From contig NZ_BMGT01000001.1 of the NCBI RefSeq assembly GCF_014640335.1, positions 62,001-126,000 on the forward strand: a stretch of 64,000 nucleotides of DNA. Reading direction: 5' to 3'. The number at the start of each line of letters is the position of its first letter. Position 1 is the stretch's first letter. This stretch comes from Edaphobacter dinghuensis. Lineage in GTDB: Bacteria > Acidobacteriota > Terriglobia > Terriglobales > Acidobacteriaceae. Shown here piece by piece: positions 1 to 64,000 of this stretch. Made by a program: the position numbers and the translations under genes. The notes under the pieces were generated by a model, which ran no database searches, was not told where the DNA came from, and saw nothing but the letters and a program-made list of their open reading frames with translations.

Positions 1-1
1 A

Positions 2-697
2 GCCGGCTCGATTTCTGCGCAAGTGCCGGTGACTGCTCCCTCGTTCGAGGTAGCATCCGTGCGGTCGGTTCCAGCTGGGCAGGGATACACTTCGATCAGC
101 CCATCGGGAAATAGACGATTTAGTGCAAAAAACGCCTCAATGAAGCTTCTGATTGAGCTAGCCTTTGGAATCAACGATGATCAAATCGCAGGGAAAAAGC
201 TAGAGTGGATTGATTCGGAACTGTACGACATCGAAGCAGCGCCCGAGGGTGATGTTCCTCTGAGTTACGAAGAGTTGAGACTTCCCTTACAGCACCTTTT
301 AGCGCAACGGTTCCACCTGACATTTCATCGCGAGTGGAAAAACTTGCCGGGTTACGTCTTGGTCATCGCCAAGGGTGGATCAAAACTCGCGGCGAGCAAG
401 GAAAGCTCTGCGTCCGGATATATCTTCCAGAATGGAATACGAAGTCCAAGTATCTCTATGAAAAGTCTAGCTGCAATGCTGGCTCATCCATTAGGGAGAC
501 CTGTTCTCGATAAGACGGAGCTCACCGGCAACTATGACATTCGGCTGAGCTTCGCGCCGGATGGATCAACAGATTCTCCGCTTCCATCGATCTTTACAGC
601 AGTACAGGAGCAATTGGGCCTGAAGCTGGAACCCCAAAAGGTGCCTGTGGAGATGCTGGTCATCGATCACCTTGAAAAAACACCGTCCGCAAACTAA
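2..697 (+). CDS. TIGR03435 family secreted protein (5' partial)
   Basis: The frame is already open at the window edge, so the start lies upstream. The first visible residues (AGSISAQ) look like the end of a signal peptide, followed by PVTAPSFEVASVR. A FEVASV(K/R) opening and a C-terminal block ending in LGLKLEPQKVPVEMLVIDH are characteristic of the TIGR03435 family, which is strongly expanded in soil Acidobacteriota. The function is unknown; these proteins are exported. It precedes a barrel gene by about 120 bp on the same strand, so co-transcription is possible but not shown. GTG at 23 is an internal Val, not a likely start. Sure of the family, not of the role. Confidence 0.85.
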   Translation, partial: AGSISAQVPVTAPSFEVASVRSVPAGQGYTSISPSGNRRFSAKNASMKLLIELAFGINDDQIAGKKLEWIDSELYDIEAAPEGDVPLSYEELRLPLQHLLAQRFHLTFHREWKNLPGYVLVIAKGGSKLAASKESSASGYIFQNGIRSPSISMKSLAAMLAHPLGRPVLDKTELTGNYDIRLSFAPDGSTDSPLPSIFTAVQEQLGLKLEPQKVPVEMLVIDHLEKTPSAN

Positions 698-814
698 GCA
701 CAGCCTTAATTTGCAGAAACGATAAAGATATTCGAATTGGCGCATTCGAGGTCTTCTTTGGATATGATGGTCATCAATTCGGTACCGCCAAAAATTGATC
801 ATTGAGGGGCGAAT

Positions 815-3800
815 TTGATTTCGCGGGACCTTATGAAGCTGGTGCGTCTAGGACTGTGCATGCTTGTACTGATGGCAGCATTGAGCACAGCAATAGCTTC
901 GGAGTACCACGGGGTTGTCATCTCCGGCGACCTGCCGGTACCGGGTGCGACAGTGACGGTCATGCAGGGTGGCAAGAAGTTCGTTGCAGTAACAGATCTG
1001 CAAGGCTTCTATTCCTTCCCTACCCTTGTCGATGGTCCGGCAACGGTCAACGTGGAGATGACAGGTTACGCGCAGGTCAAGCGAGAGATTGCAGTTGCGC
1101 CGAATGCTGCTACGGACAAGTGGGAGTTGCAGCTACTGTCATTGGAGCAGATGAGAACTACATTGAAACCTGTATTAAGTACGGGTATTGCGGAAACACC
1201 GATACAAAGCGAGCCAAAGAAGACAGGCGAAGCCCCCAGGCAGAAGGGCGAGACTGCCCCAGCCTCCGACGAGGTTGCGCAGCGCGCCGCAGAGGGATTG
1301 CTGATCAACGGTAGCGTGAATAATGCTGCAACTTCTCAGTTCACATTGGCACAGCGGTTTGGCAATACTGCCAGCGGGAGGGCTCTATATAACTTCAGCC
1401 TCAATGTAAGGCTCAACAACTCGACGTTTGACGCCAAATCATACTCACTAACGGGTATCGACACTCCCAAACCCGATACGAGTCAGATTACTGGAGGATT
1501 TGCATTACAGGGCCCCTTGAAGATTCCAGGGCTGCTACGCAATGGACCTAATATTTTTGTGGGATACCAACGAACACGCGATAGTACCGCCGTTACAACG
1601 CCAGGTTTGGTACCGGACATAGCGGAGCGGAATGGAGACTTCTCCCAGGCCGTAAATGCACAGGGTCAGCCAGTTGTGATCTACGATCCAGCGACAGGAC
1701 AACCGTTTCCTGGCAACAAAATCCCCATCAACCCACAGGCACAGGCGTTGCTCAATCTCTATCCTCTGCCGAACTTCAGCGGAAGCACGCAGTACAACTA
1801 CCAGATTCCGCTTATAACGGATGCGCACAAAGACGCATTCATCTCAACTGCAAGCAAAACCATCGGACGCAAGGATCAAATTACTGGCACCTTTGCTGCG
1901 ACGAGTACGCGTAACAGCAGCACCACTTTGCTGGGTTTTGTAGACACCACCGACGGGCTGGGAATGAGCAGCAAGATCAATTGGGCACATACCTTGAATG
2001 CTCGCCTGCGAATCAATCTTGGCTATCAGTTCAGCCGACAGTCCACGCGTCTGACGCCATACTGGGAGAACCGCGAAAATATCTCAGGCAACGCAGGCAT
2101 TACGGGTAACGATCAGACGCCGACGTACTGGGGACCTCCGACGCTCAACTTTTCTCGCGGCCTAACATCGCTAACCGATGGCCAAAGCTCATTCATCCGC
2201 AATGCCACTAATGGCGTCTCTTACATCATGAGATGGAACCACGCAGCTCACAATGTCTCTGGTGGATTCGATTTTCGGCGTCAGCAGTTTAATTATCTGT
2301 CCCAGGCAAACCCTCGCGGCACCTTCAACTTTACCGGCGCTGCCACTGCGGGCAACACGACTAGGGGAGGATCGGATGTTGCAGATTTTCTGCTGGGGAT
2401 TCCCGACGCAAGCAACATCGGATTCGGAAACGCGGATAAATATCTGCGCCAATCTGTCTATGACGCTTATCTAGTCGACGATTGGAGAGTAACTCCACAA
2501 CTTACGCTCAATGTCGGTGCGCGTTGGGAATATGGTGCGCCGATAACAGAGTTGAAGGGGCGTCTGGTTAATCTGGATGTTGTTTCAGGATTCTCAGCGA
2601 TCGCGCCCGTACTCGCAAGTGATCCGGTAGGAACATTGACGAGGCAGCGCTATCCAACATCGTTGATGCGTCCAGATCGCAATGGCATAGAGCCTAGAAT
2701 CGGAATGTCATGGCGCCCGATTCCGGGGTCATCGATGGTAGTCAATGCAGGATATGGTGTGAACTATGACACCTCCGTCTACCAGGGGATCGCAATCCAG
2801 ATGGCACAACAGGCACCGCTTGCCAAAAGCCTGACGGTGCAAAACAGCGCAGCCTGTCCATTAACGCTGGCAAATGGCTTTGAGCCGTGCTCCACGACAA
2901 CAGCACAGACCTTCGGTGTCGATCCAAACTTTCGCGTGGGCTATGTGCATACATGGGACCTGAAGGTGCAGCGGGATCTACCGGGATCGCTGCAGATGGT
3001 CGTCACCTATCTGGGCATCAAAGGAACGCGCGGTGTGCAGGAATTTCTACCCAACACCAACCCTTTGGGAGCGGTGAATCCATGCCCGAGCTGTCCCACG
3101 GGATTTGAGTACATGGTCTCAAATGGTAACTCCACGCGCGAATCGGGACAGATCCAGTTGCGACGACGGCTGCACAGCGGCTTTACCGCATCCTTGCTGT
3201 ACACCTTTTCAAAGTCGATCGACGACGATTCTGCGCTCGGCGGACAAGGGGCCGTGAGCGATAGTTCAAGCAGTTCAGGCACAGAAACACAATCGCAAAC
3301 TCCTGCTACGATCGCGCAAGATTGGCGCAACTTAAGCGGTGAACGCGGGCTCTCGAACTTCGATCAGCGTCATCTGCTCAATGTACAAGTGCAATATACG
3401 ACTGGAATGGGCATGGCCGGAGGATCGCTGATGAGCGGGTGGAGAGGCAGGCTCTACAAAGAATGGACTATACAAACGCAGATCATTGCAGGCAGCGGCC
3501 TGCCGCAGACTCCCATTGATTCTTCAGTCGTGGTCTCTGGCTATTCGGCCTTCGTTCGACCGAGCGTGACGGGAGAGTCGCTCTATGCTGCGCCTCCAGG
3601 GCTGTTTCTAAATCCAGGAGCGTATAAGGCACCTCCATTAGGTCAATGGGGCAATGCGCGTCGAAATTCAATCACAGGACCAAGCCAGTTTTCTTTGGAT
3701 GCTTCGATGGTCCGCACCTTCCGCCTGAAACCGAAGGTGAACCTCGATCTGCAGATCGCTGCAACCAATGTTCTGAACCACGTTACCTATTCCACCTGGC

Positions 3801-3889
3801 AGAGCTCCATTACCAGCACGCAATTCGGATTGCCCGCAGCGGCAAATTCGATGCGCAGCTTGCAGACTTCTCTGCGCCTGAGGTTCTGA
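815..3889 (+). CDS. Oar-like TonB-receptor-type outer-membrane protein with carboxypeptidase-regulatory domain
   Basis: About 1024 residues. A signal peptide is followed by a CarboxypepD_reg-like beta-sandwich at about residues 30-110 (GVVISGDLPVPGATVTV, then LQGFYSFPTL). A linker of low similarity follows, then a long beta-barrel-like region rich in aromatic and Asn/Gly strands. It ends with aromatic residue Phe in SLRLRF, as outer-membrane barrels do. I see no clear TonB plug between the sandwich and the barrel, which is unlike the receptor at 46772-50107. The start drawn is TTG at 815 with GAGGGG 5 nt upstream; ATG at 833 gives a cleaner signal peptide (MKLVRLGLC) and may be the true start. 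The VWFA gene begins 3 bp after the stop, so the two are surely one operon. The substrate is unknown. Confidence 0.85.
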   Translation: MISRDLMKLVRLGLCMLVLMAALSTAIASEYHGVVISGDLPVPGATVTVMQGGKKFVAVTDLQGFYSFPTLVDGPATVNVEMTGYAQVKREIAVAPNAATDKWELQLLSLEQMRTTLKPVLSTGIAETPIQSEPKKTGEAPRQKGETAPASDEVAQRAAEGLLINGSVNNAATSQFTLAQRFGNTASGRALYNFSLNVRLNNSTFDAKSYSLTGIDTPKPDTSQITGGFALQGPLKIPGLLRNGPNIFVGYQRTRDSTAVTTPGLVPDIAERNGDFSQAVNAQGQPVVIYDPATGQPFPGNKIPINPQAQALLNLYPLPNFSGSTQYNYQIPLITDAHKDAFISTASKTIGRKDQITGTFAATSTRNSSTTLLGFVDTTDGLGMSSKINWAHTLNARLRINLGYQFSRQSTRLTPYWENRENISGNAGITGNDQTPTYWGPPTLNFSRGLTSLTDGQSSFIRNATNGVSYIMRWNHAAHNVSGGFDFRRQQFNYLSQANPRGTFNFTGAATAGNTTRGGSDVADFLLGIPDASNIGFGNADKYLRQSVYDAYLVDDWRVTPQLTLNVGARWEYGAPITELKGRLVNLDVVSGFSAIAPVLASDPVGTLTRQRYPTSLMRPDRNGIEPRIGMSWRPIPGSSMVVNAGYGVNYDTSVYQGIAIQMAQQAPLAKSLTVQNSAACPLTLANGFEPCSTTTAQTFGVDPNFRVGYVHTWDLKVQRDLPGSLQMVVTYLGIKGTRGVQEFLPNTNPLGAVNPCPSCPTGFEYMVSNGNSTRESGQIQLRRRLHSGFTASLLYTFSKSIDDDSALGGQGAVSDSSSSSGTETQSQTPATIAQDWRNLSGERGLSNFDQRHLLNVQVQYTTGMGMAGGSLMSGWRGRLYKEWTIQTQIIAGSGLPQTPIDSSVVVSGYSAFVRPSVTGESLYAAPPGLFLNPGAYKAPPLGQWGNARRNSITGPSQFSLDASMVRTFRLKPKVNLDLQIAATNVLNHVTYSTWQSSITSTQFGLPAAANSMRSLQTSLRLRF

Positions 3890-3892
3890 CGT

Positions 3893-6001
3893 ATGCGATT
3901 GCTGCTCATCATAATGCTTTTGGGAACGCTGACTGCCGGAGCGCAGGTGGTAGGCCAGAATGCGCAGCCGACTGGAGGCAATGGGGTGTACACCATGTCT
4001 GTCAGCACGAAGCTGGTGGTCGAGGCAGTGAATGTCAAAGACAAGCAAGGTAAGTCGCTCAGCGGGCTTACCGCGAAAGATTTCACAGTAACCGAAGACG
4101 GTGTGCCGCAACAAATCAGCTTCTGCGAATATCAAAAACTTCCTTCAGCTCCGCCTGTTGCTCCTGCTGTGCCCGAGAACATTACGGTTTACAACCGCTT
4201 GGCCGTGACCCAGATTGCAGCGGAAAAGCCGGGCGATGTGCGCTACAAGGACCGCCGGCTGATTGCACTTTACTTCGACCTCACCGCGATGCCGCCTGAC
4301 GATAAGCTGCGCGCACTGGAAGCTGCTCAAAAGTTCATACGGACCCAGATGACGTCATCGGATTTGGTGTCGATTATGCGCTACAGCGGTAGCTCAGTCG
4401 ACGTCCTACAGGACTTTACCGACGATCATAATCGCCTGCTGAGCATATTGGAGACACTGATCGTAGGTGAAAATCAGCAGAGCGAGGACATCACAGATGA
4501 TGCGGACAGTGCCGATACCGGTGCGGCATTTGGCCAGGACAGTGGAGAGTTCAACCTGTTCAATACTGATCGGCAGCTCTCCGCACTGCAAACGGCAGCC
4601 AAGATGCTGGGGCATCTGAGCGAGAAAAAGGTACTGGTCTACTTTGCCAGCGGGATGACGCTTCATGGTATCGATAATCAGGCGCAACTTCACGCGACGA
4701 TCGATGATGCCATTCGGTCGGGCGTATCGTTCTGGCCGATAGACGCACGCGGATTGGTAGCCGAAGCTCCACTAGGTGATGCAACGCAGGGATCGCCTGG
4801 CAATGCCGCCATGTACTCGGGCACAGCCGCGCTGGCGGTGACGACGCGCATGCAGCAGTCGCAGGATACGCTCTATGCATTGGCCGAGGACACTGGCGGT
4901 AAGGCGCTGCTCGACTACAACGACCTGACACGTGGCATCGTACAGGCGCAACAAAACATTACAAGCTATTACATCCTCGGCTACTACACGAACAATACAA
5001 CGCTGGATGGAAGATTTCGGCATATCAAAATATCAGTAAACCCAGAGCTTGCCGCAAAGCTGGATTATCGGCAGGGCTACTATGCGGGCAAGGTATTCGC
5101 GAAGTTCAACGATGCCGATAAAGAACGTCAACTGGAAGATGCGCTGATGCTGGGCGATCCAGTAACAGATCTCACGATTGCAATGGAGATTAATTACTTT
5201 CAGTTGAACCGGGCAGAGTACTTCGTTCCGGTTGTAGTAAAGATTCCAGGCCGAGAATTGGCGCTGGCCAAGAAGCGCGGAGCGGAACATACGCTCATCG
5301 ATTTCCTTCTCGAGGTGAAAGACGAGCTCGGCGGCAATATGACCGTCGAAAACATGCGCGACAACGTAAACATCAAGCTCAGCGACGAGACAGCGGCAGA
5401 GCTGGCCAAACGCCCTGTCGAATACGACACAGGTTTCACGCTGCTGCCGGGCAAATACAGCATCAAATTCCTCGCTCGTGACGACGAGACGGGCAGGATT
5501 GGAACCTTCCAGACACCGTTCGTCATTCCCAACCTCAACAAAGAAGAGAAGAGGATAGCGATCAGCTCTGTGGTACTTAGTGGCGAGCGCGCTGACCTAA
5601 AAGAGGCTATCTTCAACGCGGCCAAAGCAAAAGAGAGAGCTAAAGACGAAGCAGCCAACCCGCTCGTTCTGAATGGGCAGAAGCTGATCCCAAGCGTAAC
5701 CCGGGTATTTAGCAAGAGCCGCGATCTTTATGTCTACCTGCAAGCCTATGAACAGGGCGTGACCGAGGTCCAGCCGCTGATCGCGTTTGTGAGTTTCTAT
5801 CAAGGACAAACTAAGGTGTTCGAGACCCAACCAATGGAGATGACGAGTGCTATGAGCAACTCGCTGAAGACGATGCCTCTGCGCTTTAGCATTGGGCTGA
5901 GCCATCTTCCCGCCGGCGACTATAACTGCCAGATAACCGTACTCAATCCTACCGGACAGAAAAGCGCGTTCTGGCAGACGCCGATCACTCTGGTCCCGTA
6001 A
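3893..6001 (+). CDS. VWFA-related (TIGR03436-type) secreted protein
   Basis: 702 residues. A signal peptide (MRLLLIIMLLGTLTAGAQ) leads into the block TKLVVEAVNVKDKQGKSL, SGLTAKDFTVTEDG, which is the usual opening of acidobacterial VWFA-related proteins. A von Willebrand A fold follows at about residues 120-360, with ALYFDLTAM where the metal site should be (DxTxM, not DxSxS), then VLVYFASGM and FWPIDARGL. The C-terminal 300 residues are beta-rich and not assigned. It starts 3 bp after the barrel gene, so it is translationally close and probably acts with it in the periplasm or cell envelope. Family well supported; molecular role unknown. Confidence 0.85.
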   Translation: MRLLLIIMLLGTLTAGAQVVGQNAQPTGGNGVYTMSVSTKLVVEAVNVKDKQGKSLSGLTAKDFTVTEDGVPQQISFCEYQKLPSAPPVAPAVPENITVYNRLAVTQIAAEKPGDVRYKDRRLIALYFDLTAMPPDDKLRALEAAQKFIRTQMTSSDLVSIMRYSGSSVDVLQDFTDDHNRLLSILETLIVGENQQSEDITDDADSADTGAAFGQDSGEFNLFNTDRQLSALQTAAKMLGHLSEKKVLVYFASGMTLHGIDNQAQLHATIDDAIRSGVSFWPIDARGLVAEAPLGDATQGSPGNAAMYSGTAALAVTTRMQQSQDTLYALAEDTGGKALLDYNDLTRGIVQAQQNITSYYILGYYTNNTTLDGRFRHIKISVNPELAAKLDYRQGYYAGKVFAKFNDADKERQLEDALMLGDPVTDLTIAMEINYFQLNRAEYFVPVVVKIPGRELALAKKRGAEHTLIDFLLEVKDELGGNMTVENMRDNVNIKLSDETAAELAKRPVEYDTGFTLLPGKYSIKFLARDDETGRIGTFQTPFVIPNLNKEEKRIAISSVVLSGERADLKEAIFNAAKAKERAKDEAANPLVLNGQKLIPSVTRVFSKSRDLYVYLQAYEQGVTEVQPLIAFVSFYQGQTKVFETQPMEMTSAMSNSLKTMPLRFSIGLSHLPAGDYNCQITVLNPTGQKSAFWQTPITLVP

Positions 6002-6145
6002 CAGCATCCCGTCTTGGCATCGCTACACCAGCTCGTCATCTGCAGAAACGGGGCGCTAGCTTACTTCTGCAATATCGGCAACCTTTGCTTTGTAATTGAC
6101 GATGGTTTGACCTTTATCTAGTCTCATCGGTATTAGATTTCATAC

Positions 6146-6172
6146 CTGAGTCGCTCTTGCATAACGACTCAG
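6146..6172. repeat. Perfect 8-bp inverted repeat upstream of the lactate permease gene
   Basis: CTGAGTCG at 6146-6153 is followed, after an 11-nt spacer, by its exact complement CGACTCAG at 6165-6172. It lies 50 bp before the permease start and 145 bp after the VWFA stop. It could be a terminator hairpin (no clear T-run), or an operator for the permease gene. The rest of 6002-6221 holds no gene I can see. Confidence 0.4.
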
Positions 6173-6221
6173 ACTCGCCTTTCCACTAGTTATCGATGTT
6201 GATCCGATTCCGCGTATTGGG

Positions 6222-7919
6222 ATGGTAGTTATCGTAATTTGGAATCAAACTTATTCCCTGTTCGGCCAGGGATTGGCCTTCTCCGCGATGATTGCTGCGG
6301 CTCCTATCTTCACGCTTCTTATCTTATTGGGGATTTTGAAGAAGGCCGCGTGGATTGCCGGGCTCGCGGGACTCGCCGTTACGCTCATTGTTGCGATCGC
6401 GGGATATCACATGCCTCCACTCGTAGCGACAAGCGCTGCGATATACGGTGCAGCCTTCGGGTTGTTTCCAATCTCATGGATCATCTTTTGGGCAATCGCC
6501 CTATTTCGCGTAACCGTCGAGACGGGACAGTTTGAGGTCATCAGGGGTTCGGTTGGCAAGCTCACTCCCGACCCTCGCTTGCAGGCGTTGCTGATTGCGT
6601 TTGCCTTTGGGGCCTTCCTCGAAGGTGGCGCGGGCTTTGGAACTCCCGTCGCCATTGCCGCCACCATGCTTGTAGGGTTGGGATTTTCCGCATTCAGCGC
6701 ATCCGCCATCTGCCTGCTCGCTAATACAGCGCCTGTGGCTTTCGGCTCTATTGGAATTCCTGTGATTACGTTGGCAGGCACAACAGGCCTCTCACTTGAA
6801 AAATTAAGTGGAGCCGTCGGTCGAATATGCGCTCCAATCTCTCTCATCATCCCTGCATATATCATCATGGCGACCGGAGGCTTTGTCTCCCTGTCGGGTA
6901 TCTGGCTACCGGCCTTGATGTGTGGGGCGGTCTTTGCAGGCGTTCAATTTCTCGTGTCTAACTACGTTGGGCCGCAACTTACGGATATCCTGGCGGCACT
7001 TTCCTCATTGGCTGCGCTTATCATCTATCTGCGTCTCTGGCACCCGAAAGAGCAGGAGCCGGGTCTTTCGATCCGCAATTGTTTAGATCGACCTGCGACG
7101 CTCAGTGTCGATAAAGCCTGTGGGCCGGAAGAAGCAAGTGAACTAATCGATCTCTCGTCCCGCAATAGCCTGGGCAAGGTCTTATATGCGTGGATGCCAT
7201 ACGCCTTTCTTGTAATGTGCGTTCTTCTTTGGGGAGTGGCGCCAATTCAGGCGAAGCTAAATCTCATAAGCTTCTCCTTTCCGTGGCCATTTCTGAATGA
7301 CGTTGTACAGCGAATGCCACCCATCGCATCAACACCCACTCCCTATCACGCAATGTTCAACATGAATTTGCTCTCCGCAGCCGGAACAGCGTGCATGGTT
7401 GCGACGTTCTTAGCAGCAATTTGTCTCAGAGTAAGCCCGTTGCGTTTTTTACGCCTGCTAATATCAGTTACCCATCAACTCCTGCTCCCCATTTTGACAA
7501 TCTCAGCGGTTCTCGCCATCGGGTTCCTTATGAACTACTGCGGAGCGACGGCGACGCTGGGACTTAGCTTCGCCGCTTCCGGCGTGATGTTCCCATTCTT
7601 CAGTCCTCTGCTGGGCTGGCTGGGTGTCTTCCTTACCGGTTCGGACACTGCCGCCAATGCGCTGTTCGGGAACCTGCAGGTTGTTACGGCGGGACGGCTC
7701 GGACTTGATCCTGTGCTGATGGCCGCTGCCAACTCCGTTGGCGGAGTGATGGGCAAGATGATCAGCCTGCAGACAATCGCCATCGCCGCTGCAGCCACAG
7801 GATTATCAGTTCCCGATCAGTCGAGGCTCTTTCGGTTCACCTTGAAGCACAGCATCTTTCTGGCAAGCCTGGCCGGCTGTTTGGCACTCGTCTATACCTA
7901 CGTCATTCATATCCGGTAA
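6222..7919 (+). CDS. L-lactate permease family transporter (LctP/LldP)
   Basis: 565 residues with about 12-14 hydrophobic segments across the inner membrane. The family imports lactate (and glycolate) with protons. Diagnostic stretches are the N-terminal WNQTYSLFGQGLAF, followed by FLEGGAGFGTPVAIAATML at about residue 130, and near the C-terminus FLTGSDTAANALFGNLQ and SVGGVMGKMIS. Length agrees with the family (about 550). The ATG at 6222 is the first in frame. No lactate dehydrogenase genes (lldEFG or lldD) flank it. An FAD/Fe-S 2-hydroxyacid oxidase lies 16 kb away at 23806-26715, and a D-2-hydroxyacid dehydrogenase at 9141. Family certain; substrate inferred. Confidence 0.92.
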   Translation: MVVIVIWNQTYSLFGQGLAFSAMIAAAPIFTLLILLGILKKAAWIAGLAGLAVTLIVAIAGYHMPPLVATSAAIYGAAFGLFPISWIIFWAIALFRVTVETGQFEVIRGSVGKLTPDPRLQALLIAFAFGAFLEGGAGFGTPVAIAATMLVGLGFSAFSASAICLLANTAPVAFGSIGIPVITLAGTTGLSLEKLSGAVGRICAPISLIIPAYIIMATGGFVSLSGIWLPALMCGAVFAGVQFLVSNYVGPQLTDILAALSSLAALIIYLRLWHPKEQEPGLSIRNCLDRPATLSVDKACGPEEASELIDLSSRNSLGKVLYAWMPYAFLVMCVLLWGVAPIQAKLNLISFSFPWPFLNDVVQRMPPIASTPTPYHAMFNMNLLSAAGTACMVATFLAAICLRVSPLRFLRLLISVTHQLLLPILTISAVLAIGFLMNYCGATATLGLSFAASGVMFPFFSPLLGWLGVFLTGSDTAANALFGNLQVVTAGRLGLDPVLMAAANSVGGVMGKMISLQTIAIAAAATGLSVPDQSRLFRFTLKHSIFLASLAGCLALVYTYVIHIR

Positions 7920-8066
7920 AGCGCAACTGCGTCTGCTGCTATGACACTCAAGTGCATTACCTAATATTTGGCCTGTGTTATTAGCGTGCACTATGATGTT
8001 TCATACGCCGGTTGAAACCGTATAACCGCTCCGATGGTTCGGTGTAGAAGGATGTCTTTTCTCTGC

Positions 8067-9032
8067 ATGAAATTCAATCTTTCCTTTGCATCCATCCTCT
8101 TGCTGTTTGCATTCAAGGCGCTTAGTGCTCAGCAGCCGCTTGCACAATCGGCAGACGACCCGTTGACGCAGGCGAGGGCATTCCTGCAGGCCGGCGATCT
8201 TGCAAAGGCAAACACGACCCTGACAAGTTATCTGACAGAGCATATCAATTCAGCCGAAGCTCATTTTCTGCTTGGATATACCTTATTTCTCCAACAGAAG
8301 CCCGCACAGTCTCTGGAACAATACACTACCGGAGCACGCAGCCAGCGGCCTTCGCCCACTGATCTCAAGATTGTTTCTTTCGACTACGTCTTGCTGGGCG
8401 ACTACACAGATGCGGACAAGTGGTTAAGCATGGTGGTAGCTGAGACCCCGCAGGACGGGCATGCCTGGTACTTGCTGGGGCGCGCGAAATACAACGAAAA
8501 CCGCTTTGCAGATGCCATCGACTCCTTTACACATGCATTGCGTCTCAATCCGCACGATGTAAAAAGCGAGAATAACCTGGGATTATCCTATGAAGGGCTG
8601 AATCGCATCGAAGATGCACGCAAGGCTTACACAATGGCGATCCAATGGCAACAAGATGCTCCCGCCAAGAGCGGACAGCCATATCTTAATCTGGGCGTTT
8701 TGCTAACCGAGCAAGGCCATCCGGAACAGGCGCTCCCGTACCTCCAAGAGGCAGTAACACTCGAACCTGCAAATCCCAAAGCACACGAGCAGCTAGGTCG
8801 CGCATACCAAACCTTGAATATGCTTCCGCAAGCCGAGAAAGAGTTGCAAGAGGCAGTCAAGCTTGCACCAAATGTTTCTGCTCTCCATTTCAGGCTTGGA
8901 CAGATCTACCAGCATCTTGGATCCAAACAAGAGGCGCAGAACGAGTTCGCTATCTGCGCAAAGCTAAACAGCACACACTCCTCCATCGACACACCGAACC
9001 CGGCTCAACCGGATCACGTGCCTGCACAATAA
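8067..9032 (+). CDS. Exported tetratricopeptide-repeat protein
   Basis: About 320 residues. A signal peptide (MKFNLSFASILLLFAFKALSA) is followed by roughly seven TPR units spanning the rest, for example WYLLGRAKYNENRFADAID, YLNLGVLLTEQGHPEQAL and HFRLGQIYQHLGSKQEAQ. TPR arrays are protein-binding scaffolds; the partner is not apparent. The frame opens at 8034, and ATGs also stand at 8052 and 8067. An AGAAGG motif at 8046-8051 touches the 8052 ATG and is 15 nt from 8067, so the start is uncertain; I prefer 8067 because it gives a compact signal peptide. It probably acts in the periplasm. Confidence 0.8.
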   Translation: MKFNLSFASILLLFAFKALSAQQPLAQSADDPLTQARAFLQAGDLAKANTTLTSYLTEHINSAEAHFLLGYTLFLQQKPAQSLEQYTTGARSQRPSPTDLKIVSFDYVLLGDYTDADKWLSMVVAETPQDGHAWYLLGRAKYNENRFADAIDSFTHALRLNPHDVKSENNLGLSYEGLNRIEDARKAYTMAIQWQQDAPAKSGQPYLNLGVLLTEQGHPEQALPYLQEAVTLEPANPKAHEQLGRAYQTLNMLPQAEKELQEAVKLAPNVSALHFRLGQIYQHLGSKQEAQNEFAICAKLNSTHSSIDTPNPAQPDHVPAQ

Positions 9033-9088
9033 CTGGCTCAATCAAGGCTCTATCCCAGCCCGCCTCTTATAGTATGAAGAGAGCCGCC

Positions 9089-9113
9089 GGTTCGATTCCG
9101 ATCGAGTCCGCCA
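9089..9113 (+). other. tRNA 3'-end-like fragment (T-loop plus CCA), possible att or tRNA relic
   Basis: GGTTCGATTCC followed 9 nt later by GTCCGCCA has the layout of a tRNA T-arm, acceptor strand, discriminator and CCA. The T-stem is imperfect (one mismatch, one wobble), and no matching 5' half precedes it, so it cannot be a working tRNA. It may be chance, a decayed tRNA, or an attachment-site remnant. No integrase gene is nearby. Confidence 0.2.
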
Positions 9114-9140
9114 GATCTTCCATAGGATGTCTAAACGATT

Positions 9141-10112
9141 ATGGTGCGTGTTGGCGTTGATGAAAGTCTCTCCGATGAGTTGCTCATCGGCTTTCCGCAC
9201 GACGTAGAAATCGTGCGAATCCCCCGTAATTTAACCGACACGATTGAGATTGACTTCTGGATTCTTCCGTTTCAGCGCCGCGACGCAGCAGAGGCTTTCT
9301 CTCATTTACGAGGGGTGAAGGTTGTGCAATCGATGATGGCGGGTGTCGATTGGATCACGCCGTGGCTGCCCAAAGATGTAACTCTCTGTGATGGCCGTGG
9401 TATCCATGACATCTCCGCCTCTGAATGGGTCTTAGCCGCAATCCTATCCTCGCTCAAACGATTTCCTCTCTATCGCGATATGCAGTTGCGGGAACAGTGG
9501 AAGGGACAGGCATCTGTCTCGGATGGATTTCTCAATGAGCGTGGAGCACAGGTTGGGCAATATCGCGTCTTAGGTGACGATCTCTCCGGCAAAACTATCT
9601 TGATCGTCGGTTATGGCTCAATCGGGGCTGCCATTGAGAGGCGACTTGTTCCTTTCGGAGTTAACATTCTGCGTATAGCGCGAAGTTCCCGTCAAAATCC
9701 GGAGGTTCAGGATGTCTCCAACCTACGCAGGCTGCTCCCCGAAGCTGATGTCGTGGTCGTTATTGTGCCATTGACCCCTGATACACGTAGGCTGATTGGA
9801 GCAACGGAGCTGAGTCTGATGAAGCGGGGAGCTTTGCTGGTGAATGCGGCCCGCGGGCCGGTAGTGGTTACCGATGCCATGGTAGAGGCGCTCAACTCGC
9901 ATCAGATCTGTGCGGCTCTCGATGTGACCGATCCCGAACCGCTCCCAGTGGGACATCCATTGTGGCTCGCACCAAATTGCCTCATCACACCACACGTTGG
10001 CGGATCAACCCCGGAGTTTATCCACCGCGCTTTCCAGTTCGGGGCAGAACAGGTTCGGCGATTCGTCGCCGGACAACCGCTCGAAAATGTCGTTACCGAT
10101 GCAGGCTATTAA
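9141..10112 (+). CDS. D-isomer-specific 2-hydroxyacid dehydrogenase
   Basis: 323 residues; reduces a 2-keto acid or oxidises a D-2-hydroxy acid with NAD(P). The Rossmann motif GYGSIG follows GKTILIV at about residue 155. Family landmarks come in order: LLVNAARGPVV with the substrate-binding Arg, the DVTDPEPLP block containing the catalytic Glu, and LITPHVGGSTP with the catalytic His. The N-terminal half is the flavodoxin-like catalytic domain. The closest sense is the phosphoglycerate/glyoxylate reductase-like group, but the substrate cannot be fixed. It stands alone between the TPR gene and a convergent acidic-protein gene. The ATG at 9141 is weakly supported by AGGA 13 nt upstream. Confidence 0.9.
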   Translation: MVRVGVDESLSDELLIGFPHDVEIVRIPRNLTDTIEIDFWILPFQRRDAAEAFSHLRGVKVVQSMMAGVDWITPWLPKDVTLCDGRGIHDISASEWVLAAILSSLKRFPLYRDMQLREQWKGQASVSDGFLNERGAQVGQYRVLGDDLSGKTILIVGYGSIGAAIERRLVPFGVNILRIARSSRQNPEVQDVSNLRRLLPEADVVVVIVPLTPDTRRLIGATELSLMKRGALLVNAARGPVVVTDAMVEALNSHQICAALDVTDPEPLPVGHPLWLAPNCLITPHVGGSTPEFIHRAFQFGAEQVRRFVAGQPLENVVTDAGY

Positions 10113-10136
10113 CAATAGCCTCGGAGCACGGCATAT

Positions 10137-10472
10137 CTACATCCTGCGATAGACGCTGGGTTCCCTGGGACCTTTTGCCAGATTGTGGTCGTCCCCATCC
10201 TCGTCTTCGTCCTCTTCGTCTTCCTCATCTTCGTATTCATCTTCATCGTCCTCTTCGTCGTCGTATTCCTCTTCCTCTTCATCCTCATCATCTTCTTCGT
10301 CGTCGAAGTCTTCGTCCTCAAGCTCGTCCTCTTCACTCTCGATGTCATCCAGATTTTCGCTGCTGGCGTACCGGGTTGGATTACTGGGAGAGTTGTCAAA
10401 GGTAGTAGTCGCGTCCTGCCCTACCTTGAAAAAGTCGTCATCAGAGCTGTTACGTTTTCTGGAGATGGCCAT
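10137..10472 (-). CDS. Extremely acidic Asp/Glu-rich small protein
   Basis: 111 residues from an ATG at 10472 preceded by AAGGAGG with 6-nt spacing; this strong Shine-Dalgarno sequence argues against the longer frame that opens at 10547. The N-terminus is basic and polar (MAISRKRNSSDDDFFKVGQ). A tract of about 55 residues is almost purely Asp and Glu with a few Tyr and Phe, and the tail ends in REPSVYRRM. No signal peptide or membrane segment. The low-complexity DNA is GAT/GAA repeats, so the opposite strand shows spurious poly-Ser and poly-Val frames. Polyanionic tails of this kind occur in nucleic-acid mimics, chaperone-like and RNA-machinery-linked proteins, but I recognise no family. Convergent with the dehydrogenase gene 24 bp away. 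Confidence 0.7.
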   Translation of the reverse strand: MAISRKRNSSDDDFFKVGQDATTTFDNSPSNPTRYASSENLDDIESEEDELEDEDFDDEEDDEDEEEEEYDDEEDDEDEYEDEEDEEDEDEDGDDHNLAKGPREPSVYRRM

Positions 10473-10571
10473 GGGATCCCTCCTTGGGTGATGTAGGGTG
10501 TTGGATGCATCAGAGGCCAGAAGGTTAGTGTGAAAATCTGATTGCACTCTGTCTATTTAATTTTTCCCGGT

Positions 10572-12020
10572 TTATGACTCGGAAAATGGCTGAAGCTGGG
10601 CCGAACCAGGTGGCGGAGTGAGAAGGCTCACGGCGACCAAGGCAACAAGCGACGCAAAGAGGGCAGGAAAGATAGCGTCTCTTTGCGCGAGGATCGCCGG
10701 GACGTGGCCGTGCACGAAGCTGGTATCCCAGGAGATCGTAACCACGGTACCTACAGCGATGCTTGCCACCGCAGCACTCGCAGTAGCTCTCTTCCAGAAA
10801 AAAGCGGCCAGAATAACAGGCGTCAGCGCCGCCGAGTAGATCGTATACGCGTAGAGGGACTTCTTCAGCACCGATTGAACGTGCAGCGACTGATAGAGAG
10901 CCCATAACCCCAGAAGCACAACCATTAAACGGCTGACAGCCAGCGTCCGCTTATTTGAGGACTCTGGCGCAATATAGCGCAGAAAAATATCGTTAATAAG
11001 GTTGGTCGCAGGAGAAAAAAGCCAATTATTGGCCGTGGAGATAATCTTGGCGAAGATAGCTCCGACCAGCAACGCCCCAAGAATCTCAAGCAACCTCGAT
11101 CCATCGAAGCCGTGGAGTCCGCAGTAGGCCAGAATCTCCCGGGGACGATCATGTACCTCTCCGGAGCGAAAGAGCACAGAGCCGACAACAGCAATCGCCA
11201 CAATCACCGTCTCTAAGATGACAGTGCCAATGATCCAGCCGACCACGGCACGAGTTGCGGCTTTTTCCGACTTCGCCGAGAAAAATTTCTGATACATGGA
11301 CTGATTGCCGAGCAACAACAGGCATGTCGGCAAAAAGAGTTCCATAGCCTGCGCAAAGCTCAGGTCACCGAACACCTGAAAGTGTGTTGCAGGCAGAGCG
11401 GCATGAATCACACTCCAGCCGCCTGCGCGATGCGCAAGTACCGGCAAGGCAACCACCAATGTTGCCGTAGCAAGCAGGCCGATAGCCACGTCCATATAGG
11501 CTACCGAGGCCATACCCGCAATCGCGGTAAAAACGATAACAAAGCCAGCCAGCATGTATTGGCCAAGAACAGGAGTAATAAAAGTGGGGAAGACGAGATG
11601 CAGGATATCGCCGCCACCAACAAACTGATAGCTGGTAACCGCTGTGTAGGTAAAAAGAATGGCAATAACGCCAAGTACACGGGCGGTCTGGCTATAGCGC
11701 GCCTCAAGTAGATCGGGAATCGTAAACTGAGCGAACTTCCGTGCTCGCGGTGCAATGAAATAGATAAGCAGAAGGCCTGCCCAGCCTCCGCCAGCCTGCC
11801 ACAGTGCTGCAAAGCCATGCCGATAGGCGTTCTCGGCTCCGCCCAGCAAAGAGCCTGATCCGATCCAACTGCACAAAAGCGTAAAAATAAGAACAAACGC
11901 TGGAAGTGATCGACCGGCGACAAGATAGTCGGCCTTAGTCTTGACATTACGAAGGCTCACCAGTGAGACGGCAAGCAGCGTGAGAACGATAATGGCCAGA
12001 ACGGCAGCGTAAAGATTCAT
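10572..12020 (-). CDS. Sodium:solute symporter (SSS) family protein
   Basis: 482 residues, about 13 transmembrane helices, inner membrane. The N-terminal region reads VKTKADYLVAGRSLPAF and then LLCSWIGSGSLLGGAENAY, which are the conserved first helices of the SSS family. PDLLEARYSQTARVLGVIA is the typical helix 3-4 loop. Length is normal. The substrate cannot be read; relatives carry sugars, proline, pantothenate or carboxylates. It is divergent from the secreted esterase gene at 12100 with only 79 bp between the starts, so the two probably share a regulatory region. One inference is that the transporter takes up a product of that hydrolase. Confidence 0.9.
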   Translation of the reverse strand: MNLYAAVLAIIVLTLLAVSLVSLRNVKTKADYLVAGRSLPAFVLIFTLLCSWIGSGSLLGGAENAYRHGFAALWQAGGGWAGLLLIYFIAPRARKFAQFTIPDLLEARYSQTARVLGVIAILFTYTAVTSYQFVGGGDILHLVFPTFITPVLGQYMLAGFVIVFTAIAGMASVAYMDVAIGLLATATLVVALPVLAHRAGGWSVIHAALPATHFQVFGDLSFAQAMELFLPTCLLLLGNQSMYQKFFSAKSEKAATRAVVGWIIGTVILETVIVAIAVVGSVLFRSGEVHDRPREILAYCGLHGFDGSRLLEILGALLVGAIFAKIISTANNWLFSPATNLINDIFLRYIAPESSNKRTLAVSRLMVVLLGLWALYQSLHVQSVLKKSLYAYTIYSAALTPVILAAFFWKRATASAAVASIAVGTVVTISWDTSFVHGHVPAILAQRDAIFPALFASLVALVAVSLLTPPPGSAQLQPFSES

Positions 12021-12050
12021 AGTCGTTGTGCGATTCTATCGCGCCTACAA

Positions 12051-12088
12051 TTTATAGAAGAGATTTAGAACGAGTTTATAAAAGAGAT
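12051..12088 (+). repeat. Direct repeat in the divergent symporter/esterase promoter region
   Basis: TTTATAGAAGAGAT (12051-12064) and TTTATAAAAGAGAT (12075-12088) are the same 14-mer with one change, 24 bp apart (about two helical turns), ending 12 bp before the esterase start. It could be paired sites for an activator or repressor, or duplicated promoter sequence. Confidence 0.35.
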
Positions 12089-12099
12089 CGGGGAAACGA

Positions 12100-13386
12100 G
12101 TGAGGTATTTGAAACTGGCTCTGGTGGGGATCGTTCTCGGGGCAACCGTTTGCGGTCAAGCAGCAACGCCGCTGACCGCGAGACAGAGAGCCGTGAGAGA
12201 CGAGGGATGGCGGCAAACGATTCGCAAACAGCTCTACATCCCAGCAACGCTTCCCAAACTTGAGGCAAAGACCTGGTCCAGCTTTTCTCCCATGCCGGGA
12301 GTCATCGCAGAGCGCGTGACCTATCAAACATTGGACGGGATGGTGGTGCCTGCAATTGTCTACCGCCCCGAAAAATGGAAGGGCAAGCTGCCCGGTATTG
12401 TCGTCGTGAATGGACACGGCGGTGACAAATTCAGTTGGTATGCGTTCTACAGCGGAATGCTCTTCGCTCGCGCTGGTGCGATGGTAGTTACGTACGATCC
12501 GATCGGCGAGGGGGAGCGGAATATCGACAAGAAATCGCAGGCAGGCTCGCACGACAAATGGGTCGATCCTCCAGCAGGGTTGCCGCGGACCGATTGGGGA
12601 CAACGGTTGGCCGGCCTGATGCAGGTGGATGTCATGCAAGCCGTCGCTTATCTGGCGCAAAGGCCCGAGGTCGACAAGAGACGGATCGCCACCGTGGGCT
12701 ATTCAATGGGATCGTTTATCACAGGAATCACCGGCGCAATCGATCCTCAAATCCACGCTGTACTACTTAGCGGAGGTGGCGATTACGACGGAGTTGAGCC
12801 GGGATACTTCGACGCCAATAAGCTTCCCTGTCAGGGGCCGCCTTACCAATCGCTGCGCATTCTGGGAGATCGTGGCGCGATACTCTACGCGCTCAATGCC
12901 GACCGAGGCCCAATGTATGTGATGAATGGCCTGGCGGATACCGTAATGGACATCCCACATCACGGGCCGGATTGGTTCGCCGATACCCGCGCTCGCGCGA
13001 TCGCCCTTCGAGGAACAGAAAAGGGTATGTTTACGACCGTCTTTTATCCGGGCATCAGCCACCGCACCTCGTGGGTAGATCGCGATGGCGTCGAATGGCT
13101 CGAAAAGCAGATTCACTTTACAAACTGGACCGCAAAGGAGATTGCGGATGAGCCGGTTACCCATATCAGCACATGGGCAAAGGCAAATGATGTCTATATC
13201 TCGAAGAACTATATGCGCGAGGACAGAGAGGGCGGCCTGGACGCACTGGGAACAGGATTTCCTGGAATCAAACGTGCCGATTTAATGGTGCTTCCCGATG
13301 CGACATGGAATGAGATGAAGGATCGGCTTACCTACGAGTCCTGGGCTAAAAAGGCGATGGCCGCAGAACAACAGGCTGTGCGTTAA
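12100..13386 (+). CDS. Secreted alpha/beta hydrolase (acetylxylan-esterase / dienelactone-hydrolase-like)
   Basis: 428 residues. A signal peptide (MRYLKLALVGIVLGATVCGQAA) is followed by an alpha/beta-hydrolase fold. The nucleophile elbow is VGYSMGSF (G-Y-S-M-G) near residue 205. NGLADTVMD offers the acid, and the PGISHRTSW region the catalytic His. LPGIVVVNGHGGDKFSW is the oxyanion-side segment. Such proteins de-esterify sugars or peptides outside the cell; the surrounding glycan genes make a sugar acetyl or other ester likely, but this is inference. Start is GTG at 12100 with GGGGA just upstream; no ATG offers an alternative with an intact signal peptide. Confidence 0.85.
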   Translation: MRYLKLALVGIVLGATVCGQAATPLTARQRAVRDEGWRQTIRKQLYIPATLPKLEAKTWSSFSPMPGVIAERVTYQTLDGMVVPAIVYRPEKWKGKLPGIVVVNGHGGDKFSWYAFYSGMLFARAGAMVVTYDPIGEGERNIDKKSQAGSHDKWVDPPAGLPRTDWGQRLAGLMQVDVMQAVAYLAQRPEVDKRRIATVGYSMGSFITGITGAIDPQIHAVLLSGGGDYDGVEPGYFDANKLPCQGPPYQSLRILGDRGAILYALNADRGPMYVMNGLADTVMDIPHHGPDWFADTRARAIALRGTEKGMFTTVFYPGISHRTSWVDRDGVEWLEKQIHFTNWTAKEIADEPVTHISTWAKANDVYISKNYMREDREGGLDALGTGFPGIKRADLMVLPDATWNEMKDRLTYESWAKKAMAAEQQAVR

Positions 13387-13541
13387 GACGACGCGCCGAG
13401 TCCGCTTGTCGTACTCGGCGCCGCGACCGCAATCCTGTGCTCGGCAAGCAGGCGCTTCTCCGTAGCCGCAGCCTCAATTTGGCTATTAATCTCCACTTCG
13501 ATTAGAAGCGAAATCCCGGTAACGTAACTGAAATAGCAGAG
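13383..13541 (-). pseudogene. C-terminal remnant of a YihY/BrkB-family membrane protein
   Basis: Read on the minus strand, one frame gives FSYVTGISLLIEVEINSQIE, then AAATEKRLLAEHRIAV, ending at TAA (13385-13383). This resembles the last transmembrane helix and tail of YihY/virulence factor BrkB proteins, where (Y/L)xSGLxxLIGAEINAEIE is typical. Upstream in this frame the similarity stops and no start or body of the gene (about 300 residues expected) exists. The rest has been deleted, probably together with the arrival of the neighbouring genes. The frame's stop overlaps the esterase stop codon. Confidence 0.5.
13393..13421. terminator. Perfect 9-bp hairpin after the esterase gene
   Basis: GCGCCGAGT (13393-13401) and ACTCGGCGC (13413-13421) pair fully around an 11-nt loop, 7 bp after the esterase stop. 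There is no T-run, so it may be a factor-assisted or 3'-protecting hairpin. It lies within the decayed YihY reading frame. Confidence 0.45.
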
Positions 13542-13675
13542 TCCTCCCGATTGGTGTGCTCGTCTTATAAAGTAGATGCCGCTTAATGTAGCCTCGGTAG
13601 CCGATGCAGGATCGGATTACCCTAGAGAGCTTAGGCAAAGCCATAACAGGCATATGCATCTAGATAAGGTGGCAG

Positions 13676-14629
13676 ATGTTTGGTCAGTGGAGAGGACAGC
13701 CCTTTGTGGTGACGAAACTGAAGCAACTCTGGCGGTTGGTGCAGGAGAGCCACGCGCAGCCGATAGCCGGCGAGACACGGTTGGCTGAGATCGTCGGCCC
13801 CAATGAGCTTGGAATCACCTTCATCGGCCATTCATCATTTCTGCTGCAACTGGGCGGCCGCGCGGTGTTGATCGATCCAGTCTTCGCCAAACATTTGATC
13901 GTGTTGCGAAGACAACGACGACCGGGGTTACGAATCAACGAGATGCCTGCCATTGACCTCGTGCTGTTAACCCACGCTCACATGGACCACCTCAATATAG
14001 CGTCTCTGCGCCGCGTGGTTCGCAGTACACAAATGCTGGGAAAGAAAGCCCCTGACGTGATCGTTCCCTGGGGGGTAAAAGATCTGGTAGCGGGCTTGGG
14101 CTTCTCGCACGTACACGAAATGAAGTGGTGGGAAAAGCTCGAAGTGCGCGGTCTAAACGTAACGCTGACTCCCTGCAAACATTGGGGGGCGCGCATGTTC
14201 AGTGATACGCACCGTGGATACGGTGGCTATGTCATCGAAGCCGGCGGCAACTCCATCTACCACTCCGGTGACACCGCCTATTTTTCTGGTTTCTCCGAGA
14301 TTGGAGCACGACTACACCCGCAGGTAGCACTGTTACCTATCGGCGCTTACTTTCCCGACAGCTACCGTACCGTCCATACCAGTCCCGAAGAGGCTGTGCG
14401 CGCCTTTGTAGAAACCGGTGCGGAGTGGATGGTTCCGATGCACTTCGGCACATTCAATCTTGGTCGTGAACCAATGGATGAACCACCGCAACGCCTGATG
14501 GCTGAAGCCGCACGGCTGGGAATCAGCAGCAAGATAAAGGTGCTCGAAGAAGGCGAAACCATGCGCCTCTTCGAACAGGCCACAAAGCAAAGAGCGCCAG
14601 TCTTCAACCCTCACCAGCAGAGCATCTGA
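13676..14629 (+). CDS. MBL-fold metallo-hydrolase, UlaG / NAPE-PLD-like
   Basis: 317 residues, cytosolic. The metal-binding signature is LTHAHMDHLN (H-x-H-x-D-H) near residue 103, after IGHSSFLLQLGGRAVLIDP, which is the usual opening strand pair of UlaG-like lactonases and NAPE-PLD-like phosphodiesterases. Further ligands are the His of LTPCKHWGAR, the Asp of YHSGDTAYF and the His of VPMHFGTFNLG. The Cys/Lys-His-Trp motif and the GxGGYVIE segment favour the NAPE-PLD-like subgroup. Start ATG 13676 has AAGGTGG 3 nt upstream. The true substrate (phospholipid, lactone or other ester) is not determinable here. Confidence 0.88.
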   Translation: MFGQWRGQPFVVTKLKQLWRLVQESHAQPIAGETRLAEIVGPNELGITFIGHSSFLLQLGGRAVLIDPVFAKHLIVLRRQRRPGLRINEMPAIDLVLLTHAHMDHLNIASLRRVVRSTQMLGKKAPDVIVPWGVKDLVAGLGFSHVHEMKWWEKLEVRGLNVTLTPCKHWGARMFSDTHRGYGGYVIEAGGNSIYHSGDTAYFSGFSEIGARLHPQVALLPIGAYFPDSYRTVHTSPEEAVRAFVETGAEWMVPMHFGTFNLGREPMDEPPQRLMAEAARLGISSKIKVLEEGETMRLFEQATKQRAPVFNPHQQSI

Positions 14630-14646
14630 GTCCTCAGTCCCCCAAA

Positions 14647-16026
14647 TTACGTCTTCGGCGATCCCAGATCCAGAGGCGCCGTATCAGGGTGAAGCTGTTG
14701 TGTCTCCACGGCATTCCATCCCGGCAGTTCCTGCGAGCCGGTAATCAGGCGAGCGCTGTCTTTGAAGGTGACGTACGTCCAGGCCCATTGGCGAAATACT
14801 GAGAGGCGATTTCGAAAGCCGATGAGAAAGAAAATATGGACGACAAGCCACGTCATCCAGGCAGGAAAACCGCTCCAATGCCCCTTGAACGGCCATTGAA
14901 TATTGGCCACGGCAGCCTTGCGTCCAATGGTAGCCATATCGCCTTTGTCGAAGTAGTGAAACGGCTCGTTCTTCCCTGTGCCATCGCTTCCTAGATCCGC
15001 CGCGACCAGCCGCGCAATTCGTTTCGCAGCATACTTGCCCATCTGCATAGCGGGTTGCGCGACACCAGGAACCTGCTTGCCATCCTGTTCAATGTGGGCG
15101 AGATCGCCACAGATAAATATCTCGGGATGTCCGGGCGGGTTGAGATGCTGATCGACCAGCACACATCCTTTTCTATCCGTCTCAAAGCCCAGCAACTTCC
15201 CTAGCGGCGAAGCCTGCACTCCCGCTGCCCAAAGCGTGACCACGGCGTTGATGCGCTCTTCACCAACCATGACATAACCGGGCTGCACATCAGAGACATG
15301 AGCGTTGACACGAATTTTTACGCCAATCGCGTTGAGCTGTTCTCGCGCCTTCGCCTGCAGGTCGTCCGGATACATCCCCAGAATATTCGGTGACCCTTCA
15401 AGGATGAGCACCTGCGCTTGCGAAGGATCGATATGACGAAAGTTATTCGACATATATAGCTTCGCGATATCGCTGATCGCTCCCGCCAACTCTACGCCGG
15501 TAGGTCCGCCGCCAATAATCACAAAATTCAGCGAAGGATGGCTGCCAGTCTCCTGCATCTGCCGTTCTGCAAGCTCAAACGCAAGCAGCACGCGACGTCG
15601 AATCTCCGTCGCGTCCTCTACCGTCTTGAGCCCCGGCGCCAGCTTCGCCCATTCGTCATGGCCGAAGTAGGAGTGTGTAGAACCTGTGGCAACGATCAGA
15701 TAGTCATACTCGAGCTGTGCGCCCGTCTTCAATTCAACTCTTTGCTGATCGAGATGAAAGGCAACAGCCTCATCCATCAACACTTCGACATTCGGATACT
15801 TGCTTAAAATGGACCGAATCGGTTGGGCAATATCTGCAGGCGAAAGCACCGCAAGCGCTACCTGGTATAGCAAGGGCTGAAACGTATGGTGGTTTCTTCT
15901 ATCGACCAGCGAAATATCGAGCGGCAGTTTGGCCAGGTCCAGCGCTGCATTCAGCCCTGCAAATCCTCCGCCGATAATGACCACTCGCTTGCGCTCGACA
16001 CCACCTCCGGAAGTTCCATCAACCAT
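14647..16026 (-). CDS. ndh: Type II NADH dehydrogenase (NDH-2)
   Basis: 459 residues. Oxidises NADH and reduces quinone at the inner face of the membrane without proton pumping. The first FAD Rossmann motif is VVIIGGGFAGLNAAL at residues 12-26; the second, NADH-binding, is FVIIGGGPTGVELAG near residue 170. LYQVALAVLSP, TLWAAGVQASPLG and ICGDLAHI are characteristic NDH-2 blocks. A hydrophobic stretch near residue 390 (WMTWLVVHIFFLIGFRNR) is the membrane-associating C-terminal part. Start ATG 16026 has AAGAGGAG upstream. The gene is single, convergent with the metallo-hydrolase gene 17 bp away. Confidence 0.93.
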   Translation of the reverse strand: MVDGTSGGGVERKRVVIIGGGFAGLNAALDLAKLPLDISLVDRRNHHTFQPLLYQVALAVLSPADIAQPIRSILSKYPNVEVLMDEAVAFHLDQQRVELKTGAQLEYDYLIVATGSTHSYFGHDEWAKLAPGLKTVEDATEIRRRVLLAFELAERQMQETGSHPSLNFVIIGGGPTGVELAGAISDIAKLYMSNNFRHIDPSQAQVLILEGSPNILGMYPDDLQAKAREQLNAIGVKIRVNAHVSDVQPGYVMVGEERINAVVTLWAAGVQASPLGKLLGFETDRKGCVLVDQHLNPPGHPEIFICGDLAHIEQDGKQVPGVAQPAMQMGKYAAKRIARLVAADLGSDGTGKNEPFHYFDKGDMATIGRKAAVANIQWPFKGHWSGFPAWMTWLVVHIFFLIGFRNRLSVFRQWAWTYVTFKDSARLITGSQELPGWNAVETQQLHPDTAPLDLGSPKT

Positions 16027-16125
16027 CGTTGCGGCTCCTCTTCTTATCTATACAATTTGATGCCGAAGGTAGCGATCATGCTCCACATCCCGGCAAATTG
16101 ATTGTGTCACAACGACTCGCATACA

Positions 16126-19047
16126 TCAGGGATGTTTCTCGAGCGATAGCGAAATGAACCCTTGTGTTCCCGTTGCGGCAACAAGATTTGTAACCTCCGC
16201 AATTCCGGCAACCTGCAACGGCGTAATCGTTACAAAGCCATTCGTATCCGAGGTAGACGATGACACCTCTGCGCTCTCGCCAGGTGGTATCGGGCAGCGT
16301 CCTTGTCCAGGGCAAGGCCCCTGCCATGCATCCACGGTCTGGTGAATCTCAACCGAAGCTCCAGCTATTGCATGGCCGGCCGTGTCTGTTACTCGCAGCA
16401 AAACCGGCGCTAAAGCTCCTTCTGCACCAACCGACTGCCCCGCTCCGCTGATCGCTTCAATCCTCCATTCACCAGGGTCCACGCCTTGTGCCGTAATAGC
16501 CGCGCATACCGCCGTCCACGCACAGGCAGATGACACCGCTTGCTCATTCGCCGCCAGCGGACCAACCTCTTCCTGAGTCTCCGCTACTCCCAAACCATTT
16601 ATCTGCGACTGTGCTGGAGAAAAGACCGCCGCTCCTGAAACAGGCTGCCAAGTTACAACCACGCCCGTAGTGGAGGCCGAGTTATCGCTGGCCGCTACCT
16701 GCGGTGTCCAGAGAACGGTTGCACCGGCTGCGACGTACAACATGGACTGAGCGGCAGTTAAAGTCCTTATCCGAGTGGCAATACTAAATGAAGCTGCCTG
16801 TGTCCCTATCGTGCTCGCTGCCGATACAGTGACATCGCCTGCTGCCAACGCGGTTACGCTTGTCGACGCTAATCCCGACGCATCTGTCATTACGCTGCAA
16901 GCAGCGCCGCCGCACGCTCCGAACTGAACACTTCCATCTCCGCTGGCTGTAAAGCTGACAAGCTGACCTGCGACGGGAGTCGTCCCATCGGCAGCCAGCG
17001 CCTTTACCGTAAATGGAACAACAAAGGTGTCCCCGGCGAACACCGTCCCCGAAGGCGCAGCTACAAGGTTGAGTGAGGGCAGAGGCGCAGCATAGCTCAG
17101 CGCGCTCCCCATCACAGTCGTGCCTCCGGTCGAAGGATCAGTGACGGCAACATCCGCTGTAATTGCCGCATTATGCCCCAAAGTCCGCAGCGAGGGAACC
17201 GTAGCCACAATCGAAGTGGCCGTCCAGCTTGTTACCGTAGCGGCCACGCCATTGACGGTCACCATGTTCCCCGCACGAAATCCTGTTCCTGAGATCGTGA
17301 CGGTTCCACCCCCGGCACTGACGCTCGCCGGACTGATACTGCCTGCGTACAACAATCGCGCCTGATAGCCAAAATCGGGGCGACCATCACCACGCTGGTC
17401 CGCAATCGCAACTCGGAACTGACTTGGCTGCGCACTCTGCACCGTCAACGAAGTCGTCCCATAGGCTGCGCTATTAAATGCCGTGGAAGCCGACGCTACG
17501 CTTGGCAGCGTTTTAAGTGCATCCGTCGCATTCCAAACACCGATGACCGGCATGGCCTTTGCCATCGTGGCGAATCCATTCTCATCCTGCGCCGTCACCT
17601 CAATCGTGAAGCTGCGATTGCCTGCTATCGACAGCGTGGACCACGCCGTATGCCCATAGGCACAGAGCGTACCCGTCCACCAGCCTTGCGACACAATCGC
17701 GGCCGGCGATGCCTCAGTTCCGTCGGCTGCGGTATTACAACTACTGGCAGCGCTCGCCGGGGAGAGATTCATCCGCGCCACCTGATAACTTCTCATGATG
17801 TCTGTGCCCAGCTCCGCGTTCGCCCCGGAAGGTTCAACCTGATTGGCGATGTAGGGACCCACCGCGTATTGACCGGTATAAAGCGGGTTGATCGGCTCTA
17901 TGTCGAGAATGTCGTTGTCCCAGCTACCATCCAGCATTGGGATACGTGCCATCTCGTAATACCCCTCAAACCCTAGATTTAAACTTCCGCTGCTTCCGGT
18001 AGCGCCGGATGGAGTTACCGCAACCGGATTACCGCCTGCCCCTTTAAAGAAAACTCCCGAGACCGCCGACACCGTCTGCCATGTCTCTGGAAGAGCCACA
18101 AACTGATGCCAGCGTCTCAGCACCACATTGACCCCTTGCATTCCCTGCCCCGTCGGAAAATAGACATTGCCGACGATCTCGTGGGCCAGATACAGAGAGT
18201 CCGTCTTGCCCAAAGGAGCCTGGTTCTGGGCAATCGGATACAGCATCGCAAGCGCTGAAAGATCATCCGCCCGCAAGCTAAACGGCTGCGGCAGACATTG
18301 ATACGTATATGGTCCGCAGATGATGTCGATGGGGTGCATGATCGGCCAATTCATCGCCTGCATGGCAGTCGGTTGCGGGCTTCCTGTAAAGACGTTGTCG
18401 TTCACCTGCGACCAGCCCAGCCCAAGAATGCGCCCAAAGGCACGCATCAGTTGGTACTGGATCTGCAACTGCTGTTCCGGGGCCGGTCCCGTACAGCGGC
18501 CATTCAGAATCAGCAGAGCATGTTGGATATAACCAGCCGGAACGATGGAGTCGACACTCTCGGTTACCGCGTTCTGACGGCATCCTGAAGGATCGCTTGC
18601 GCCGCTACCCAGGAGCATGTCCGTCACCGATCCGTCGCTATCGTAGATCACAGCAATCTGCTTGGCCTGATAATTACCGCTCTGCACATCCGTCGGAAAG
18701 ACCAGTCCATTCGAACCCAAATAGACATTGGCCTCGCTGACATGCTCGTCAAGCGAGCCGCCATAGCCCAGCACCAGACTTGCGGTAGGCACATTCCAAA
18801 CGTTTGCAGCGGCAGCTACGATTGCATTCGCTGCGGCATTGTCGACATAAGGGCTCAGGTCGCCCGGATCGGTGAAATAAAGCAGTTGGTTTGTATACCA
18901 CGTCACCGGAAAACCGGATGTGCTGAAATATGGCGGCCCCGTCACCCACCGCGGCCCTCCGGCAAAGACCGTTGCGATTGAAACCAGCCACCATAGGACA
19001 ACCGCAGATATCCTTCGCAGCCATCGCGTAACTTCAACGGCCATCAT
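16126..19047 (-). CDS. Secreted metzincin-like protein with degenerate zinc site and IPT/Ig-like domains
   Basis: 973 residues. A signal peptide ending near VFAGGPRW is followed by a matrixin-like domain at about residues 31-260. Where HExxHxxGxxH is expected, the sequence reads RAFGRILGLGW (202-212). His202, Glu203, His206 and His212 are thus Arg, Ala, Arg and Trp, while the flanking glycines and the Met-turn-like PIMHP (235-239) remain. An unassigned middle part follows, then an IPT/TIG domain near residues 580-660 (SPASVSAGGGTVTISGTGF), then Ig-like or invasin-type domains to the end. A protease-derived, non-catalytic binding protein is the simplest reading. Its start overlaps the end of the upstream gene by 14 bp, so the two are coupled. 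Confidence 0.75.
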   Translation of the reverse strand: MMAVEVTRWLRRISAVVLWWLVSIATVFAGGPRWVTGPPYFSTSGFPVTWYTNQLLYFTDPGDLSPYVDNAAANAIVAAAANVWNVPTASLVLGYGGSLDEHVSEANVYLGSNGLVFPTDVQSGNYQAKQIAVIYDSDGSVTDMLLGSGASDPSGCRQNAVTESVDSIVPAGYIQHALLILNGRCTGPAPEQQLQIQYQLMRAFGRILGLGWSQVNDNVFTGSPQPTAMQAMNWPIMHPIDIICGPYTYQCLPQPFSLRADDLSALAMLYPIAQNQAPLGKTDSLYLAHEIVGNVYFPTGQGMQGVNVVLRRWHQFVALPETWQTVSAVSGVFFKGAGGNPVAVTPSGATGSSGSLNLGFEGYYEMARIPMLDGSWDNDILDIEPINPLYTGQYAVGPYIANQVEPSGANAELGTDIMRSYQVARMNLSPASAASSCNTAADGTEASPAAIVSQGWWTGTLCAYGHTAWSTLSIAGNRSFTIEVTAQDENGFATMAKAMPVIGVWNATDALKTLPSVASASTAFNSAAYGTTSLTVQSAQPSQFRVAIADQRGDGRPDFGYQARLLYAGSISPASVSAGGGTVTISGTGFRAGNMVTVNGVAATVTSWTATSIVATVPSLRTLGHNAAITADVAVTDPSTGGTTVMGSALSYAAPLPSLNLVAAPSGTVFAGDTFVVPFTVKALAADGTTPVAGQLVSFTASGDGSVQFGACGGAACSVMTDASGLASTSVTALAAGDVTVSAASTIGTQAASFSIATRIRTLTAAQSMLYVAAGATVLWTPQVAASDNSASTTGVVVTWQPVSGAAVFSPAQSQINGLGVAETQEEVGPLAANEQAVSSACAWTAVCAAITAQGVDPGEWRIEAISGAGQSVGAEGALAPVLLRVTDTAGHAIAGASVEIHQTVDAWQGPCPGQGRCPIPPGESAEVSSSTSDTNGFVTITPLQVAGIAEVTNLVAATGTQGFISLSLEKHP

Positions 19048-19774
19048 CCGTTGCCTTTTTCCACGAGGTCAGCAGCTTGACCACCGTATCGACCGTCGCC
19101 TGCTGCACCGGAGCCGATGTACGGCTAGAACCGTCTTCCGCAGAGACAACTGGGTTCACAATCGGATTGTTCAAGGAGGCCGTCTGTTGTCCCAATGTCA
19201 AAGGAGCAAGGGGCAGCGGTGCCTGCAACACATACGACGCCGAATGCATCACCTTCGCACCAAGCCAGCGAAGGTCAGCCATGGGAACAGGTGCATTCGA
19301 CTCAGCCGTCACCAGCGGCGAAGCATCGGCAACTCCTCGAATGGGGATCGCCCCATCCAAACCACCCACAGGCGAGCTCATCCCGCTGGCTCCCGCCGCA
19401 TGCAGCAACATCAGCAGCCGCTGACCTACCTGGTAGCGCTGCCCATTGCCCGACCACAACCCACCCCACTCCCGCAAAACATATGTGCCGCCATTGCAGC
19501 CGCGAATGGCCTGCGCCACTTGAAAATCAACCTCGACAAACCCTGCACCCTCGCCGCCGCCATCATGGGGACGTATCGCCACCACCTGCCCCACGAAGAT
19601 GACGTCCGCTCTATCCGACATCTCATGCAGAACATCTTCCACGTTCTGTGCCGTTGTCGCAGTCCCGGAGCCCTTGGAGGGAATTGTCTGTGAGGGAGCA
19701 GCGGTCGCCACCACCAACAGCATCACCGCTGACAAGCCGCGCAACCGCCGAAATATCCACAGAGTCCCGAACAT
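19034..19774 (-). CDS. Exported hypothetical protein paired with the metzincin-like gene
   Basis: 246 residues from ATG 19774 (MFGTLWIFRRLRGLSAVMLL...), which gives a good signal peptide. The frame is open to 19882 and a longer start cannot be excluded. The conserved-looking core is NVEDVLHEMSDRADVIFVGQ, then VEVDFQVAQAIRGCNGGTYVL, a beta-rich domain of a kind often called by similarity to secreted metalloprotease-linked hypotheticals. Only one Cys in the core (RGCNGG). The stop lies inside the start region of the next gene (14-bp overlap). I do not recognise a named family. Its job is presumably linked to the 973-residue partner at the cell surface. Confidence 0.65.
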   Translation of the reverse strand: MFGTLWIFRRLRGLSAVMLLVVATAAPSQTIPSKGSGTATTAQNVEDVLHEMSDRADVIFVGQVVAIRPHDGGGEGAGFVEVDFQVAQAIRGCNGGTYVLREWGGLWSGNGQRYQVGQRLLMLLHAAGASGMSSPVGGLDGAIPIRGVADASPLVTAESNAPVPMADLRWLGAKVMHSASYVLQAPLPLAPLTLGQQTASLNNPIVNPVVSAEDGSSRTSAPVQQATVDTVVKLLTSWKKATDDGR

Positions 19775-20026
19775 CTCGCCACACCGTCCTCTGCTCTTTT
19801 TCGGCAGAAGACTGGTAACGTGACGGTCTTGCCCTATTTCGAGACAAGCCTCCCCTGCGGCACTCTCCTTGCCCCTGTACAACCCGTTGCCGTTGCCTTT
19901 TCAGCAAAAATACCTGTCAAGCCCAGAAGCCGTCAGAAAACAGTTAGCCAGCACAAAATAAACAACTTATCCTCCAAAATAAATCCCCGAAAACTGCAAA
20001 ATAGTTCCTTCCCATTCGATAAACTT

Positions 20027-20072
20027 AAAACAGAAAGAAACACACAAAGGCCCAGCCAAAGCAGGCTGGACC
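20027..20072 (-). terminator. Rho-independent terminator on the minus strand
   Basis: On the minus strand GGTCCAGCC, loop TGCTTT, then GGCTGGGCC (one C-A mismatch) is followed by a T-rich run (TTTGTGTGTTTCTTTC). It ends the transcript of the small gene at 20166-20366 and insulates the downstream pair. Within 19775-20165 I see no further gene. Confidence 0.65.
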
Positions 20073-20081
20073 TAAGTCTTT

Positions 20082-20135
20082 TAGAAAGAAGACTTTGCAA
20101 AATAAACCCTGTAGAATGAAGACTTTGCAAAATAA
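20082..20135 (+). repeat. 24-bp direct repeat, 30-bp period
   Basis: TAGAAAGAAGACTTTGCAAA... at 20082-20105 recurs at 20112-20135 with a single change (A to T at the sixth base). The unit ends in AAAATAA and contains the dyad-like TTTGCAAA. It lies between the terminator and the stop of the small hypothetical gene. Confidence 0.6.
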
Positions 20136-20165
20136 GTATACCGGGGGGGTAGACCCTGGAAGTAC

Positions 20166-20366
20166 CTAGATCTCAGGATAGAAATCAAAGAAGGCGTCAA
20201 TGCTCATGCGAAGCTGCGCTTCGATCTGTTCCCGGCTTCCTTCCAGAATATGCATGGTCACATGCGCTTCGTTGCCATTGTTCAGCGTAACCGGTGCGTC
20301 GCCCACTGCCGCGATCTCATCCGCGGGCAGCAGCCTCATTCCGTAGACCAACGTAAGATTTGCCAT
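20166..20366 (-). CDS. Small hypothetical protein
   Basis: 66 residues from ATG 20366 (MANLTLVYGMRLLPADEIA); the frame is open to 20420 but the first 18 residues overlap the promoter of the divergent trxB. A compact alpha/beta protein is suggested: strand (VTLNN), strand (EAHVTMHIL), then a helix (REQIEAQLRMSIDAFFDFYP). No signal peptide. The only ribosome-binding-like element is GAGG 3 nt before the ATG, so the start is uncertain. I do not recognise the family. Divergent from trxB with 73 bp between starts, and closed by a terminator of its own. Confidence 0.55.
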   Translation of the reverse strand: MANLTLVYGMRLLPADEIAAVGDAPVTLNNGNEAHVTMHILEGSREQIEAQLRMSIDAFFDFYPEI

Positions 20367-20439
20367 AGCCTCAATTGTGTCACTAAATGCGCCCTTGAAT
20401 CCTTTTCCTGAACCGCGCATTTACACTAAGAGAGTTCAT

Positions 20440-21393
20440 ATGCCAGAAAACAATACTCGCGACACCGTCATCCTCGGGTCCGGCTGCTCCGGACTGACCG
20501 CCGCCATCTACGCCGCCCGTGCCAATTTCAAGCCTCTCGTCCTCGAAGGCCACGAGCCCGGCGGCCAGTTGTCCATCACCACGCTGGTCGAAAACTTTCC
20601 CGGCTGGCCCGACGGCATTCAAGGTCCAGAGCTGATCGAGAACATGAAGAAGCAGGCAGTCCGCTTCGGTGCCGAGCTGCGCATGGCCCATCTCGCGTCG
20701 GTCGATCTCAGCAAGCATCCCTTCGAGCTGAACCTCGGCAACGAGATCATTCACACCCGGACGCTCATCATCGCCTCAGGCGCAAGCGCCCGCTGGCTGA
20801 ACCTGCCGTCGGAACAAGCCCTGATCGGCCACGGCGTCAGCTCCTGCGCCACCTGCGACGGCTTCTTCTTCTCCGGCAAGGAGATCGCCGTCATCGGCGG
20901 CGGCGACTCGGCCATGGAAGAGGCGCTTTTTCTCACCCGCTTCGCCTCAAAGGTCACACTGATCAATCGCAGCGAGAACTTCCGCGCCTCGAAGATCATG
21001 CTCGAGCGCGCCATCGCTCATCCGAGCATCAAGTTCCTCTCCAGCACCACGGTCGAAGAAGTGCTCGGTGTTGAAGAGAAAGACGTAAAAGGTCTTCGTC
21101 TGAAGAACCGCATCTCCGGCGAAGAGTCCATCCTTCCCGTCTCGGCGATGTTCCTCGGCATCGGTCACACGCCAAACGCATCGGCGTTCAAGGGCATGCT
21201 GGATCTCGACGAAGACGGCTACATCCTGACGCAAAACAACGTCTTTCCGACGTTGAACGGCAAGATCATCCCCGGCATCTTTGCCTGCGGTGACATTCAG
21301 GACCGCCGCTACCGCCAAGCCATTACCGCAGCCGGATCAGGCTGCATGGCCGCGCTCGAGGTAGAGAAGTATCTGGAAGAGCACGGCAGATAA
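20440..21393 (+). CDS. trxB: Thioredoxin reductase
   Basis: 317 residues; reduces thioredoxin with NADPH through FAD and a redox disulfide. FAD motif GSGCSGLTAA at 13-22, active-site pair C136-A-T-C139 followed by DG, NADPH motif VIGGGDSAMEEA near 155, and C-terminal GIFACGDIQD. Length is normal. ATG 20440 is preceded by AAGAGAG with 7-nt spacing; a longer frame from 20377 lacks a good site. Followed 9 bp later by the YggS gene, so an operon of trxB, yggS and the DUF167 gene is likely. Confidence 0.95.
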   Translation: MPENNTRDTVILGSGCSGLTAAIYAARANFKPLVLEGHEPGGQLSITTLVENFPGWPDGIQGPELIENMKKQAVRFGAELRMAHLASVDLSKHPFELNLGNEIIHTRTLIIASGASARWLNLPSEQALIGHGVSSCATCDGFFFSGKEIAVIGGGDSAMEEALFLTRFASKVTLINRSENFRASKIMLERAIAHPSIKFLSSTTVEEVLGVEEKDVKGLRLKNRISGEESILPVSAMFLGIGHTPNASAFKGMLDLDEDGYILTQNNVFPTLNGKIIPGIFACGDIQDRRYRQAITAAGSGCMAALEVEKYLEEHGR

Positions 21394-21402
21394 GACAGAA
21401 TC

Positions 21403-22095
21403 ATGTCCATCGCCGATAATCTCGCCCGCCTGCACGAACAGATTGCACAGGCCTGCCGCCAGAGCAATCGTTCGGAGAGCGAAGTAGCGCTGATGGCCGT
21501 CAGCAAGGTTCATCCAGTCGAAGTCATTCTGGAGGCCTATGCGGCGGGTCAGCGCTTGTTCGGCGAAAACCGCGTGCAGGAGTTTCAGGAGAAGTCGCAG
21601 CACCTCGGCGGCCTGACCGATGCTAACTTTCACCTGATCGGCCCGCTGCAATCCAACAAGACCAACAAAGCAGCCGAGCTGTTCGACGCGATCGACGCGG
21701 TGGATTCATTGAAGATCGCACAGCGCCTGAACGCAGCCGCAACCGCACTCGGCAAAAAGCTCCCCGTGCTGGTTGAAGTAAAGCTGAGCTACGAGGAATC
21801 GAAACACGGCCTGGCTCCGGAAGAGTTACCGGAGCTTCTGGCTGCGATAGACCACCTCGAATCAGTCGAAGCTGTCGGCTTGATGACTGTTCCGCCATGG
21901 TCGCTCGACGCCGAAACGGCGCGGCCTTACTTCAAAGAACTGCGGCGGCTTCGAGATGAGTCACAAAAGACACATCCAGCACTGACGCAGCTCTCCATGG
22001 GCATGTCGAACGATTTTGTCGTAGGGATTGAGGAAGGCAGCACCTGTGTCCGCGTCGGCACGGCGCTCTTCGGCAAGCGGGAGTATCCGGCATGA
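21403..22095 (+). CDS. yggS: YggS/PROSC-family pyridoxal-5'-phosphate homeostasis protein
   Basis: 230 residues, cytosolic. A single-domain TIM-barrel PLP-binding protein that buffers PLP and affects amino-acid metabolism; no catalytic activity is established for the family. The PLP lysine is in LMAVSKVHP (about residue 33). FGENRVQEF, FHLIGPLQSNKTNKA, MGMSNDF and the phosphate-binding VRVGTALFGKR are the family signatures. The stop overlaps the next gene by ATGA, showing translational coupling. Confidence 0.93.
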   Translation: MSIADNLARLHEQIAQACRQSNRSESEVALMAVSKVHPVEVILEAYAAGQRLFGENRVQEFQEKSQHLGGLTDANFHLIGPLQSNKTNKAAELFDAIDAVDSLKIAQRLNAAATALGKKLPVLVEVKLSYEESKHGLAPEELPELLAAIDHLESVEAVGLMTVPPWSLDAETARPYFKELRRLRDESQKTHPALTQLSMGMSNDFVVGIEEGSTCVRVGTALFGKREYPA

Positions 22096-22406
22096 TCGAA
22101 GACACATGTACCTTCGCTCAGAATGTCCCTGACGGTTGCACGCTGGCAGTCCGCGTACACCCAGGAGCAAAGAAAAATGACGTTACCGGCCTCCATGCCG
22201 GTGCCGTGAAGATCTCGCTGACAACGCCACCGGTGGATGGACGCGCCAACGAGGCGCTTATTGAGTTCATTGCCGACCTGCTGCGGATTCCTCGGTCGCG
22301 CATTGCCCTTCTTTCCGGCACGACAAGCCGTATGAAGGTGCTTCGCATTACAGGAAAAAGCGCTGCCGAGGTTCAGGCCGCGCTTTTTCCGATTGAGCTT
22401 TGCTAA
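22092..22406 (+). CDS. DUF167 (YggU) family protein
   Basis: 104 residues. The core LAVRVHPGAKKNDVTG, then VKISLTTPPVDGRANEALIE and ALLSGTTSRMKVLRI is the complete DUF167 fold (about 95 residues). The biochemical role is unknown. Starts inside the yggS stop (ATGA overlap). The yggS-DUF167 pairing recurs widely in bacteria, which supports both calls. The gene ends in a tandem 17-bp repeat shared with the end of the convergent GH28 gene. Confidence 0.9.
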   Translation: MIEDTCTFAQNVPDGCTLAVRVHPGAKKNDVTGLHAGAVKISLTTPPVDGRANEALIEFIADLLRIPRSRIALLSGTTSRMKVLRITGKSAAEVQAALFPIELC

Positions 22407-22429
22407 TTATTAGAGCTTTGCTAATTATT
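22395..22429. repeat. Tandem 17-bp duplication at the meeting of two convergent genes
   Basis: GAGCTTTGCTAATTATT stands at 22395-22411 and again at 22413-22429 with one base between. The first copy carries the DUF167 stop codon; the second carries the GH28 stop on the other strand. Confidence 0.8.
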
Positions 22430-23705
22430 TGAAGGTCGCCTTTGCTGTAGGAGCGACAGTAATTCCCTCCCCTTCGGCTGCCGTCACTTTGACATTCTTT
22501 CCAGTGACATCTGCATAGGCAATCGCCATCCCCTTTTTAGCCTGGATGTCGACATTCTTCATCACAAGATTTTTTACAGGAGCCTCAGGCAAGCCGATGA
22601 TGACGCCTGCCCATGCACTGTTGACCGACTTCACATTTTCGATGGTGATGTTGTGGAAGTGCGGCGTCAGTCGCTGAACAGGTTCTGCCGCAACCTCTCC
22701 CTGAGGCAGCGCCTTCGGATAGTACTCGCTGATGAGGATCGAAGTCTTCACGTTCTCCATCGTGATGTCCTTGAAGGAGATGTTGCTGACATCGTTGCCA
22801 CGGTCGCGGTTTGCCTTGATGCGAATACCCTGATCGGTGCCGTTGAAGTGGATGCGCTCGGCCTTGATGTTCTGCGCGCCACCAGCGATCTCGCTGCCGA
22901 TGGAGAGGCCATGACCGTGCATGAAGTCGCAATCGGTGATGGTGATGTTTTTGCTCGGCGCATCAGGACCGGGCGAATTAATCATGCCGCTCTTGATGGC
23001 TACGTTGTCGTCGCCTACGTCAGCATAGACGTGATCGATGACAACGTTGCTGGAACTGAAAGGATCGATAGCATCGGTATTCGGCGAGTGCTGAGGAGCG
23101 AGAATGCGAACGTTACGGATGACCACGTCGTCGGTATAGTACGGAACAATCTGCCAGTAAGGCGAGTTCTGAACAGTCACACCCTCGATGCGGACGTGCT
23201 TGCAGTGGTCGAAGACAACACCTCTTGGTCGCGAGTTTTCACTGCCAAGGACGCCGGCGTTCTTCTGGGTTCGCGCCAATGCCCACCAGCTTGCACCATT
23301 GCCATCGATGACTCCGCCACCGGTGATGGTGATGTTCTGAGCATTCGTTGCGCTGACGAGAGACTGATAACCGGGACCACGAAACTCAATTTTGCTCGGA
23401 TAGTCAGCATGATCTGGAGAACCCAGCAACGTCGTCCCTTTGGCAATGTCGAAAGTGATATTGCTCTTAAGGACGATAGGCGCTGAGAGGAATGTGCCAC
23501 CGGAAAGCTTCACGGTACCGCCACCGGCCTTCGCGCAGTCGTCAATCGCGTTCTGAATGGCCTGAGTGTCTTTCGTTGTGCCATCCGCCTTGGCACCGTA
23601 GGCGCGAGCATCACAGACCTTGCCTGCTGCCATTGCTGGGACGACTGTCCCAACCATTAAACCTGCCACTGCCACTGCAATCCATCGAATATCGGTTATT
23701 TTCAT
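22425..23705 (-). CDS. Glycoside hydrolase family 28 (polygalacturonase-like)
   Basis: 426 residues with a signal peptide (MKITDIRWIAVAVAGLMVGT..., cut near MAAG). A right-handed beta-helix hydrolase of pectin-type galacturonans or rhamnogalacturonans. All four GH28 catalytic blocks are present in order: NTDAIDPF, GDDNVAIKSG, MHGHGLSIGSE and IRIKANR. ATG 23705 has GGAG 5 nt upstream; the frame extends to 23723 without a better site. It probably acts in the periplasm or outside. No regulator or transporter adjoins it; the upstream gene is an FAD/Fe-S oxidoreductase on the same strand. The exact substrate cannot be read. Confidence 0.93.
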   Translation of the reverse strand: MKITDIRWIAVAVAGLMVGTVVPAMAAGKVCDARAYGAKADGTTKDTQAIQNAIDDCAKAGGGTVKLSGGTFLSAPIVLKSNITFDIAKGTTLLGSPDHADYPSKIEFRGPGYQSLVSATNAQNITITGGGVIDGNGASWWALARTQKNAGVLGSENSRPRGVVFDHCKHVRIEGVTVQNSPYWQIVPYYTDDVVIRNVRILAPQHSPNTDAIDPFSSSNVVIDHVYADVGDDNVAIKSGMINSPGPDAPSKNITITDCDFMHGHGLSIGSEIAGGAQNIKAERIHFNGTDQGIRIKANRDRGNDVSNISFKDITMENVKTSILISEYYPKALPQGEVAAEPVQRLTPHFHNITIENVKSVNSAWAGVIIGLPEAPVKNLVMKNVDIQAKKGMAIAYADVTGKNVKVTAAEGEGITVAPTAKATFK

Positions 23706-23805
23706 GCGTTCTCCAATGCGCACACTGCGCTCTTGGGAATCTTACCTGCAATTGGTCATACCACGCTAAGGTCAGTGCATTTTTAGCAATTTTCAAGGTA
23801 ATTAG

Positions 23806-26715
23806 CTACCGTTGGCGATTTTGCGCTAGAACCTCGGCCAGATGCATGGGTTTCGCAGAGGTGTTTTGCGTGATCTGCTCCTGGCAGCTAAAGCCATCGC
23901 TGATGATGATGGCTTCTTTATTGCTACGAACAGCGGGAAGGAGAACCCGCTCGCCAAGGGTTTGCGAGACTTCGTACTTGTCGGCCTCGAAGCCGAAGGG
24001 ACCAGCCATGCCGCAGCAGCCGGAGTCGAGGAGTTGGACATCAGCTCCGGTAGCACGCAGGATCTGCATCTCGTCCCTCATGCTCTGAGTGGCGTGGTGG
24101 TGGCAATGACCGTGGACGATGATCTTCTGATCGATCTGCGGAGGGTGGTAGTCAGGCGCATGCTTTACGAGGAACTCGCCGAGCAGAAGCGTCTGATCGC
24201 GGAGTTTGGCAGCACGAGGATCATTAGGGAGCAGGTTGGTCAGTTCATCGCGGAAGACAGAGGCGCAGCTCGGTTCGAGCACGACGATGGGAGTTCCAGC
24301 GGCTAATTGCGGCGCGAGAGTATCGAGTATTTTGAGGAGATACTCTTTGGCCGTATCCAACATGCCGAAGTCGTAGAGCGGGCGACCGCAGCAGAGATGT
24401 TGATTCGGCAAGCCTACGCGGAAGCCTGCATCGGTCAGGACGGCATGAGCCGCTCGCATCGTCGAGGGATGGAAGTAGTTATTGAAGGTGTCAGCCCAGA
24501 GAAAGACGTCTTTCCCGGTTGGGGTATGGGCTTTTTTTCGTTCGCTTGTGAAGGATTTGGCGAAGCGTGGCATCGTTCGCTTGCCGTGGATGTGGAGGGT
24601 CGATTTGATCATGTTGCGGATCAGCGGCGCGTTATTGAAGGCGTTGACGAAGCCCGGAGCGATGGAGGCGAGACGTGCCCAACGGTCGATCCGCCCGAAG
24701 GCATAGTGAAAGAGCGGACGCGAGGCATGCTCATAGTGATGGGAGAGGAACTCGGCCTTGTACGTGGCCATGTCCACGCTGGTAGGGCACTCGCTCTTGC
24801 AGGCCTTGCAGGAAAGACAAAGGTCAAGCGATTCCCTTACCTGGTCATTCTTCCATTCGCCGGGGAGGACTTCTTTCTGCATCAGCTCCCATAGGAGATG
24901 AGCGCGGCCTCGAGTGGAATAGAGCTCTTCGCCAGTAGCCATGAAGCTGGGACACATGGTTCCGGCGTCCTGTTTGCGGCAGGCGCCAACGCCGACGCAG
25001 CGCAGCGTCGCTGCGGCAAAGGAGCCATCGTTTTCGGCGTAGGCGAAATGCGTCTTGGGCTGCCAGGGCTTGTAATCGGCGCCGAGGCGAAGGTCTTCGT
25101 GTGGCTGGTGCGGATCGATGAGATTGCTGGGGTTAAGCCGGTTATCGGGGTCCCAGATCTGCTTGAACTCACGAAAGGCCTGCAAGAGTTCCGGGCCGTA
25201 CATCTTGGGGAGAAGCGCGGCGCGAGCCTGACCGTCGCCGTGTTCGCCGGAAAGCGAGCCGCCATGGGCGACGACGAGATCGGCAGCGCGGTCGATAAAT
25301 TCTCGAAAGGCTAGGACGCCCGCTTCGCTTTCGAAGTCGAAGTTGAAGCGCATGTGGACACAGCCCTGACCGAAGTGGCCATACATGGGGCTGGTGTAGT
25401 TGAACTCGCGCATCAGCGCGTCGATGGCACGGAGATAAGAGCCCTCCTGCGCGGGATCGACGGCAGCATCTTCCCAGCCCTCCCAGCGCATGGGCTGATT
25501 GGGGACGACTGCGGTAGCACCGAGGCCGGACTCGCGAATGACCCAGACGCGGTGGGCCTCGTGTGCGTTGTAGATGCGGTAGGAGGGCTTGGCAGGAAGA
25601 TCTTTTAATGACGCTGCAAAGGCTTCGGCCTGCTGGTCGGCTTCGGGTTGGCTGTCTGCACCGAACTCGACAAGAAGGAAACCTCGGCCTTCGGGGAGCA
25701 GCGAGAGGTCATCTTCGAGCTTGTGCTTTTTGCGGAGAGCATCAAGAAGGTGGCCGTCCATTCCTTCGAGGCCGATTGGCTTGTGGGTGAGAAGCTGAGG
25801 AACATGATCGGCGGCGATGAAGATATCTTCGAAGCCCACTCCGACGAGGGTGCGGTACTGCGGACTCTTCACGAGACGCAGCGTTGCTCCGAGAATGATG
25901 GCGCAGGTGCCTTCGCTGCCGACCAGTGCGCGGGCTACGTTGAAGCCGTTCTCGGGGAGAAGCTCGTCGAGGTTGAAGCCGGAGACGCGGCGGGGGATGC
26001 GCGGAAATTCTTTCCTAACAAGCGCGGCGTAAGAGTCCCGGAGACGCTTGAGCTCGGCGTAGATGCCGCCGATGCGGCCTCCGGAGGCGATGTGATGCTC
26101 GAGCTGGGCTTCAGTAGTCGCGCCTACGGTGAGCCGTGTTCCATCGTAGAGGAGAAGATCGAGCGATTCGATGTTGTCGACAGTCTTACCGCCCATCAGC
26201 GCATGGACACCGCAGGAGTTATTGCCGATCATGCCGCCGAGGGTACAACGGCTGTGCGTGGCAGGATCAGGAGCAAAGGTAAGTTCGAACTTCTCTGCCG
26301 CTTCGCGAACACGGTCGAGGACGATGCCAGGCTGGACATGAACCGTGCGAGCGACAGGATCAACTGCGCCCATCTTATTCATGTACTTGGAGAAGTCGAG
26401 GACGACGGCGGCGTTGCAGCACTGGCCAGCGAGCGAAGTGCCACCACCGCGAGAGAGGATAGGAGCATTGAAGCTGCGGCAGATGGTTACCGTATTGACA
26501 ACGTCGAGCTCGTCGTGAGGGATGACGAGGCCGATCGGAATGTGACGATAGTTGGAGGAATCAGTGGAGTAAGCGGCTTTGGAAGCTGCGTCGAAGCGAA
26601 CCTCGCCACGAATCTTGGCGCGAAGCTGTTTTTCAAGCTCGGAGGCACCGGGAAATTGATCGTGAGCACGTACGTGCGAACTAGGAAGAAGGACAAAGGG
26701 TGACAGTGTTGACAT
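23806..26715 (-). CDS. FAD-linked oxidase / Fe-S fusion protein (GlcD-GlcF type, D-2-hydroxyacid dehydrogenase)
   Basis: 969 residues. An N-terminal FAD-binding-4 domain (ILSRGGGTSLAGQCC, THSRCTLGGMIGNNSCG) is followed by an FAD-oxidase C-terminal domain containing GSLSGEHGDGQAR. A ferredoxin-like region has CVGVGACRKQDAGTMCP and CLSCKACKSECP as cluster ligands, and two CCG domains follow (LCCGRPLYD, DSGCCGMAGPFG). This order matches fused D-lactate, glycolate or D-2-hydroxyglutarate dehydrogenases (about 950-1000 residues) that pass electrons to quinone at the membrane. ATG 26715 (MSTLSPF) has GGAG upstream; the TTG at 26733 is less likely. It could oxidise D-lactate brought in by the permease at 6222, but they are far apart. 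Confidence 0.9.
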   Translation of the reverse strand: MSTLSPFVLLPSSHVRAHDQFPGASELEKQLRAKIRGEVRFDAASKAAYSTDSSNYRHIPIGLVIPHDELDVVNTVTICRSFNAPILSRGGGTSLAGQCCNAAVVLDFSKYMNKMGAVDPVARTVHVQPGIVLDRVREAAEKFELTFAPDPATHSRCTLGGMIGNNSCGVHALMGGKTVDNIESLDLLLYDGTRLTVGATTEAQLEHHIASGGRIGGIYAELKRLRDSYAALVRKEFPRIPRRVSGFNLDELLPENGFNVARALVGSEGTCAIILGATLRLVKSPQYRTLVGVGFEDIFIAADHVPQLLTHKPIGLEGMDGHLLDALRKKHKLEDDLSLLPEGRGFLLVEFGADSQPEADQQAEAFAASLKDLPAKPSYRIYNAHEAHRVWVIRESGLGATAVVPNQPMRWEGWEDAAVDPAQEGSYLRAIDALMREFNYTSPMYGHFGQGCVHMRFNFDFESEAGVLAFREFIDRAADLVVAHGGSLSGEHGDGQARAALLPKMYGPELLQAFREFKQIWDPDNRLNPSNLIDPHQPHEDLRLGADYKPWQPKTHFAYAENDGSFAAATLRCVGVGACRKQDAGTMCPSFMATGEELYSTRGRAHLLWELMQKEVLPGEWKNDQVRESLDLCLSCKACKSECPTSVDMATYKAEFLSHHYEHASRPLFHYAFGRIDRWARLASIAPGFVNAFNNAPLIRNMIKSTLHIHGKRTMPRFAKSFTSERKKAHTPTGKDVFLWADTFNNYFHPSTMRAAHAVLTDAGFRVGLPNQHLCCGRPLYDFGMLDTAKEYLLKILDTLAPQLAAGTPIVVLEPSCASVFRDELTNLLPNDPRAAKLRDQTLLLGEFLVKHAPDYHPPQIDQKIIVHGHCHHHATQSMRDEMQILRATGADVQLLDSGCCGMAGPFGFEADKYEVSQTLGERVLLPAVRSNKEAIIISDGFSCQEQITQNTSAKPMHLAEVLAQNRQR

Positions 26716-26820
26716 GAACGCGCTGTTCTCCAAATAGTACGGCTATTTTATGACGAGCGAACGCCTGATGATCTGGCGTTCTCAGGTCATTCCGAAAACT
26801 TATGCGCGCTGGCGGGACGC

Positions 26821-28335
26821 TTATGTTCTTACGCTGAAGTCTTCGCGCAAGAGTGAAGTGTGAGTAGTGGCGAGCTTTAAGATCAGTTCGCCAAAGAGCG
26901 TGTTGGCCCAGGCGAACCAGGCACGCGTGAAATCCTTTGGATTGTCCTGCTGAAATGACTCGTGCATAAAGTAAGTGCCGCCGGTCGTATTGCGCAGAGT
27001 GTAGAGACACCGGCGAATCTCTGCTTCGTTGTTTGAGGTAAAAGCACGGATGAGGATGGACATCGGCCAGATGTAACCCAGTCCGATATGCGGACCGCCG
27101 ATGCCCTCTGCCGCTTTGCCCTGGAAGAAGTAAGGATTGTCTTTGCTGAGGGCGAAGCCGCGGGTGCGTTGATAGAGCGGGTCGGAGATAGAGCAGGCAC
27201 CAAGAAAAGGAAGACTAAGGAGGCCGGGGGCATTGGCGTCGTCCATACAGACGTGGTTGCCGTACCCATCGATCTCGTAGGCATAGATCTTTCCGTGCGT
27301 TGGGTGCTCGACAATGCCGTAACGCGCGACTGCCTCTGCTACCTCTGTGGCAAGAGCATTGCAGTCAGAGGCGAGTTTCTGATCGGATGCTGCTCCGGTA
27401 GCGAGTTCTGCCAACTTCTTCAATGATGCGACCGCGAAAAGATTGGCCGGGATGAAAAAAGGATAGATGCAGGCATCGTCAGACGGGCGGAACATGGAAC
27501 AGATGAGGCCGTTGGGACGGATGGGATTTCCGTAGCCGGAGAGCATGAGGGTGTCGGTAGGCGACGCGGCGGGGCGCTGGAAGTGATACGGGCCGTGGTT
27601 CGTCTTGCGCTGCTGCTCGCGGAAGGTACGAACGATAGCGTGTGCCGACTGCTTCCAGGTTTCGTCGAAGGGCGCGGCATTTCCTGTGGCTTTCCAATAA
27701 GCATGGGCAAGTTGGATGGGATAGCAGAGGGAGTCGATCTCCCATTTACGCTCGCCTACGCCGGGGTGCATGTCGGTGTCGTCGTGGAGCGACCAGGAGA
27801 GCGGCGGACTGGAGGGTGTAGGTACGAAGGCATTTGCGTATGGGTCGATGAGGATAAGCCTTGCCTGGCGACGGATGACGCCTTCGAGCAGGTGCGAGAG
27901 ATCGGGGTCTTCTTTGGCGAAGGGAAGATAGGGCATCACCTGCGCTGAAGAGTCACGCAACCACATGGCATCAATGTCACCGGTGACGACAAAGGTATCT
28001 GGCTTTCCGTCAACGGTGGAAGGAAAAACGGTCGTGTCGAGTGTGTTGGGAAAACAGTTCTCAAAGATAGCGGCTAGCTGCGGATCTGCGATCTGCTTCT
28101 TTGTGCGGACAATGGCCGCTTCGATGGCGTGGCTTACAAATTTCCGCTTTGAAGCAGCGGGCCGCCGATCGTACGCGCTGCCGGTTGACGCAGCTAAGAG
28201 CGGCGAAGAGGTGAATGCAGCAGCACACAACAATCCTGAACCTTGCAGTATCTGGCGACGGGTAAAGAGGCCGGTGTGCTGCTGGTCGTCTGATGCTTGA
28301 TTAGGCAAAAAAGAATCTTTCATGCTTCTGTTCAT
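26821..28335 (-). CDS. Glycoside hydrolase family 125 (exo-alpha-1,6-mannosidase), Tat-exported
   Basis: 504 residues. The N-terminus carries a twin-arginine signal (FTRRQILQGSGLLCAAAF) and a cut near LLAAS. The family is a metal-independent (alpha/alpha)6 exo-alpha-mannosidase. Diagnostic stretches are GDIDAMWLRDSSAQV near residue 120, HDDTDMHPGVGERKWEIDS near 190 and the C-terminal TRAWFAWANTLFGELI. Length fits. Start ATG 28335 has GGAGGA almost touching it and ATG 28323 is 13 nt from that motif; both are plausible. Tat export suggests the protein folds in the cytoplasm before moving to the periplasm. Located 105 bp upstream of the FAD/Fe-S gene on the same strand. Confidence 0.92.
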   Translation of the reverse strand: MNRSMKDSFLPNQASDDQQHTGLFTRRQILQGSGLLCAAAFTSSPLLAASTGSAYDRRPAASKRKFVSHAIEAAIVRTKKQIADPQLAAIFENCFPNTLDTTVFPSTVDGKPDTFVVTGDIDAMWLRDSSAQVMPYLPFAKEDPDLSHLLEGVIRRQARLILIDPYANAFVPTPSSPPLSWSLHDDTDMHPGVGERKWEIDSLCYPIQLAHAYWKATGNAAPFDETWKQSAHAIVRTFREQQRKTNHGPYHFQRPAASPTDTLMLSGYGNPIRPNGLICSMFRPSDDACIYPFFIPANLFAVASLKKLAELATGAASDQKLASDCNALATEVAEAVARYGIVEHPTHGKIYAYEIDGYGNHVCMDDANAPGLLSLPFLGACSISDPLYQRTRGFALSKDNPYFFQGKAAEGIGGPHIGLGYIWPMSILIRAFTSNNEAEIRRCLYTLRNTTGGTYFMHESFQQDNPKDFTRAWFAWANTLFGELILKLATTHTSLLREDFSVRT

Positions 28336-28462
28336 TCCTCCGCTAATGGTCGACTAACGCTAAGTATAGACAGGTGTGTAATGTAACCGATTTCATGTAT
28401 TTCCTATATGATGGAAGCCGCGGATCATCATCCCATTTCAATTGCATTTGAAAGGTTTCGCT

Positions 28463-29587
28463 ATGAAGCTCAAATTTGCCCTCGTACTAAGTCTCGCGAT
28501 GCTGGAGACAGTCGCCGTATTGGGTCAGGGGCGCCCTCGTTGGACCGAAAAACAAGCGAACGATTGGTATGCAAAGCAGCCTTGGCTTGTGGGAGCAAAT
28601 TTTATCCCCTCTGATGCCATTAACGAACTCGAGATGTTTCAGGCAGCCACATTCAATCCTGCACTGAACGATAAAGAGCTGGGGCTCGGTGAATCGATCG
28701 GGATGAATACGATGCGAGTGTTTCTGCAAGACCAGCTATGGCAGCAGGATCCCGAGGGTTTCAAAAAACGGCTTGATATCTTTTTGAGCATCGCAGCGAA
28801 ACACCATATCCGGCCGTTGCTGGTGTTATTTGACTCGTGCTGGGAGACCGATCCGCATCTTGGCCCACAGCATCCTCCTATTCCGGGTATTCACAACTCA
28901 GGTTGGGTGCAAAGCCCGGGAAAGCGTGAGTTGCTCGACCGCTCTTATGAACCGAAGCTGAAGGCGTACGTTCAAGGCGTCGTGGGTGCCTTCGCTAACG
29001 ATGACCGCATTCTCGGCTGGGACGTGTGGAACGAACCGGACAATCAAGGTGGAGATGTCGAAGCAGATGTTCCAGCAAAGGTAAAGCGTGTTGATGAACT
29101 GCTTCCGAAGGCATTTGCATGGGCCCGCGAAGAAAATCCTTCGCAGCCGCTTACGAGTGGCGTGTGGACTGGCAACTGGTCCGATCCGGCGAAAGAGAGT
29201 GCCACAACGAAGATTCAGCTCGCTGAGTCCGACGTTCTCTCGTTCCATAACTATGGCTGGCCGGAAGAGTTCGAGGCGCGCATCAAGGAGTTGCAGCCGA
29301 GGCATCGGCCGATTCTCTGCACCGAGTATATGGCGCGCGGCGCCGGCAGCACGTTTGACGGCTCCCTGCCGATCGCGAAGAAGTACAACGTCGCCGCGAT
29401 CAACTGGGGACTCGTTGCAGGCAAGACACAGACCTATCTACCGTGGGATTCATGGAAACGGCCTTACGTGCTGATACAGCCTACTGTTTGGTTCCACGAG
29501 GTGTTTCGTCAGGACGACACTCCTTATCGGCAGCATGAGGTCGATCTGATTCGCCAGCTTACAGGAAGAGGTACGCCTGCCAAATAG
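28463..29587 (+). CDS. Secreted GH5-like TIM-barrel glycoside hydrolase (cellulase/mannanase-type)
   Basis: About 374 residues. A signal peptide (MKLKFALVLSLAMLETVAVLG) is followed by a clan GH-A barrel. The acid/base Glu lies in LGWDVWNEPD and the nucleophile Glu in ILCTEYMARG; LSFHNYGWPEE supplies the His-Tyr strand between them. The opening PWLVGANFIPSDAINELEM is typical of acidobacterial proteins called cellulase or 1,4-beta-xylanase. It is a hydrolase of beta-linked plant glycans, but the family number and substrate are uncertain. ATG 28463 has AAAGG 7 nt upstream. Divergent from the GH125 gene with about 125 bp between starts, so co-regulation of the two is possible. Confidence 0.85.
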   Translation: MKLKFALVLSLAMLETVAVLGQGRPRWTEKQANDWYAKQPWLVGANFIPSDAINELEMFQAATFNPALNDKELGLGESIGMNTMRVFLQDQLWQQDPEGFKKRLDIFLSIAAKHHIRPLLVLFDSCWETDPHLGPQHPPIPGIHNSGWVQSPGKRELLDRSYEPKLKAYVQGVVGAFANDDRILGWDVWNEPDNQGGDVEADVPAKVKRVDELLPKAFAWAREENPSQPLTSGVWTGNWSDPAKESATTKIQLAESDVLSFHNYGWPEEFEARIKELQPRHRPILCTEYMARGAGSTFDGSLPIAKKYNVAAINWGLVAGKTQTYLPWDSWKRPYVLIQPTVWFHEVFRQDDTPYRQHEVDLIRQLTGRGTPAK

Positions 29588-29735
29588 CTTGAGGTGGAAC
29601 CCAGGTGAGAATGTGCCTTTGCGGAAAGCATCGCCGATCGGGTTTAGTTGGTATTCACCACTGAACCCGATGATCTACCCACTCCATCGAAGAACCTGCA
29701 TCCGTGGCTAAATGGTGATGGATTTCTCTTTGTCT

Positions 29736-31478
29736 TTAATTCTTGTTTCCAACTGGCTCGTCGATCTTCACAGTTCTATCGCCCTGGACATTCTCAAGCT
29801 TCTGAATGATGCCGCTGGGCCAATGAATTTCGACCTCCTTTGCTACGGCGTCTGAACCAAGCCCAAAATGAGCGCGCTTGTCGTTCGAAGAAAGGTAACT
29901 TCCTGCGGTCGTTACCGTTACATATTGTGCGCCCTTGGTTGTGGTGACTTTAATCTCTGCGCCAATGCCATCGCGATTGCTGCGATGTCCCACAAGATAG
30001 ATTGAAAGCCAGTGATTCCGGGTTACGGTTTCGTTGTGCAGAATGTGCGCCGCACCTCCGTTGGTCGTAACTACCGCATCGACTCGACCATCGTTATCCA
30101 GGTCGCCAACAGCCATGCCTCGTCCCACCCAAGGCTGCTGAAATACGCTTCCTGATTCGCTGGAGACATCGACAAATTTTTTCCCAGTATTTCGTACCAA
30201 CAACATCGGCTCTTTGTAATGCAGTTGCGGATAACTCAATTGCACAGTATCCAGATCGTGTCCCTGTGCAATCAGCAGATCCTTCCAACCGTCGTTGTCG
30301 TAATCAAGAAAGTGGACCCCCCAACCGGAGTGCAAAAGAGTTATTCCGGCTATACCGGAGACATAGCTGTCATAGCTAAAACTGCCGTCGCCGTTGTTGC
30401 GATAGAGCGCGTACTTCTGGTTCGCCAAGTCGGTAACAACCAGATCAGGCAGGCCATCGTTGTTGTAATCCTGAAAATCGATTCCCATCCCAGCGTAGGT
30501 GCGACCATCGCCATCAACAGCGGTCTCTGCTGTTAGACCAGTCTCCTCAAAGGTGCCGTCACCCTTATTCTGATAGAGAAATTCCAGCATGGAATCGTTT
30601 GCGACGGCGACATCAATCTTGCCGTCTCTATTGAAGTCCGCTATAGCAATACCTAGCCCTTTTCCCGGAGCACCCATGCCGATCTTCTGTGCAACTTCGG
30701 TGAAATGCCCGTTGCCGTCGTTGTGATAGACCAAAGGTGAAATCGCGGGAAACGTGTCAGGATGGCAATAAGAACGGGCTCCTTCGCGGTGCTCTCCACA
30801 CCAGATATCGTTGAAGTCCCATTTCATGTAGCGCAATACAACCAAATCGAGCAGACCATCGTTGTCCAGATCGACCCAAGCCGCGCTTGTCGACCATCCG
30901 CTTCCACCTGTACCAGACTGCACGGTTACATCTGTAAATTTCCCGTTTCCGTTGTTGTGATACAGATGATTTCCACCATATCCGGTTACGTAAAGATCCT
31001 CATAGCCGTCATTGTCATAATCGCCGACAGCGACGCCCATATCGTAGCCCACGCCTTGCAGGCCCGCACGCTCTGTAACATCCTCAAAGGTTCCATCTTT
31101 CTTCTGATGATAGAGCCGGTTCCAGTCCTTTTCGCTCTTCTTCTGCGGAATGGTTCCCAGCGGCGTAGGATCGGAGAGGGGAGCACCATTGGCAAAGAAA
31201 ATATCAAGCAGGCCATCATTGTCGTAATCGAAAACAGCGACGCCCGAGCCCATCGTCTCTATCAGATACTTCTTCGAAGTATGCGATGCCACACCCGTAA
31301 ACTTAATATGGCTGGCCTCCGTGGTATCGACAAAATTTCCTGGGACGATAGGTGCCTCTGCAGAGACCGGTCCCAAACTTGCCGGGCGCGTTGTTTGTGA
31401 CAATGAATCTACTGAAGTCGCGGCAATGAGCAAGCTAAACGCGCAGATCCACCACAAATTAACTGCATTGCTTCTCAC
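29736..31478 (-). CDS. CRTAC1-family FG-GAP / ASPIC-UnbV repeat protein
   Basis: 580 residues, exported (MRSNAVNLWWICAFSLLIAAT). Seven calcium-binding-like FG-GAP blades are visible: DYDNDGLLDIFFANG, DYDNDGYEDLYVTG, DLDNDGLLDLVVLRY, DFNRDGKIDVAVAND, DYNNDGLPDLVVTD, DYDNDGWKDLLIAQG and DLDNDGRVDAVVTTNG. They form a beta-propeller. An ASPIC/UnbV domain closes the protein (HWLSIYLVGHRSNRDGIGAE, VEIHWPSGIIQKL). The role is probably cell-surface binding; no enzyme motif is seen. Start is GTG 31478 with GGGAG 7 nt upstream. The family is multiplied in Acidobacteriota and Planctomycetota. Confidence 0.92.
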   Translation of the reverse strand: MRSNAVNLWWICAFSLLIAATSVDSLSQTTRPASLGPVSAEAPIVPGNFVDTTEASHIKFTGVASHTSKKYLIETMGSGVAVFDYDNDGLLDIFFANGAPLSDPTPLGTIPQKKSEKDWNRLYHQKKDGTFEDVTERAGLQGVGYDMGVAVGDYDNDGYEDLYVTGYGGNHLYHNNGNGKFTDVTVQSGTGGSGWSTSAAWVDLDNDGLLDLVVLRYMKWDFNDIWCGEHREGARSYCHPDTFPAISPLVYHNDGNGHFTEVAQKIGMGAPGKGLGIAIADFNRDGKIDVAVANDSMLEFLYQNKGDGTFEETGLTAETAVDGDGRTYAGMGIDFQDYNNDGLPDLVVTDLANQKYALYRNNGDGSFSYDSYVSGIAGITLLHSGWGVHFLDYDNDGWKDLLIAQGHDLDTVQLSYPQLHYKEPMLLVRNTGKKFVDVSSESGSVFQQPWVGRGMAVGDLDNDGRVDAVVTTNGGAAHILHNETVTRNHWLSIYLVGHRSNRDGIGAEIKVTTTKGAQYVTVTTAGSYLSSNDKRAHFGLGSDAVAKEVEIHWPSGIIQKLENVQGDRTVKIDEPVGNKN

Positions 31479-31812
31479 TGCGTCGCTCCCGCCTTCCTCT
31501 TAATCCAGATGCTCATGCTCTCATTGTGCCTATGCGCTTCCAGCAATTAATGTAGGACCGCGCTCAATCTATCTGGCAATAAAGATACATGTTTCCGTCA
31601 TAAACTCGCCAAACCCTCTTTTGAGCCAGCATAGCGTCGAAGCGAAAGACATGGATCAACATAGGGTAAGGACACAAAGAGCTGCACCGGCCAGGAGGGC
31701 GTTTTGCTGCGACTGGGCTGTGCGCCGGTTCAAGCAATCATTTTCCCGGTAATACTAATCTTGTCCACTCTTTCTTTGCGCCGGCAGCCCATCACGTACT
31801 AAACTTTATAGA
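31479..31812. other. Gene-free stretch upstream of tRNA-Ser and of the CRTAC1 gene
   Basis: No reading frame of note on either strand. It must hold the promoter of the minus-strand CRTAC1 gene and that of the tRNA. For the latter, TTGCGC near 31777 and TACTAA near 31798 stand at roughly the right spacing, but the match is weak. Confidence 0.4.
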
Positions 31813-31902
31813 GGAAGAGTGGCCGAGTGGTTGATGGCTCCAGTCTTGAAAACTGGCGTACCTGAAAGGGTATCGGGGGTTCGAATCCCTCCTCTTCCGC
31901 CA
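31813..31902 (+). tRNA. tRNA-Ser(UGA)
   Basis: 90 nt including an encoded CCA. The acceptor stem GGAAGAG pairs with CTCTTCC, discriminator G. The D-arm contains GGCCGAGTGG. The anticodon stem CCAGT/ACTGG surrounds loop CTTGAAA, anticodon TGA. A long variable arm (CGTACCTGAAAGGGTATCG) marks a class II tRNA, and the T-arm is GGGGGTTCGAATCCCTC. All serine-tRNA features are intact. It reads UCA and related serine codons. Confidence 0.97.
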
Positions 31903-32109
31903 GTTGCCTCTTTTTTTCACCTCCCAATTCAATATTCTTCCTACCCCAGAGAACTAAACGGATGTAGAAACAGTAGACAAAGATTGGGCTCAGCTGCTAT
32001 CACAAAACTCGTGATGAGCTTTTGGCTGATCGGAGGGTAGCGTGTGTAATCGCGGCTACCAAAATAGTAATGCCAGCACATGCGATCTCTGCTTCCTAAA
32101 GCTAGTGTG

Positions 32110-32154
32110 CTTATGGAGGTTAGGAAATAAGCGATTTTTCCTAACCTCCATAAG
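32110..32154. terminator. Perfect 18-bp inverted repeat (terminator hairpin downstream of the OmpA-family gene)
   Basis: CTTATGGAGGTTAGGAAA (32110-32127) and its exact complement (32137-32154) enclose a 9-nt loop. It lies 27 bp beyond the ancestral end of the minus-strand OmpA gene (32181) and about 210 bp after tRNA-Ser, so it could end both transcripts. The stem is AT-rich for a classical terminator but perfectly paired. The rest of 31903-32180 shows no gene. Confidence 0.6.
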
Positions 32155-32180
32155 AATCCGTGAAACTGCGGTAACGCAGC

Positions 32181-32228
32181 TTACGGATGCAGCGAGAAAG
32201 CTGCACGGCGGTTCTGCTGCCAGCAACT
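32181..32228 (-). pseudogene. Detached in-frame C-terminal tail of the OmpA-family gene
   Basis: Directly after the TAA at 32231-32229 the same frame reads SCWQQNRRAAFSLHP and then a second TAA (32183-32181). Cys-Trp-Gln-x-Asn-Arg-Arg is the standard C-terminal sequence of OmpA/Pal domains, following C-T-E-x-x-E. The tail therefore belongs to the protein upstream and is cut off by what looks like a nonsense change. Confidence 0.75.
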
Positions 32229-33488
32229 TTAATTCTCAGCGGTACATACCTGGGCTTCTTTTCCATAACTAATAATCTGGAGCCTATCTGCGGCTACGCC
32301 ATCCGCAATAAGTGCTTTGCGAGCAGCATCTGCGCGCTTTTCACCGAGCGCCAGGTTATATTCGGCAGAACCGCGTTCATCAGAATATCCTCCAATCATT
32401 ACATTGATCTCCGGATGCTCTTTCAAATACTGAGCTGCGTGATCAATCGCTACCTGAGCATCAGATCTGATCTGGTAACTGTCATAGTCGAACAGCGCAT
32501 CCTGTACGTTTTCGTGAAAGACCTTCTCATTTTCCGCATTGTCCGCCTGACTTAGTGCTGCCGACGTCTGCGTCGACTCAACATGCTGATGGACACGAAA
32601 TGCGGCCTCGCACTCTGCGGTGGTCGAAGGGCTTGAAACCAGGGAGGCATGACCCGTCACGCGATAATCACCGGGCGACATGCCGGTTGTGTTGATCGTC
32701 ACGCGCCGACCTGAGCCTTCGATTGTTCCTCCGTTGGAAGACCATGAATAGTTAACGTCTAATCTGTCAGGTTCAGTCATGGTATTGCCAATGATTTCAA
32801 GGGTCTGACCTTGATCGATATTGGCCACGTTTGTGGTGCAGGTGAAGGAAAGCTCATTTTGCTGCTGCGCCAAAAGAGGAGCTGGCGGAGCCTCGTGGCT
32901 GCCACCAAATTTAATGACAATTCCTGCACCAATCATGAGGTGATTCTGAGCATCGTTTGTCCCGTTGGGTAAAGCAGTCCTGAGATATTGCATCTCGAGC
33001 GCTCGAATGGCGAAGCGACGATTAATATTTAGATCAAGGCCGCCACCAGTGGATAGCGCCCAGCTTGATGCGCTTGAAGTGCTCGATGTATTTGTAGGAA
33101 AGTAGGAATCGCTTCCATGCGCTCCTCCAAAGAGCACCTGACCGTATGGAACCAGCCGATGACCGGTATACGATATTTTGGAACCGGCCATAAAGGTAAG
33201 TAGAGTGAGGTTCTGGCCAAGCATGCTGATATTGTTCGCGTGACCACCGGTAAACTCTCCAGCGATGCTAAGCCAGTCCTTTAGATGGAAGTCCACAGAA
33301 GCGTATCCGCCATTCATATCAAAACAATCGCAGCCGCCCGGAGGCGCATTGGCTCTAATGTTGCTATAGCCCAGCGAAAGATCAAAGCGTGGAACAGTCG
33401 AGGTAGAATTCGCTGGCCTCTGCTGTGCGATCGCAGCAGAGGTTCCAGCCATTACGAAAATCAGAGCTACATTCATTAGACGCATCAT
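32229..33488 (-). CDS. OmpA-family outer-membrane protein, truncated by an in-frame stop
   Basis: 419 residues as drawn. A signal peptide (MMRLMNVALIFVMAGTSAAIA) is followed by an eight-strand-type barrel at about residues 30-195, then an Ig-like segment (ISTNVANIDQGQ-like, near 215-290), then an OmpA/Pal peptidoglycan-binding domain (HPEINVMIGGYSDERGSAEY, LGEKRADAARKALIADGV). The family anchors the outer membrane to the cell wall. The domain stops at ISYGKEAQVCTAEN, before the usual CWQxNRR end, which is present just after the stop. Start ATG 33488 has AAGGGG 6 nt upstream. Whether the shortened protein folds is unknown; only the last helix region is lost. Confidence 0.85.
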   Translation of the reverse strand: MMRLMNVALIFVMAGTSAAIAQQRPANSTSTVPRFDLSLGYSNIRANAPPGGCDCFDMNGGYASVDFHLKDWLSIAGEFTGGHANNISMLGQNLTLLTFMAGSKISYTGHRLVPYGQVLFGGAHGSDSYFPTNTSSTSSASSWALSTGGGLDLNINRRFAIRALEMQYLRTALPNGTNDAQNHLMIGAGIVIKFGGSHEAPPAPLLAQQQNELSFTCTTNVANIDQGQTLEIIGNTMTEPDRLDVNYSWSSNGGTIEGSGRRVTINTTGMSPGDYRVTGHASLVSSPSTTAECEAAFRVHQHVESTQTSAALSQADNAENEKVFHENVQDALFDYDSYQIRSDAQVAIDHAAQYLKEHPEINVMIGGYSDERGSAEYNLALGEKRADAARKALIADGVAADRLQIISYGKEAQVCTAEN

Positions 33489-33536
33489 TCATATCCCCTT
33501 CCAGGCTGAGCGCCCGGTGTTAGCCGATCAGACAGC

Positions 33537-36500
33537 CTAGTAGAGCAGCACAATGGATGGCGAAGTCGTCACCGGATTCGTATCGAGCAAAACGAAGTTA
33601 CCGGGAGCGATCTCGTAGATAACGGAGGTGCCCATCGTAAAGCGACCTGCCGTCGCGTCGGTCAGAGTGTAGTTAGATGTGCTTGTTACCCCCAGTTGAA
33701 GAAGATTGACAGTGCCAAGACCTACGTTCAGATCAAGCGTAGATGTTGCCTGTCCAGCTCCGTTCGCTACAATTACGCCAGAGCTATTAATGCTTGCCAA
33801 AGAACTAGCCGGAGCAGTTCCATAGACAAACGTTCCATCGAAGCTCGCAATGCTGAAGGGAGCTCCAATCTGAGGATCGAAGTTGCCCAGTCCGGCGTAG
33901 CCCGTCTCCAGGAAATATCCTTGGTTGGGACCAACGAGATAAAACACTCGAGGCGCAGGTGGGTTGTCCAGACCAAGCAGGCCTAACAGGGTAGCGATTG
34001 CACCTGAAGGGGCAGGATAATTGAATACGCCCCTACCGTTGCTACCAACCGTGCAACTGGAGTTACCTGTTGATTGATAGGTACCCAGGAGCGCCTGGAC
34101 CACATTGGTTGGCAATAAACCGCCGAGCCCCGTAATCTGATTGACCAGCCCGGTTACACCAGCGACATCGACATTTGTCGTATCGCAGGTTCCCGCATTC
34201 GCTGTGGCACGGAAGATCGTCGAGGTCGAAAAGTTCAGTACATCCTGGAGCGTGGTGCCAAGTAGTCCAGGATTCGACTGTGCATTCTCATACCCAATGA
34301 TTGGCCCACTCATCGAAACATTGCTAAAGGTGCTCTGGGTCTGTAGCTGCGCGGACCCAGCAAACAAAATATAAGCTGAGTGTTTATCCGTCGATAAGAC
34401 GAAGGCATGATTAGCACTCACCATATAAACCGCATAGTCCTGCGGATAGACACCAGCTAGCATACCTGCCGTGTTCATTGTCAATTGCAGACGACCATTT
34501 CCATCCGCAACTCCATAGCTTCCAGACAGAGCTTCGTTCGCGAAGTTTGCCGTAGCGATATTCGCGTCGCTCGTTCCTCCACTGATAGCTCCAGCTCCGT
34601 TTGTCGTGAACTGGCCTACAGCGGCTGTCGGTCCTGCAATAATGCCAACCGTGCATGTCGGTAGACAAGGCGTATCGCCCTGAAGACCAAATGCATAGCT
34701 ACCATTTAACCCAGCCGCAAAATCTGTCGGCTGTTGAGCAAGCAGCGTTCCCGAACCTTTCGTTCCCTGTAGTGAGTTATTGTCGAACTCAATCAAATCT
34801 CCTTTGACAGAAATGGTTGAGGGAGCAACAGGAGCCTTAAGAGCGATAGCATACGTGGAAGTATTACCCGTTGTGCCGTCGGCGTTCAAGGTAGTTATCG
34901 TCAATGATCCGCGATTATTGGTTCCTATCGTATAGGTTCCAATGAATGTATCCGTGCCAACCATACTCCCAGTGGGATTGGAAGTCTGATGGTTGGAGTC
35001 CAATTCTCCATTGCTGAGAACACCGGCTCCATCGGCGGTAAAGCTTCCGACAGTCGCAGTCTGATAGGCGAGGACACCGGCGAGCACGTCGTCGTATCCC
35101 TGGAAGAGATAGGCATACGGACCATTCAGCTCAGAGTCATTTGGTGTTGTGGGATAGACCACAAGGAGGACATAAGCATTGGTTGCAGTCTGCGGTGTGG
35201 ATTCGCTGTCTTTAACAGATATCGTAAAGCTGCTGGCTCCGACAGCAGTCGGCGTTCCGGTGATGTCACCCGAGGGCGAAAGGCTAAGCCCTGCGGGCAA
35301 GCCGCCAGTGGTAACAGTGTAGGTATATGGAGCCACTCCTCCAATGGCGTGGAGTGTCTGCGTGTAAGGTTGTCCCAAAGTTGCATTTGGAAGTGAGCCC
35401 GTAAGACTGAGAGTTCCAATTGGCAAGACCTTGAGAGTCACCGGTCCCGTAGTGGTATTGACTGGGCTACTCGAATCGGTTGCCTTCACCGTTAGGTTGG
35501 CTGTCCCCGCCGTTGTTGGGGTTCCGCTGATAGTACAGCCCGAGATCGATAATCCTGCAGGCAACGTTCCTGCTGTAACCGTGCAGGAGTATGGACCTGT
35601 TCCACCGCTGACACCGATGGTTCCAGTGTATGGCGTTCCAACAGTAGCATCAGGCGGTGAGGTGAGGGTCAGGGTGGCGCCAGCCGCTACAACAGTGAGA
35701 CTGACCGGCCCAGTTGTGGTTGCCGCAGGACTACTCGAATCGGTTGCCTTCACCGTCAGGTCGGCTGTCCCCGCTATCGTTGGAGTTCCGCTGATAACGC
35801 AACCCGAGATCGACAGGCCAGCAGGTAACGTTCCTGCTGTAACCGTGCAAGAGTATGGACCTGTTCCACCGCTGACACCGATGGTTCCGGTGTATGGCGT
35901 TCCAACGGTAGCATCAGGCGGTGAGGTGAGGGTCAGAGTGACAGCAGCCGGCAAGACTGTAAGGCTAACTGGGCCGGTTGTTGTCTCCACTGGATTGCTG
36001 GAGTCAGTTGCCTTGACGGTAAGGTGAGCTGTGCCAGCCACTGTCGGCGTACCACTGACTACACAACCGGTGAGGGTTAATCCCGCAGGCAAGGTCCCAG
36101 ATGTAATTGCACAGGCATAGGGAGACGTACCGCCAGAGACACCGATCGTACTGGTATAGGGTGTTCCAACCGTCGCGTTCGGCAGCGAAGAAAGGGTGAG
36201 CGTCAAAGCTGCGGGAGATACCGTAAGTGTAACTGGCCCCGTGACACTCTGCGTAGGGTTGCTGGAGTCCGTCACCTTGACGGTGATCGTCGATGTCCCT
36301 GCTGTAGTGGGTGTTCCACTCACTACACATCCGTTCAGAGTCAATCCGGCAGGAAGGCTTCCAGCCGTAATAGCGCAGCTATATGGTGCTGTACCGCCAG
36401 TAGCTCCAATTGTGCCCGTATAGGGAACGCCTACGGTTGCACCAGGCAGAGTTGTCAAAGTTAATGTGAGAGGAGACGTAGCCGCATTGATCGTAATGCT

Positions 36501-37478
36501 AAAGGAGGCACTTGCCTGAGTGCCAAGAGCATCTTTCACCTGGGCGGTGAAGGTCGATGTTTCTTGCGTGGTGGGTGTTCCTGAGATCGTGCCCGTAGAA
36601 GGAGAGATCGTAAGACCTGCCGGGAGCGCGCCAGACAGAATGTTCCAAGTATAGGGAGTCGCTCCACCCGTTGCCTGCAGCGAGGTCGAATACGGCGTGC
36701 CAACTGTTCCAGTCGGCGGGTTTCCTCCGATAACAGTAAGCGGACCAGACTGCCCACCGCCTTGCCCGGTTCCAATCACAATTATCTCTGAGGCGGATAC
36801 TGTGTTTGGGACATCGCTCGCATCTGTAACTTTGACAGTAAAGCTCGAAGTTCCCACAGTCGTAGGAGTCCCAGAGATAACTCCTGTCGTGGTGTCGAAG
36901 CTAAGACCTGCTGGAAGGGAGCCACTTCCAAAGCTCAATTTCAATGGAGCTGTTCCACCCGATGCGGTTAGTGTGGCAGTATAAGCATCTCCCACTGATC
37001 CAATAGGAAGAGTTCCGGAGATCGTAGGTGCCGGATTCACTGTAATGCTAACAGTGCTCTGATTCTTCGTTCCGGCAACCGCTGCAGTCAACGTCAGCTT
37101 CATCTGCGATGCGATACCGGTAGGTGCCGTATAAGTAATTCCAGCTCCTGTCGTACTGGAGAGTACACCGCACGTACTAGCGCTACACGAACTTCCTGCA
37201 AGAGACCAGGAGACTGTTGGGTTCCCCGAGAGTTTAGAGTCCACGATGAAAGCCTGACCAGCATCCAGAGTCACAGAAGAGGCCGATAGACTCACGATTC
37301 CACCACCTGCATATCCGCTGGAGCCACATCCGGTCAGAGTCACAAGGCACATTGCCAAAAGCACGATCGCACTTCCCATATGGATGAAATATTTCAGGGC
37401 CGAGAAGCGAAGCTGACTGGAATCCGTATTGGAGTGTTTCAGATGCTCTACATTCGAAGAGTGTGATGTGCCTACCAT
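33537..37478 (-). CDS. Large lipoprotein with putative-Ig (He_PIG) repeats
   Basis: 1313 residues. ATG 37478 has a very good ribosome site (AAGGAG, 5-nt spacing), giving an unusually long 33-residue polar segment before the hydrophobic part and the lipobox LTGC (Cys51). An Ig-like domain with two Cys follows, then about eight He_PIG-type repeats of roughly 88 residues, up to about residue 780. Each contains GTPYTGTIGVSGGTGPY, a LPAGLSISGC turn and SGTPTxAGT. The C-terminal 500 residues are beta-rich with GxGxxSGG(x)SDxN motifs (FTADGAGVLSNGELDSN, FTTNGAGAISGGTSDAN) seen in acidobacterial surface proteins. Likely an adhesin or surface-attached stalk anchored in the outer membrane. Ends 48 bp upstream of the OmpA-family start on the same strand. 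Confidence 0.85.
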   Translation of the reverse strand: MVGTSHSSNVEHLKHSNTDSSQLRFSALKYFIHMGSAIVLLAMCLVTLTGCGSSGYAGGGIVSLSASSVTLDAGQAFIVDSKLSGNPTVSWSLAGSSCSASTCGVLSSTTGAGITYTAPTGIASQMKLTLTAAVAGTKNQSTVSITVNPAPTISGTLPIGSVGDAYTATLTASGGTAPLKLSFGSGSLPAGLSFDTTTGVISGTPTTVGTSSFTVKVTDASDVPNTVSASEIIVIGTGQGGGQSGPLTVIGGNPPTGTVGTPYSTSLQATGGATPYTWNILSGALPAGLTISPSTGTISGTPTTQETSTFTAQVKDALGTQASASFSITINAATSPLTLTLTTLPGATVGVPYTGTIGATGGTAPYSCAITAGSLPAGLTLNGCVVSGTPTTAGTSTITVKVTDSSNPTQSVTGPVTLTVSPAALTLTLSSLPNATVGTPYTSTIGVSGGTSPYACAITSGTLPAGLTLTGCVVSGTPTVAGTAHLTVKATDSSNPVETTTGPVSLTVLPAAVTLTLTSPPDATVGTPYTGTIGVSGGTGPYSCTVTAGTLPAGLSISGCVISGTPTIAGTADLTVKATDSSSPAATTTGPVSLTVVAAGATLTLTSPPDATVGTPYTGTIGVSGGTGPYSCTVTAGTLPAGLSISGCTISGTPTTAGTANLTVKATDSSSPVNTTTGPVTLKVLPIGTLSLTGSLPNATLGQPYTQTLHAIGGVAPYTYTVTTGGLPAGLSLSPSGDITGTPTAVGASSFTISVKDSESTPQTATNAYVLLVVYPTTPNDSELNGPYAYLFQGYDDVLAGVLAYQTATVGSFTADGAGVLSNGELDSNHQTSNPTGSMVGTDTFIGTYTIGTNNRGSLTITTLNADGTTGNTSTYAIALKAPVAPSTISVKGDLIEFDNNSLQGTKGSGTLLAQQPTDFAAGLNGSYAFGLQGDTPCLPTCTVGIIAGPTAAVGQFTTNGAGAISGGTSDANIATANFANEALSGSYGVADGNGRLQLTMNTAGMLAGVYPQDYAVYMVSANHAFVLSTDKHSAYILFAGSAQLQTQSTFSNVSMSGPIIGYENAQSNPGLLGTTLQDVLNFSTSTIFRATANAGTCDTTNVDVAGVTGLVNQITGLGGLLPTNVVQALLGTYQSTGNSSCTVGSNGRGVFNYPAPSGAIATLLGLLGLDNPPAPRVFYLVGPNQGYFLETGYAGLGNFDPQIGAPFSIASFDGTFVYGTAPASSLASINSSGVIVANGAGQATSTLDLNVGLGTVNLLQLGVTSTSNYTLTDATAGRFTMGTSVIYEIAPGNFVLLDTNPVTTSPSIVLLY
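35437..35964 (-). repeat. Near-identical 264-bp tandem repeats inside the Ig-repeat lipoprotein gene
   Basis: The two 88-codon units in this interval are almost the same at DNA level; for instance GTTCCTGCTGTAACCGTGCA begins at 35566 and at 35830, exactly 264 bp apart, with only a few changes over the following 130 bp. Further units on both sides (to about 36460) are more diverged. Recent unequal crossing-over is the likely cause. Confidence 0.75.
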
Positions 37479-38047
37479 GAGAACTCCTTGTGGTCTATGC
37501 GAAGAGATAAACTTGTCGGATCGATAACCTCGATCCCACGAAGCGGCTGATCTGTGTTTTTGAGAAGTGAGAGAGGAATATCGAAGGCTGGACTTTCAGC
37601 AAGCAGGGTATTCAACAAAGCGAAAGGATGCGCTATCAAGTACCTGTTCGAGAACTTATGACGAGCCACCTGGCAGCACTTTGGCAAGCGAGACACTGTT
37701 TTCTCCAACGTCAAGTCAAAACCCAAAATACAGGTGCCAAAAGTAACCAACCTTTGGCCTTATCTTTATAGCGTTGGGAATAGAGATTGGAATCGAAGCG
37801 AAAGAGATAAAGTCGCTATTCGATATCGCAGGCGATATCACCAGAGTTTTACCGGAATATCTTATTAGAAAATATGGGGTTGTTAGCTGGGTGATTATGG
37901 TTTTAAACGTCAATGAAGTCTAAAATTTCCAACGCGTGGACAAGTGAGGATCTTCGGCGGGAAAGCACCAAAGTAATCAAAAACCTAAGTAACAAAATCC
38001 GTTTTGAAATTTGCTACGTAAACAACATGCAGTTATAGGGAGTACAA
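37479..38047. other. Low-GC intergenic stretch, no confident gene
   Basis: AT-richer than its surroundings. A minus-strand frame at 37472-37750 overlaps the lipoprotein start and has no recognisable content. A 49-codon plus-strand frame (TTG 37774 to TAA 37923: GIEIGIEAKEIKSLFDI, then PEYLIRKYGVVSW) is protein-like but lacks a ribosome site. The promoters of the lipoprotein gene and of the HicB-like gene lie here. Gene-level calls would be guesses. Confidence 0.4.
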
Positions 38048-38281
38048 ATGGGCCTCGAATATAAGCGGAAGCAGAGCTTTCCACTCCGTTTATCTCCTTC
38101 GATGCGTGAGCAAGCCAATTGCTTAGCACACGCAGAGGGAATATCGCTGAACTATTTCATTAGCCTTGCAATCGCTGAAAAAATCAGCAGGATGGAACAG
38201 GCATCTCTCGCAGCCGAACAAACGCGATTAAAAGGCGCACGCTTTCCTCGATCTCCACTCCAATTAGGAAAGCCTGCCTGA
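38048..38281 (+). CDS. HicB-like ribbon-helix-helix protein (orphan antitoxin or regulator)
   Basis: 77 residues from ATG 38048 with GGGAG 6 nt upstream. The core KQSFPLRLSPSMREQANCLA, then EGISLNYFISLAIAEKISRM is an Arc/HicB-type ribbon-helix-helix: a basic strand, then a helix, turn and helix ending in the (A)EK(I/L) motif. Such proteins bind operator DNA as dimers and usually neutralise a HicA RNase. No hicA-like frame flanks it: the gene stands alone in an AT-rich gap and is followed by a hairpin. It may be a relic of a toxin-antitoxin pair or an independent regulator. Confidence 0.75.
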   Translation: MGLEYKRKQSFPLRLSPSMREQANCLAHAEGISLNYFISLAIAEKISRMEQASLAAEQTRLKGARFPRSPLQLGKPA

Positions 38282-38325
38282 CTCGCTTACTCGTATTTAC
38301 TGACTCAGCATTTCTAATTCGATAT

Positions 38326-38366
38326 CGCCGCTTCGTATGCTCTTAAACTGCGAGGCGGCGTTTACA
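38326..38366 (+). terminator. Hairpin downstream of the HicB-like gene
   Basis: CGCCGCTTCG (38326-38335) pairs with CGAGGCGGCG (38351-38360) with one G-T wobble, followed by TTTAC. GC-rich stem, 15-nt loop, weak T-run. Located 44 bp after the stop. Confidence 0.5.
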
Positions 38367-38486
38367 TTCTCTCCAAGCGCCCCATTAAAATATTCAAGTA
38401 AGAATTTAGCTAGGGATGGCCTCGCTATAGCTTACGTCCATAGCCATTTCGCTCCTTATCTTCTTAGTGAAGATCGCGGCCTGCAG

Positions 38487-40619
38487 TCAGTACACCTTTA
38501 GTTGTGCCCGGAGACGAATGTCGTCTGATGATGCTCCTATCATCACTTCGAATGTCCCTGGAGCAACAGTAAATTTATGGGTGGTTACATCATAATAAGA
38601 GAGCTGTGAGACCTCTAGAGAGAGCGTGATGTGCTTTGTCTCACCGGGAGCAAGTTGCACGCGTTCAAAACCTCGTAGGCTTTTGATAGGTTGTACGACA
38701 TTCGATTTCAATTGATGAACATACATCTGCGCAACCTCTGCCCCTTCTCTTCCCCCTGTGTTCTGCACGTCGAATGAGACTTCAACGTGGCCTACAGTAC
38801 TAGTAGTAGCTCGTGTCAGCTTCAGATCGCTAAATTTGAATTGCGTATAACTGAGGCCATGCCCGAAGGCATATAACGGTATCCCTTTGAAATAGAGATA
38901 GGTGAAGCCTTTGGAAACATCATATTCGTTTTGCGGCGGAACTCCGTCCAGGCTGGCATAGATGGTATAGGGTAAATGTCCACCTGGATTGTAGTCTCCC
39001 AACAATACCTGCGCGATTGCCGTACCACCTGACTCCCCCGGATACCAGGCATCGAGGATGGCTGGCAGATGATCGTTCGCCCAGGTGACAGCTAATGGTC
39101 CAGCATTCATCAATACAAGAACTGTCTTTGGATTGGCGGCATAGACGGCCTCCATCAGTTGCTTTTGCGCGCCCGGCAGATTTAGATCACGCCGATCTCT
39201 GCCTTCAGCCTCAATACTAAGATTCGTGCCGAGAAAGAGAATTGCAACATCCGACTTGCGCGCCAGATTAGCCGCGCGTGTGATGGCGGCCGGATCGGCA
39301 GGCTCAACAAAACCCGTTCCCTGTTCGTACTCAACATCAACTCCCGCGCCCAGAGCATCTTTCAATCCCTGAAAAGGGCTAATTTTTCGTGCAGGTTTTC
39401 CGTAATAATTTCCAGTCTCATAGTTAATGTCGCCAGCCGGGCCAATCACTGCTACGCGTTTCAGATTTTCTTTTTTAATAGGCAGAAAGTTGTGATGGTT
39501 TGTAAGCAGCGTCATTGACTCAAGTGCAGTCTGTAGCGAGAGCTGCAGATGTTCGTTGGAACGAATGACACTAGCTGGAATCTTCGTGTAAGGATTCTCT
39601 GTAGGAGGATCAAAAGCACCCAAGCGAAAACCCACCGTGAGTACGCGCGCCAATGCACGATTCACATCTGCAATTGGCAGACGTCCACTTTTTACAGCCA
39701 GAGGGATATTGGTCTCGAATTGCGCATCGTCTGAATCACAACCGGCCTGAATGGCACGCGCAGTAGCCTCAACAGGATCTTCAGTGATGTGATGTCCTGT
39801 AACCAGCAAATTAACACCGCCGAGATCATCCGTTACAAATCCATCAAAGTGCCACTTCCCTCGCAGGATGTCGGTCAGCAGATAGTGATTAACAGCATCC
39901 GGCGTACCATTGATCGCATTATAGGAAGCCATTACAGACTGTGCGTGACCTTCTGTAATGACAACCTTCCATTGTGGCAACCAGTACTCTATCAAATTAC
40001 GCTCGTCAACTGCAGCCGACAGATGCTGACGATTAGTTTCAACGTTATATACCGCGAAGTGTTTTACCGTTGCAGCAACTTTCAAATAGTGAGGATCGTT
40101 GCCCTGCAGCCCTTTGACATATGCCACTCCCATACGTCCGGTCAGATAAGGATCTTCACTGAATACTTCCTGAATGCGTCCCCATCGCGGATCGCGGCTG
40201 AGATTAATGACTGGAGAGCGAAATACCAAACCGTGCTTTGAACGAGGCCCATCTGCATTGATGTTATAAAGCGCTCGTGCCTCATCGGACATCGCTCCTG
40301 TAATGCTCTGAATCAGCGACGGATCCCAAGTAGCTCCCATTGCAATGGGGGCTGGAAACAGAGTTGTCGGCTGCTTCGACCACACACCGTGTAGCGTCTG
40401 GTTCCAACCGCCCCATGCTTTTACGTTGAGGCGAGGTATTCCAGTATTTAGATGATTTAGCTGTTCAGCCTTTTCCTCGAGAGTCATCCTTGAGATGAGA
40501 TCATTCACTCTTATCTGAATCGGCTTCGAGGGATCAAGGTACGCCGGTACAGATGTAGTCTGTGCAGAGGCGCTACAAAAAATAAACAAGACACTGCAGA
40601 AGACCGCAACGAGCTTCAT
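38487..40619 (-). CDS. Glycoside hydrolase family 3 (beta-glucosidase / beta-xylosidase)
   Basis: 710 residues with a signal peptide (MKLVAVFCSVLFIFCSASA). Domain order: GH3 N-terminal barrel (residues about 30-340) with SPVINLSRDPRWGRIQEV, KHFAVYN and the nucleophile Asp in FDGFVTDDLGG; GH3 C-terminal alpha/beta sandwich with KRVAVIGP, FLGTNLSIEAEGRDRRDL; and a fibronectin III-like domain at the end (VSFDVQNTGGREGAEVAQM). It releases a terminal beta-linked glucose or xylose. Last gene of the seven-gene operon, 24 bp after the dehydrogenase gene. Together with GH39 it suggests a beta-xyloside substrate; this is inference. Confidence 0.93.
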   Translation of the reverse strand: MKLVAVFCSVLFIFCSASAQTTSVPAYLDPSKPIQIRVNDLISRMTLEEKAEQLNHLNTGIPRLNVKAWGGWNQTLHGVWSKQPTTLFPAPIAMGATWDPSLIQSITGAMSDEARALYNINADGPRSKHGLVFRSPVINLSRDPRWGRIQEVFSEDPYLTGRMGVAYVKGLQGNDPHYLKVAATVKHFAVYNVETNRQHLSAAVDERNLIEYWLPQWKVVITEGHAQSVMASYNAINGTPDAVNHYLLTDILRGKWHFDGFVTDDLGGVNLLVTGHHITEDPVEATARAIQAGCDSDDAQFETNIPLAVKSGRLPIADVNRALARVLTVGFRLGAFDPPTENPYTKIPASVIRSNEHLQLSLQTALESMTLLTNHHNFLPIKKENLKRVAVIGPAGDINYETGNYYGKPARKISPFQGLKDALGAGVDVEYEQGTGFVEPADPAAITRAANLARKSDVAILFLGTNLSIEAEGRDRRDLNLPGAQKQLMEAVYAANPKTVLVLMNAGPLAVTWANDHLPAILDAWYPGESGGTAIAQVLLGDYNPGGHLPYTIYASLDGVPPQNEYDVSKGFTYLYFKGIPLYAFGHGLSYTQFKFSDLKLTRATTSTVGHVEVSFDVQNTGGREGAEVAQMYVHQLKSNVVQPIKSLRGFERVQLAPGETKHITLSLEVSQLSYYDVTTHKFTVAPGTFEVMIGASSDDIRLRAQLKVY

Positions 40620-40643
40620 CGTTCGACTCTCCCGAATGAGTAT

Positions 40644-41546
40644 TTAGCAAATCTGTTTCTCAATTTGAATGGGTGTTATTTTGTCGCGAAGTAGTTCTAT
40701 CACCGAAGACATGTCTTTATCAGCAAATCCTTTTGCCGCGGCCATCTCAAAGAGGCAGCGCGCTGCTTTAGCTGTTTTGAGGCTCACATGGTTTTGAGCC
40801 GCTTCTACTTCTGCATATCGAAGGTCTTTTTCCATTAGCTTGAGAGAAAAATTCACAGAGTAATCGCGCTCCGTCATCCGTGCTGAAACTGCACTGAACA
40901 GCGGGCTTCCCGGCGCTCCTGCTTTGAGTATTGCAAGCGCCTTCTCTACGTTCAGCCCACTTCTCTCAATCCACGTTAGCCCCTCCGCTAGCGATGCGAC
41001 CTGTACGCCACAGAGAAAATTGTTGATTAATTTCATCTTGGCTCCACTTCCAATCGGCCCAAGATGAATGATCTCTTTACTCATCGCCTTCAATATCGGC
41101 ATTGCACCTTTCAGAGTTGCGTCATCGCCGCCAACGAGAAAGGAAAGTTGGCCAAGCTTTGCCTGTACCCGGCTTCCCGTTACAGGAGCATCCAGCAGCT
41201 TCGCGCCTTTCCGTGAGGCAAGACTAGCAAGCTCCGCTATCCATGCCGGACTAACAGTACTCGATTCAACCAGGATCGTCTCTTTTTTGGTAGTCGTAAG
41301 TGCTCCATTGCTCCCCATCCATACATCGCGAGAGGCTGCGTCATCGGCAAGCATGCTGATGACAACTGCGGCATCTCGAGCAGCCTCCGATGGAGTGGAT
41401 ACGAAACGCGCGCCATCACCGATCAACGCCTGAGCCTTTTCCGGCGTTCGGTTATAGACTGTCAGCGAGAATCCCGCCTTCAACAGATTTTCCGCCATGC
41501 CTGTTCCCATCGTGCCCAAGCCAAGTAACGCTACATCCTTACTCAT
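40644..41546 (-). CDS. Beta-hydroxyacid dehydrogenase (3-hydroxyisobutyrate dehydrogenase family)
   Basis: 300 residues, cytosolic. Rossmann motif VALLGLGTMGTGMAENLLKAG at 5-25 with TVYNRTPEKA after it. The substrate-binding block is LDAPVTGSRVQAKLGQLSF near 120, and the catalytic Lys lies in MKLINNFLCG near 170. The family (GarR, YihU, MmsB and relatives) reduces semialdehydes or oxidises beta-hydroxy acids. In this operon it could act on an aldonate-derived intermediate, either reducing tartronate semialdehyde-like products or oxidising a keto-deoxy sugar acid. ATG 41546; 23 bp follow the GguC gene. Family certain, step inferred. Confidence 0.92.
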   Translation of the reverse strand: MSKDVALLGLGTMGTGMAENLLKAGFSLTVYNRTPEKAQALIGDGARFVSTPSEAARDAAVVISMLADDAASRDVWMGSNGALTTTKKETILVESSTVSPAWIAELASLASRKGAKLLDAPVTGSRVQAKLGQLSFLVGGDDATLKGAMPILKAMSKEIIHLGPIGSGAKMKLINNFLCGVQVASLAEGLTWIERSGLNVEKALAILKAGAPGSPLFSAVSARMTERDYSVNFSLKLMEKDLRYAEVEAAQNHVSLKTAKAARCLFEMAAAKGFADKDMSSVIELLRDKITPIQIEKQIC

Positions 41547-41569
41547 AGAACCTTCTCCTTTGCTCCTAC

Positions 41570-42583
41570 CTAAACGAGCGGATACACCGTCACCAACTTC
41601 TTATCTGCTCTCTCTACCCGAATAGGATTGCGCAGAGCTCTTCCGAAGCCTTCATAGCGAACCGCCATCCAGTCTCCATCTTCGAGCACAATGTCGTCAC
41701 CGAAACTAAGTGAATGGGCTCCAAAGAAGTGCACGTGCACATCTCCCGGCTGGCGATGTGCTTCAAATTTAAAGTGATGATGTTCCATATTGGCCAAGCT
41801 GTGGCACATATTCTCTTCACCTGTAGCGATTGTCTTCGCCCAGATTATTTTTGCTTCGCGCTCAATGTGAACCTCTCCAGCAATCGATTGAAAGTCACCA
41901 CCGACTATTAGCTCCGGCCCCAAACTGCAGTTTCGAAGCTTCGATCCTGCCAGATTCAGATAGTTGCGCTTTTCAAAACGATGATCGGAAAACTCGTTGC
42001 CTGTCGTAAATCCGACACGATAAGGCTGGCCGTCTTCTCCAATGATGTAGACGCCTGCCAATTCTGCCTCCTCACCTCCATCCTCTGCATAGGTGGGTAT
42101 TGTAAGAGGAGCAAAAGGCGCTTTCAATATTGAACCGTCCCCTTTATAGAACCACTCTGGCGCAACTCCTATCTCGCCATTAGAGGGCCGTCCTCCCTCC
42201 ACTCCCCACTGAAACATTCGCATGCTGTCCGTCATCACTTCAGAAACCTTCGAAGTACTGACGGCATGCATTGCCTGTCGCTCTTTTGCACTTCCCAGAT
42301 GTGTCAGCCCGGTGCCAGAGATCATCAGACGAGAAGGCATGTCAGGAACATCGATCGGAGGCATTAGATGCCACTCTGATTTGCCAGCATAGATTAGGTC
42401 ATACGGCAGCACCTCCCCATGTGCTAATGCAAATACCTTTTCGCTCAAATGACTGCCACCGGGGAGGTATTGCTGTACCAACTCATAAACACTGTGTATC
42501 CCTATTAAACAGCGCAGGTTCGGCTCTTCAACCAATGCCACTCGCCGAGAAGAACCATTTCTGATCTGAACAAGATGAATCAT
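41570..42583 (-). CDS. GguC / AraD1-type FAH-fold protein
   Basis: 337 residues. The C-terminal two thirds read like the fumarylacetoacetate-hydrolase fold: FTTGNEFSDHRFEKRNYLN, SKLRNCSLGPELIVGG and LEDGDWMAVRYEGFGRALRN, with acidic residues placed for a divalent metal. The N-terminal domain (HLVQIRNGSSRRVALVEEP, HSVYELVQQ) is the AraD1/GguC type. FAH-fold members cut C-C bonds of diketo acids or dehydrate keto-deoxy sugar acids. The place right after an aldonate dehydratase gene (12 bp) suggests work on the 2-keto-3-deoxy acid or its oxidised form. Start ATG 42583. Confidence 0.85.
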   Translation of the reverse strand: MIHLVQIRNGSSRRVALVEEPNLRCLIGIHSVYELVQQYLPGGSHLSEKVFALAHGEVLPYDLIYAGKSEWHLMPPIDVPDMPSRLMISGTGLTHLGSAKERQAMHAVSTSKVSEVMTDSMRMFQWGVEGGRPSNGEIGVAPEWFYKGDGSILKAPFAPLTIPTYAEDGGEEAELAGVYIIGEDGQPYRVGFTTGNEFSDHRFEKRNYLNLAGSKLRNCSLGPELIVGGDFQSIAGEVHIEREAKIIWAKTIATGEENMCHSLANMEHHHFKFEAHRQPGDVHVHFFGAHSLSFGDDIVLEDGDWMAVRYEGFGRALRNPIRVERADKKLVTVYPLV

Positions 42584-42595
42584 GATTTACCTGCC

Positions 42596-43768
42596 TTACT
42601 CAATTATCTTGAAGCGCTTCAGAGACTTCTCGTTGACAGTAAGCCCCAAGCCCGCAACGTTTTCGTCGAGATTAATGTAGCCATCAACCGGAGTGGGTTC
42701 GCCATCGAAGATGTACCAGAAAAGTTCGTTGCCGACTTCAACATCAACCTGAGGAAAGAACTCTGCCATTGGAGAGTTGAGGCTGGCCATCACAACGTGG
42801 TAGTTGTGCATCTGCCCTGCATGCGGAACCACTGGTATCTGAAACGACTCTGCGAGTGCAGAAATTTTACGAGCCTGACTGATACCGCCAACACGGTTTG
42901 TGTCGAACTGAATATAGTCCAGTGCATTTGCTTCCAGCAGGTCACGGAAGCCGAAGATCGTGAACTCATGCTCACCACCAGCAATGGGCACATGTCCATG
43001 GGACTTTAGTTCTTTGTACCCACGTGTATCATCAGGAATAACAGGCTCCTCCAGCCATCGAAGATGGAATGGTTCCAACAACGGCAACATGCGTTTGGCA
43101 TAATCGAGCGTCCACCCCATATAAGCATCGGCCATTAAATCGATGCCATCGCCAACGACCTCACGTATCGTACGCAACAACTCGATGTTGCGCTGCATCC
43201 CTTCAGCGCCATCAACTGGTCCCCACCCGAAACGCAATTTCATTGCTTTGTATCCCTGGTCTTTGTACCGTTGTGCCTCAATGCGGAGTTCGTTCAGGGG
43301 CATACTATAAAGACGGCTGGCATAGACGGGAATTTTTTTCTTTGTGCGTCCCCCTAGTAATCGATAGACAGGCTGCTTCGCCGATTTGCCCATTAGGTCC
43401 CACAGGGCGATATCAACTGCGCTGATAGCTGTCATTCCGATTCCTTTTCGTCCGAAGGCCATCGTCCGACGATACATCTGCTGCCAGAGGTACTCTGCGT
43501 CCCAAGGGTCTGCCCCGATTAAAAGAGGTCTTAGATAATTGTCGATGCAGGATTTGGTGACAAGAGGCGACAGAGCGGCATTACCTAGTCCAACTAATCC
43601 CGCATCAGTAAATACTTCGACGAGCACCCACTCATGAAATGCAAAATTTTCCATGGAAGCTTCGCGAAACATCACCAGATCCATCGGGTTGGTACAAAAA
43701 TGGGGAGGAAGTGGAGTGGTTTTGCCTTCCCATTGAACGACTCGTGTGCGTACTTCTGTAATCTTCAT
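42596..43768 (-). CDS. Enolase-superfamily sugar-acid dehydratase (L-rhamnonate-dehydratase-like)
   Basis: 390 residues. MR/MLE N-terminal cap, then a barrel. The general-base region is GYKAMKLRFGWG. The metal ligands are Asp in LMADAYMGW, Glu in LEEPVIPDD and Glu in IAGGEHEFT. His in VVPHAGQMHNYHV is the acid/base, and NSPMAEFFPQ closes the site. The blocks YRRTMAFGRKGIGMTAIS, VDIALWDLMGK and WGFR-like FGFRDLLEAN resemble L-rhamnonate dehydratase more than D-galactonate or mandelate enzymes. It would turn an aldonate into 2-keto-3-deoxyaldonate. The exact sugar (rhamnonate, lyxonate, xylonate, mannonate) is undetermined. ATG 43768. Confidence 0.88.
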   Translation of the reverse strand: MKITEVRTRVVQWEGKTTPLPPHFCTNPMDLVMFREASMENFAFHEWVLVEVFTDAGLVGLGNAALSPLVTKSCIDNYLRPLLIGADPWDAEYLWQQMYRRTMAFGRKGIGMTAISAVDIALWDLMGKSAKQPVYRLLGGRTKKKIPVYASRLYSMPLNELRIEAQRYKDQGYKAMKLRFGWGPVDGAEGMQRNIELLRTIREVVGDGIDLMADAYMGWTLDYAKRMLPLLEPFHLRWLEEPVIPDDTRGYKELKSHGHVPIAGGEHEFTIFGFRDLLEANALDYIQFDTNRVGGISQARKISALAESFQIPVVPHAGQMHNYHVVMASLNSPMAEFFPQVDVEVGNELFWYIFDGEPTPVDGYINLDENVAGLGLTVNEKSLKRFKIIE

Positions 43769-43793
43769 GGCTGACTCTCTATAGTCCTCGTCA

Positions 43794-45065
43794 TTAGCTG
43801 TTTCTTGTTAGCAAATCTGGAGCACGAAGCGGCTGCACCTTGCCTTCCAAAAACAGGATGGCAAGAAATCCAATGATGTGAAAAGTTCCAACAATACAAA
43901 ACAACATTCCATACCCAAAGCCATGGCCTAATAGGAAACCGGCGATCACGCTAAAGACAGCGCCGCCGATAGCGCCGCCAAAGCCAACGAGGCCAGACAC
44001 AGTTCCAACTGCCGACAAAGGAAAGATATCCGCCGGCAATGTCATAATGAGTCCTGACCATGATTGCTGACAGAAAAACGCAATACTGAACAGTAGCAGA
44101 GCCCATCCCACAGGAACGTGCGGAACAAACATAACAACTGGCATAAAAAGTGCGCTGACGCCCAGAACAAACTTTCGTGAGAAGTCGAGAGACCTCCCCT
44201 TCGCCAGCAGTACGCTTGATAGCCAGCCCCCCAAAAAGCTTCCTACGCCTGAAGCAGCATACGGAATCCATGCATAGTAACTAACGTGCTTGATATCGAA
44301 CCCACGCATGTCATACAGATATTTAGGTAGCCAGAAGAGATAGAAGTACCATGCGGAGTCGCTCATGAATTTGGCAAATACCAGTATCTTTACCTTACGC
44401 ATTCCAACTATCTCTAGAAATGACATTTGCTGTGCAATCAATCTTGCATCGAGGGTAGCGATAGAAGCATCGTTACTCCCGTGATAGCTAGCCCACCACC
44501 ATATGACCCAGGCCAAGCCAATCGCACCTGACACAAAGAAGACCATCCGCCATCCACTTGTAAGCAACACAATTCCGATCAAAGGCGGAGCCAACACCGA
44601 TCCCACAGCCGTCCCAGCATTAATGATTCCCATGGCGGTAGAACGCTGATTCAAGGGAATCCACTCTGCAACTACCCTCGTTGCTGCAGGAAAAGCTCCC
44701 CCCTCTCCCATGCCCAATAGGCAGCGAGCACCTAACAAAACAGTAAAGTCCGTAGCCAATCCATGTAGCGCACATGCAACCGACCACCAAAGCATAATGA
44801 GCAGAAATCCGCGGCGTGTTCCCAGTAGATCGAGCATCCTTCCACCTGCCGCGTACAACAATGCGTAAGGAATTAGAAATGCAAACTGAAGCCACGAAAA
44901 TTGCTGGTCACTGAGCGGTATTGTCCGCTGAATCGCAGAAATGGCAACCGGCAGCGTTTGCCGATCGAAGTAGCTGATGGCAATTGCCGCTGTGACCATC
45001 GCGACAAAGTACCATTGCACTTCTATGAGTCTGTGCTCCTTGACGCTCCCTACTGATATCGCCAC
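43794..45065 (-). CDS. MFS transporter, anion:cation symporter (hexuronate/aldonate) family
   Basis: 423 residues with 12 hydrophobic helices, inner membrane. FDRQTLPVAISAIQRTIPLS in helix 1, GGRMLDLLGTRRGF in loop 2-3 and LLGMGEGGAFPAATRVVAEW in helix 4 are hallmarks of the ACS family (ExuT, GudP, RhmT). These carry uronates, aldonates and glucarate with protons. GTG start at 45065, 4 bp after the GH39 stop. Gives the operon its route across the inner membrane and supports a sugar acid, not a neutral sugar, as the imported compound. Confidence 0.92.
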   Translation of the reverse strand: MAISVGSVKEHRLIEVQWYFVAMVTAAIAISYFDRQTLPVAISAIQRTIPLSDQQFSWLQFAFLIPYALLYAAGGRMLDLLGTRRGFLLIMLWWSVACALHGLATDFTVLLGARCLLGMGEGGAFPAATRVVAEWIPLNQRSTAMGIINAGTAVGSVLAPPLIGIVLLTSGWRMVFFVSGAIGLAWVIWWWASYHGSNDASIATLDARLIAQQMSFLEIVGMRKVKILVFAKFMSDSAWYFYLFWLPKYLYDMRGFDIKHVSYYAWIPYAASGVGSFLGGWLSSVLLAKGRSLDFSRKFVLGVSALFMPVVMFVPHVPVGWALLLFSIAFFCQQSWSGLIMTLPADIFPLSAVGTVSGLVGFGGAIGGAVFSVIAGFLLGHGFGYGMLFCIVGTFHIIGFLAILFLEGKVQPLRAPDLLTRNS

Positions 45066-45069
45066 ATCA

Positions 45070-46752
45070 TCACCATTTCAAATGCAGCAATGAAGTAGCC
45101 TGGCGAGGAAGCTCAGTAGCAATTGTCACCTTACCATCAGCCACATTCAGCCATTTCGGAGAACTCAGAAGCTCTAACTGACCAGCTTCTTTCAATCGGG
45201 CATATTGTGCTTGCGTCGGCTCCTGTGGCGATCCCATCGCCTTCCAGACATGGTAGGAATTGCTATGCGTCTCATCAATCCTATAGTGCTGCAATAGCAC
45301 TCTTTTTATATTCGATGGAATCCCTGAGATCGTTACCTGCACTTGAGCACCGACAGCTGGGACATCATCATCATGGTAGTCCCAGATCATGACCGCAGCC
45401 TCGCGGTCGCCTTTGGTTGCTAAAGCGTCAACATCGTCGGCATTTCTCACTCCGGAGCTGAGAATGTCCTTCAAGGGTATCTGCCCGGTGCTGTTTGTAC
45501 TGACTCGTTCACCCGACATCAACCCAGCCATACGGAAGACATTGAGAATCGGTTTGTCGATTCCATTTGTCGACAGCGTACGGAAGCCTTCAAAGTATTC
45601 CTTGCCTTCGAACTCAAATGCCCATGACAACATGGCAATCAGGTCGACTTTGTACTGATCCCGCAGATCAAATAACGATTTAATTGCAGTGGCTGTATAT
45701 GCCGGATACAACGGTCCATTGCGATAAGCATTGGCTGGATTGACCTTCATCGAGCAAGCGGCACATCCTTCAGGATCGGCTTCACTGAGAATGATAGGAA
45801 GATGGGCATACTTCGGATAGCTCGCTACAATACTGAAACCCTTTGCTGCAGCGTTTAATTCATTTGCTAATCCCATCTGCACATGTCCATCAACAACTGT
45901 CGGACGGCCTTTGGGATGAAATGAAATAAAATCGAGCGGAATCGCCTTTCCGTCCGCTGCACTTTTATCGTTTAGACAATGTTTGAGAAAATTATTCAAA
46001 AATACTGATGCTTTTTCAGAAGCTGGTCCCGTGCTCGCCGGGCCACCTACGATAGCATTCGGCAGAGCCTTTCGGACGCCATCCACAGCATAGTCATATA
46101 ACTTGTAGTACTCCTCGGGAGTGCCGTGCCAATAGGCGATATCAGGCTCATTCCAGACCTCGAAGTACCACGAACTTACCTCGCTCTTTCCATAGCGCTG
46201 AACAAGGTGCTCTGTATACCGCCGCACCAACTCTCCCCAAAGCGCATAATCTCGAGGTGGATTATTAGATGCGCCCGAGATAGTGCTTTTCGGATAGCGG
46301 ACCTGGTATTCATCAACTCCCGGAATTTTCGTGGCAAGATCTTTCGGCATGAAGCCCAATTCAACTACTGGACGAACTCCTGCTCTTTGGAATTCGTCGA
46401 AGGTTTTATCTGTGATCGTAAAGTCATATACAGGCTTTCCGTTGGCGTCCACGGTAAATACATTGGAAGAGCTCCACTTCAACTCGGCAACTCCATTGCC
46501 TGAAGTCAACAGGTGATGCGCTCGAATGTATACAGGCTCCGGGCTGAGATCGTGCAACTCTCCCAACAACTGCTTACCGTACTTCATTGTTGTGTAATTC
46601 GACTCGTCATATCCGAACCAACGATAGATAGGTGTATAGGCTCCCACGGGCTTTGCAAGATTCACTTGAATCGATACCGGGTTTGTTGATGGTGCCTGCG
46701 CCGCAGCCTGAATAGCAGCAGCACAGAGCAAGGTCATTGCAAGTTTATGCAT
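45070..46752 (-). CDS. Glycoside hydrolase family 39-like (beta-xylosidase type)
   Basis: 560 residues with a signal peptide (MHKLAMTLLCAAAIQAAA). Clan GH-A barrel with PVYIRAHHLLTSGNGVAEL near residue 75, acid/base Glu in WYFEVWNEPDIAYW near 195 and nucleophile Glu in PIILSEADPEGC near 325. FISFHPKGR supplies the preceding His strand. A beta-sandwich ends the protein. GH39 members are beta-xylosidases or alpha-iduronidases; the presence of a uronate/aldonate-type transporter leaves a uronic-acid glycoside open. Periplasmic or external. Second gene of the operon, 19 bp after the receptor gene. Confidence 0.85.
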   Translation of the reverse strand: MHKLAMTLLCAAAIQAAAQAPSTNPVSIQVNLAKPVGAYTPIYRWFGYDESNYTTMKYGKQLLGELHDLSPEPVYIRAHHLLTSGNGVAELKWSSSNVFTVDANGKPVYDFTITDKTFDEFQRAGVRPVVELGFMPKDLATKIPGVDEYQVRYPKSTISGASNNPPRDYALWGELVRRYTEHLVQRYGKSEVSSWYFEVWNEPDIAYWHGTPEEYYKLYDYAVDGVRKALPNAIVGGPASTGPASEKASVFLNNFLKHCLNDKSAADGKAIPLDFISFHPKGRPTVVDGHVQMGLANELNAAAKGFSIVASYPKYAHLPIILSEADPEGCAACSMKVNPANAYRNGPLYPAYTATAIKSLFDLRDQYKVDLIAMLSWAFEFEGKEYFEGFRTLSTNGIDKPILNVFRMAGLMSGERVSTNSTGQIPLKDILSSGVRNADDVDALATKGDREAAVMIWDYHDDDVPAVGAQVQVTISGIPSNIKRVLLQHYRIDETHSNSYHVWKAMGSPQEPTQAQYARLKEAGQLELLSSPKWLNVADGKVTIATELPRQATSLLHLKW

Positions 46753-46771
46753 GGGTCGTTAGCCTCTTCGT

Positions 46772-49700
46772 CTAAAAGTTGTACTTCAACGCGAACTGGA
46801 TATCACGCGAAGGAATGGAAGTGGAGGTAATGGTGCAGCAGGATGAAGCATCAATCGTCGAGCTTGGGGCATTAAAGCTGGTCGTATTTGGCAAGTTGAA
46901 GAACTCTGCACGGAACGAGAGAGTAGACTCCCCGGGCATCGCAAAGTCCTTGAAAATTGAGGCATCGTATTGGCGGAAAGCGTCGGATTGAAGCGTGTTG
47001 GCGAGAACCTGTCCATAGGTATATTGCGGAGCTACAACGTATTTTGTCTTGTCGAACCAACTCGTCAACGATCGATGAAATGTCGGCGATCCACCCGCAG
47101 GATTGAGATTCGGCCGCTGCGATCCGACACCGGTATTTGCTCGGTCCGATGAAACCACTGGCGTATATGGAGTCCCGCTCCGCAGAACGATGATTGTCTG
47201 CACCTGCCATCCACCTAACGTAGCGTCAATAAGTCGGTTGCTGTTCCCCATATACTTCCGTCCTCTCCCTATTGGCAGTTCGTACGTGCCACTGATCGCC
47301 AAATTCTGAGGAGTATTGAAGGGAGAATAAGTTCTCTCATATCCGAGATTGCCACCAACTGCAGACGATTGATTCGACTGCATGAACTTAGACCACGTAT
47401 AGGAGATCAACCCTGTCAAACCGTTACCGGCACGATGTTCGATCTTCGTCTGCAATGATTGATATGTTGTTCCAAGATCCTGAGACTGGTAGGTAATGGT
47501 TCCCCATGGCTGGTATGGGCGTCGCGCCTGCACTCCGCCGGGGCCGGGGGATGGATCGTTGAAGTCATCTGTGCTCTGCAGATGAACCCCATGATTTCCT
47601 ACATATGCAATGTCAAATACTGTCTTGGGAGTAAGTTGTTGCTGCACACCGAAGCTGTAGTGCTGGTTCGATCCTACCTTTAGATGGGTCAATGTCGGTA
47701 GAAGCGATGGATTAGCGGTTGCTGAACCAAGCTGCGAACCGAGGAAGAAGTTTGCAGTCGTACGCGTTGGGACTATATTCTGCGTCTGGTTGACTGTCTC
47801 CGATAGCAAGAATGGCAAGATATTACGATTCACGCGGCCTCCGGTACCTTCAGGCTCGTAGAAGATGCCGAAGCCTCCGCGAACAACTGTATTGTTTCCA
47901 AGTGGACGCCATGCAAATCCAATCCGCGGACCGAACTGGGTTCTGTCTGTGTACGTAATTGAATAAGGAAGTCCTGCCTGGCTGCTGGTCTGAATATATT
48001 GACCAAAAAATTGATACGCGGCAGGAGCAGCATATTGCGAAGATAGATCCACTTTATCGGTATGACTTTCAACGATGATCGGCTTGGCCTGCGATGCATC
48101 GAATGTACCTAGCTGCCCTTTATATCCATTCAGCCATGGGGAGTACTCGTATCGTAGGCCAACATTCACAGTTAAGCGATCATTTACTCGAATATCGTCC
48201 TGAGCAAAATACTGGTGATACCAGCGCTGTCCGCCAAAGTTAGCTCCTGGATAGGCTCGAGCCACAGAAGCAGGATATCCCAGCAGAAAGTCTGCAAACG
48301 CATCACCGCCGGTAGTATGAGACGGAGTTGCAGTAGGATTCTGTGTTTCGATTCCGGTGAAGTTGAAGATGCCGGCGTAGTTTGAGCTGTCATAACCAAT
48401 CCACTGGTAATAGCGCACTAATACGCCAAACTTCAAAGAGTGCTTTCCCTTCAGGATCGTAAATGTGTCTGTAGGTTCAAAGACCGTGCGATCCTGAGAC
48501 TTCGGACGCTGATCAAAGGCCGATCCCTGCAGAGCGCTATACCCGCTGAAGGAATAGTCCGGAAACGATCCTCCCGTTCCAGGCCGCAACAGCCCACTAA
48601 ATCCTGCAATGCCGTTCAACCCATTGAAGTCAGGTCCCTGCAAAAACGCAGCAAGCCGCACATGGCTGGGAAGGTAGTGCACGCGAAAGTCCTGTACCTT
48701 ATTGGCTCCAATATTTGTAATGAGGCCTACCGCGATGTCCTGACCATTTGAAGTCAGTGATGCAGTCTTCAGCAGCGGAGCGGCATTGGGATCCACCTCT
48801 CGATTATTGACGTACACCCAACGGCCGAAGAGGTGATTGGAGCTGCTAATTTGATGATCGATCCGTATGGTGAACTGGTCCCAATCAATTGCCTGAGATG
48901 GAACGGCTTCGAAGTTTGTCGCGCCAGTGTTTGCATGCGGAATGTAAGCCAACACAGCTGCTGCTTGGCTTGGAATTCGCGATGGACAGATTACATTGAG
49001 CACCCCATTGCAACTGATCTGCTGCCGCGTAATGGTTGTACCATTCGTTACCGTCGTCAACGGATCATAGATCGGCTTCAACCCCGGTGCGCTGAAGTCG
49101 CCATTTCGCTCTGCATCTGTCGGCACTGTGCTGTTAACAACTAAGCCCTGCCGAAGCCTCTGGGCTTCATAATCGAGGAAGAAGAATGTTTTATCCTTCC
49201 CGCTATACAGGTGTGGAATGGATAACGGACCGCCGATGGCACCTCCAAATTGATTACGCTTCAAGATAGCGCGCGTCGTTGAGAAGAAGTTGCGAGCATC
49301 CAACTTGTCATTACGGATAAATTCGAATACGCCGCCATGAAACTTATTTGTGCCGGATTTGGTAGTGGCGTTGAAGAACGCACCCCCACGGTTGTACTCC
49401 GCAGAATAGGGACTCTGCTGCACACTGAACTCCTGCAATGCGTCAATCGAAGTCTGGATGAATGTGCCCCCCTGATGCTGCTCACTCACATCCACGCCAT
49501 CCAACAGAAACGAGATAGCACTTCCGCGAATGCCGCTGATCGTATTTCCGTCGACAACCTCGGGCCGGATTGCCAATGAGTTACCGGTCGGCGGCAAAAG
49601 GGCAGCTCCAGGAGTCAACTCTGCCAGGCGGAAAAATCCACGGCCATTAAGCGGCAGGCTGGTCAATTGATGATTGCTGATTACCGTACCGATCGTTGCT

Positions 49701-50107
49701 GTATCCGTACTGAGCAGCGGCGTTTCGACCGTCACATCAATCGTAGTATTCTCAGAACCCAGTTGGAGAGCAAGATCCTCTCGAACCACCTGTCCAACCT
49801 GAACCTCGACGTTTGAGGTGCTAACGACAGAAAAGCCTTTGGCTGTCACTGTCAGGTTATAGACTCCAGCCTGCACGGGAGTGATTACATATTCGCCATC
49901 GGCATTGGTGGTAGCGGTCTGCACAATATTAGTTCCAAGGTTAGTCGCCTTGACAGCGGCGTTCGGAACAAGCGCCCCCTGAGGATCGGTGATACGCCCC
50001 ACAAATCGGCCCGTTTCGACCTGTGCCATCGCCGCTGAAACGCTGATAAGAATTGCAAAGGATGTTGCTATCAGGCCCATTCTGACGTGGCTATCGATCT
50101 TTCTCAT
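46772..50107 (-). CDS. TonB-dependent receptor-type outer-membrane transporter (Oar-like)
   Basis: 1111 residues from ATG 50107 (MRKIDSHVRMGLIATSF), which has GAGGT 5 nt upstream; the frame is open to 50134. Signal peptide, CarboxypepD_reg sandwich (GRITDPQGALVPNAAVKATN, DGEYVITPVQAGVYNLTV), a plug with QLTSLPLNGRGFFRLAELTP and FLLDGVDVSEQ, and a long barrel ending SRDIQFALKYNF. The terminal Phe is the barrel-insertion signal. First gene of a seven-gene operon, so it probably imports the oligosaccharide cut by GH39 and GH3. The plug is complete, unlike in the barrel protein at 815-3889. Confidence 0.92.
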   Translation of the reverse strand: MRKIDSHVRMGLIATSFAILISVSAAMAQVETGRFVGRITDPQGALVPNAAVKATNLGTNIVQTATTNADGEYVITPVQAGVYNLTVTAKGFSVVSTSNVEVQVGQVVREDLALQLGSENTTIDVTVETPLLSTDTATIGTVISNHQLTSLPLNGRGFFRLAELTPGAALLPPTGNSLAIRPEVVDGNTISGIRGSAISFLLDGVDVSEQHQGGTFIQTSIDALQEFSVQQSPYSAEYNRGGAFFNATTKSGTNKFHGGVFEFIRNDKLDARNFFSTTRAILKRNQFGGAIGGPLSIPHLYSGKDKTFFFLDYEAQRLRQGLVVNSTVPTDAERNGDFSAPGLKPIYDPLTTVTNGTTITRQQISCNGVLNVICPSRIPSQAAAVLAYIPHANTGATNFEAVPSQAIDWDQFTIRIDHQISSSNHLFGRWVYVNNREVDPNAAPLLKTASLTSNGQDIAVGLITNIGANKVQDFRVHYLPSHVRLAAFLQGPDFNGLNGIAGFSGLLRPGTGGSFPDYSFSGYSALQGSAFDQRPKSQDRTVFEPTDTFTILKGKHSLKFGVLVRYYQWIGYDSSNYAGIFNFTGIETQNPTATPSHTTGGDAFADFLLGYPASVARAYPGANFGGQRWYHQYFAQDDIRVNDRLTVNVGLRYEYSPWLNGYKGQLGTFDASQAKPIIVESHTDKVDLSSQYAAPAAYQFFGQYIQTSSQAGLPYSITYTDRTQFGPRIGFAWRPLGNNTVVRGGFGIFYEPEGTGGRVNRNILPFLLSETVNQTQNIVPTRTTANFFLGSQLGSATANPSLLPTLTHLKVGSNQHYSFGVQQQLTPKTVFDIAYVGNHGVHLQSTDDFNDPSPGPGGVQARRPYQPWGTITYQSQDLGTTYQSLQTKIEHRAGNGLTGLISYTWSKFMQSNQSSAVGGNLGYERTYSPFNTPQNLAISGTYELPIGRGRKYMGNSNRLIDATLGGWQVQTIIVLRSGTPYTPVVSSDRANTGVGSQRPNLNPAGGSPTFHRSLTSWFDKTKYVVAPQYTYGQVLANTLQSDAFRQYDASIFKDFAMPGESTLSFRAEFFNLPNTTSFNAPSSTIDASSCCTITSTSIPSRDIQFALKYNF

Positions 50108-50169
50108 GTGCGACCTCGTATATTTTCTCCACATCCATAGCGGGAGACTATTTTTTGAACGAGTGCAAA

Positions 50170-50178
50170 GGTAGTACC
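50170..50178. promoter_or_regulatory. GGTnGTACC palindrome, candidate GntR/FadR-type operator (receptor-side)
   Basis: GGTAGTACC, 63 bp upstream of the receptor ATG on the minus strand. It has the GGT-N3-ACC layout seen at operators of FadR-subfamily GntR regulators (PdhR, LldR, GlcC). A second copy with the same core lies 145 bp away near the regulator gene. Confidence 0.5.
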
Positions 50179-50322
50179 AAAATGAAGATCATGTCAAACA
50201 AAAAATTTGAGGGCGATCTTGCGGTCTTCAAATAAATCAGTAATTGCAGCGCTCTATTGAGGAAAGTGGGATTAAAATCATTGCTACCGTCCGCAATAAT
50301 AAATTCATATTTCCCCTAAAAC

Positions 50323-50331
50323 GGTCGTACC
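50323..50331. promoter_or_regulatory. GGTnGTACC palindrome, candidate GntR/FadR-type operator (regulator-side)
   Basis: GGTCGTACC inside the perfect dyad arms CGGT/ACCG, 65 bp upstream of the GntR start. It shares seven of the nine bases that matter with the receptor-side site (GGT, GTACC) and is placed at nearly the same distance from its gene. This suggests one dimer site per promoter. Confidence 0.5.
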
Positions 50332-50395
50332 GATGGTTGCGACTTCTATAGATTCAAATTTGACAAAGCTCGCAATGATACGGATTATTTGAGGA

Positions 50396-51250
50396 ATGAA
50401 TGGACGACGTAAGTCTCCAATTGACGATAGCGAACATATCCTCAGCAATAAGGAGGATGTCACTCACCTCCTCATTCTGCGTTTTCAGCAACTGCTGAGT
50501 GATGGAGTGCTGTCCCCCGGAACAAAGCTGCCATCGGAACGGGAACTTGCCGCGAGCTTTGGAGTCGCGCGCTCGTCCCTGCGTCAAGCTCTTAAAGTAT
50601 TGGAGATTATGGGCGTCATCACACAGAAGGTTGGGGACGGCAGCTATCTGAACAAAGATGCCTCTTCTGTTCTGGCGGTCCCCATGGAGTTCTTGTTCCT
50701 GCTGGACGACACGTCGCTCCAAGAGCTGACCGAGATGCGGCTGATGATGGAACCTGCTCTGGCTGCCAAAGCCGCCGAGCGCGCCACGTCACAGCATATT
50801 GCACTCTTGAAGCAGTCCATCACCGACCTCGAACACAGCAAGCAAGATCGTGTCCGGCTAGTTGCGTCAGATATCCTCTTTCATCGTGCTATCTTTCAGG
50901 CTTCCGGAAATCGTCTCGCCGGTCGGCTTTTTCATACAATTCACCGCGCCATGCTGAACATGATTATGGTAACTTCGCAGCTCGTCGAGCTCGAACATAC
51001 TCTGCATTTTCACCAACCCATCTTAAATGCCATCGAACAGCGCAATCCTGAGCTTGCCGAACGCCTCATGGCTGACCATCTGAATGACGCACGAGATTTG
51101 CTGCTTAACAGCCGCAACCAGGAAAGATCACGCAAATTGCGCGACCATCTCGCAACCGGCTCCCCACTGCACAAACTGCCGGGTAAGGCAGGCAGCTCTA
51201 AGTCCGCAACGCGTTCCAAAGTGAAAAATAGCGGTGGCAGCCATCTATAA
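50396..51250 (+). CDS. GntR family regulator, FadR (FCD) subfamily
   Basis: 284 residues. The N-terminal winged helix at about 20-90 has LSPGTKLPSERELAASFGVA, then RSSLRQALKVLEIMGVI and GDGSYL. An FCD effector-binding domain follows at about 100-245, with ELTEMRLMMEPALAAKAAER, FHRAIFQASGN and HQPILNAI, whose Asp and His residues usually bind a metal and a carboxylate ligand. A basic Lys/Ser tail ends it. Divergent from the seven-gene operon and separated by about 290 bp with two matching palindromes. It is thus very likely the operon's repressor, sensing a sugar acid. Start ATG 50396 abuts GAGGA, so the true start may be slightly different. Confidence 0.92.
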   Translation: MNGRRKSPIDDSEHILSNKEDVTHLLILRFQQLLSDGVLSPGTKLPSERELAASFGVARSSLRQALKVLEIMGVITQKVGDGSYLNKDASSVLAVPMEFLFLLDDTSLQELTEMRLMMEPALAAKAAERATSQHIALLKQSITDLEHSKQDRVRLVASDILFHRAIFQASGNRLAGRLFHTIHRAMLNMIMVTSQLVELEHTLHFHQPILNAIEQRNPELAERLMADHLNDARDLLLNSRNQERSRKLRDHLATGSPLHKLPGKAGSSKSATRSKVKNSGGSHL

Positions 51251-51456
51251 GAGATGCTCTTCGGCTGTTTTTGCAAGGATATGAGCATATCTTGGTACGT
51301 CCTTATCGAACAAACCTGATCAAGAATCTGCTTTTATCCCCTCCTTCGGTCCAGCCTTGGATGCCTTCGCAGTATCAACCTTCCCAAAGTCAAGGTAGAA
51401 TTGGCTCTGCAAAACCAGTTCACACCACTTAATTGGTGCCAAGGATCATCGCTGAA

Positions 51457-51723
51457 GTGACAGACCATACCATTCAGGATCGGGTTTTAAAGGTCATCGC
51501 GACCACCAAACGCATTCCCATCGAGAATGTGCACCCCGACAGTAGCTTTGAATCGCTGGAAATCGACTCCCTCGACCGTCTCAACATCCTCTTTGGCCTC
51601 GAAAGCGAGTTCGACATCGAGATCAACGATGAAGATGCCAAGCACATCCAGAACATTCACGAGATGATTGAAGGTATCACTCAGCTTCTTCAGGCGAAGG
51701 CATCTTCTTCGCCCAGCGAGTAA
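51457..51723 (+). CDS. Acyl carrier protein
   Basis: 88 residues. The phosphopantetheine Ser sits in SLEIDSLDRLNIL (D-S-L), and a four-helix ACP layout is clear: TIQDRVLKVIATTKRIP, then FGLESEFDIEINDEDA and IHEMIEGITQLL. GTG 51457 (MTDHTIQDRV) has AAGGA 11 nt upstream and gives the usual ACP length; the frame opens earlier at TTG 51433 without a ribosome site. The stop is 2 bp before the ketoacyl synthase gene. A dedicated, not housekeeping, ACP is implied by the gene neighbourhood. Confidence 0.88.
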   Translation: MTDHTIQDRVLKVIATTKRIPIENVHPDSSFESLEIDSLDRLNILFGLESEFDIEINDEDAKHIQNIHEMIEGITQLLQAKASSSPSE

Positions 51724-51725
51724 TC

Positions 51726-52937
51726 ATGCATCGTGTAGTCGTTACGGGAACCGGCGTCATCAGCGCCCTTGGCAACAATACACCCAGCTTCTGGCAATCC
51801 CTGATTTCAGGCGTTTCCGGCATTCAAGAGATGGTTAATGTCGACATCTCTCAAATCCGCTTCAAGAACGCCGCACAGGTCCGCAATTACGTCCCCGAAG
51901 ATAACTTCGCAGCCAGAGACATCGATGTCATGGATCGTTTCGCTCAGTTTGCCGTATTGGCTGCCCGCGAAGCCGTCGCCGCAGCAGGCATCGAATGGAC
52001 CCCTGATCTGCGCGAAACTGCAGCCGTCGTCACCGGCTCCTGCCTGGGAGGTCGCGGTACAGAGGAGGCTGGCTACTGGGAGCTCTTCCATAACGGCAAG
52101 AGCCGCGTCCACCCCTATACGATTCCGCTTGGAATGAGCAATGCCGGCACCAGTCATATCTCCATGCAGTTCGGCATTGAAGGACCGGCCTACAACCTCT
52201 CAACCGCCTGCGCCTCTTCGGCCCATGCTATCGGCCATGCCTTCTGGCTGGTACGCTCCGGCGTTGCTCCTCTTGCCATCGCAGGTGGCAGCGAAGCTCC
52301 TTTCTTCCTTGGCGGTCTCAAGGCGTGGGAGGCCATGCGCGTCATCAGCAAGGACACCTGCCGTCCCTTCTCTGCCGAGCGGAGCGGCCTGATTCTGGGG
52401 GAAGGCGCTGCCATGCTTGTGCTGGAATCGCTGGAAGCCGCCCTTGCCCGTGGCGCATGCCCTTTGGCCGAAGTAGTAGGTTTCGGCATGTCAGCCGATG
52501 CTGGCCACATTACGCAGCCAGTTGCCAAGGGACCTGCTCGCGCAATGAGGCTGGCGCTTCGCGACGCCAATCTCACCCATGAGCAGATCGGCTACATAAA
52601 CGCCCACGGGACAGCCACAGAGGCCAACGACCGCATTGAGACCACAGCCATTCGCGATGCTTTCGGAGCGCACGCCGATAAGCTTGCTGTCAGCTCTACA
52701 AAATCTATGCACGGGCACGCCCTTGGAGCTGCTGGGGCCCTTGAGGCTGTAGCCAGCATCCTCAGTCTCAAGCATGGCATTCTTCCTCCCACCGCCAACT
52801 TCCTCACTCCCGACCCAGCCTGCGATCTGGATATTATTCCCAATCAGGCCCGGGCAGCCACGGTAGAGGCCTGCCTTTCAAATTCCTTCGCCTTTGGCGG
52901 GTTAAACGCCACGCTCGCCTTCAAATCGCTGCCTTAG
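51726..52937 (+). CDS. Beta-ketoacyl-ACP synthase (KAS II/FabF-like)
   Basis: 403 residues, cytosolic. Thiolase fold with all three catalytic residues: Cys162 (STACASSAHAIG), His294 (NAHGTATEANDR) and His331 (STKSMHGHALGAAG). VVTGTGVISALGNNTPSFW opens the protein as in FabF. It condenses acyl units on ACP. Two bp after the ACP gene, so the two work together. Its 3' end overlaps the convergent reductase gene by 17 bp. As the proper fabF partners (fabD, fabG) are missing, it is likely a specialised elongation or priming enzyme for the neighbouring oxoamine synthase. Confidence 0.93.
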   Translation: MHRVVVTGTGVISALGNNTPSFWQSLISGVSGIQEMVNVDISQIRFKNAAQVRNYVPEDNFAARDIDVMDRFAQFAVLAAREAVAAAGIEWTPDLRETAAVVTGSCLGGRGTEEAGYWELFHNGKSRVHPYTIPLGMSNAGTSHISMQFGIEGPAYNLSTACASSAHAIGHAFWLVRSGVAPLAIAGGSEAPFFLGGLKAWEAMRVISKDTCRPFSAERSGLILGEGAAMLVLESLEAALARGACPLAEVVGFGMSADAGHITQPVAKGPARAMRLALRDANLTHEQIGYINAHGTATEANDRIETTAIRDAFGAHADKLAVSSTKSMHGHALGAAGALEAVASILSLKHGILPPTANFLTPDPACDLDIIPNQARAATVEACLSNSFAFGGLNATLAFKSLP

Positions 52938-53934
52938 AGATACGCTCCCGGCTCTTCAGCCAATCCACCGAACGGGCGACACCCTCCTCAAAAGAAACCT
53001 GCGGGGCAAAGCCAAATTCTGCTCGAGCCTTGTCACTCGGAAATTCCTGTTCCCTCGCCAGCAGAAGAACTGCATGACGCGTGAGCATAGGACGCCCTGG
53101 CAGCGCCTTTATCCAGTGGTACGGAGCCTCCATCGCGCCTGCAATCGCCATTGCCACCCCATACGGCAGATCAATCCACGGCGGCCTTCGCCCCAACCCC
53201 TCTGCCAGTGTCGCCACATATCTCTTCCAGGTAGCTCCGGTGCCGTCCGCAAGGTTGTAGGCTTGGCCCTCCGCGTCTGCGCTCTGGGCTGCGGCAATCA
53301 TCGCAGACACAGCATTATCGACGTACAGGAAGCCTCCTGTGGCCCGCCCTCCGTCGATATGCGCCATTTGTCTGCTCTTCAGCAGATCTGCAATGTCTGT
53401 AACAAACGCCTTCCCTCTGGGCCCATAGATCGTCGCCGGCCTAACGATGGTTACCGGCAGGCCAGCCCGAGAGGCTCGCCACACTGCCTCCTCAGCCCAG
53501 ATCTTCGTCCAGTTATAAGGCAGTCCTGCATCCCGAACCTCCCCTGTCTCGGTACATGGAACAATAGGGTACCCATAGACGTCTGTCGTGCTGACATGTA
53601 GAAACCGCTGGAGTTGACTCTGCTTCCGCGCTGCGGCTAACAACATCTCCGTCCCCCGAACATTGCTCTCGAGGTAAACCTCTATCGGAGCCCAGTCCGT
53701 TGATGCCGCCGCGCAATGAAAGACATGCGTCACATCCCGCATAGCCTCCAGAAGCGATTCGTAGTCGGTTAAACCACCACGAACGATACGCAGACGATCT
53801 GGAGAAGATTCGGAAAGATGGCTGAGATCAGAGGTCGAGCGGGCCAATACAGTCACCCGCTCCCCCTCGCTTATTAGAATCTCTGTCAGTCGGCCGCCCA
53901 AAAATCCACTTGCGCCCGTCACCAGGACAGGCAC
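52921..53934 (-). CDS. NAD(P)-dependent SDR reductase (extended, 3-beta-HSD/epimerase-like; CerR-like candidate)
   Basis: 337 residues. Cofactor motif VLVTGASGFLGGRL at 3-16. Catalytic Tyr140-x-x-x-Lys144 in LPYNWTKIWAEE. IVRPATIYGPRG and GGFLYVDNAVSAM are typical of extended SDRs acting on lipids or sterol-like substrates. GTG start at 53934 follows the oxoamine synthase stop with no gap, so translation is coupled. In bacterial ceramide loci a reductase of this class (CerR) reduces the 3-keto product of serine palmitoyltransferase, and this gene sits in that position. Specificity is inferred from context. Confidence 0.88.
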   Translation of the reverse strand: MPVLVTGASGFLGGRLTEILISEGERVTVLARSTSDLSHLSESSPDRLRIVRGGLTDYESLLEAMRDVTHVFHCAAASTDWAPIEVYLESNVRGTEMLLAAARKQSQLQRFLHVSTTDVYGYPIVPCTETGEVRDAGLPYNWTKIWAEEAVWRASRAGLPVTIVRPATIYGPRGKAFVTDIADLLKSRQMAHIDGGRATGGFLYVDNAVSAMIAAAQSADAEGQAYNLADGTGATWKRYVATLAEGLGRRPPWIDLPYGVAMAIAGAMEAPYHWIKALPGRPMLTRHAVLLLAREQEFPSDKARAEFGFAPQVSFEEGVARSVDWLKSRERISKAAI

Positions 53935-55233
53935 TTACAGGCTCCGCATCTTCTCAAAGACATCAAGCGCAAAATGGAGATGCTCACGGGTATGAGCCGC
54001 CGTCACACACAGCCTTAGACGAGCCGCACCCTGCGCCACTGCAGGAAACAACACCGGAGAAACTAGGATTCCGTAATTGCGCAACTTCCTTGCAAACAAG
54101 GCTGTCTTTGCATCATCGTGCAGCATCACGGGAATCACCGCCGTCTGCGACAGCCCCGTGTCATACCCAAGGCTCTGAAGCCCCTCGCGAAGCAGCACTG
54201 CATTTGCATGTAGACACGAGACCCGTTCCGGCTCCTCTCGCAGAATCTTCAATGTCTCGCAGGCGGCCGCTGCAGCAGGAGGAGCCATGGCGCCTGAAAA
54301 AATAAACGGGGCCGAAGCATGTTGCAGAAAGATGGACAGCCGCTGCGAAACCGCCACAAATCCGCCGCTGGCAGGGACTGCCTTGGCCAACGACCCGGTC
54401 CATATATCGACATCTTCTGTCGGCACACCGAAGTGCTCATCTGTACCTCTGCCATGTTTGCCTAGCACACCGCTCGCATGAGACTCATCCACCAGCAAAA
54501 AGCAATCGAACTCCTTCTTTAGTGCAATCAGGTCTGGGAGGCAGCCAATATCGCCATCCATTGAAAACACTCCATCGGAGACGATCAGAGTACGGTTAGC
54601 CTCTGGCCCATTCTCCAGTTGATGCCGCAGGGACGCCGGATCATTATGAGCGAAGGTCTGAACCTGAACCCCTGCCAAACGGCAGGCGTCCATAAGACTG
54701 CGGTGCGATAAGGCATCGGCAATGATTCGATCGGCCGGTCCAAACAGCGCGCTGATTACGGCTAAATTTGCTGCATAGCCTGAGGTAAAAGTGATCGCCG
54801 CCTCTGTCCCCTTGAATCTTGCCAGCTCTTCTTCCAACTCCCGGTGAAGATCCAGCGTGCCGGTCAATAAACGGACGCCCCCCGTTCCGGTCCCATACTG
54901 CCGTATAGCAGCGGTTGCCGCTTCATCCACCCTGGGGTCGCCAATCAATCCCAGATAGTCATAGGACGATAGCATCAGCATCCGGTGACCATCCATCTCT
55001 ACCAGCGGACCAGATCGCGTGCTCAAAGGAGCCTGAAAGGGATACGCATCGATCGAACAGGCCAGCGCCGTATTCTCGAATATTCTTCGCGCCCGTGCAT
55101 CCATCAGATCGCGCTTTTTATAACTGCTTTCGCGAGGGAATGAAAAATAATCCTGAAACATCTGGCCGGAGGATGAGGGAAAATTCTTCGTTGTCGTGGA
55201 GGAATCCTGAGAGAGAGAGGGGGACTGATTCAT
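53935..55233 (-). CDS. Alpha-oxoamine synthase (serine-palmitoyltransferase / BioF / CqsA family)
   Basis: 432 residues, PLP-dependent, fold type I. It condenses an amino acid with an acyl thioester and releases CO2. The Schiff-base Lys284 lies in WTGSLAKAVPASGG, the PLP-stacking and Asp/His residues in LIVSDGVFSMDGDIG and LLVDESHASGVLGKHGRG. SYDYLGL and GTGTGGVRLLTGT are family landmarks. The 40-residue N-terminal extension before SIDAYPF resembles serine palmitoyltransferase and CqsA more than BioF, and no biotin genes are near. Forms a two-gene unit with the SDR reductase and faces the ACP-KAS pair. Function as a long-chain-base synthase is likely but not proven. Confidence 0.88.
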   Translation of the reverse strand: MNQSPSLSQDSSTTTKNFPSSSGQMFQDYFSFPRESSYKKRDLMDARARRIFENTALACSIDAYPFQAPLSTRSGPLVEMDGHRMLMLSSYDYLGLIGDPRVDEAATAAIRQYGTGTGGVRLLTGTLDLHRELEEELARFKGTEAAITFTSGYAANLAVISALFGPADRIIADALSHRSLMDACRLAGVQVQTFAHNDPASLRHQLENGPEANRTLIVSDGVFSMDGDIGCLPDLIALKKEFDCFLLVDESHASGVLGKHGRGTDEHFGVPTEDVDIWTGSLAKAVPASGGFVAVSQRLSIFLQHASAPFIFSGAMAPPAAAAACETLKILREEPERVSCLHANAVLLREGLQSLGYDTGLSQTAVIPVMLHDDAKTALFARKLRNYGILVSPVLFPAVAQGAARLRLCVTAAHTREHLHFALDVFEKMRSL

Positions 55234-55382
55234 GAGTATTGACTATACTGCGGATTTGATTTGCACACTATACTAAGGAGACTGTCAGGTCATTATTAAA
55301 GAGGTGCTGGCCCTTTGTATAGACTCTCCGTAATCATATCCCGACGATTCAGGTTGTCACCGTGAAGCACAGGGGATAACCG

Positions 55383-57683
55383 TTACCTTATAATCTGATA
55401 CGCAACGCTCACAACATGCGTCTCACCATCTGGTTTGATGAGAACCGGAATGCTTACCCTTTCCCTTCCTTGCTGCATCGCATTCATCACCCGCTGCTGG
55501 TCCGCTTGCGCCATAGTAAACTTAGCCCCCGCAGGCAGCATTGGCTTGAAGGCTAGCTCAACAGGAACCCCTTTGCTGCGTACCTGCAGCTCGATTCGAT
55601 CTTCGAAGCAGCGAATCGTCACATCCATCGTAGTGTCACCGACGTGGAGACGCTGCACCGAAAGGTAGCTCCATTCCGCAGGCAGATTGGGTTCTAAAGT
55701 AAGTCGATGTTGCACTGCATCGAGCTGTTCTCCAAGCACACCCTGCAAAAATGAAGCCACAAACATTGACGAAGACCAGGTCTGCTCGGGCACCGATTCA
55801 ATCTGCGGACGAAAAGAAGAACCTGAGAGCGTCTCATGGATGTGCCCCATCGCATCCAGCTTCAACCACGGCAGCAGGGTGCTCCACACCTTCCACGCCT
55901 CATTGGGGCGGTCTCCCTGCCATAGCTCTATCGCCGCCGTTGCCGTGCTCGTCGCCCATACGCTGCCTGTGGCATAAGAAGATGGATCGAAGGTCTTGCT
56001 TGCACTGCTAACTCCGCGCGTACCCCATGGGGTTTCAAATTTTGGGCTCGCAATACGATCGAGGACCTCTTTTTGCTGTGAAGGATCGAGCAATAAAAAA
56101 GAGGCAGGCGGCGGCAGATGCATGGCTTCTTCCGGCTGCCCATCTTTCAGAATCCCCGAACTCCAAAACTTCCTTTGCCCATTCCAGAAATGTGCAGGAA
56201 TGGCTTTACTTGCGCGAAGGCTGGCCACTCGCGCAAGTTGTACAAGATCTGCGTGCCCTGTTAGTTCAGCGATATTTGCATACGCCTCTGATGCCCTAAC
56301 CCAAGCCACGGCGAGTGCCAGTTCTTCCCGAGGATGCTCCTGCTCATCACTTCCCTCTTTGCCAACTGGAACCTTAGGAAGTCCGTCGGCTGGGTCAATC
56401 AACGAAGAACAATATTGATAAGCACTCTCTATATTGCTCCAATGATTTTTCAGAAACTGAGTATCGCCGGTTGCACTGGCATACTCGCCAAGCGTCGCGA
56501 TGAACTGGAATGTAATATCGACATGCGGAAACATGTACGGATAATCCCTGGCCCAGTTCACATAGCTTGCACTTTGCGACATCTCATGCCACATCATGCC
56601 GTTATGCGGATCCTGATAGCGCATTAGAAAGAGCAGCGTATCCCTGGCGCGGACAAAGTCTCCTGTCAGTAGCAGCGCATGCATTGCGGTAAGAGCATCC
56701 CCGGCAAAGAACCATGCATATTGCGGTCGCCTCGCCAACCCACGGGATGGACCATAGCCGGCGACAAGTCCACACCCAAGCGTTGGATTGCAAACCCATG
56801 CCTGATCTAGTGCGAGCTCCGACCACGCAAGTGCCTTATTCACTTCTGCAGAGGGAGTTTCAATCCGCATGGCGTTTTCGGCTCGTTGACGTTGCTGTTG
56901 CGTCGCATCGACCTCCAGCGTTGCAGCATTGGAGATAAGCCTTTCGTAGAGGTCATGGGTCTCCTTTGCGCCATGCGTATCCGCAGCCATAAACACATGG
57001 ACAGTCTTCGCAGCGCCCAAAGTCATACGTAACACGTGCTCCGAGGTCAACGGCATATTGGTGTTAATCAGGTCATCATGCAACACGGTATCAGGTGAAC
57101 CCAGCAATGCATGAAAGCGTTGAGTCGGCTCATCCAGCAGATAGGCATTCGTATCCGGGAGCCAGTGAATCTCCTGCCCGCCCGTCGCAACGGGCCACAT
57201 CATGTCTAGTACCGGCACAAAGCGTATTGCAATCTGAATCGGTCGCTTCGAATCCACCACATAGGTAAGTATTGCTCCCGGAAGATTCTGCGGGACGAAT
57301 AGCGTCTCCCGCACCGTGAAATCGGCACCTGCGTATGTGCGCTCTATCGTAGTTGGCGTGTATTCGATGTGCCGAAGCAGTGGCGCAGAGGCAATCTCGC
57401 TCGAAGCTCCGACAAAATGAAAAGAGAGCTGTAGTCCGCGGAAGATCTGCAACGGATAAACCCAGCCTTCGAGGCCAGCAGTAGCATTGCCACCCAAAAA
57501 TCCCACTCGTCCATGCACCGCCGCATAACGTGTCTGCAATGCAGTATCGGCCGTATAGGTCTCCTGTGCAATCACCCGAGCCGCAGAAACAACAAGAAAA
57601 AATCCAGCTAACAGCGAAACCTGCCTAATAAACCATCCCTTTCGCAATAGCCGTTCGCCTCTGTGCATGCATAACCAATTCAC
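55383..57683 (-). CDS. Secreted six-hairpin ((alpha/alpha)6) glycoside hydrolase
   Basis: 766 residues. A signal peptide (WFIRQVSLLAGFFLVVSA) precedes an N-terminal beta-sandwich (about 40-270). Then comes an (alpha/alpha)6 barrel (about 280-650) with YAWFFAGDALTAMHALLLTG, MWHEMSQSAS, HVDITFQFIATLGEY and EQTWSSSMFVASFLQG, and a small C-terminal sheet domain. The layout matches amylo-alpha-1,6-glucosidase/MGH1-like and rhamnosidase-like proteins; acidic residues in GDA, WHE and EQTW are probable catalytic ones. Substrate unknown. GTG 57683 has AAGGAG 10 nt upstream, and ATG 57668 is the alternative. It stands alone between the lipid module and metH. Confidence 0.8.
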   Translation of the reverse strand: MNWLCMHRGERLLRKGWFIRQVSLLAGFFLVVSAARVIAQETYTADTALQTRYAAVHGRVGFLGGNATAGLEGWVYPLQIFRGLQLSFHFVGASSEIASAPLLRHIEYTPTTIERTYAGADFTVRETLFVPQNLPGAILTYVVDSKRPIQIAIRFVPVLDMMWPVATGGQEIHWLPDTNAYLLDEPTQRFHALLGSPDTVLHDDLINTNMPLTSEHVLRMTLGAAKTVHVFMAADTHGAKETHDLYERLISNAATLEVDATQQQRQRAENAMRIETPSAEVNKALAWSELALDQAWVCNPTLGCGLVAGYGPSRGLARRPQYAWFFAGDALTAMHALLLTGDFVRARDTLLFLMRYQDPHNGMMWHEMSQSASYVNWARDYPYMFPHVDITFQFIATLGEYASATGDTQFLKNHWSNIESAYQYCSSLIDPADGLPKVPVGKEGSDEQEHPREELALAVAWVRASEAYANIAELTGHADLVQLARVASLRASKAIPAHFWNGQRKFWSSGILKDGQPEEAMHLPPPASFLLLDPSQQKEVLDRIASPKFETPWGTRGVSSASKTFDPSSYATGSVWATSTATAAIELWQGDRPNEAWKVWSTLLPWLKLDAMGHIHETLSGSSFRPQIESVPEQTWSSSMFVASFLQGVLGEQLDAVQHRLTLEPNLPAEWSYLSVQRLHVGDTTMDVTIRCFEDRIELQVRSKGVPVELAFKPMLPAGAKFTMAQADQQRVMNAMQQGRERVSIPVLIKPDGETHVVSVAYQIIR

Positions 57684-57806
57684 GTCGAAGACTCTCCTTC
57701 ATGCAAGAACACTCTTACGCCCTTGAAAATCTGCACAGAGTTTAGTGTCAATGCGAGCACACTGTCGAATTGAAGCGGATACATACTTACAGGCAGATAC
57801 TGGTCG

Positions 57807-57847
57807 GCCCTTACCCAGTTATGTTGTAGATAACTGAGTAAGGGCCT
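57807..57847. terminator. 17-bp hairpin downstream of metH
   Basis: GGCCCTTACCCAGTTAT (57807-57823), loop GTTGTAG, ATAACTGAGTAAGGGCC (57831-57847); one C-A mismatch. It lies 95 bp beyond the metH stop on the minus strand and upstream of the hydrolase gene. The stem is long and strong, with no clear T-run on the minus strand. The rest of 57684-57941 shows no gene. Confidence 0.6.
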
Positions 57848-57941
57848 TATTCACAACCAGAGTGTTCTAACAGAAATTTCCTAGAAGGCTAACCGCATGC
57901 TGAACAGGGAATCATGATTCTAATACTCAAATATCTGAGCA

Positions 57942-60689
57942 TTATTCAGTAGGATCATAGTTCAGATTTGGACCGAGCCACCGTTCCACCTCGGCCACGC
58001 TCATCCCTTTACGTTTGTGATAATCAGCAACCTGGTCGCGGTCGATCTTGCCAAGGCTGAAATATCGCGATTGAGGATGTGCGAAGTACAGCCCACTCAC
58101 GCTGGAACCAGGCCACATTGCAAACGACTCTGTAATCTTCATCTCGGTATTCGCCTGCACATCGAGCAAGCGCCATATTGTGCCTTTTTCCGTATGGTCG
58201 GGGCACGCTGGATAGCCTGGGGCTGGCCTGATCCCTCTGTACTTCTCTTCAATAAAATCTTCGTTGCACAGGCTTTCTTCACAACCATAGCCCCACTCAT
58301 CTCGCACTCGTTTGTGCAGACATTCAGCAAAAGCCTCCGCCAATCGATCACCGACAGCTTCCGCCATAATCGCGTTATAGTCGTCGTTCTCAGCACGATA
58401 TCTGTCGCATAGCCCTTTCAGACCAATTCCACTGGTTACGGCAAACCCGCCCATATAATCTTTCAGCCCAGTCTCTTTTGGTGCAATAAAGTCGGCGAGC
58501 GACCGGCACGGCTCACTGCCTTCCCTGTTTACCTGCTGACGAAGGAAGTGGAATCGGTCTAGCACCTCTGTGCGCGTCTCATCGGTGTACAACTCGATGT
58601 CGTCACCAACAGCATTGGCAGGAAAGAATCCATAGACCCCGCGCGCTGCAATAAGGCTATTCTCAATGATGAGATCCAAAAGAGCGTTAGCATCTTTAAA
58701 TATCTGGCGGGCCTGCTCGCCCTGGGTCTCATGCTCAAGGATGCGGGGATAAACGCCTTTCAGTCCCCAAGCATGAAAGATTGGCGTCCAGTCGATGAAC
58801 TTACGCAGCGTGGCCAGAGGAAAGTTATCCAACACACGTACCCCTGTAAACGCGGGCGTGGCTATATCGTCAGTTCGCCATTCGATCGGAGTTCGTCTTG
58901 CGCGAGCGGTCTCAAGAGGAACAGCCTTCTGGCGGGGTGCAGCGTGAGCTTTGCGAAGCGACTCATATTCCGCGCGATGTTGCGCGACAAACTCTGCCTT
59001 ACCTTCCACACTCAAAAGACTAGTCGTCACAGGAACTGCGCGGCTGGCATCCAGCACGTGCACGACCGGCTCACTATAGTGCGGCGCAATCTTGACCGCC
59101 GTATGGGTACGAGTCGTAGTCGCTCCGCCAATCAGCAGTGGTAACTTGAATCCCTGACGCTCCATCTCTCGAGCCACATGTACCATCTCATCGAGTGACG
59201 GCGTAATCAAACCGCTGAGCCCAATCAAATCAACATTCTCTGCCTTGGCGCGTTCGAGGATTTTTTCACTGGGAACCATCACCCCCATATCGATGACCTC
59301 GTAGTTATTACACGCGAGAACGACACCGACGATATTTTTGCCAATATCGTGAACGTCACCCTTGACCGTTGCGAGCAGAACTTTTCCCTGCGCTTTGACC
59401 TCCTGCCCAGACGCAGCCAGAGCAGCTTTCTCGGCTTCCATAAAAGGCGTCAGATGAGCTACAGCCTTCTTCATCACGCGCGCAGACTTGACCACCTGTG
59501 GCAGAAACATCTTGCCAGCTCCGAACAGATCACCCACTACACCCATGCCGTCCATCAAGGGGCCTTCGATCACCAACAGAGGTCGCCCCAGCTTGACACG
59601 AGCCTCCTCGGCATCAAGCTCGATATACGTGTCTATTCCTTTGACCAGTGCGTGAGAAAGTCGCTCCTCGACCGAACCATTGCGCCACTCTTCAGTCTTC
59701 TTCTCGCTTACAGCCGCACCAACATGCTTCAGCGTTTCGCCGTGCTCCACTAAGCGTTCTGTAGCATCAGGACGCCGATTGAGCAGCACATCTTCGACTA
59801 GGACCTTTAGCTCGGGCTCAATCTCCTCATATACCTCGAGCATTCCGGCATTCACAATGCCCATGTCCATGCCCGCTTCAATGGCGTGATAAAGAAACGC
59901 CGCGTGCATGGCCTCGCGAACTTTATTATTGCCCCTAAAGCTGAACGAGATGTTCGAGACGCCCCCGCTGACCTTCGCATGCGGCAGGTTAGCCTTGATC
60001 CAGCGCGTGGCATTAATAAAATCAACCGCGTAGTTGTTGTGCTCCTCCATGCCTGTGGCGACAGTGAGAATGTTCGGATCGAAGATAATGTCTTCCGGTG
60101 GAAAACCAACATCGTCAACAAGAATTCGGTAGGCACGCTCGCAGATGCGAATCTTTTCTTCATAGCTGGCTGCCTGGCCATTCTCATCGAAGGCCATCAC
60201 CACCACCGCTGCGCCATACTTCAGCACCGTCGCAGCGTTCTGACGAAACTTCTCTTCGCCTTCTTTCAAAGAGATCGAGTTCACAATGCCTTTGCCTTGC
60301 AAGCACTTGAGCCCCGCCTCGATGACCTCCCACTTTGAGGAGTCCACCATAAAGGGAACTTTGGCGACTTCAGGCTCGCTAGCCAACAACTGCAGAAAAC
60401 GCGTCATTGCAGCAACGCCGTCAATCATGCCTTCGTCCATGCAGATATCGATGACGTTCGCGCCATTCTCAACCTGCTGTCTGGCAATACTGACTGCTTC
60501 CTCGTACTTCCCTTCCTTCACCAACTTTGCGAACTTCGGCGATCCGGCTACATTTGTACGCTCGCCGATCATGATGTAAACGCCTGGCTGCTGGGTAAAA
60601 GGCTGCGATCCCGAAAGACGCAATGGCCTGGTCTCCGGCGCAATCGCAGTATCAGTTGTGCTCACATTCTCATTCCTGTCCATGGTCAC
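57942..60689 (-). CDS. metH: Methionine synthase, folate/cobalamin/reactivation part (split MetH)
   Basis: 915 residues. Domains in order: pterin-binding barrel (about 30-290; [38 protein letters not shown]), MetH cap (about 320-420), B12-binding Rossmann with His447 in [12 protein letters not shown], and the SAM reactivation domain (about 600-915) with [15 protein letters not shown] and [17 protein letters not shown]. It lacks only the homocysteine domain, which is the upstream gene. It moves the methyl group of methyl-tetrahydrofolate via cobalamin to homocysteine. GTG 60689 overlaps the upstream stop (GTGA, 4 bp), ATG 60683 is also possible. Confidence 0.95.
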
Positions 60690-61777
60690 CGTATCACTCG
60701 CAGTTCCCGTGGGGTCTTGCCTTCGAGCGCCTTGGCAATCGCAGCAATATGCTCAGGCGTGTTGCCACAGCAGCCTCCTGCAATATTGATCAGACCGCCC
60801 CGTGCAAAGTCGCCGAGGTAACGAGCCATATCTTCAGGGCCAAGATCGAAACCTGTATCCGAAAGAGGATTCGGCAAACCAGCATTTGGATAAGCCGAGA
60901 TCGCCACATCTGCTTTTTCAGACAGCTCGCTCAAAAACGGATACATCAGATCAGGTCCAAGCGAGCAGTTGAGGCCCACCGATAGCGGCTTAACATGCTT
61001 CACCGCATTCCAAAAAGCCTCCGTAGTCTGGGCAGAGATCAGCGTCTCACCGCCGCGCCCTACCGCTGCCGAGATCATCACAGGCAGTTCCTTGCCATCC
61101 TGATCAAAGACTTCGCGGATAGCCACAAGCGCTGCTTTAGCATTGAGAGAATCAAAGATCGTCTCGACCAGAAGTAAATCCGAGCCGCCTGCGATAAGAG
61201 CACGTACTTGTTCGGTATAGGCAGTCTTAACCTGGTCAAAGGTGACCACACGAAAACCCGCGTCATCGGCATCGGGCGAGTTCGAGAGTGATACGGTCAT
61301 CGGACCGATCGCTCCCGCAACGAATCGTTGCCGCCCCGTCGCATTCCCAACTCGATCGGCCCATTCGCGGCATTGACGCGCCGATTGCTCATTGATCTCA
61401 TAAGCCAGATTACTGAGAGAGGTATCCTCAATAATCTTTTGATAGAACTCAGGATCCTTCCGGCCACCATGTTCCCGCGGATCGTCGACAAAAAACTCGC
61501 TCTGGGTAATGCTCGTCGCACCAAAGGTATTCGTTTCAATAATGTCTGCCCCAGCCTCCAGGAATCGTCGGTGGATGTCGCAGATCATATCCGGTTGTGT
61601 CAGGGAGAAGAGGTCACCGTTGTTCAGCAAATCCTTTGTCGAGTTCTTGAACCGCTCGCCACGGATATCAGCCTCTTTCATGCCATAGGTACGAATCGTA
61701 GTACCCATCGCCCCATCAATGATGGCGATTCGGCTATCGAGAATCTTTTCAAGAGGATGCTGGTGGATTGTCGTCAT
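60686..61777 (-). CDS. Methionine synthase, homocysteine-binding part (split MetH)
   Basis: 363 residues. Homocysteine S-methyltransferase barrel: [19 protein letters not shown] at the start, [15 protein letters not shown] near 80, and zinc ligands Cys271 ([13 protein letters not shown]), Cys336 and Cys337 ([12 protein letters not shown]). This equals residues 1-350 of a normal MetH of about 1230 residues. It ends cleanly with a stop and the rest of the enzyme follows in another frame after a 4-bp overlap. A one-base frameshift could also explain this, but each part has its own start and proper domain border, so a true two-subunit enzyme is favoured. Could alone be mistaken for a SAM- or SMM-dependent MmuM-type enzyme. 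Confidence 0.93.
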
Positions 61778-62140
61778 CTCTTCCCTAATGGTCTTACGGA
61801 TAGCAATGCCGACAATTATGCAGCATCACCTTTAGTGGATTGCCTAACCCATTGATTTCATTCGTACTCTAGCTCTGCCACATTTGAGTGGGGGTGTCTC
61901 CATTATAGCGAGACTGTGAGCATACCTATCGCAATGTACTGATTAGAGTGAGACCGCCCTACAAAGGGAGCAACACCTATAGCATGCGTCAGAATAGCTC
62001 TTCCAGCTTCCCTCACGAGAGAGCTAACTAATTGAAAACAAACATAGCACCGCAACAGAAAAAGTCGAGAACTTATGTGAATACAGTTCCTTCATCAGCA
62101 CTTCTTACCACCTAAGTAATGCCGGCGTGTATCTTAGCAC
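61778..62140. promoter_or_regulatory. metH leader and promoter region, no gene
   Basis: On the minus strand TATAAT lies at 61907-61902, about 125 nt before the metH start, with a poor TTGCGA 21 nt further upstream. The leader has no segment I can match to a SAM, SAH or cobalamin riboswitch, although a regulated leader would be expected for this gene. Nothing else is seen between here and the GH51 stop at 62141. Confidence 0.4.
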
Positions 62141-64000
62141 TCATCTTTCCTGTAGCTGGATCGACGTAACGCTCTCGTGCGGAACAGTGATGCTCAGTGG
62201 CTTCTTCGAAGCGGCCTTCAAACTGAAAACCTGCGGAGCCACTCGCTTCGGCTCAACCTCATCATTAATCATGTAACGCGAGACTGCAGAGATCTGCTCT
62301 ACCTTGGCTGCACCTCCAGCCGCAAAACCTCCCAAGTTGATCTCGATCGGCACATCGTTCGTCAGCGAACGGTTAACGATGAACAGGGTGATGGTGCGGT
62401 TCTTTTCGTTACGCGTAGCGACTGCATCAATATAGGGAACATCCGCTACATCGGCATAGCCCAATGTGCCATTCTTCACGCTGTATGTGCCGGAGTCGGT
62501 GGTTACAGGCAGAACAGTGTCGCCTTTCGCCGCAGAATACATCTGAAACACGTAGTAGGACGGCGAAACAAACACTTGCTCTCGGCGCTTCCATATGCCG
62601 GCAAACTCCATCAGGCCGGTCATATCGACAAGCTTCACCTGGCTGTTGTGACGAAAATAAGTGTTGAACGTTGAAGCGATCATCACAGCGCCCCCTTCAT
62701 TCCGAGAGCTGGGACTCTCGTTGGTGAAGTTGCGCTCGCCCTGTCCTTTGCTATTGAACAGCCATTCCGTTACCGCAAAGTGTGCCTTGCCCTTATATCC
62801 CGGAACAGCGTCCATCTGGGCCTGCATTCGGTCCAGTTCTGGGCCAAGCCCATACGGTACCGCATACGCGGCAGCCGCCATAAAGTCGGGCGTGTATGGC
62901 TGGAGACGAACATGATTTGTTCCCGTGATGAAGTGCATCGTCAGTAGATCGAAGGTGCCCGGCGGATTGGAGAGCTGTGCAGCATTCCATCTCTCAAAAT
63001 CATTCGGAGTCTCCCCCGTCGCCATAAGCAAAGCGTCTTTGGACATAGGCTTGAGCGCTTGGCTAAACGCGAGCGTGCGTGGCGCTATCTCACGAATAGT
63101 CGGATATCCCACCTGCCATTTGCCATAAAGTTCATTTCCCATCTCCAGAATCATCGGACCCTGATAGCCGTTACGGATATAACGCACCCAGTCAACCGCC
63201 TCCTGAGGAGTGCCACTTCCCATATTCAGGTTGAACTGCGGCTCCGCGTGAACCAGCTTGCAAAAGGAGAGAAATTCATCCGTACCGAAGTTGTTGTACT
63301 CAGGAATCCCCCATGCAATGTTCTCCATCGTTACACGCTTGTCGAGTGGGCCGATACCGTCTCTCCAGTGGTAGTAGCTGCTGAAGTTACCTCCAAGACG
63401 CAACTCCGTCATATGCATCTCGTCGGCCAGGCGAACCACATCCGGATCGAAGGTCCCCACTGCGTCATCAGGCATCAACGAGATCAGATCGACGTCTACT
63501 CGCTCATCCCCTTCAACGGATACGGCAAAATCTACAGGCTCCAGACGGCGCACCTGGTCGCGGTTTAGCTCAAGCTTAGCGGTATATTTCGCCCATTCCC
63601 CTGCGGTTGCTTCAATCGAAGCAGATGCCAACACCTTTTCGGAGTCGCGAGAGCGAAGCGACACCGTTACCTTCGCGGGACCGCTCACATGCTTGGCATA
63701 GAAAGAGACGTTGTAGCCATACGTTCGCGGCACAGGAAGGTAAACCCGTTGCTTGATGCCAGTCAGTTCATCAGGTGTACCCATGATCTCAAGCGACTGC
63801 CAGCTATTAGCTGCATCTCTCACATGAAGCTCATAGCGATTGCCGGCGGCCCTGTTCAGAGGCTGCCAGGGAATAGGAATGCCTGTACTATTCTTGGAAT
63901 CGATCAGCTCCGGCTGATCGCGAAAGAGCTGCTCCAACATCGCGTGGTTCCAAAGGCCGGACTCCAGACTGCCATTCACCAAAATCTCAGCGATCACCCC
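62141..64000 (-). CDS. Glycoside hydrolase family 51-like alpha-L-arabinofuranosidase (5' partial)
   Basis: The frame runs out of the window, so the start is missing; the first visible residues (GVIAEILVNGSLE) are the family's G(L)xAELLxNRSFE motif, which usually lies 50-90 residues into the protein. A carbohydrate-binding-like insert (about 50-175) precedes the barrel. The acid/base Glu is in GPMILEMGNELYGKW and the nucleophile Glu in FAVTEWLFNSKG; LTMHFITGTNH lies between them. The beta-sandwich closes it with ITLFIVNRSLTNDVPIEI. It would release arabinofuranose from arabinan or arabinoxylan. Ends 363 bp before the metH start. Confidence 0.88.
   Translation of the reverse strand, partial: GVIAEILVNGSLESGLWNHAMLEQLFRDQPELIDSKNSTGIPIPWQPLNRAAGNRYELHVRDAANSWQSLEIMGTPDELTGIKQRVYLPVPRTYGYNVSFYAKHVSGPAKVTVSLRSRDSEKVLASASIEATAGEWAKYTAKLELNRDQVRRLEPVDFAVSVEGDERVDVDLISLMPDDAVGTFDPDVVRLADEMHMTELRLGGNFSSYYHWRDGIGPLDKRVTMENIAWGIPEYNNFGTDEFLSFCKLVHAEPQFNLNMGSGTPQEAVDWVRYIRNGYQGPMILEMGNELYGKWQVGYPTIREIAPRTLAFSQALKPMSKDALLMATGETPNDFERWNAAQLSNPPGTFDLLTMHFITGTNHVRLQPYTPDFMAAAAYAVPYGLGPELDRMQAQMDAVPGYKGKAHFAVTEWLFNSKGQGERNFTNESPSSRNEGGAVMIASTFNTYFRHNSQVKLVDMTGLMEFAGIWKRREQVFVSPSYYVFQMYSAAKGDTVLPVTTDSGTYSVKNGTLGYADVADVPYIDAVATRNEKNRTITLFIVNRSLTNDVPIEINLGGFAAGGAAKVEQISAVSRYMINDEVEPKRVAPQVFSLKAASKKPLSITVPHESVTSIQLQER

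Follow-up and report, generated by a model that had tools for sequence, protein, structure and literature searches.

In the 64,000-nt stretch of Edaphobacter dinghuensis DNA analysed here (the window), a 288-bp gap separates the start of an operon headed by an outer-membrane receptor from the start of a divergent GntR/FCD regulator gene, and two palindromes lie inside this gap. Are they operators of the neighboring regulator, and if so, would the regulator act through them on the operon, on its own gene, or on both?

A divergent locus with two palindromes

The first-pass annotation had reported one GGT-N3-ACC palindrome for each divergent arm, and both are present: GGTAGTACC on the operon side (50170-50178) and GGTCGTACC on the regulator side (50323-50331), 153 bp apart. 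GGTA-S-TACC (4+1+4) describes the motif better; GGTAGTACC conforms to it perfectly and GGTCGTACC with one mismatch (C for A). Their reported distances of 63 and 65 bp to the two genes hold as to position, and the exact gaps by our count are 62 nt from GGTAGTACC to the receptor start codon (50107) and 64 nt from GGTCGTACC to the regulator start codon (50396). We took 50107 as the receptor start, with GAGG ahead of it; the start at 50134 in the list of open reading frames has no such sequence.

The window alone is weak evidence. It holds three matches to GGTNGTACC against 0.71 expected and 18 occurrences of GGTNNNACC against 9.4 expected, and because shuffled windows reach these counts (at least three and 18, respectively) in 2 of 100 cases each, single-window significance is modest. 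Significance stems from conservation, and the comparison between genomes is decisive. The third GGTNGTACC match, GGTTGTACC at 49034-49042, is within the receptor coding sequence and probably reflects chance.

The regulator (50396-51250, plus strand, 284 aa) contains an N-terminal GntR winged helix-turn-helix (PF00392, E = 1.7e-15, 56.9 bits against a cut-off of 27) and a C-terminal FCD effector domain (PF07729, E = 2.3e-23, 83.4 bits against a cut-off of 24.3). With both domains above their Pfam cut-offs, its earlier placement in the FadR subfamily of GntR regulators is confirmed. Residues D159, H163, H206, and H228 are invariant in 30/30 orthologs and in 13/13 aligned distant homologs. They may correspond to the Asp and three His metal ligands of many FCD proteins, which would be consistent with a metal-dependent carboxylate pocket. 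Over both domains the protein is related to NanR, LldR, PdhR, and GlcC (NCBIfam NanR E = 5.6e-36), and its solved relatives include NanR (6on4, E = 1.4e-19) and PdhR (9jpj, E = 1.6e-12). Because its scores are far under the curated cut-offs (for NanR, 124 bits against 260), we do not class it as any of the four. NanR is described as binding GGTATA repeats (PMC8012715), unlike the GGTASTACC palindrome found here.

All operon genes are on the minus strand. Gene 1, the outer-membrane receptor (46772-50107), was assigned from its domains (CarboxypepD_reg and OMP_b-brl_4) and from synteny. It is followed by a GH39 glycosidase (45070-46752), whose nearest solved relatives are beta-xylosidases, and an MFS transporter (43794-45065), for which the best NCBIfam model is the D-galactonate transporter 2A0114, at a score under its cut-off. 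The next gene encodes an enolase-superfamily (MR/MLE) protein (42596-43768), probably an acid-sugar dehydratase judging from its domains and solved relatives; the closest of these are three entries, one of them named putative galactonate dehydratase, and then rhamnonate dehydratases. The GguC/AraD1-family protein (41570-42583; NF040903, 438.8 bits against a cut-off of 340), which has no solved relative at E up to 1e-10, is presumably the counterpart of the Herbaspirillum COG3970 enzyme. A protein of the beta-hydroxyacid dehydrogenase family (40644-41546; similar to 2-hydroxy-3-oxopropionate reductase and HIBADH, below cut-offs) and a beta-xylosidase-like GH3 glycosidase (38487-40619; best NCBIfam model Xyl3A, below its cut-off) complete the operon. 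This gene content suggests oxidative use of pentoses from xylo-oligosaccharides, with a sugar acid as inducer.

Read towards the operon, the first palindrome forms part of the block TTGACA-N13-GGTASTACCTTT. The putative -35 box of the receptor operon, TTGACA (50192-50197, minus strand), is 13 nt from the operator, and the putative -10 box, TACCTT (50168-50173, minus strand), is 18 nt from the -35 box and overlaps the operator; it shares only 3/6 positions with TATAAT.

Conservation of the operon-side site

Among 398 genomes of the family, 61 contain a match to the regulator at E up to 1e-30. As orthologs we took the 27 best matches (E up to 4.5e-78, 50-100% identity) and three loci from named contigs, giving 30 loci; the 12 named related contigs are labeled mostly Granulicella, Edaphobacter, Acidobacteriaceae, and Acidobacteriales, with one Acidobacteria and one MAG Rhodanobacteraceae. 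The first divergent gene is the receptor, GH39, or MFS in 28/30 loci, and where GH39 or MFS comes first, the site sits ahead of that gene. Locus L040 has the site, yet no operon gene within the 16.8 kb available, and L098 is interrupted by a contig end, with 140 nt of upstream sequence only.

A motif search of these orthologous intergenic regions found the operon-side palindrome kept. Exact GGTASTACC lies between regulator and operon in 28 of the 30 loci (300 shuffles of the gaps, which ignore common descent: mean 0.01, maximum 2), and in 27 of the 30 it is accompanied at 12-13 nt by TGTCAA, the TTGACA box in the other orientation (300 shuffles, with the same limit: mean 0). The loci lacking the exact site are L083, with only GGTATTACC, and L098, with only GGTTCTACC; L076 has the exact site and GGTCAA instead of TGTCAA at the spacing. 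In 14 more distant regulator loci, the site is absent even when one mismatch is allowed, although two of these regulators (L091, L094) do adjoin GH3 and MFS homologs. In an alignment of 23 of the 30 loci, operator columns average 1.92 bits, against 0.34 in the spacer and 0.18-0.26 in the flanks. The -35 columns are invariant by construction in this alignment, and the 12-13 nt spacing is also seen when it is not required. Next to the operator and outside the search motif is a TTT whose three positions are conserved in 22, 23, and 23 of 23 loci, in line with the putative -10 box.

In L080 and L081 (genomes G295 and G180), the promoter-operator module appears to be duplicated: one site follows the other, and both face the operon with TTGACA or TTGACG 13 nt away.

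We scanned the 398 genomes for the complete module, GGTASTACC-N12/13-TGTCAA, and found 32 matches in 26 genomes; a reversed control gave one match in each of 7 genomes. The module is present in 24/27 genomes with a regulator ortholog against 2/371 others (Fisher p = 5e-33, relatedness ignored). Twenty-four of the 32 matches are at the regulator locus, four precede a receptor elsewhere, two a GH3 gene, and one an unrelated receptor, while a single match is inside an open reading frame (G138). The four receptors elsewhere, which lie beyond the regulator or on a different contig, belong to one genus (G148, G128, G256, G277) and probably reflect one rearrangement event; the two GH3 genes are on other contigs (G182, G343).

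Operon genes that are displaced from the locus carry the site as well. Eight loci have at least 13 kb of upstream sequence but no close GH3 (G182, G343, G348, G148, G128, G168, G035, G186). A search of these genomes found GH3 elsewhere in four (65-77% identical) and none at E up to 1e-150 in the remaining four, and every one of the four displaced GH3 genes has the exact site, with TTGACA, TTGACT, or TTGACG standing 13 nt from it. The receptor is missing from the locus in four searched genomes, of which only that of L040 has a close receptor elsewhere (67% identical), and TTGACA-N13-GGTACTACC stands ahead of it. In all, 9/9 displaced operon genes have their own exact site and a -35-like box at 13 nt, several of them from one shared rearrangement. 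The displaced GH3 gene of G182 (C3; L143:2353 and 2507) has two copies of GGTAGTACC 154 bp apart, of which only the proximal one has a -35 box at 13 nt, and no regulator homolog was found in the 5.5 kb of sequence covered.

Control of the operon by the GntR/FCD regulator is well supported by these comparisons. Repression is the simplest and likeliest sign of this control because the operator, at a constant distance of 12-13 nt from TTGACA, overlaps the putative -10 box. We put at roughly 0.86 the probability that both palindromes are operators of the regulator, with the operon-side one repressing at the -10 region and a sugar-acid metabolite releasing it. A regulator dimer on GGTAGTACC would cover the -10 region of the TTGACA-N18-TACCTT promoter and exclude RNA polymerase from the receptor-GH39-transporter-dehydratase-GguC-dehydrogenase-GH3 operon. 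Release of the repressor would follow when the FCD domain binds a sugar-acid metabolite, for which a pentonate or 2-keto-3-deoxypentonate derived from xylo-oligosaccharides is a candidate. GGTCGTACC would be a second operator that either tunes the level of the regulator or aids repression as an auxiliary operator. The earlier proposal of one protein that both represses the operon and regulates itself thus stands as far as operon control is concerned (28/30 loci, 9/9 displaced genes); repression is read from the position of the site, and the regulator-side site may serve autoregulation.

The first-pass annotation had also suggested a genome scan for further sites beside glycan genes. A wide regulon of this kind is not supported: the genome of E. 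dinghuensis contains 76 GGTNGTACC matches, fewer than the 286 of the reversed control and hence no enrichment, and eight of the 11 other GGTASTACC sites fall within stop-to-stop frames of at least 299 codons. Three are outside such frames, one in a GGDEF/acetyltransferase-like gap, one 5 nt ahead of a TerC frame, and one upstream of a further receptor gene. AAAGGTASTACC has a single zero-mismatch occurrence in the genome.

At this second receptor (G000:C4:194327; L140:1128 / L145:2028), GGTAGTACC lies directly downstream of a putative TTGACA-N17-TATATT promoter. We compared the upstream regions of 12 of its 37 homolog matches, the E. dinghuensis one included. The site is exact in E. dinghuensis and G310 and has one mismatch in G305 and two in G343; the other eight of the 12 have nothing similar at the corresponding place, and one of these (G404) has an exact site further upstream. 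Such GGT-N3-ACC variants suggest control by some GntR-type regulator. In G391 (C21, L142:6247), which has no regulator ortholog match, the module precedes a different receptor (26-33% identical) in another gene neighborhood. Given these two cases, there may be another regulator that recognizes sites of this type.

The regulator-side site and competing explanations

From a comparison of promoter layouts, we propose for the regulator a putative -35 box TTGACA (50360-50365, plus strand) and a putative -10 box GATTAT (50383-50388, plus strand), the latter 7 nt before the ATG. The same layout of TTGACA-like box, 16-18 nt, -10-like hexamer, 5-8 nt, and ATG occurs in 22 of the 30 orthologs (200 shuffles: mean 0.95, maximum 4), and the regulator mRNA is predicted to be leaderless. 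Leaderless genes make up a mean of 13.3% in three Acidobacteria genomes according to Table 2 of PMC3160421. In the window, the regulator-side site is centered near -69 of the predicted start, 28 nt upstream of the -35 box.

The near-equal distances of the two sites from their genes had been read as a sign of autoregulation, an argument that the promoter layouts do not support. The operon promoter would have a 5' leader and the regulator promoter looks leaderless, and because the predicted geometry differs between the arms, equal distances carry no weight; moreover, the regulator-side site lies outside the putative promoter and only 14 of 28 loci have a second site close to the regulator. Two sites (up to one mismatch) occur in 16 of the 30 loci. 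The regulator-side one is 62-67 nt from the regulator start in 11 loci, 77-78 nt in three, and 107-110 nt in L080 and L081, where it is part of the second of the two modules that face the operon and has CGTCAA 13 nt away. Of the 28 loci whose first gene is known, 12 have a single site, which in the shortest gaps (122-153 bp) might act on both arms; in the others the second site is 62-78 nt from the regulator start (14 loci) or further away (two loci).

A tentative but serious explanation is that the second site is an auxiliary operator, raising repressor occupancy at the operon promoter through cooperativity or DNA looping, rather than a site of autoregulation. Its distance of 27-32 nt (11 loci) or 42-43 nt (3 loci) from the putative -35 box of the regulator favors this role, because a protein bound there would not block RNA polymerase at the regulator; so does the G182 GH3 gene, with no regulator homolog in the 5.5 kb covered and with its paired exact sites at close to the window spacing. 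Against it, in the 16 two-site loci the distance to the regulator start is independent of intergenic length (r = 0.07), whereas the inter-site distance scales with it (r = 0.93, slope 0.84, relatedness uncorrected). A test for helical phasing of inter-site distances, as looping might produce, gave no signal: the maximum R of 0.51 for 15 distances is reached by 15% of jittered sets, and that of 0.38 for nine thinned distances by 86%.

We consider it unlikely that the locus is an asymmetric divergon with two operators, in which repression of the operon from the -10 site is combined with a separate action through the site near -69, where the regulator either activates its leaderless promoter or buffers its synthesis. 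Site centers at -67 to -72 (11 loci) or -82 to -83 (3 loci), upstream of the -35 box, would suit an activator, but these positions are scattered over half a helical turn, and most regulator -35 boxes are near consensus, so that activation seems unnecessary. If this arrangement were true, repressor supply and operon repression would be set separately.

More doubtful still is that a different transcription factor uses the sites, or that GGTASTACC is an element of the promoter and not an operator. The constant spacing to the -35 box is promoter-like, and the presence of GGTAGTACC at the second receptor promoter of E. dinghuensis could point to another factor; however, the module occurs once in this genome, and 24 of the 26 genomes with the module have the regulator. 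Nor does a TGTCAA-like box occur at the module spacing on the operon-facing side of the 14 regulator-side sites (the opposite side was inspected by eye only), which argues against a promoter element and led us to reject the second site as part of another promoter. That the palindromes are functionless products of chance, as the 2 in 100 shuffled windows with at least three GGTNGTACC would allow, is hardly credible given their conservation and the sites ahead of displaced genes.

Relation to known systems

If both palindromes are operators of the regulator, the locus has close counterparts. In the main text of a survey of the FadR subfamily (Suvorova, Korostelev and Gelfand, 2015, PMC4494728), operators mostly have 3 nt between GT and AC, in agreement with the form recognized in the first-pass annotation. 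The divergons with separate double sites described there share with ours a GntR/FCD regulator and a palindrome of this spacing, and the separation of their sites likewise increases with intergenic length. The motif itself differs from the TKGT/ACMA boxes of that survey: the promoter-side outer base is T, not the expected A, in 22/23 loci, and the other side has the expected outer T in 11/23, which leaves the full boxes unmatched. A further difference from those divergons is that the regulator-side site here is upstream of a predicted leaderless promoter. The main text of the survey makes no mention of Acidobacteria, whereas the present case is acidobacterial. Judged by its sequence, the case joins a known class, the FadR-type divergon with two separate operators, and is an ordinary bacterial sugar switch.

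The putative pathway can be compared with the non-phosphorylative pentose pathways of Herbaspirillum, which, as described by Watanabe (2019, PMC6336799), share with it an acid-sugar dehydratase and FAH-superfamily enzymes acting on 2-keto-3-deoxypentonate. The D-arabinonate dehydratase of Herbaspirillum is reported there to be of the UxaA/GarD type, whereas the enzyme encoded here belongs to the enolase superfamily.

Among the open-access papers listed in a literature search, titles and abstract openings showed no such carbohydrate-regulator regulon for Acidobacteriaceae. While general understanding of these switches is unchanged, our analysis gives a carbohydrate regulator of soil Acidobacteriaceae a concrete candidate operator, an operon to act on, and regulon members away from the locus, and would link beta-xylosidase-like GH39 and GH3 enzymes, together with an acid-sugar pathway, to a single regulator.
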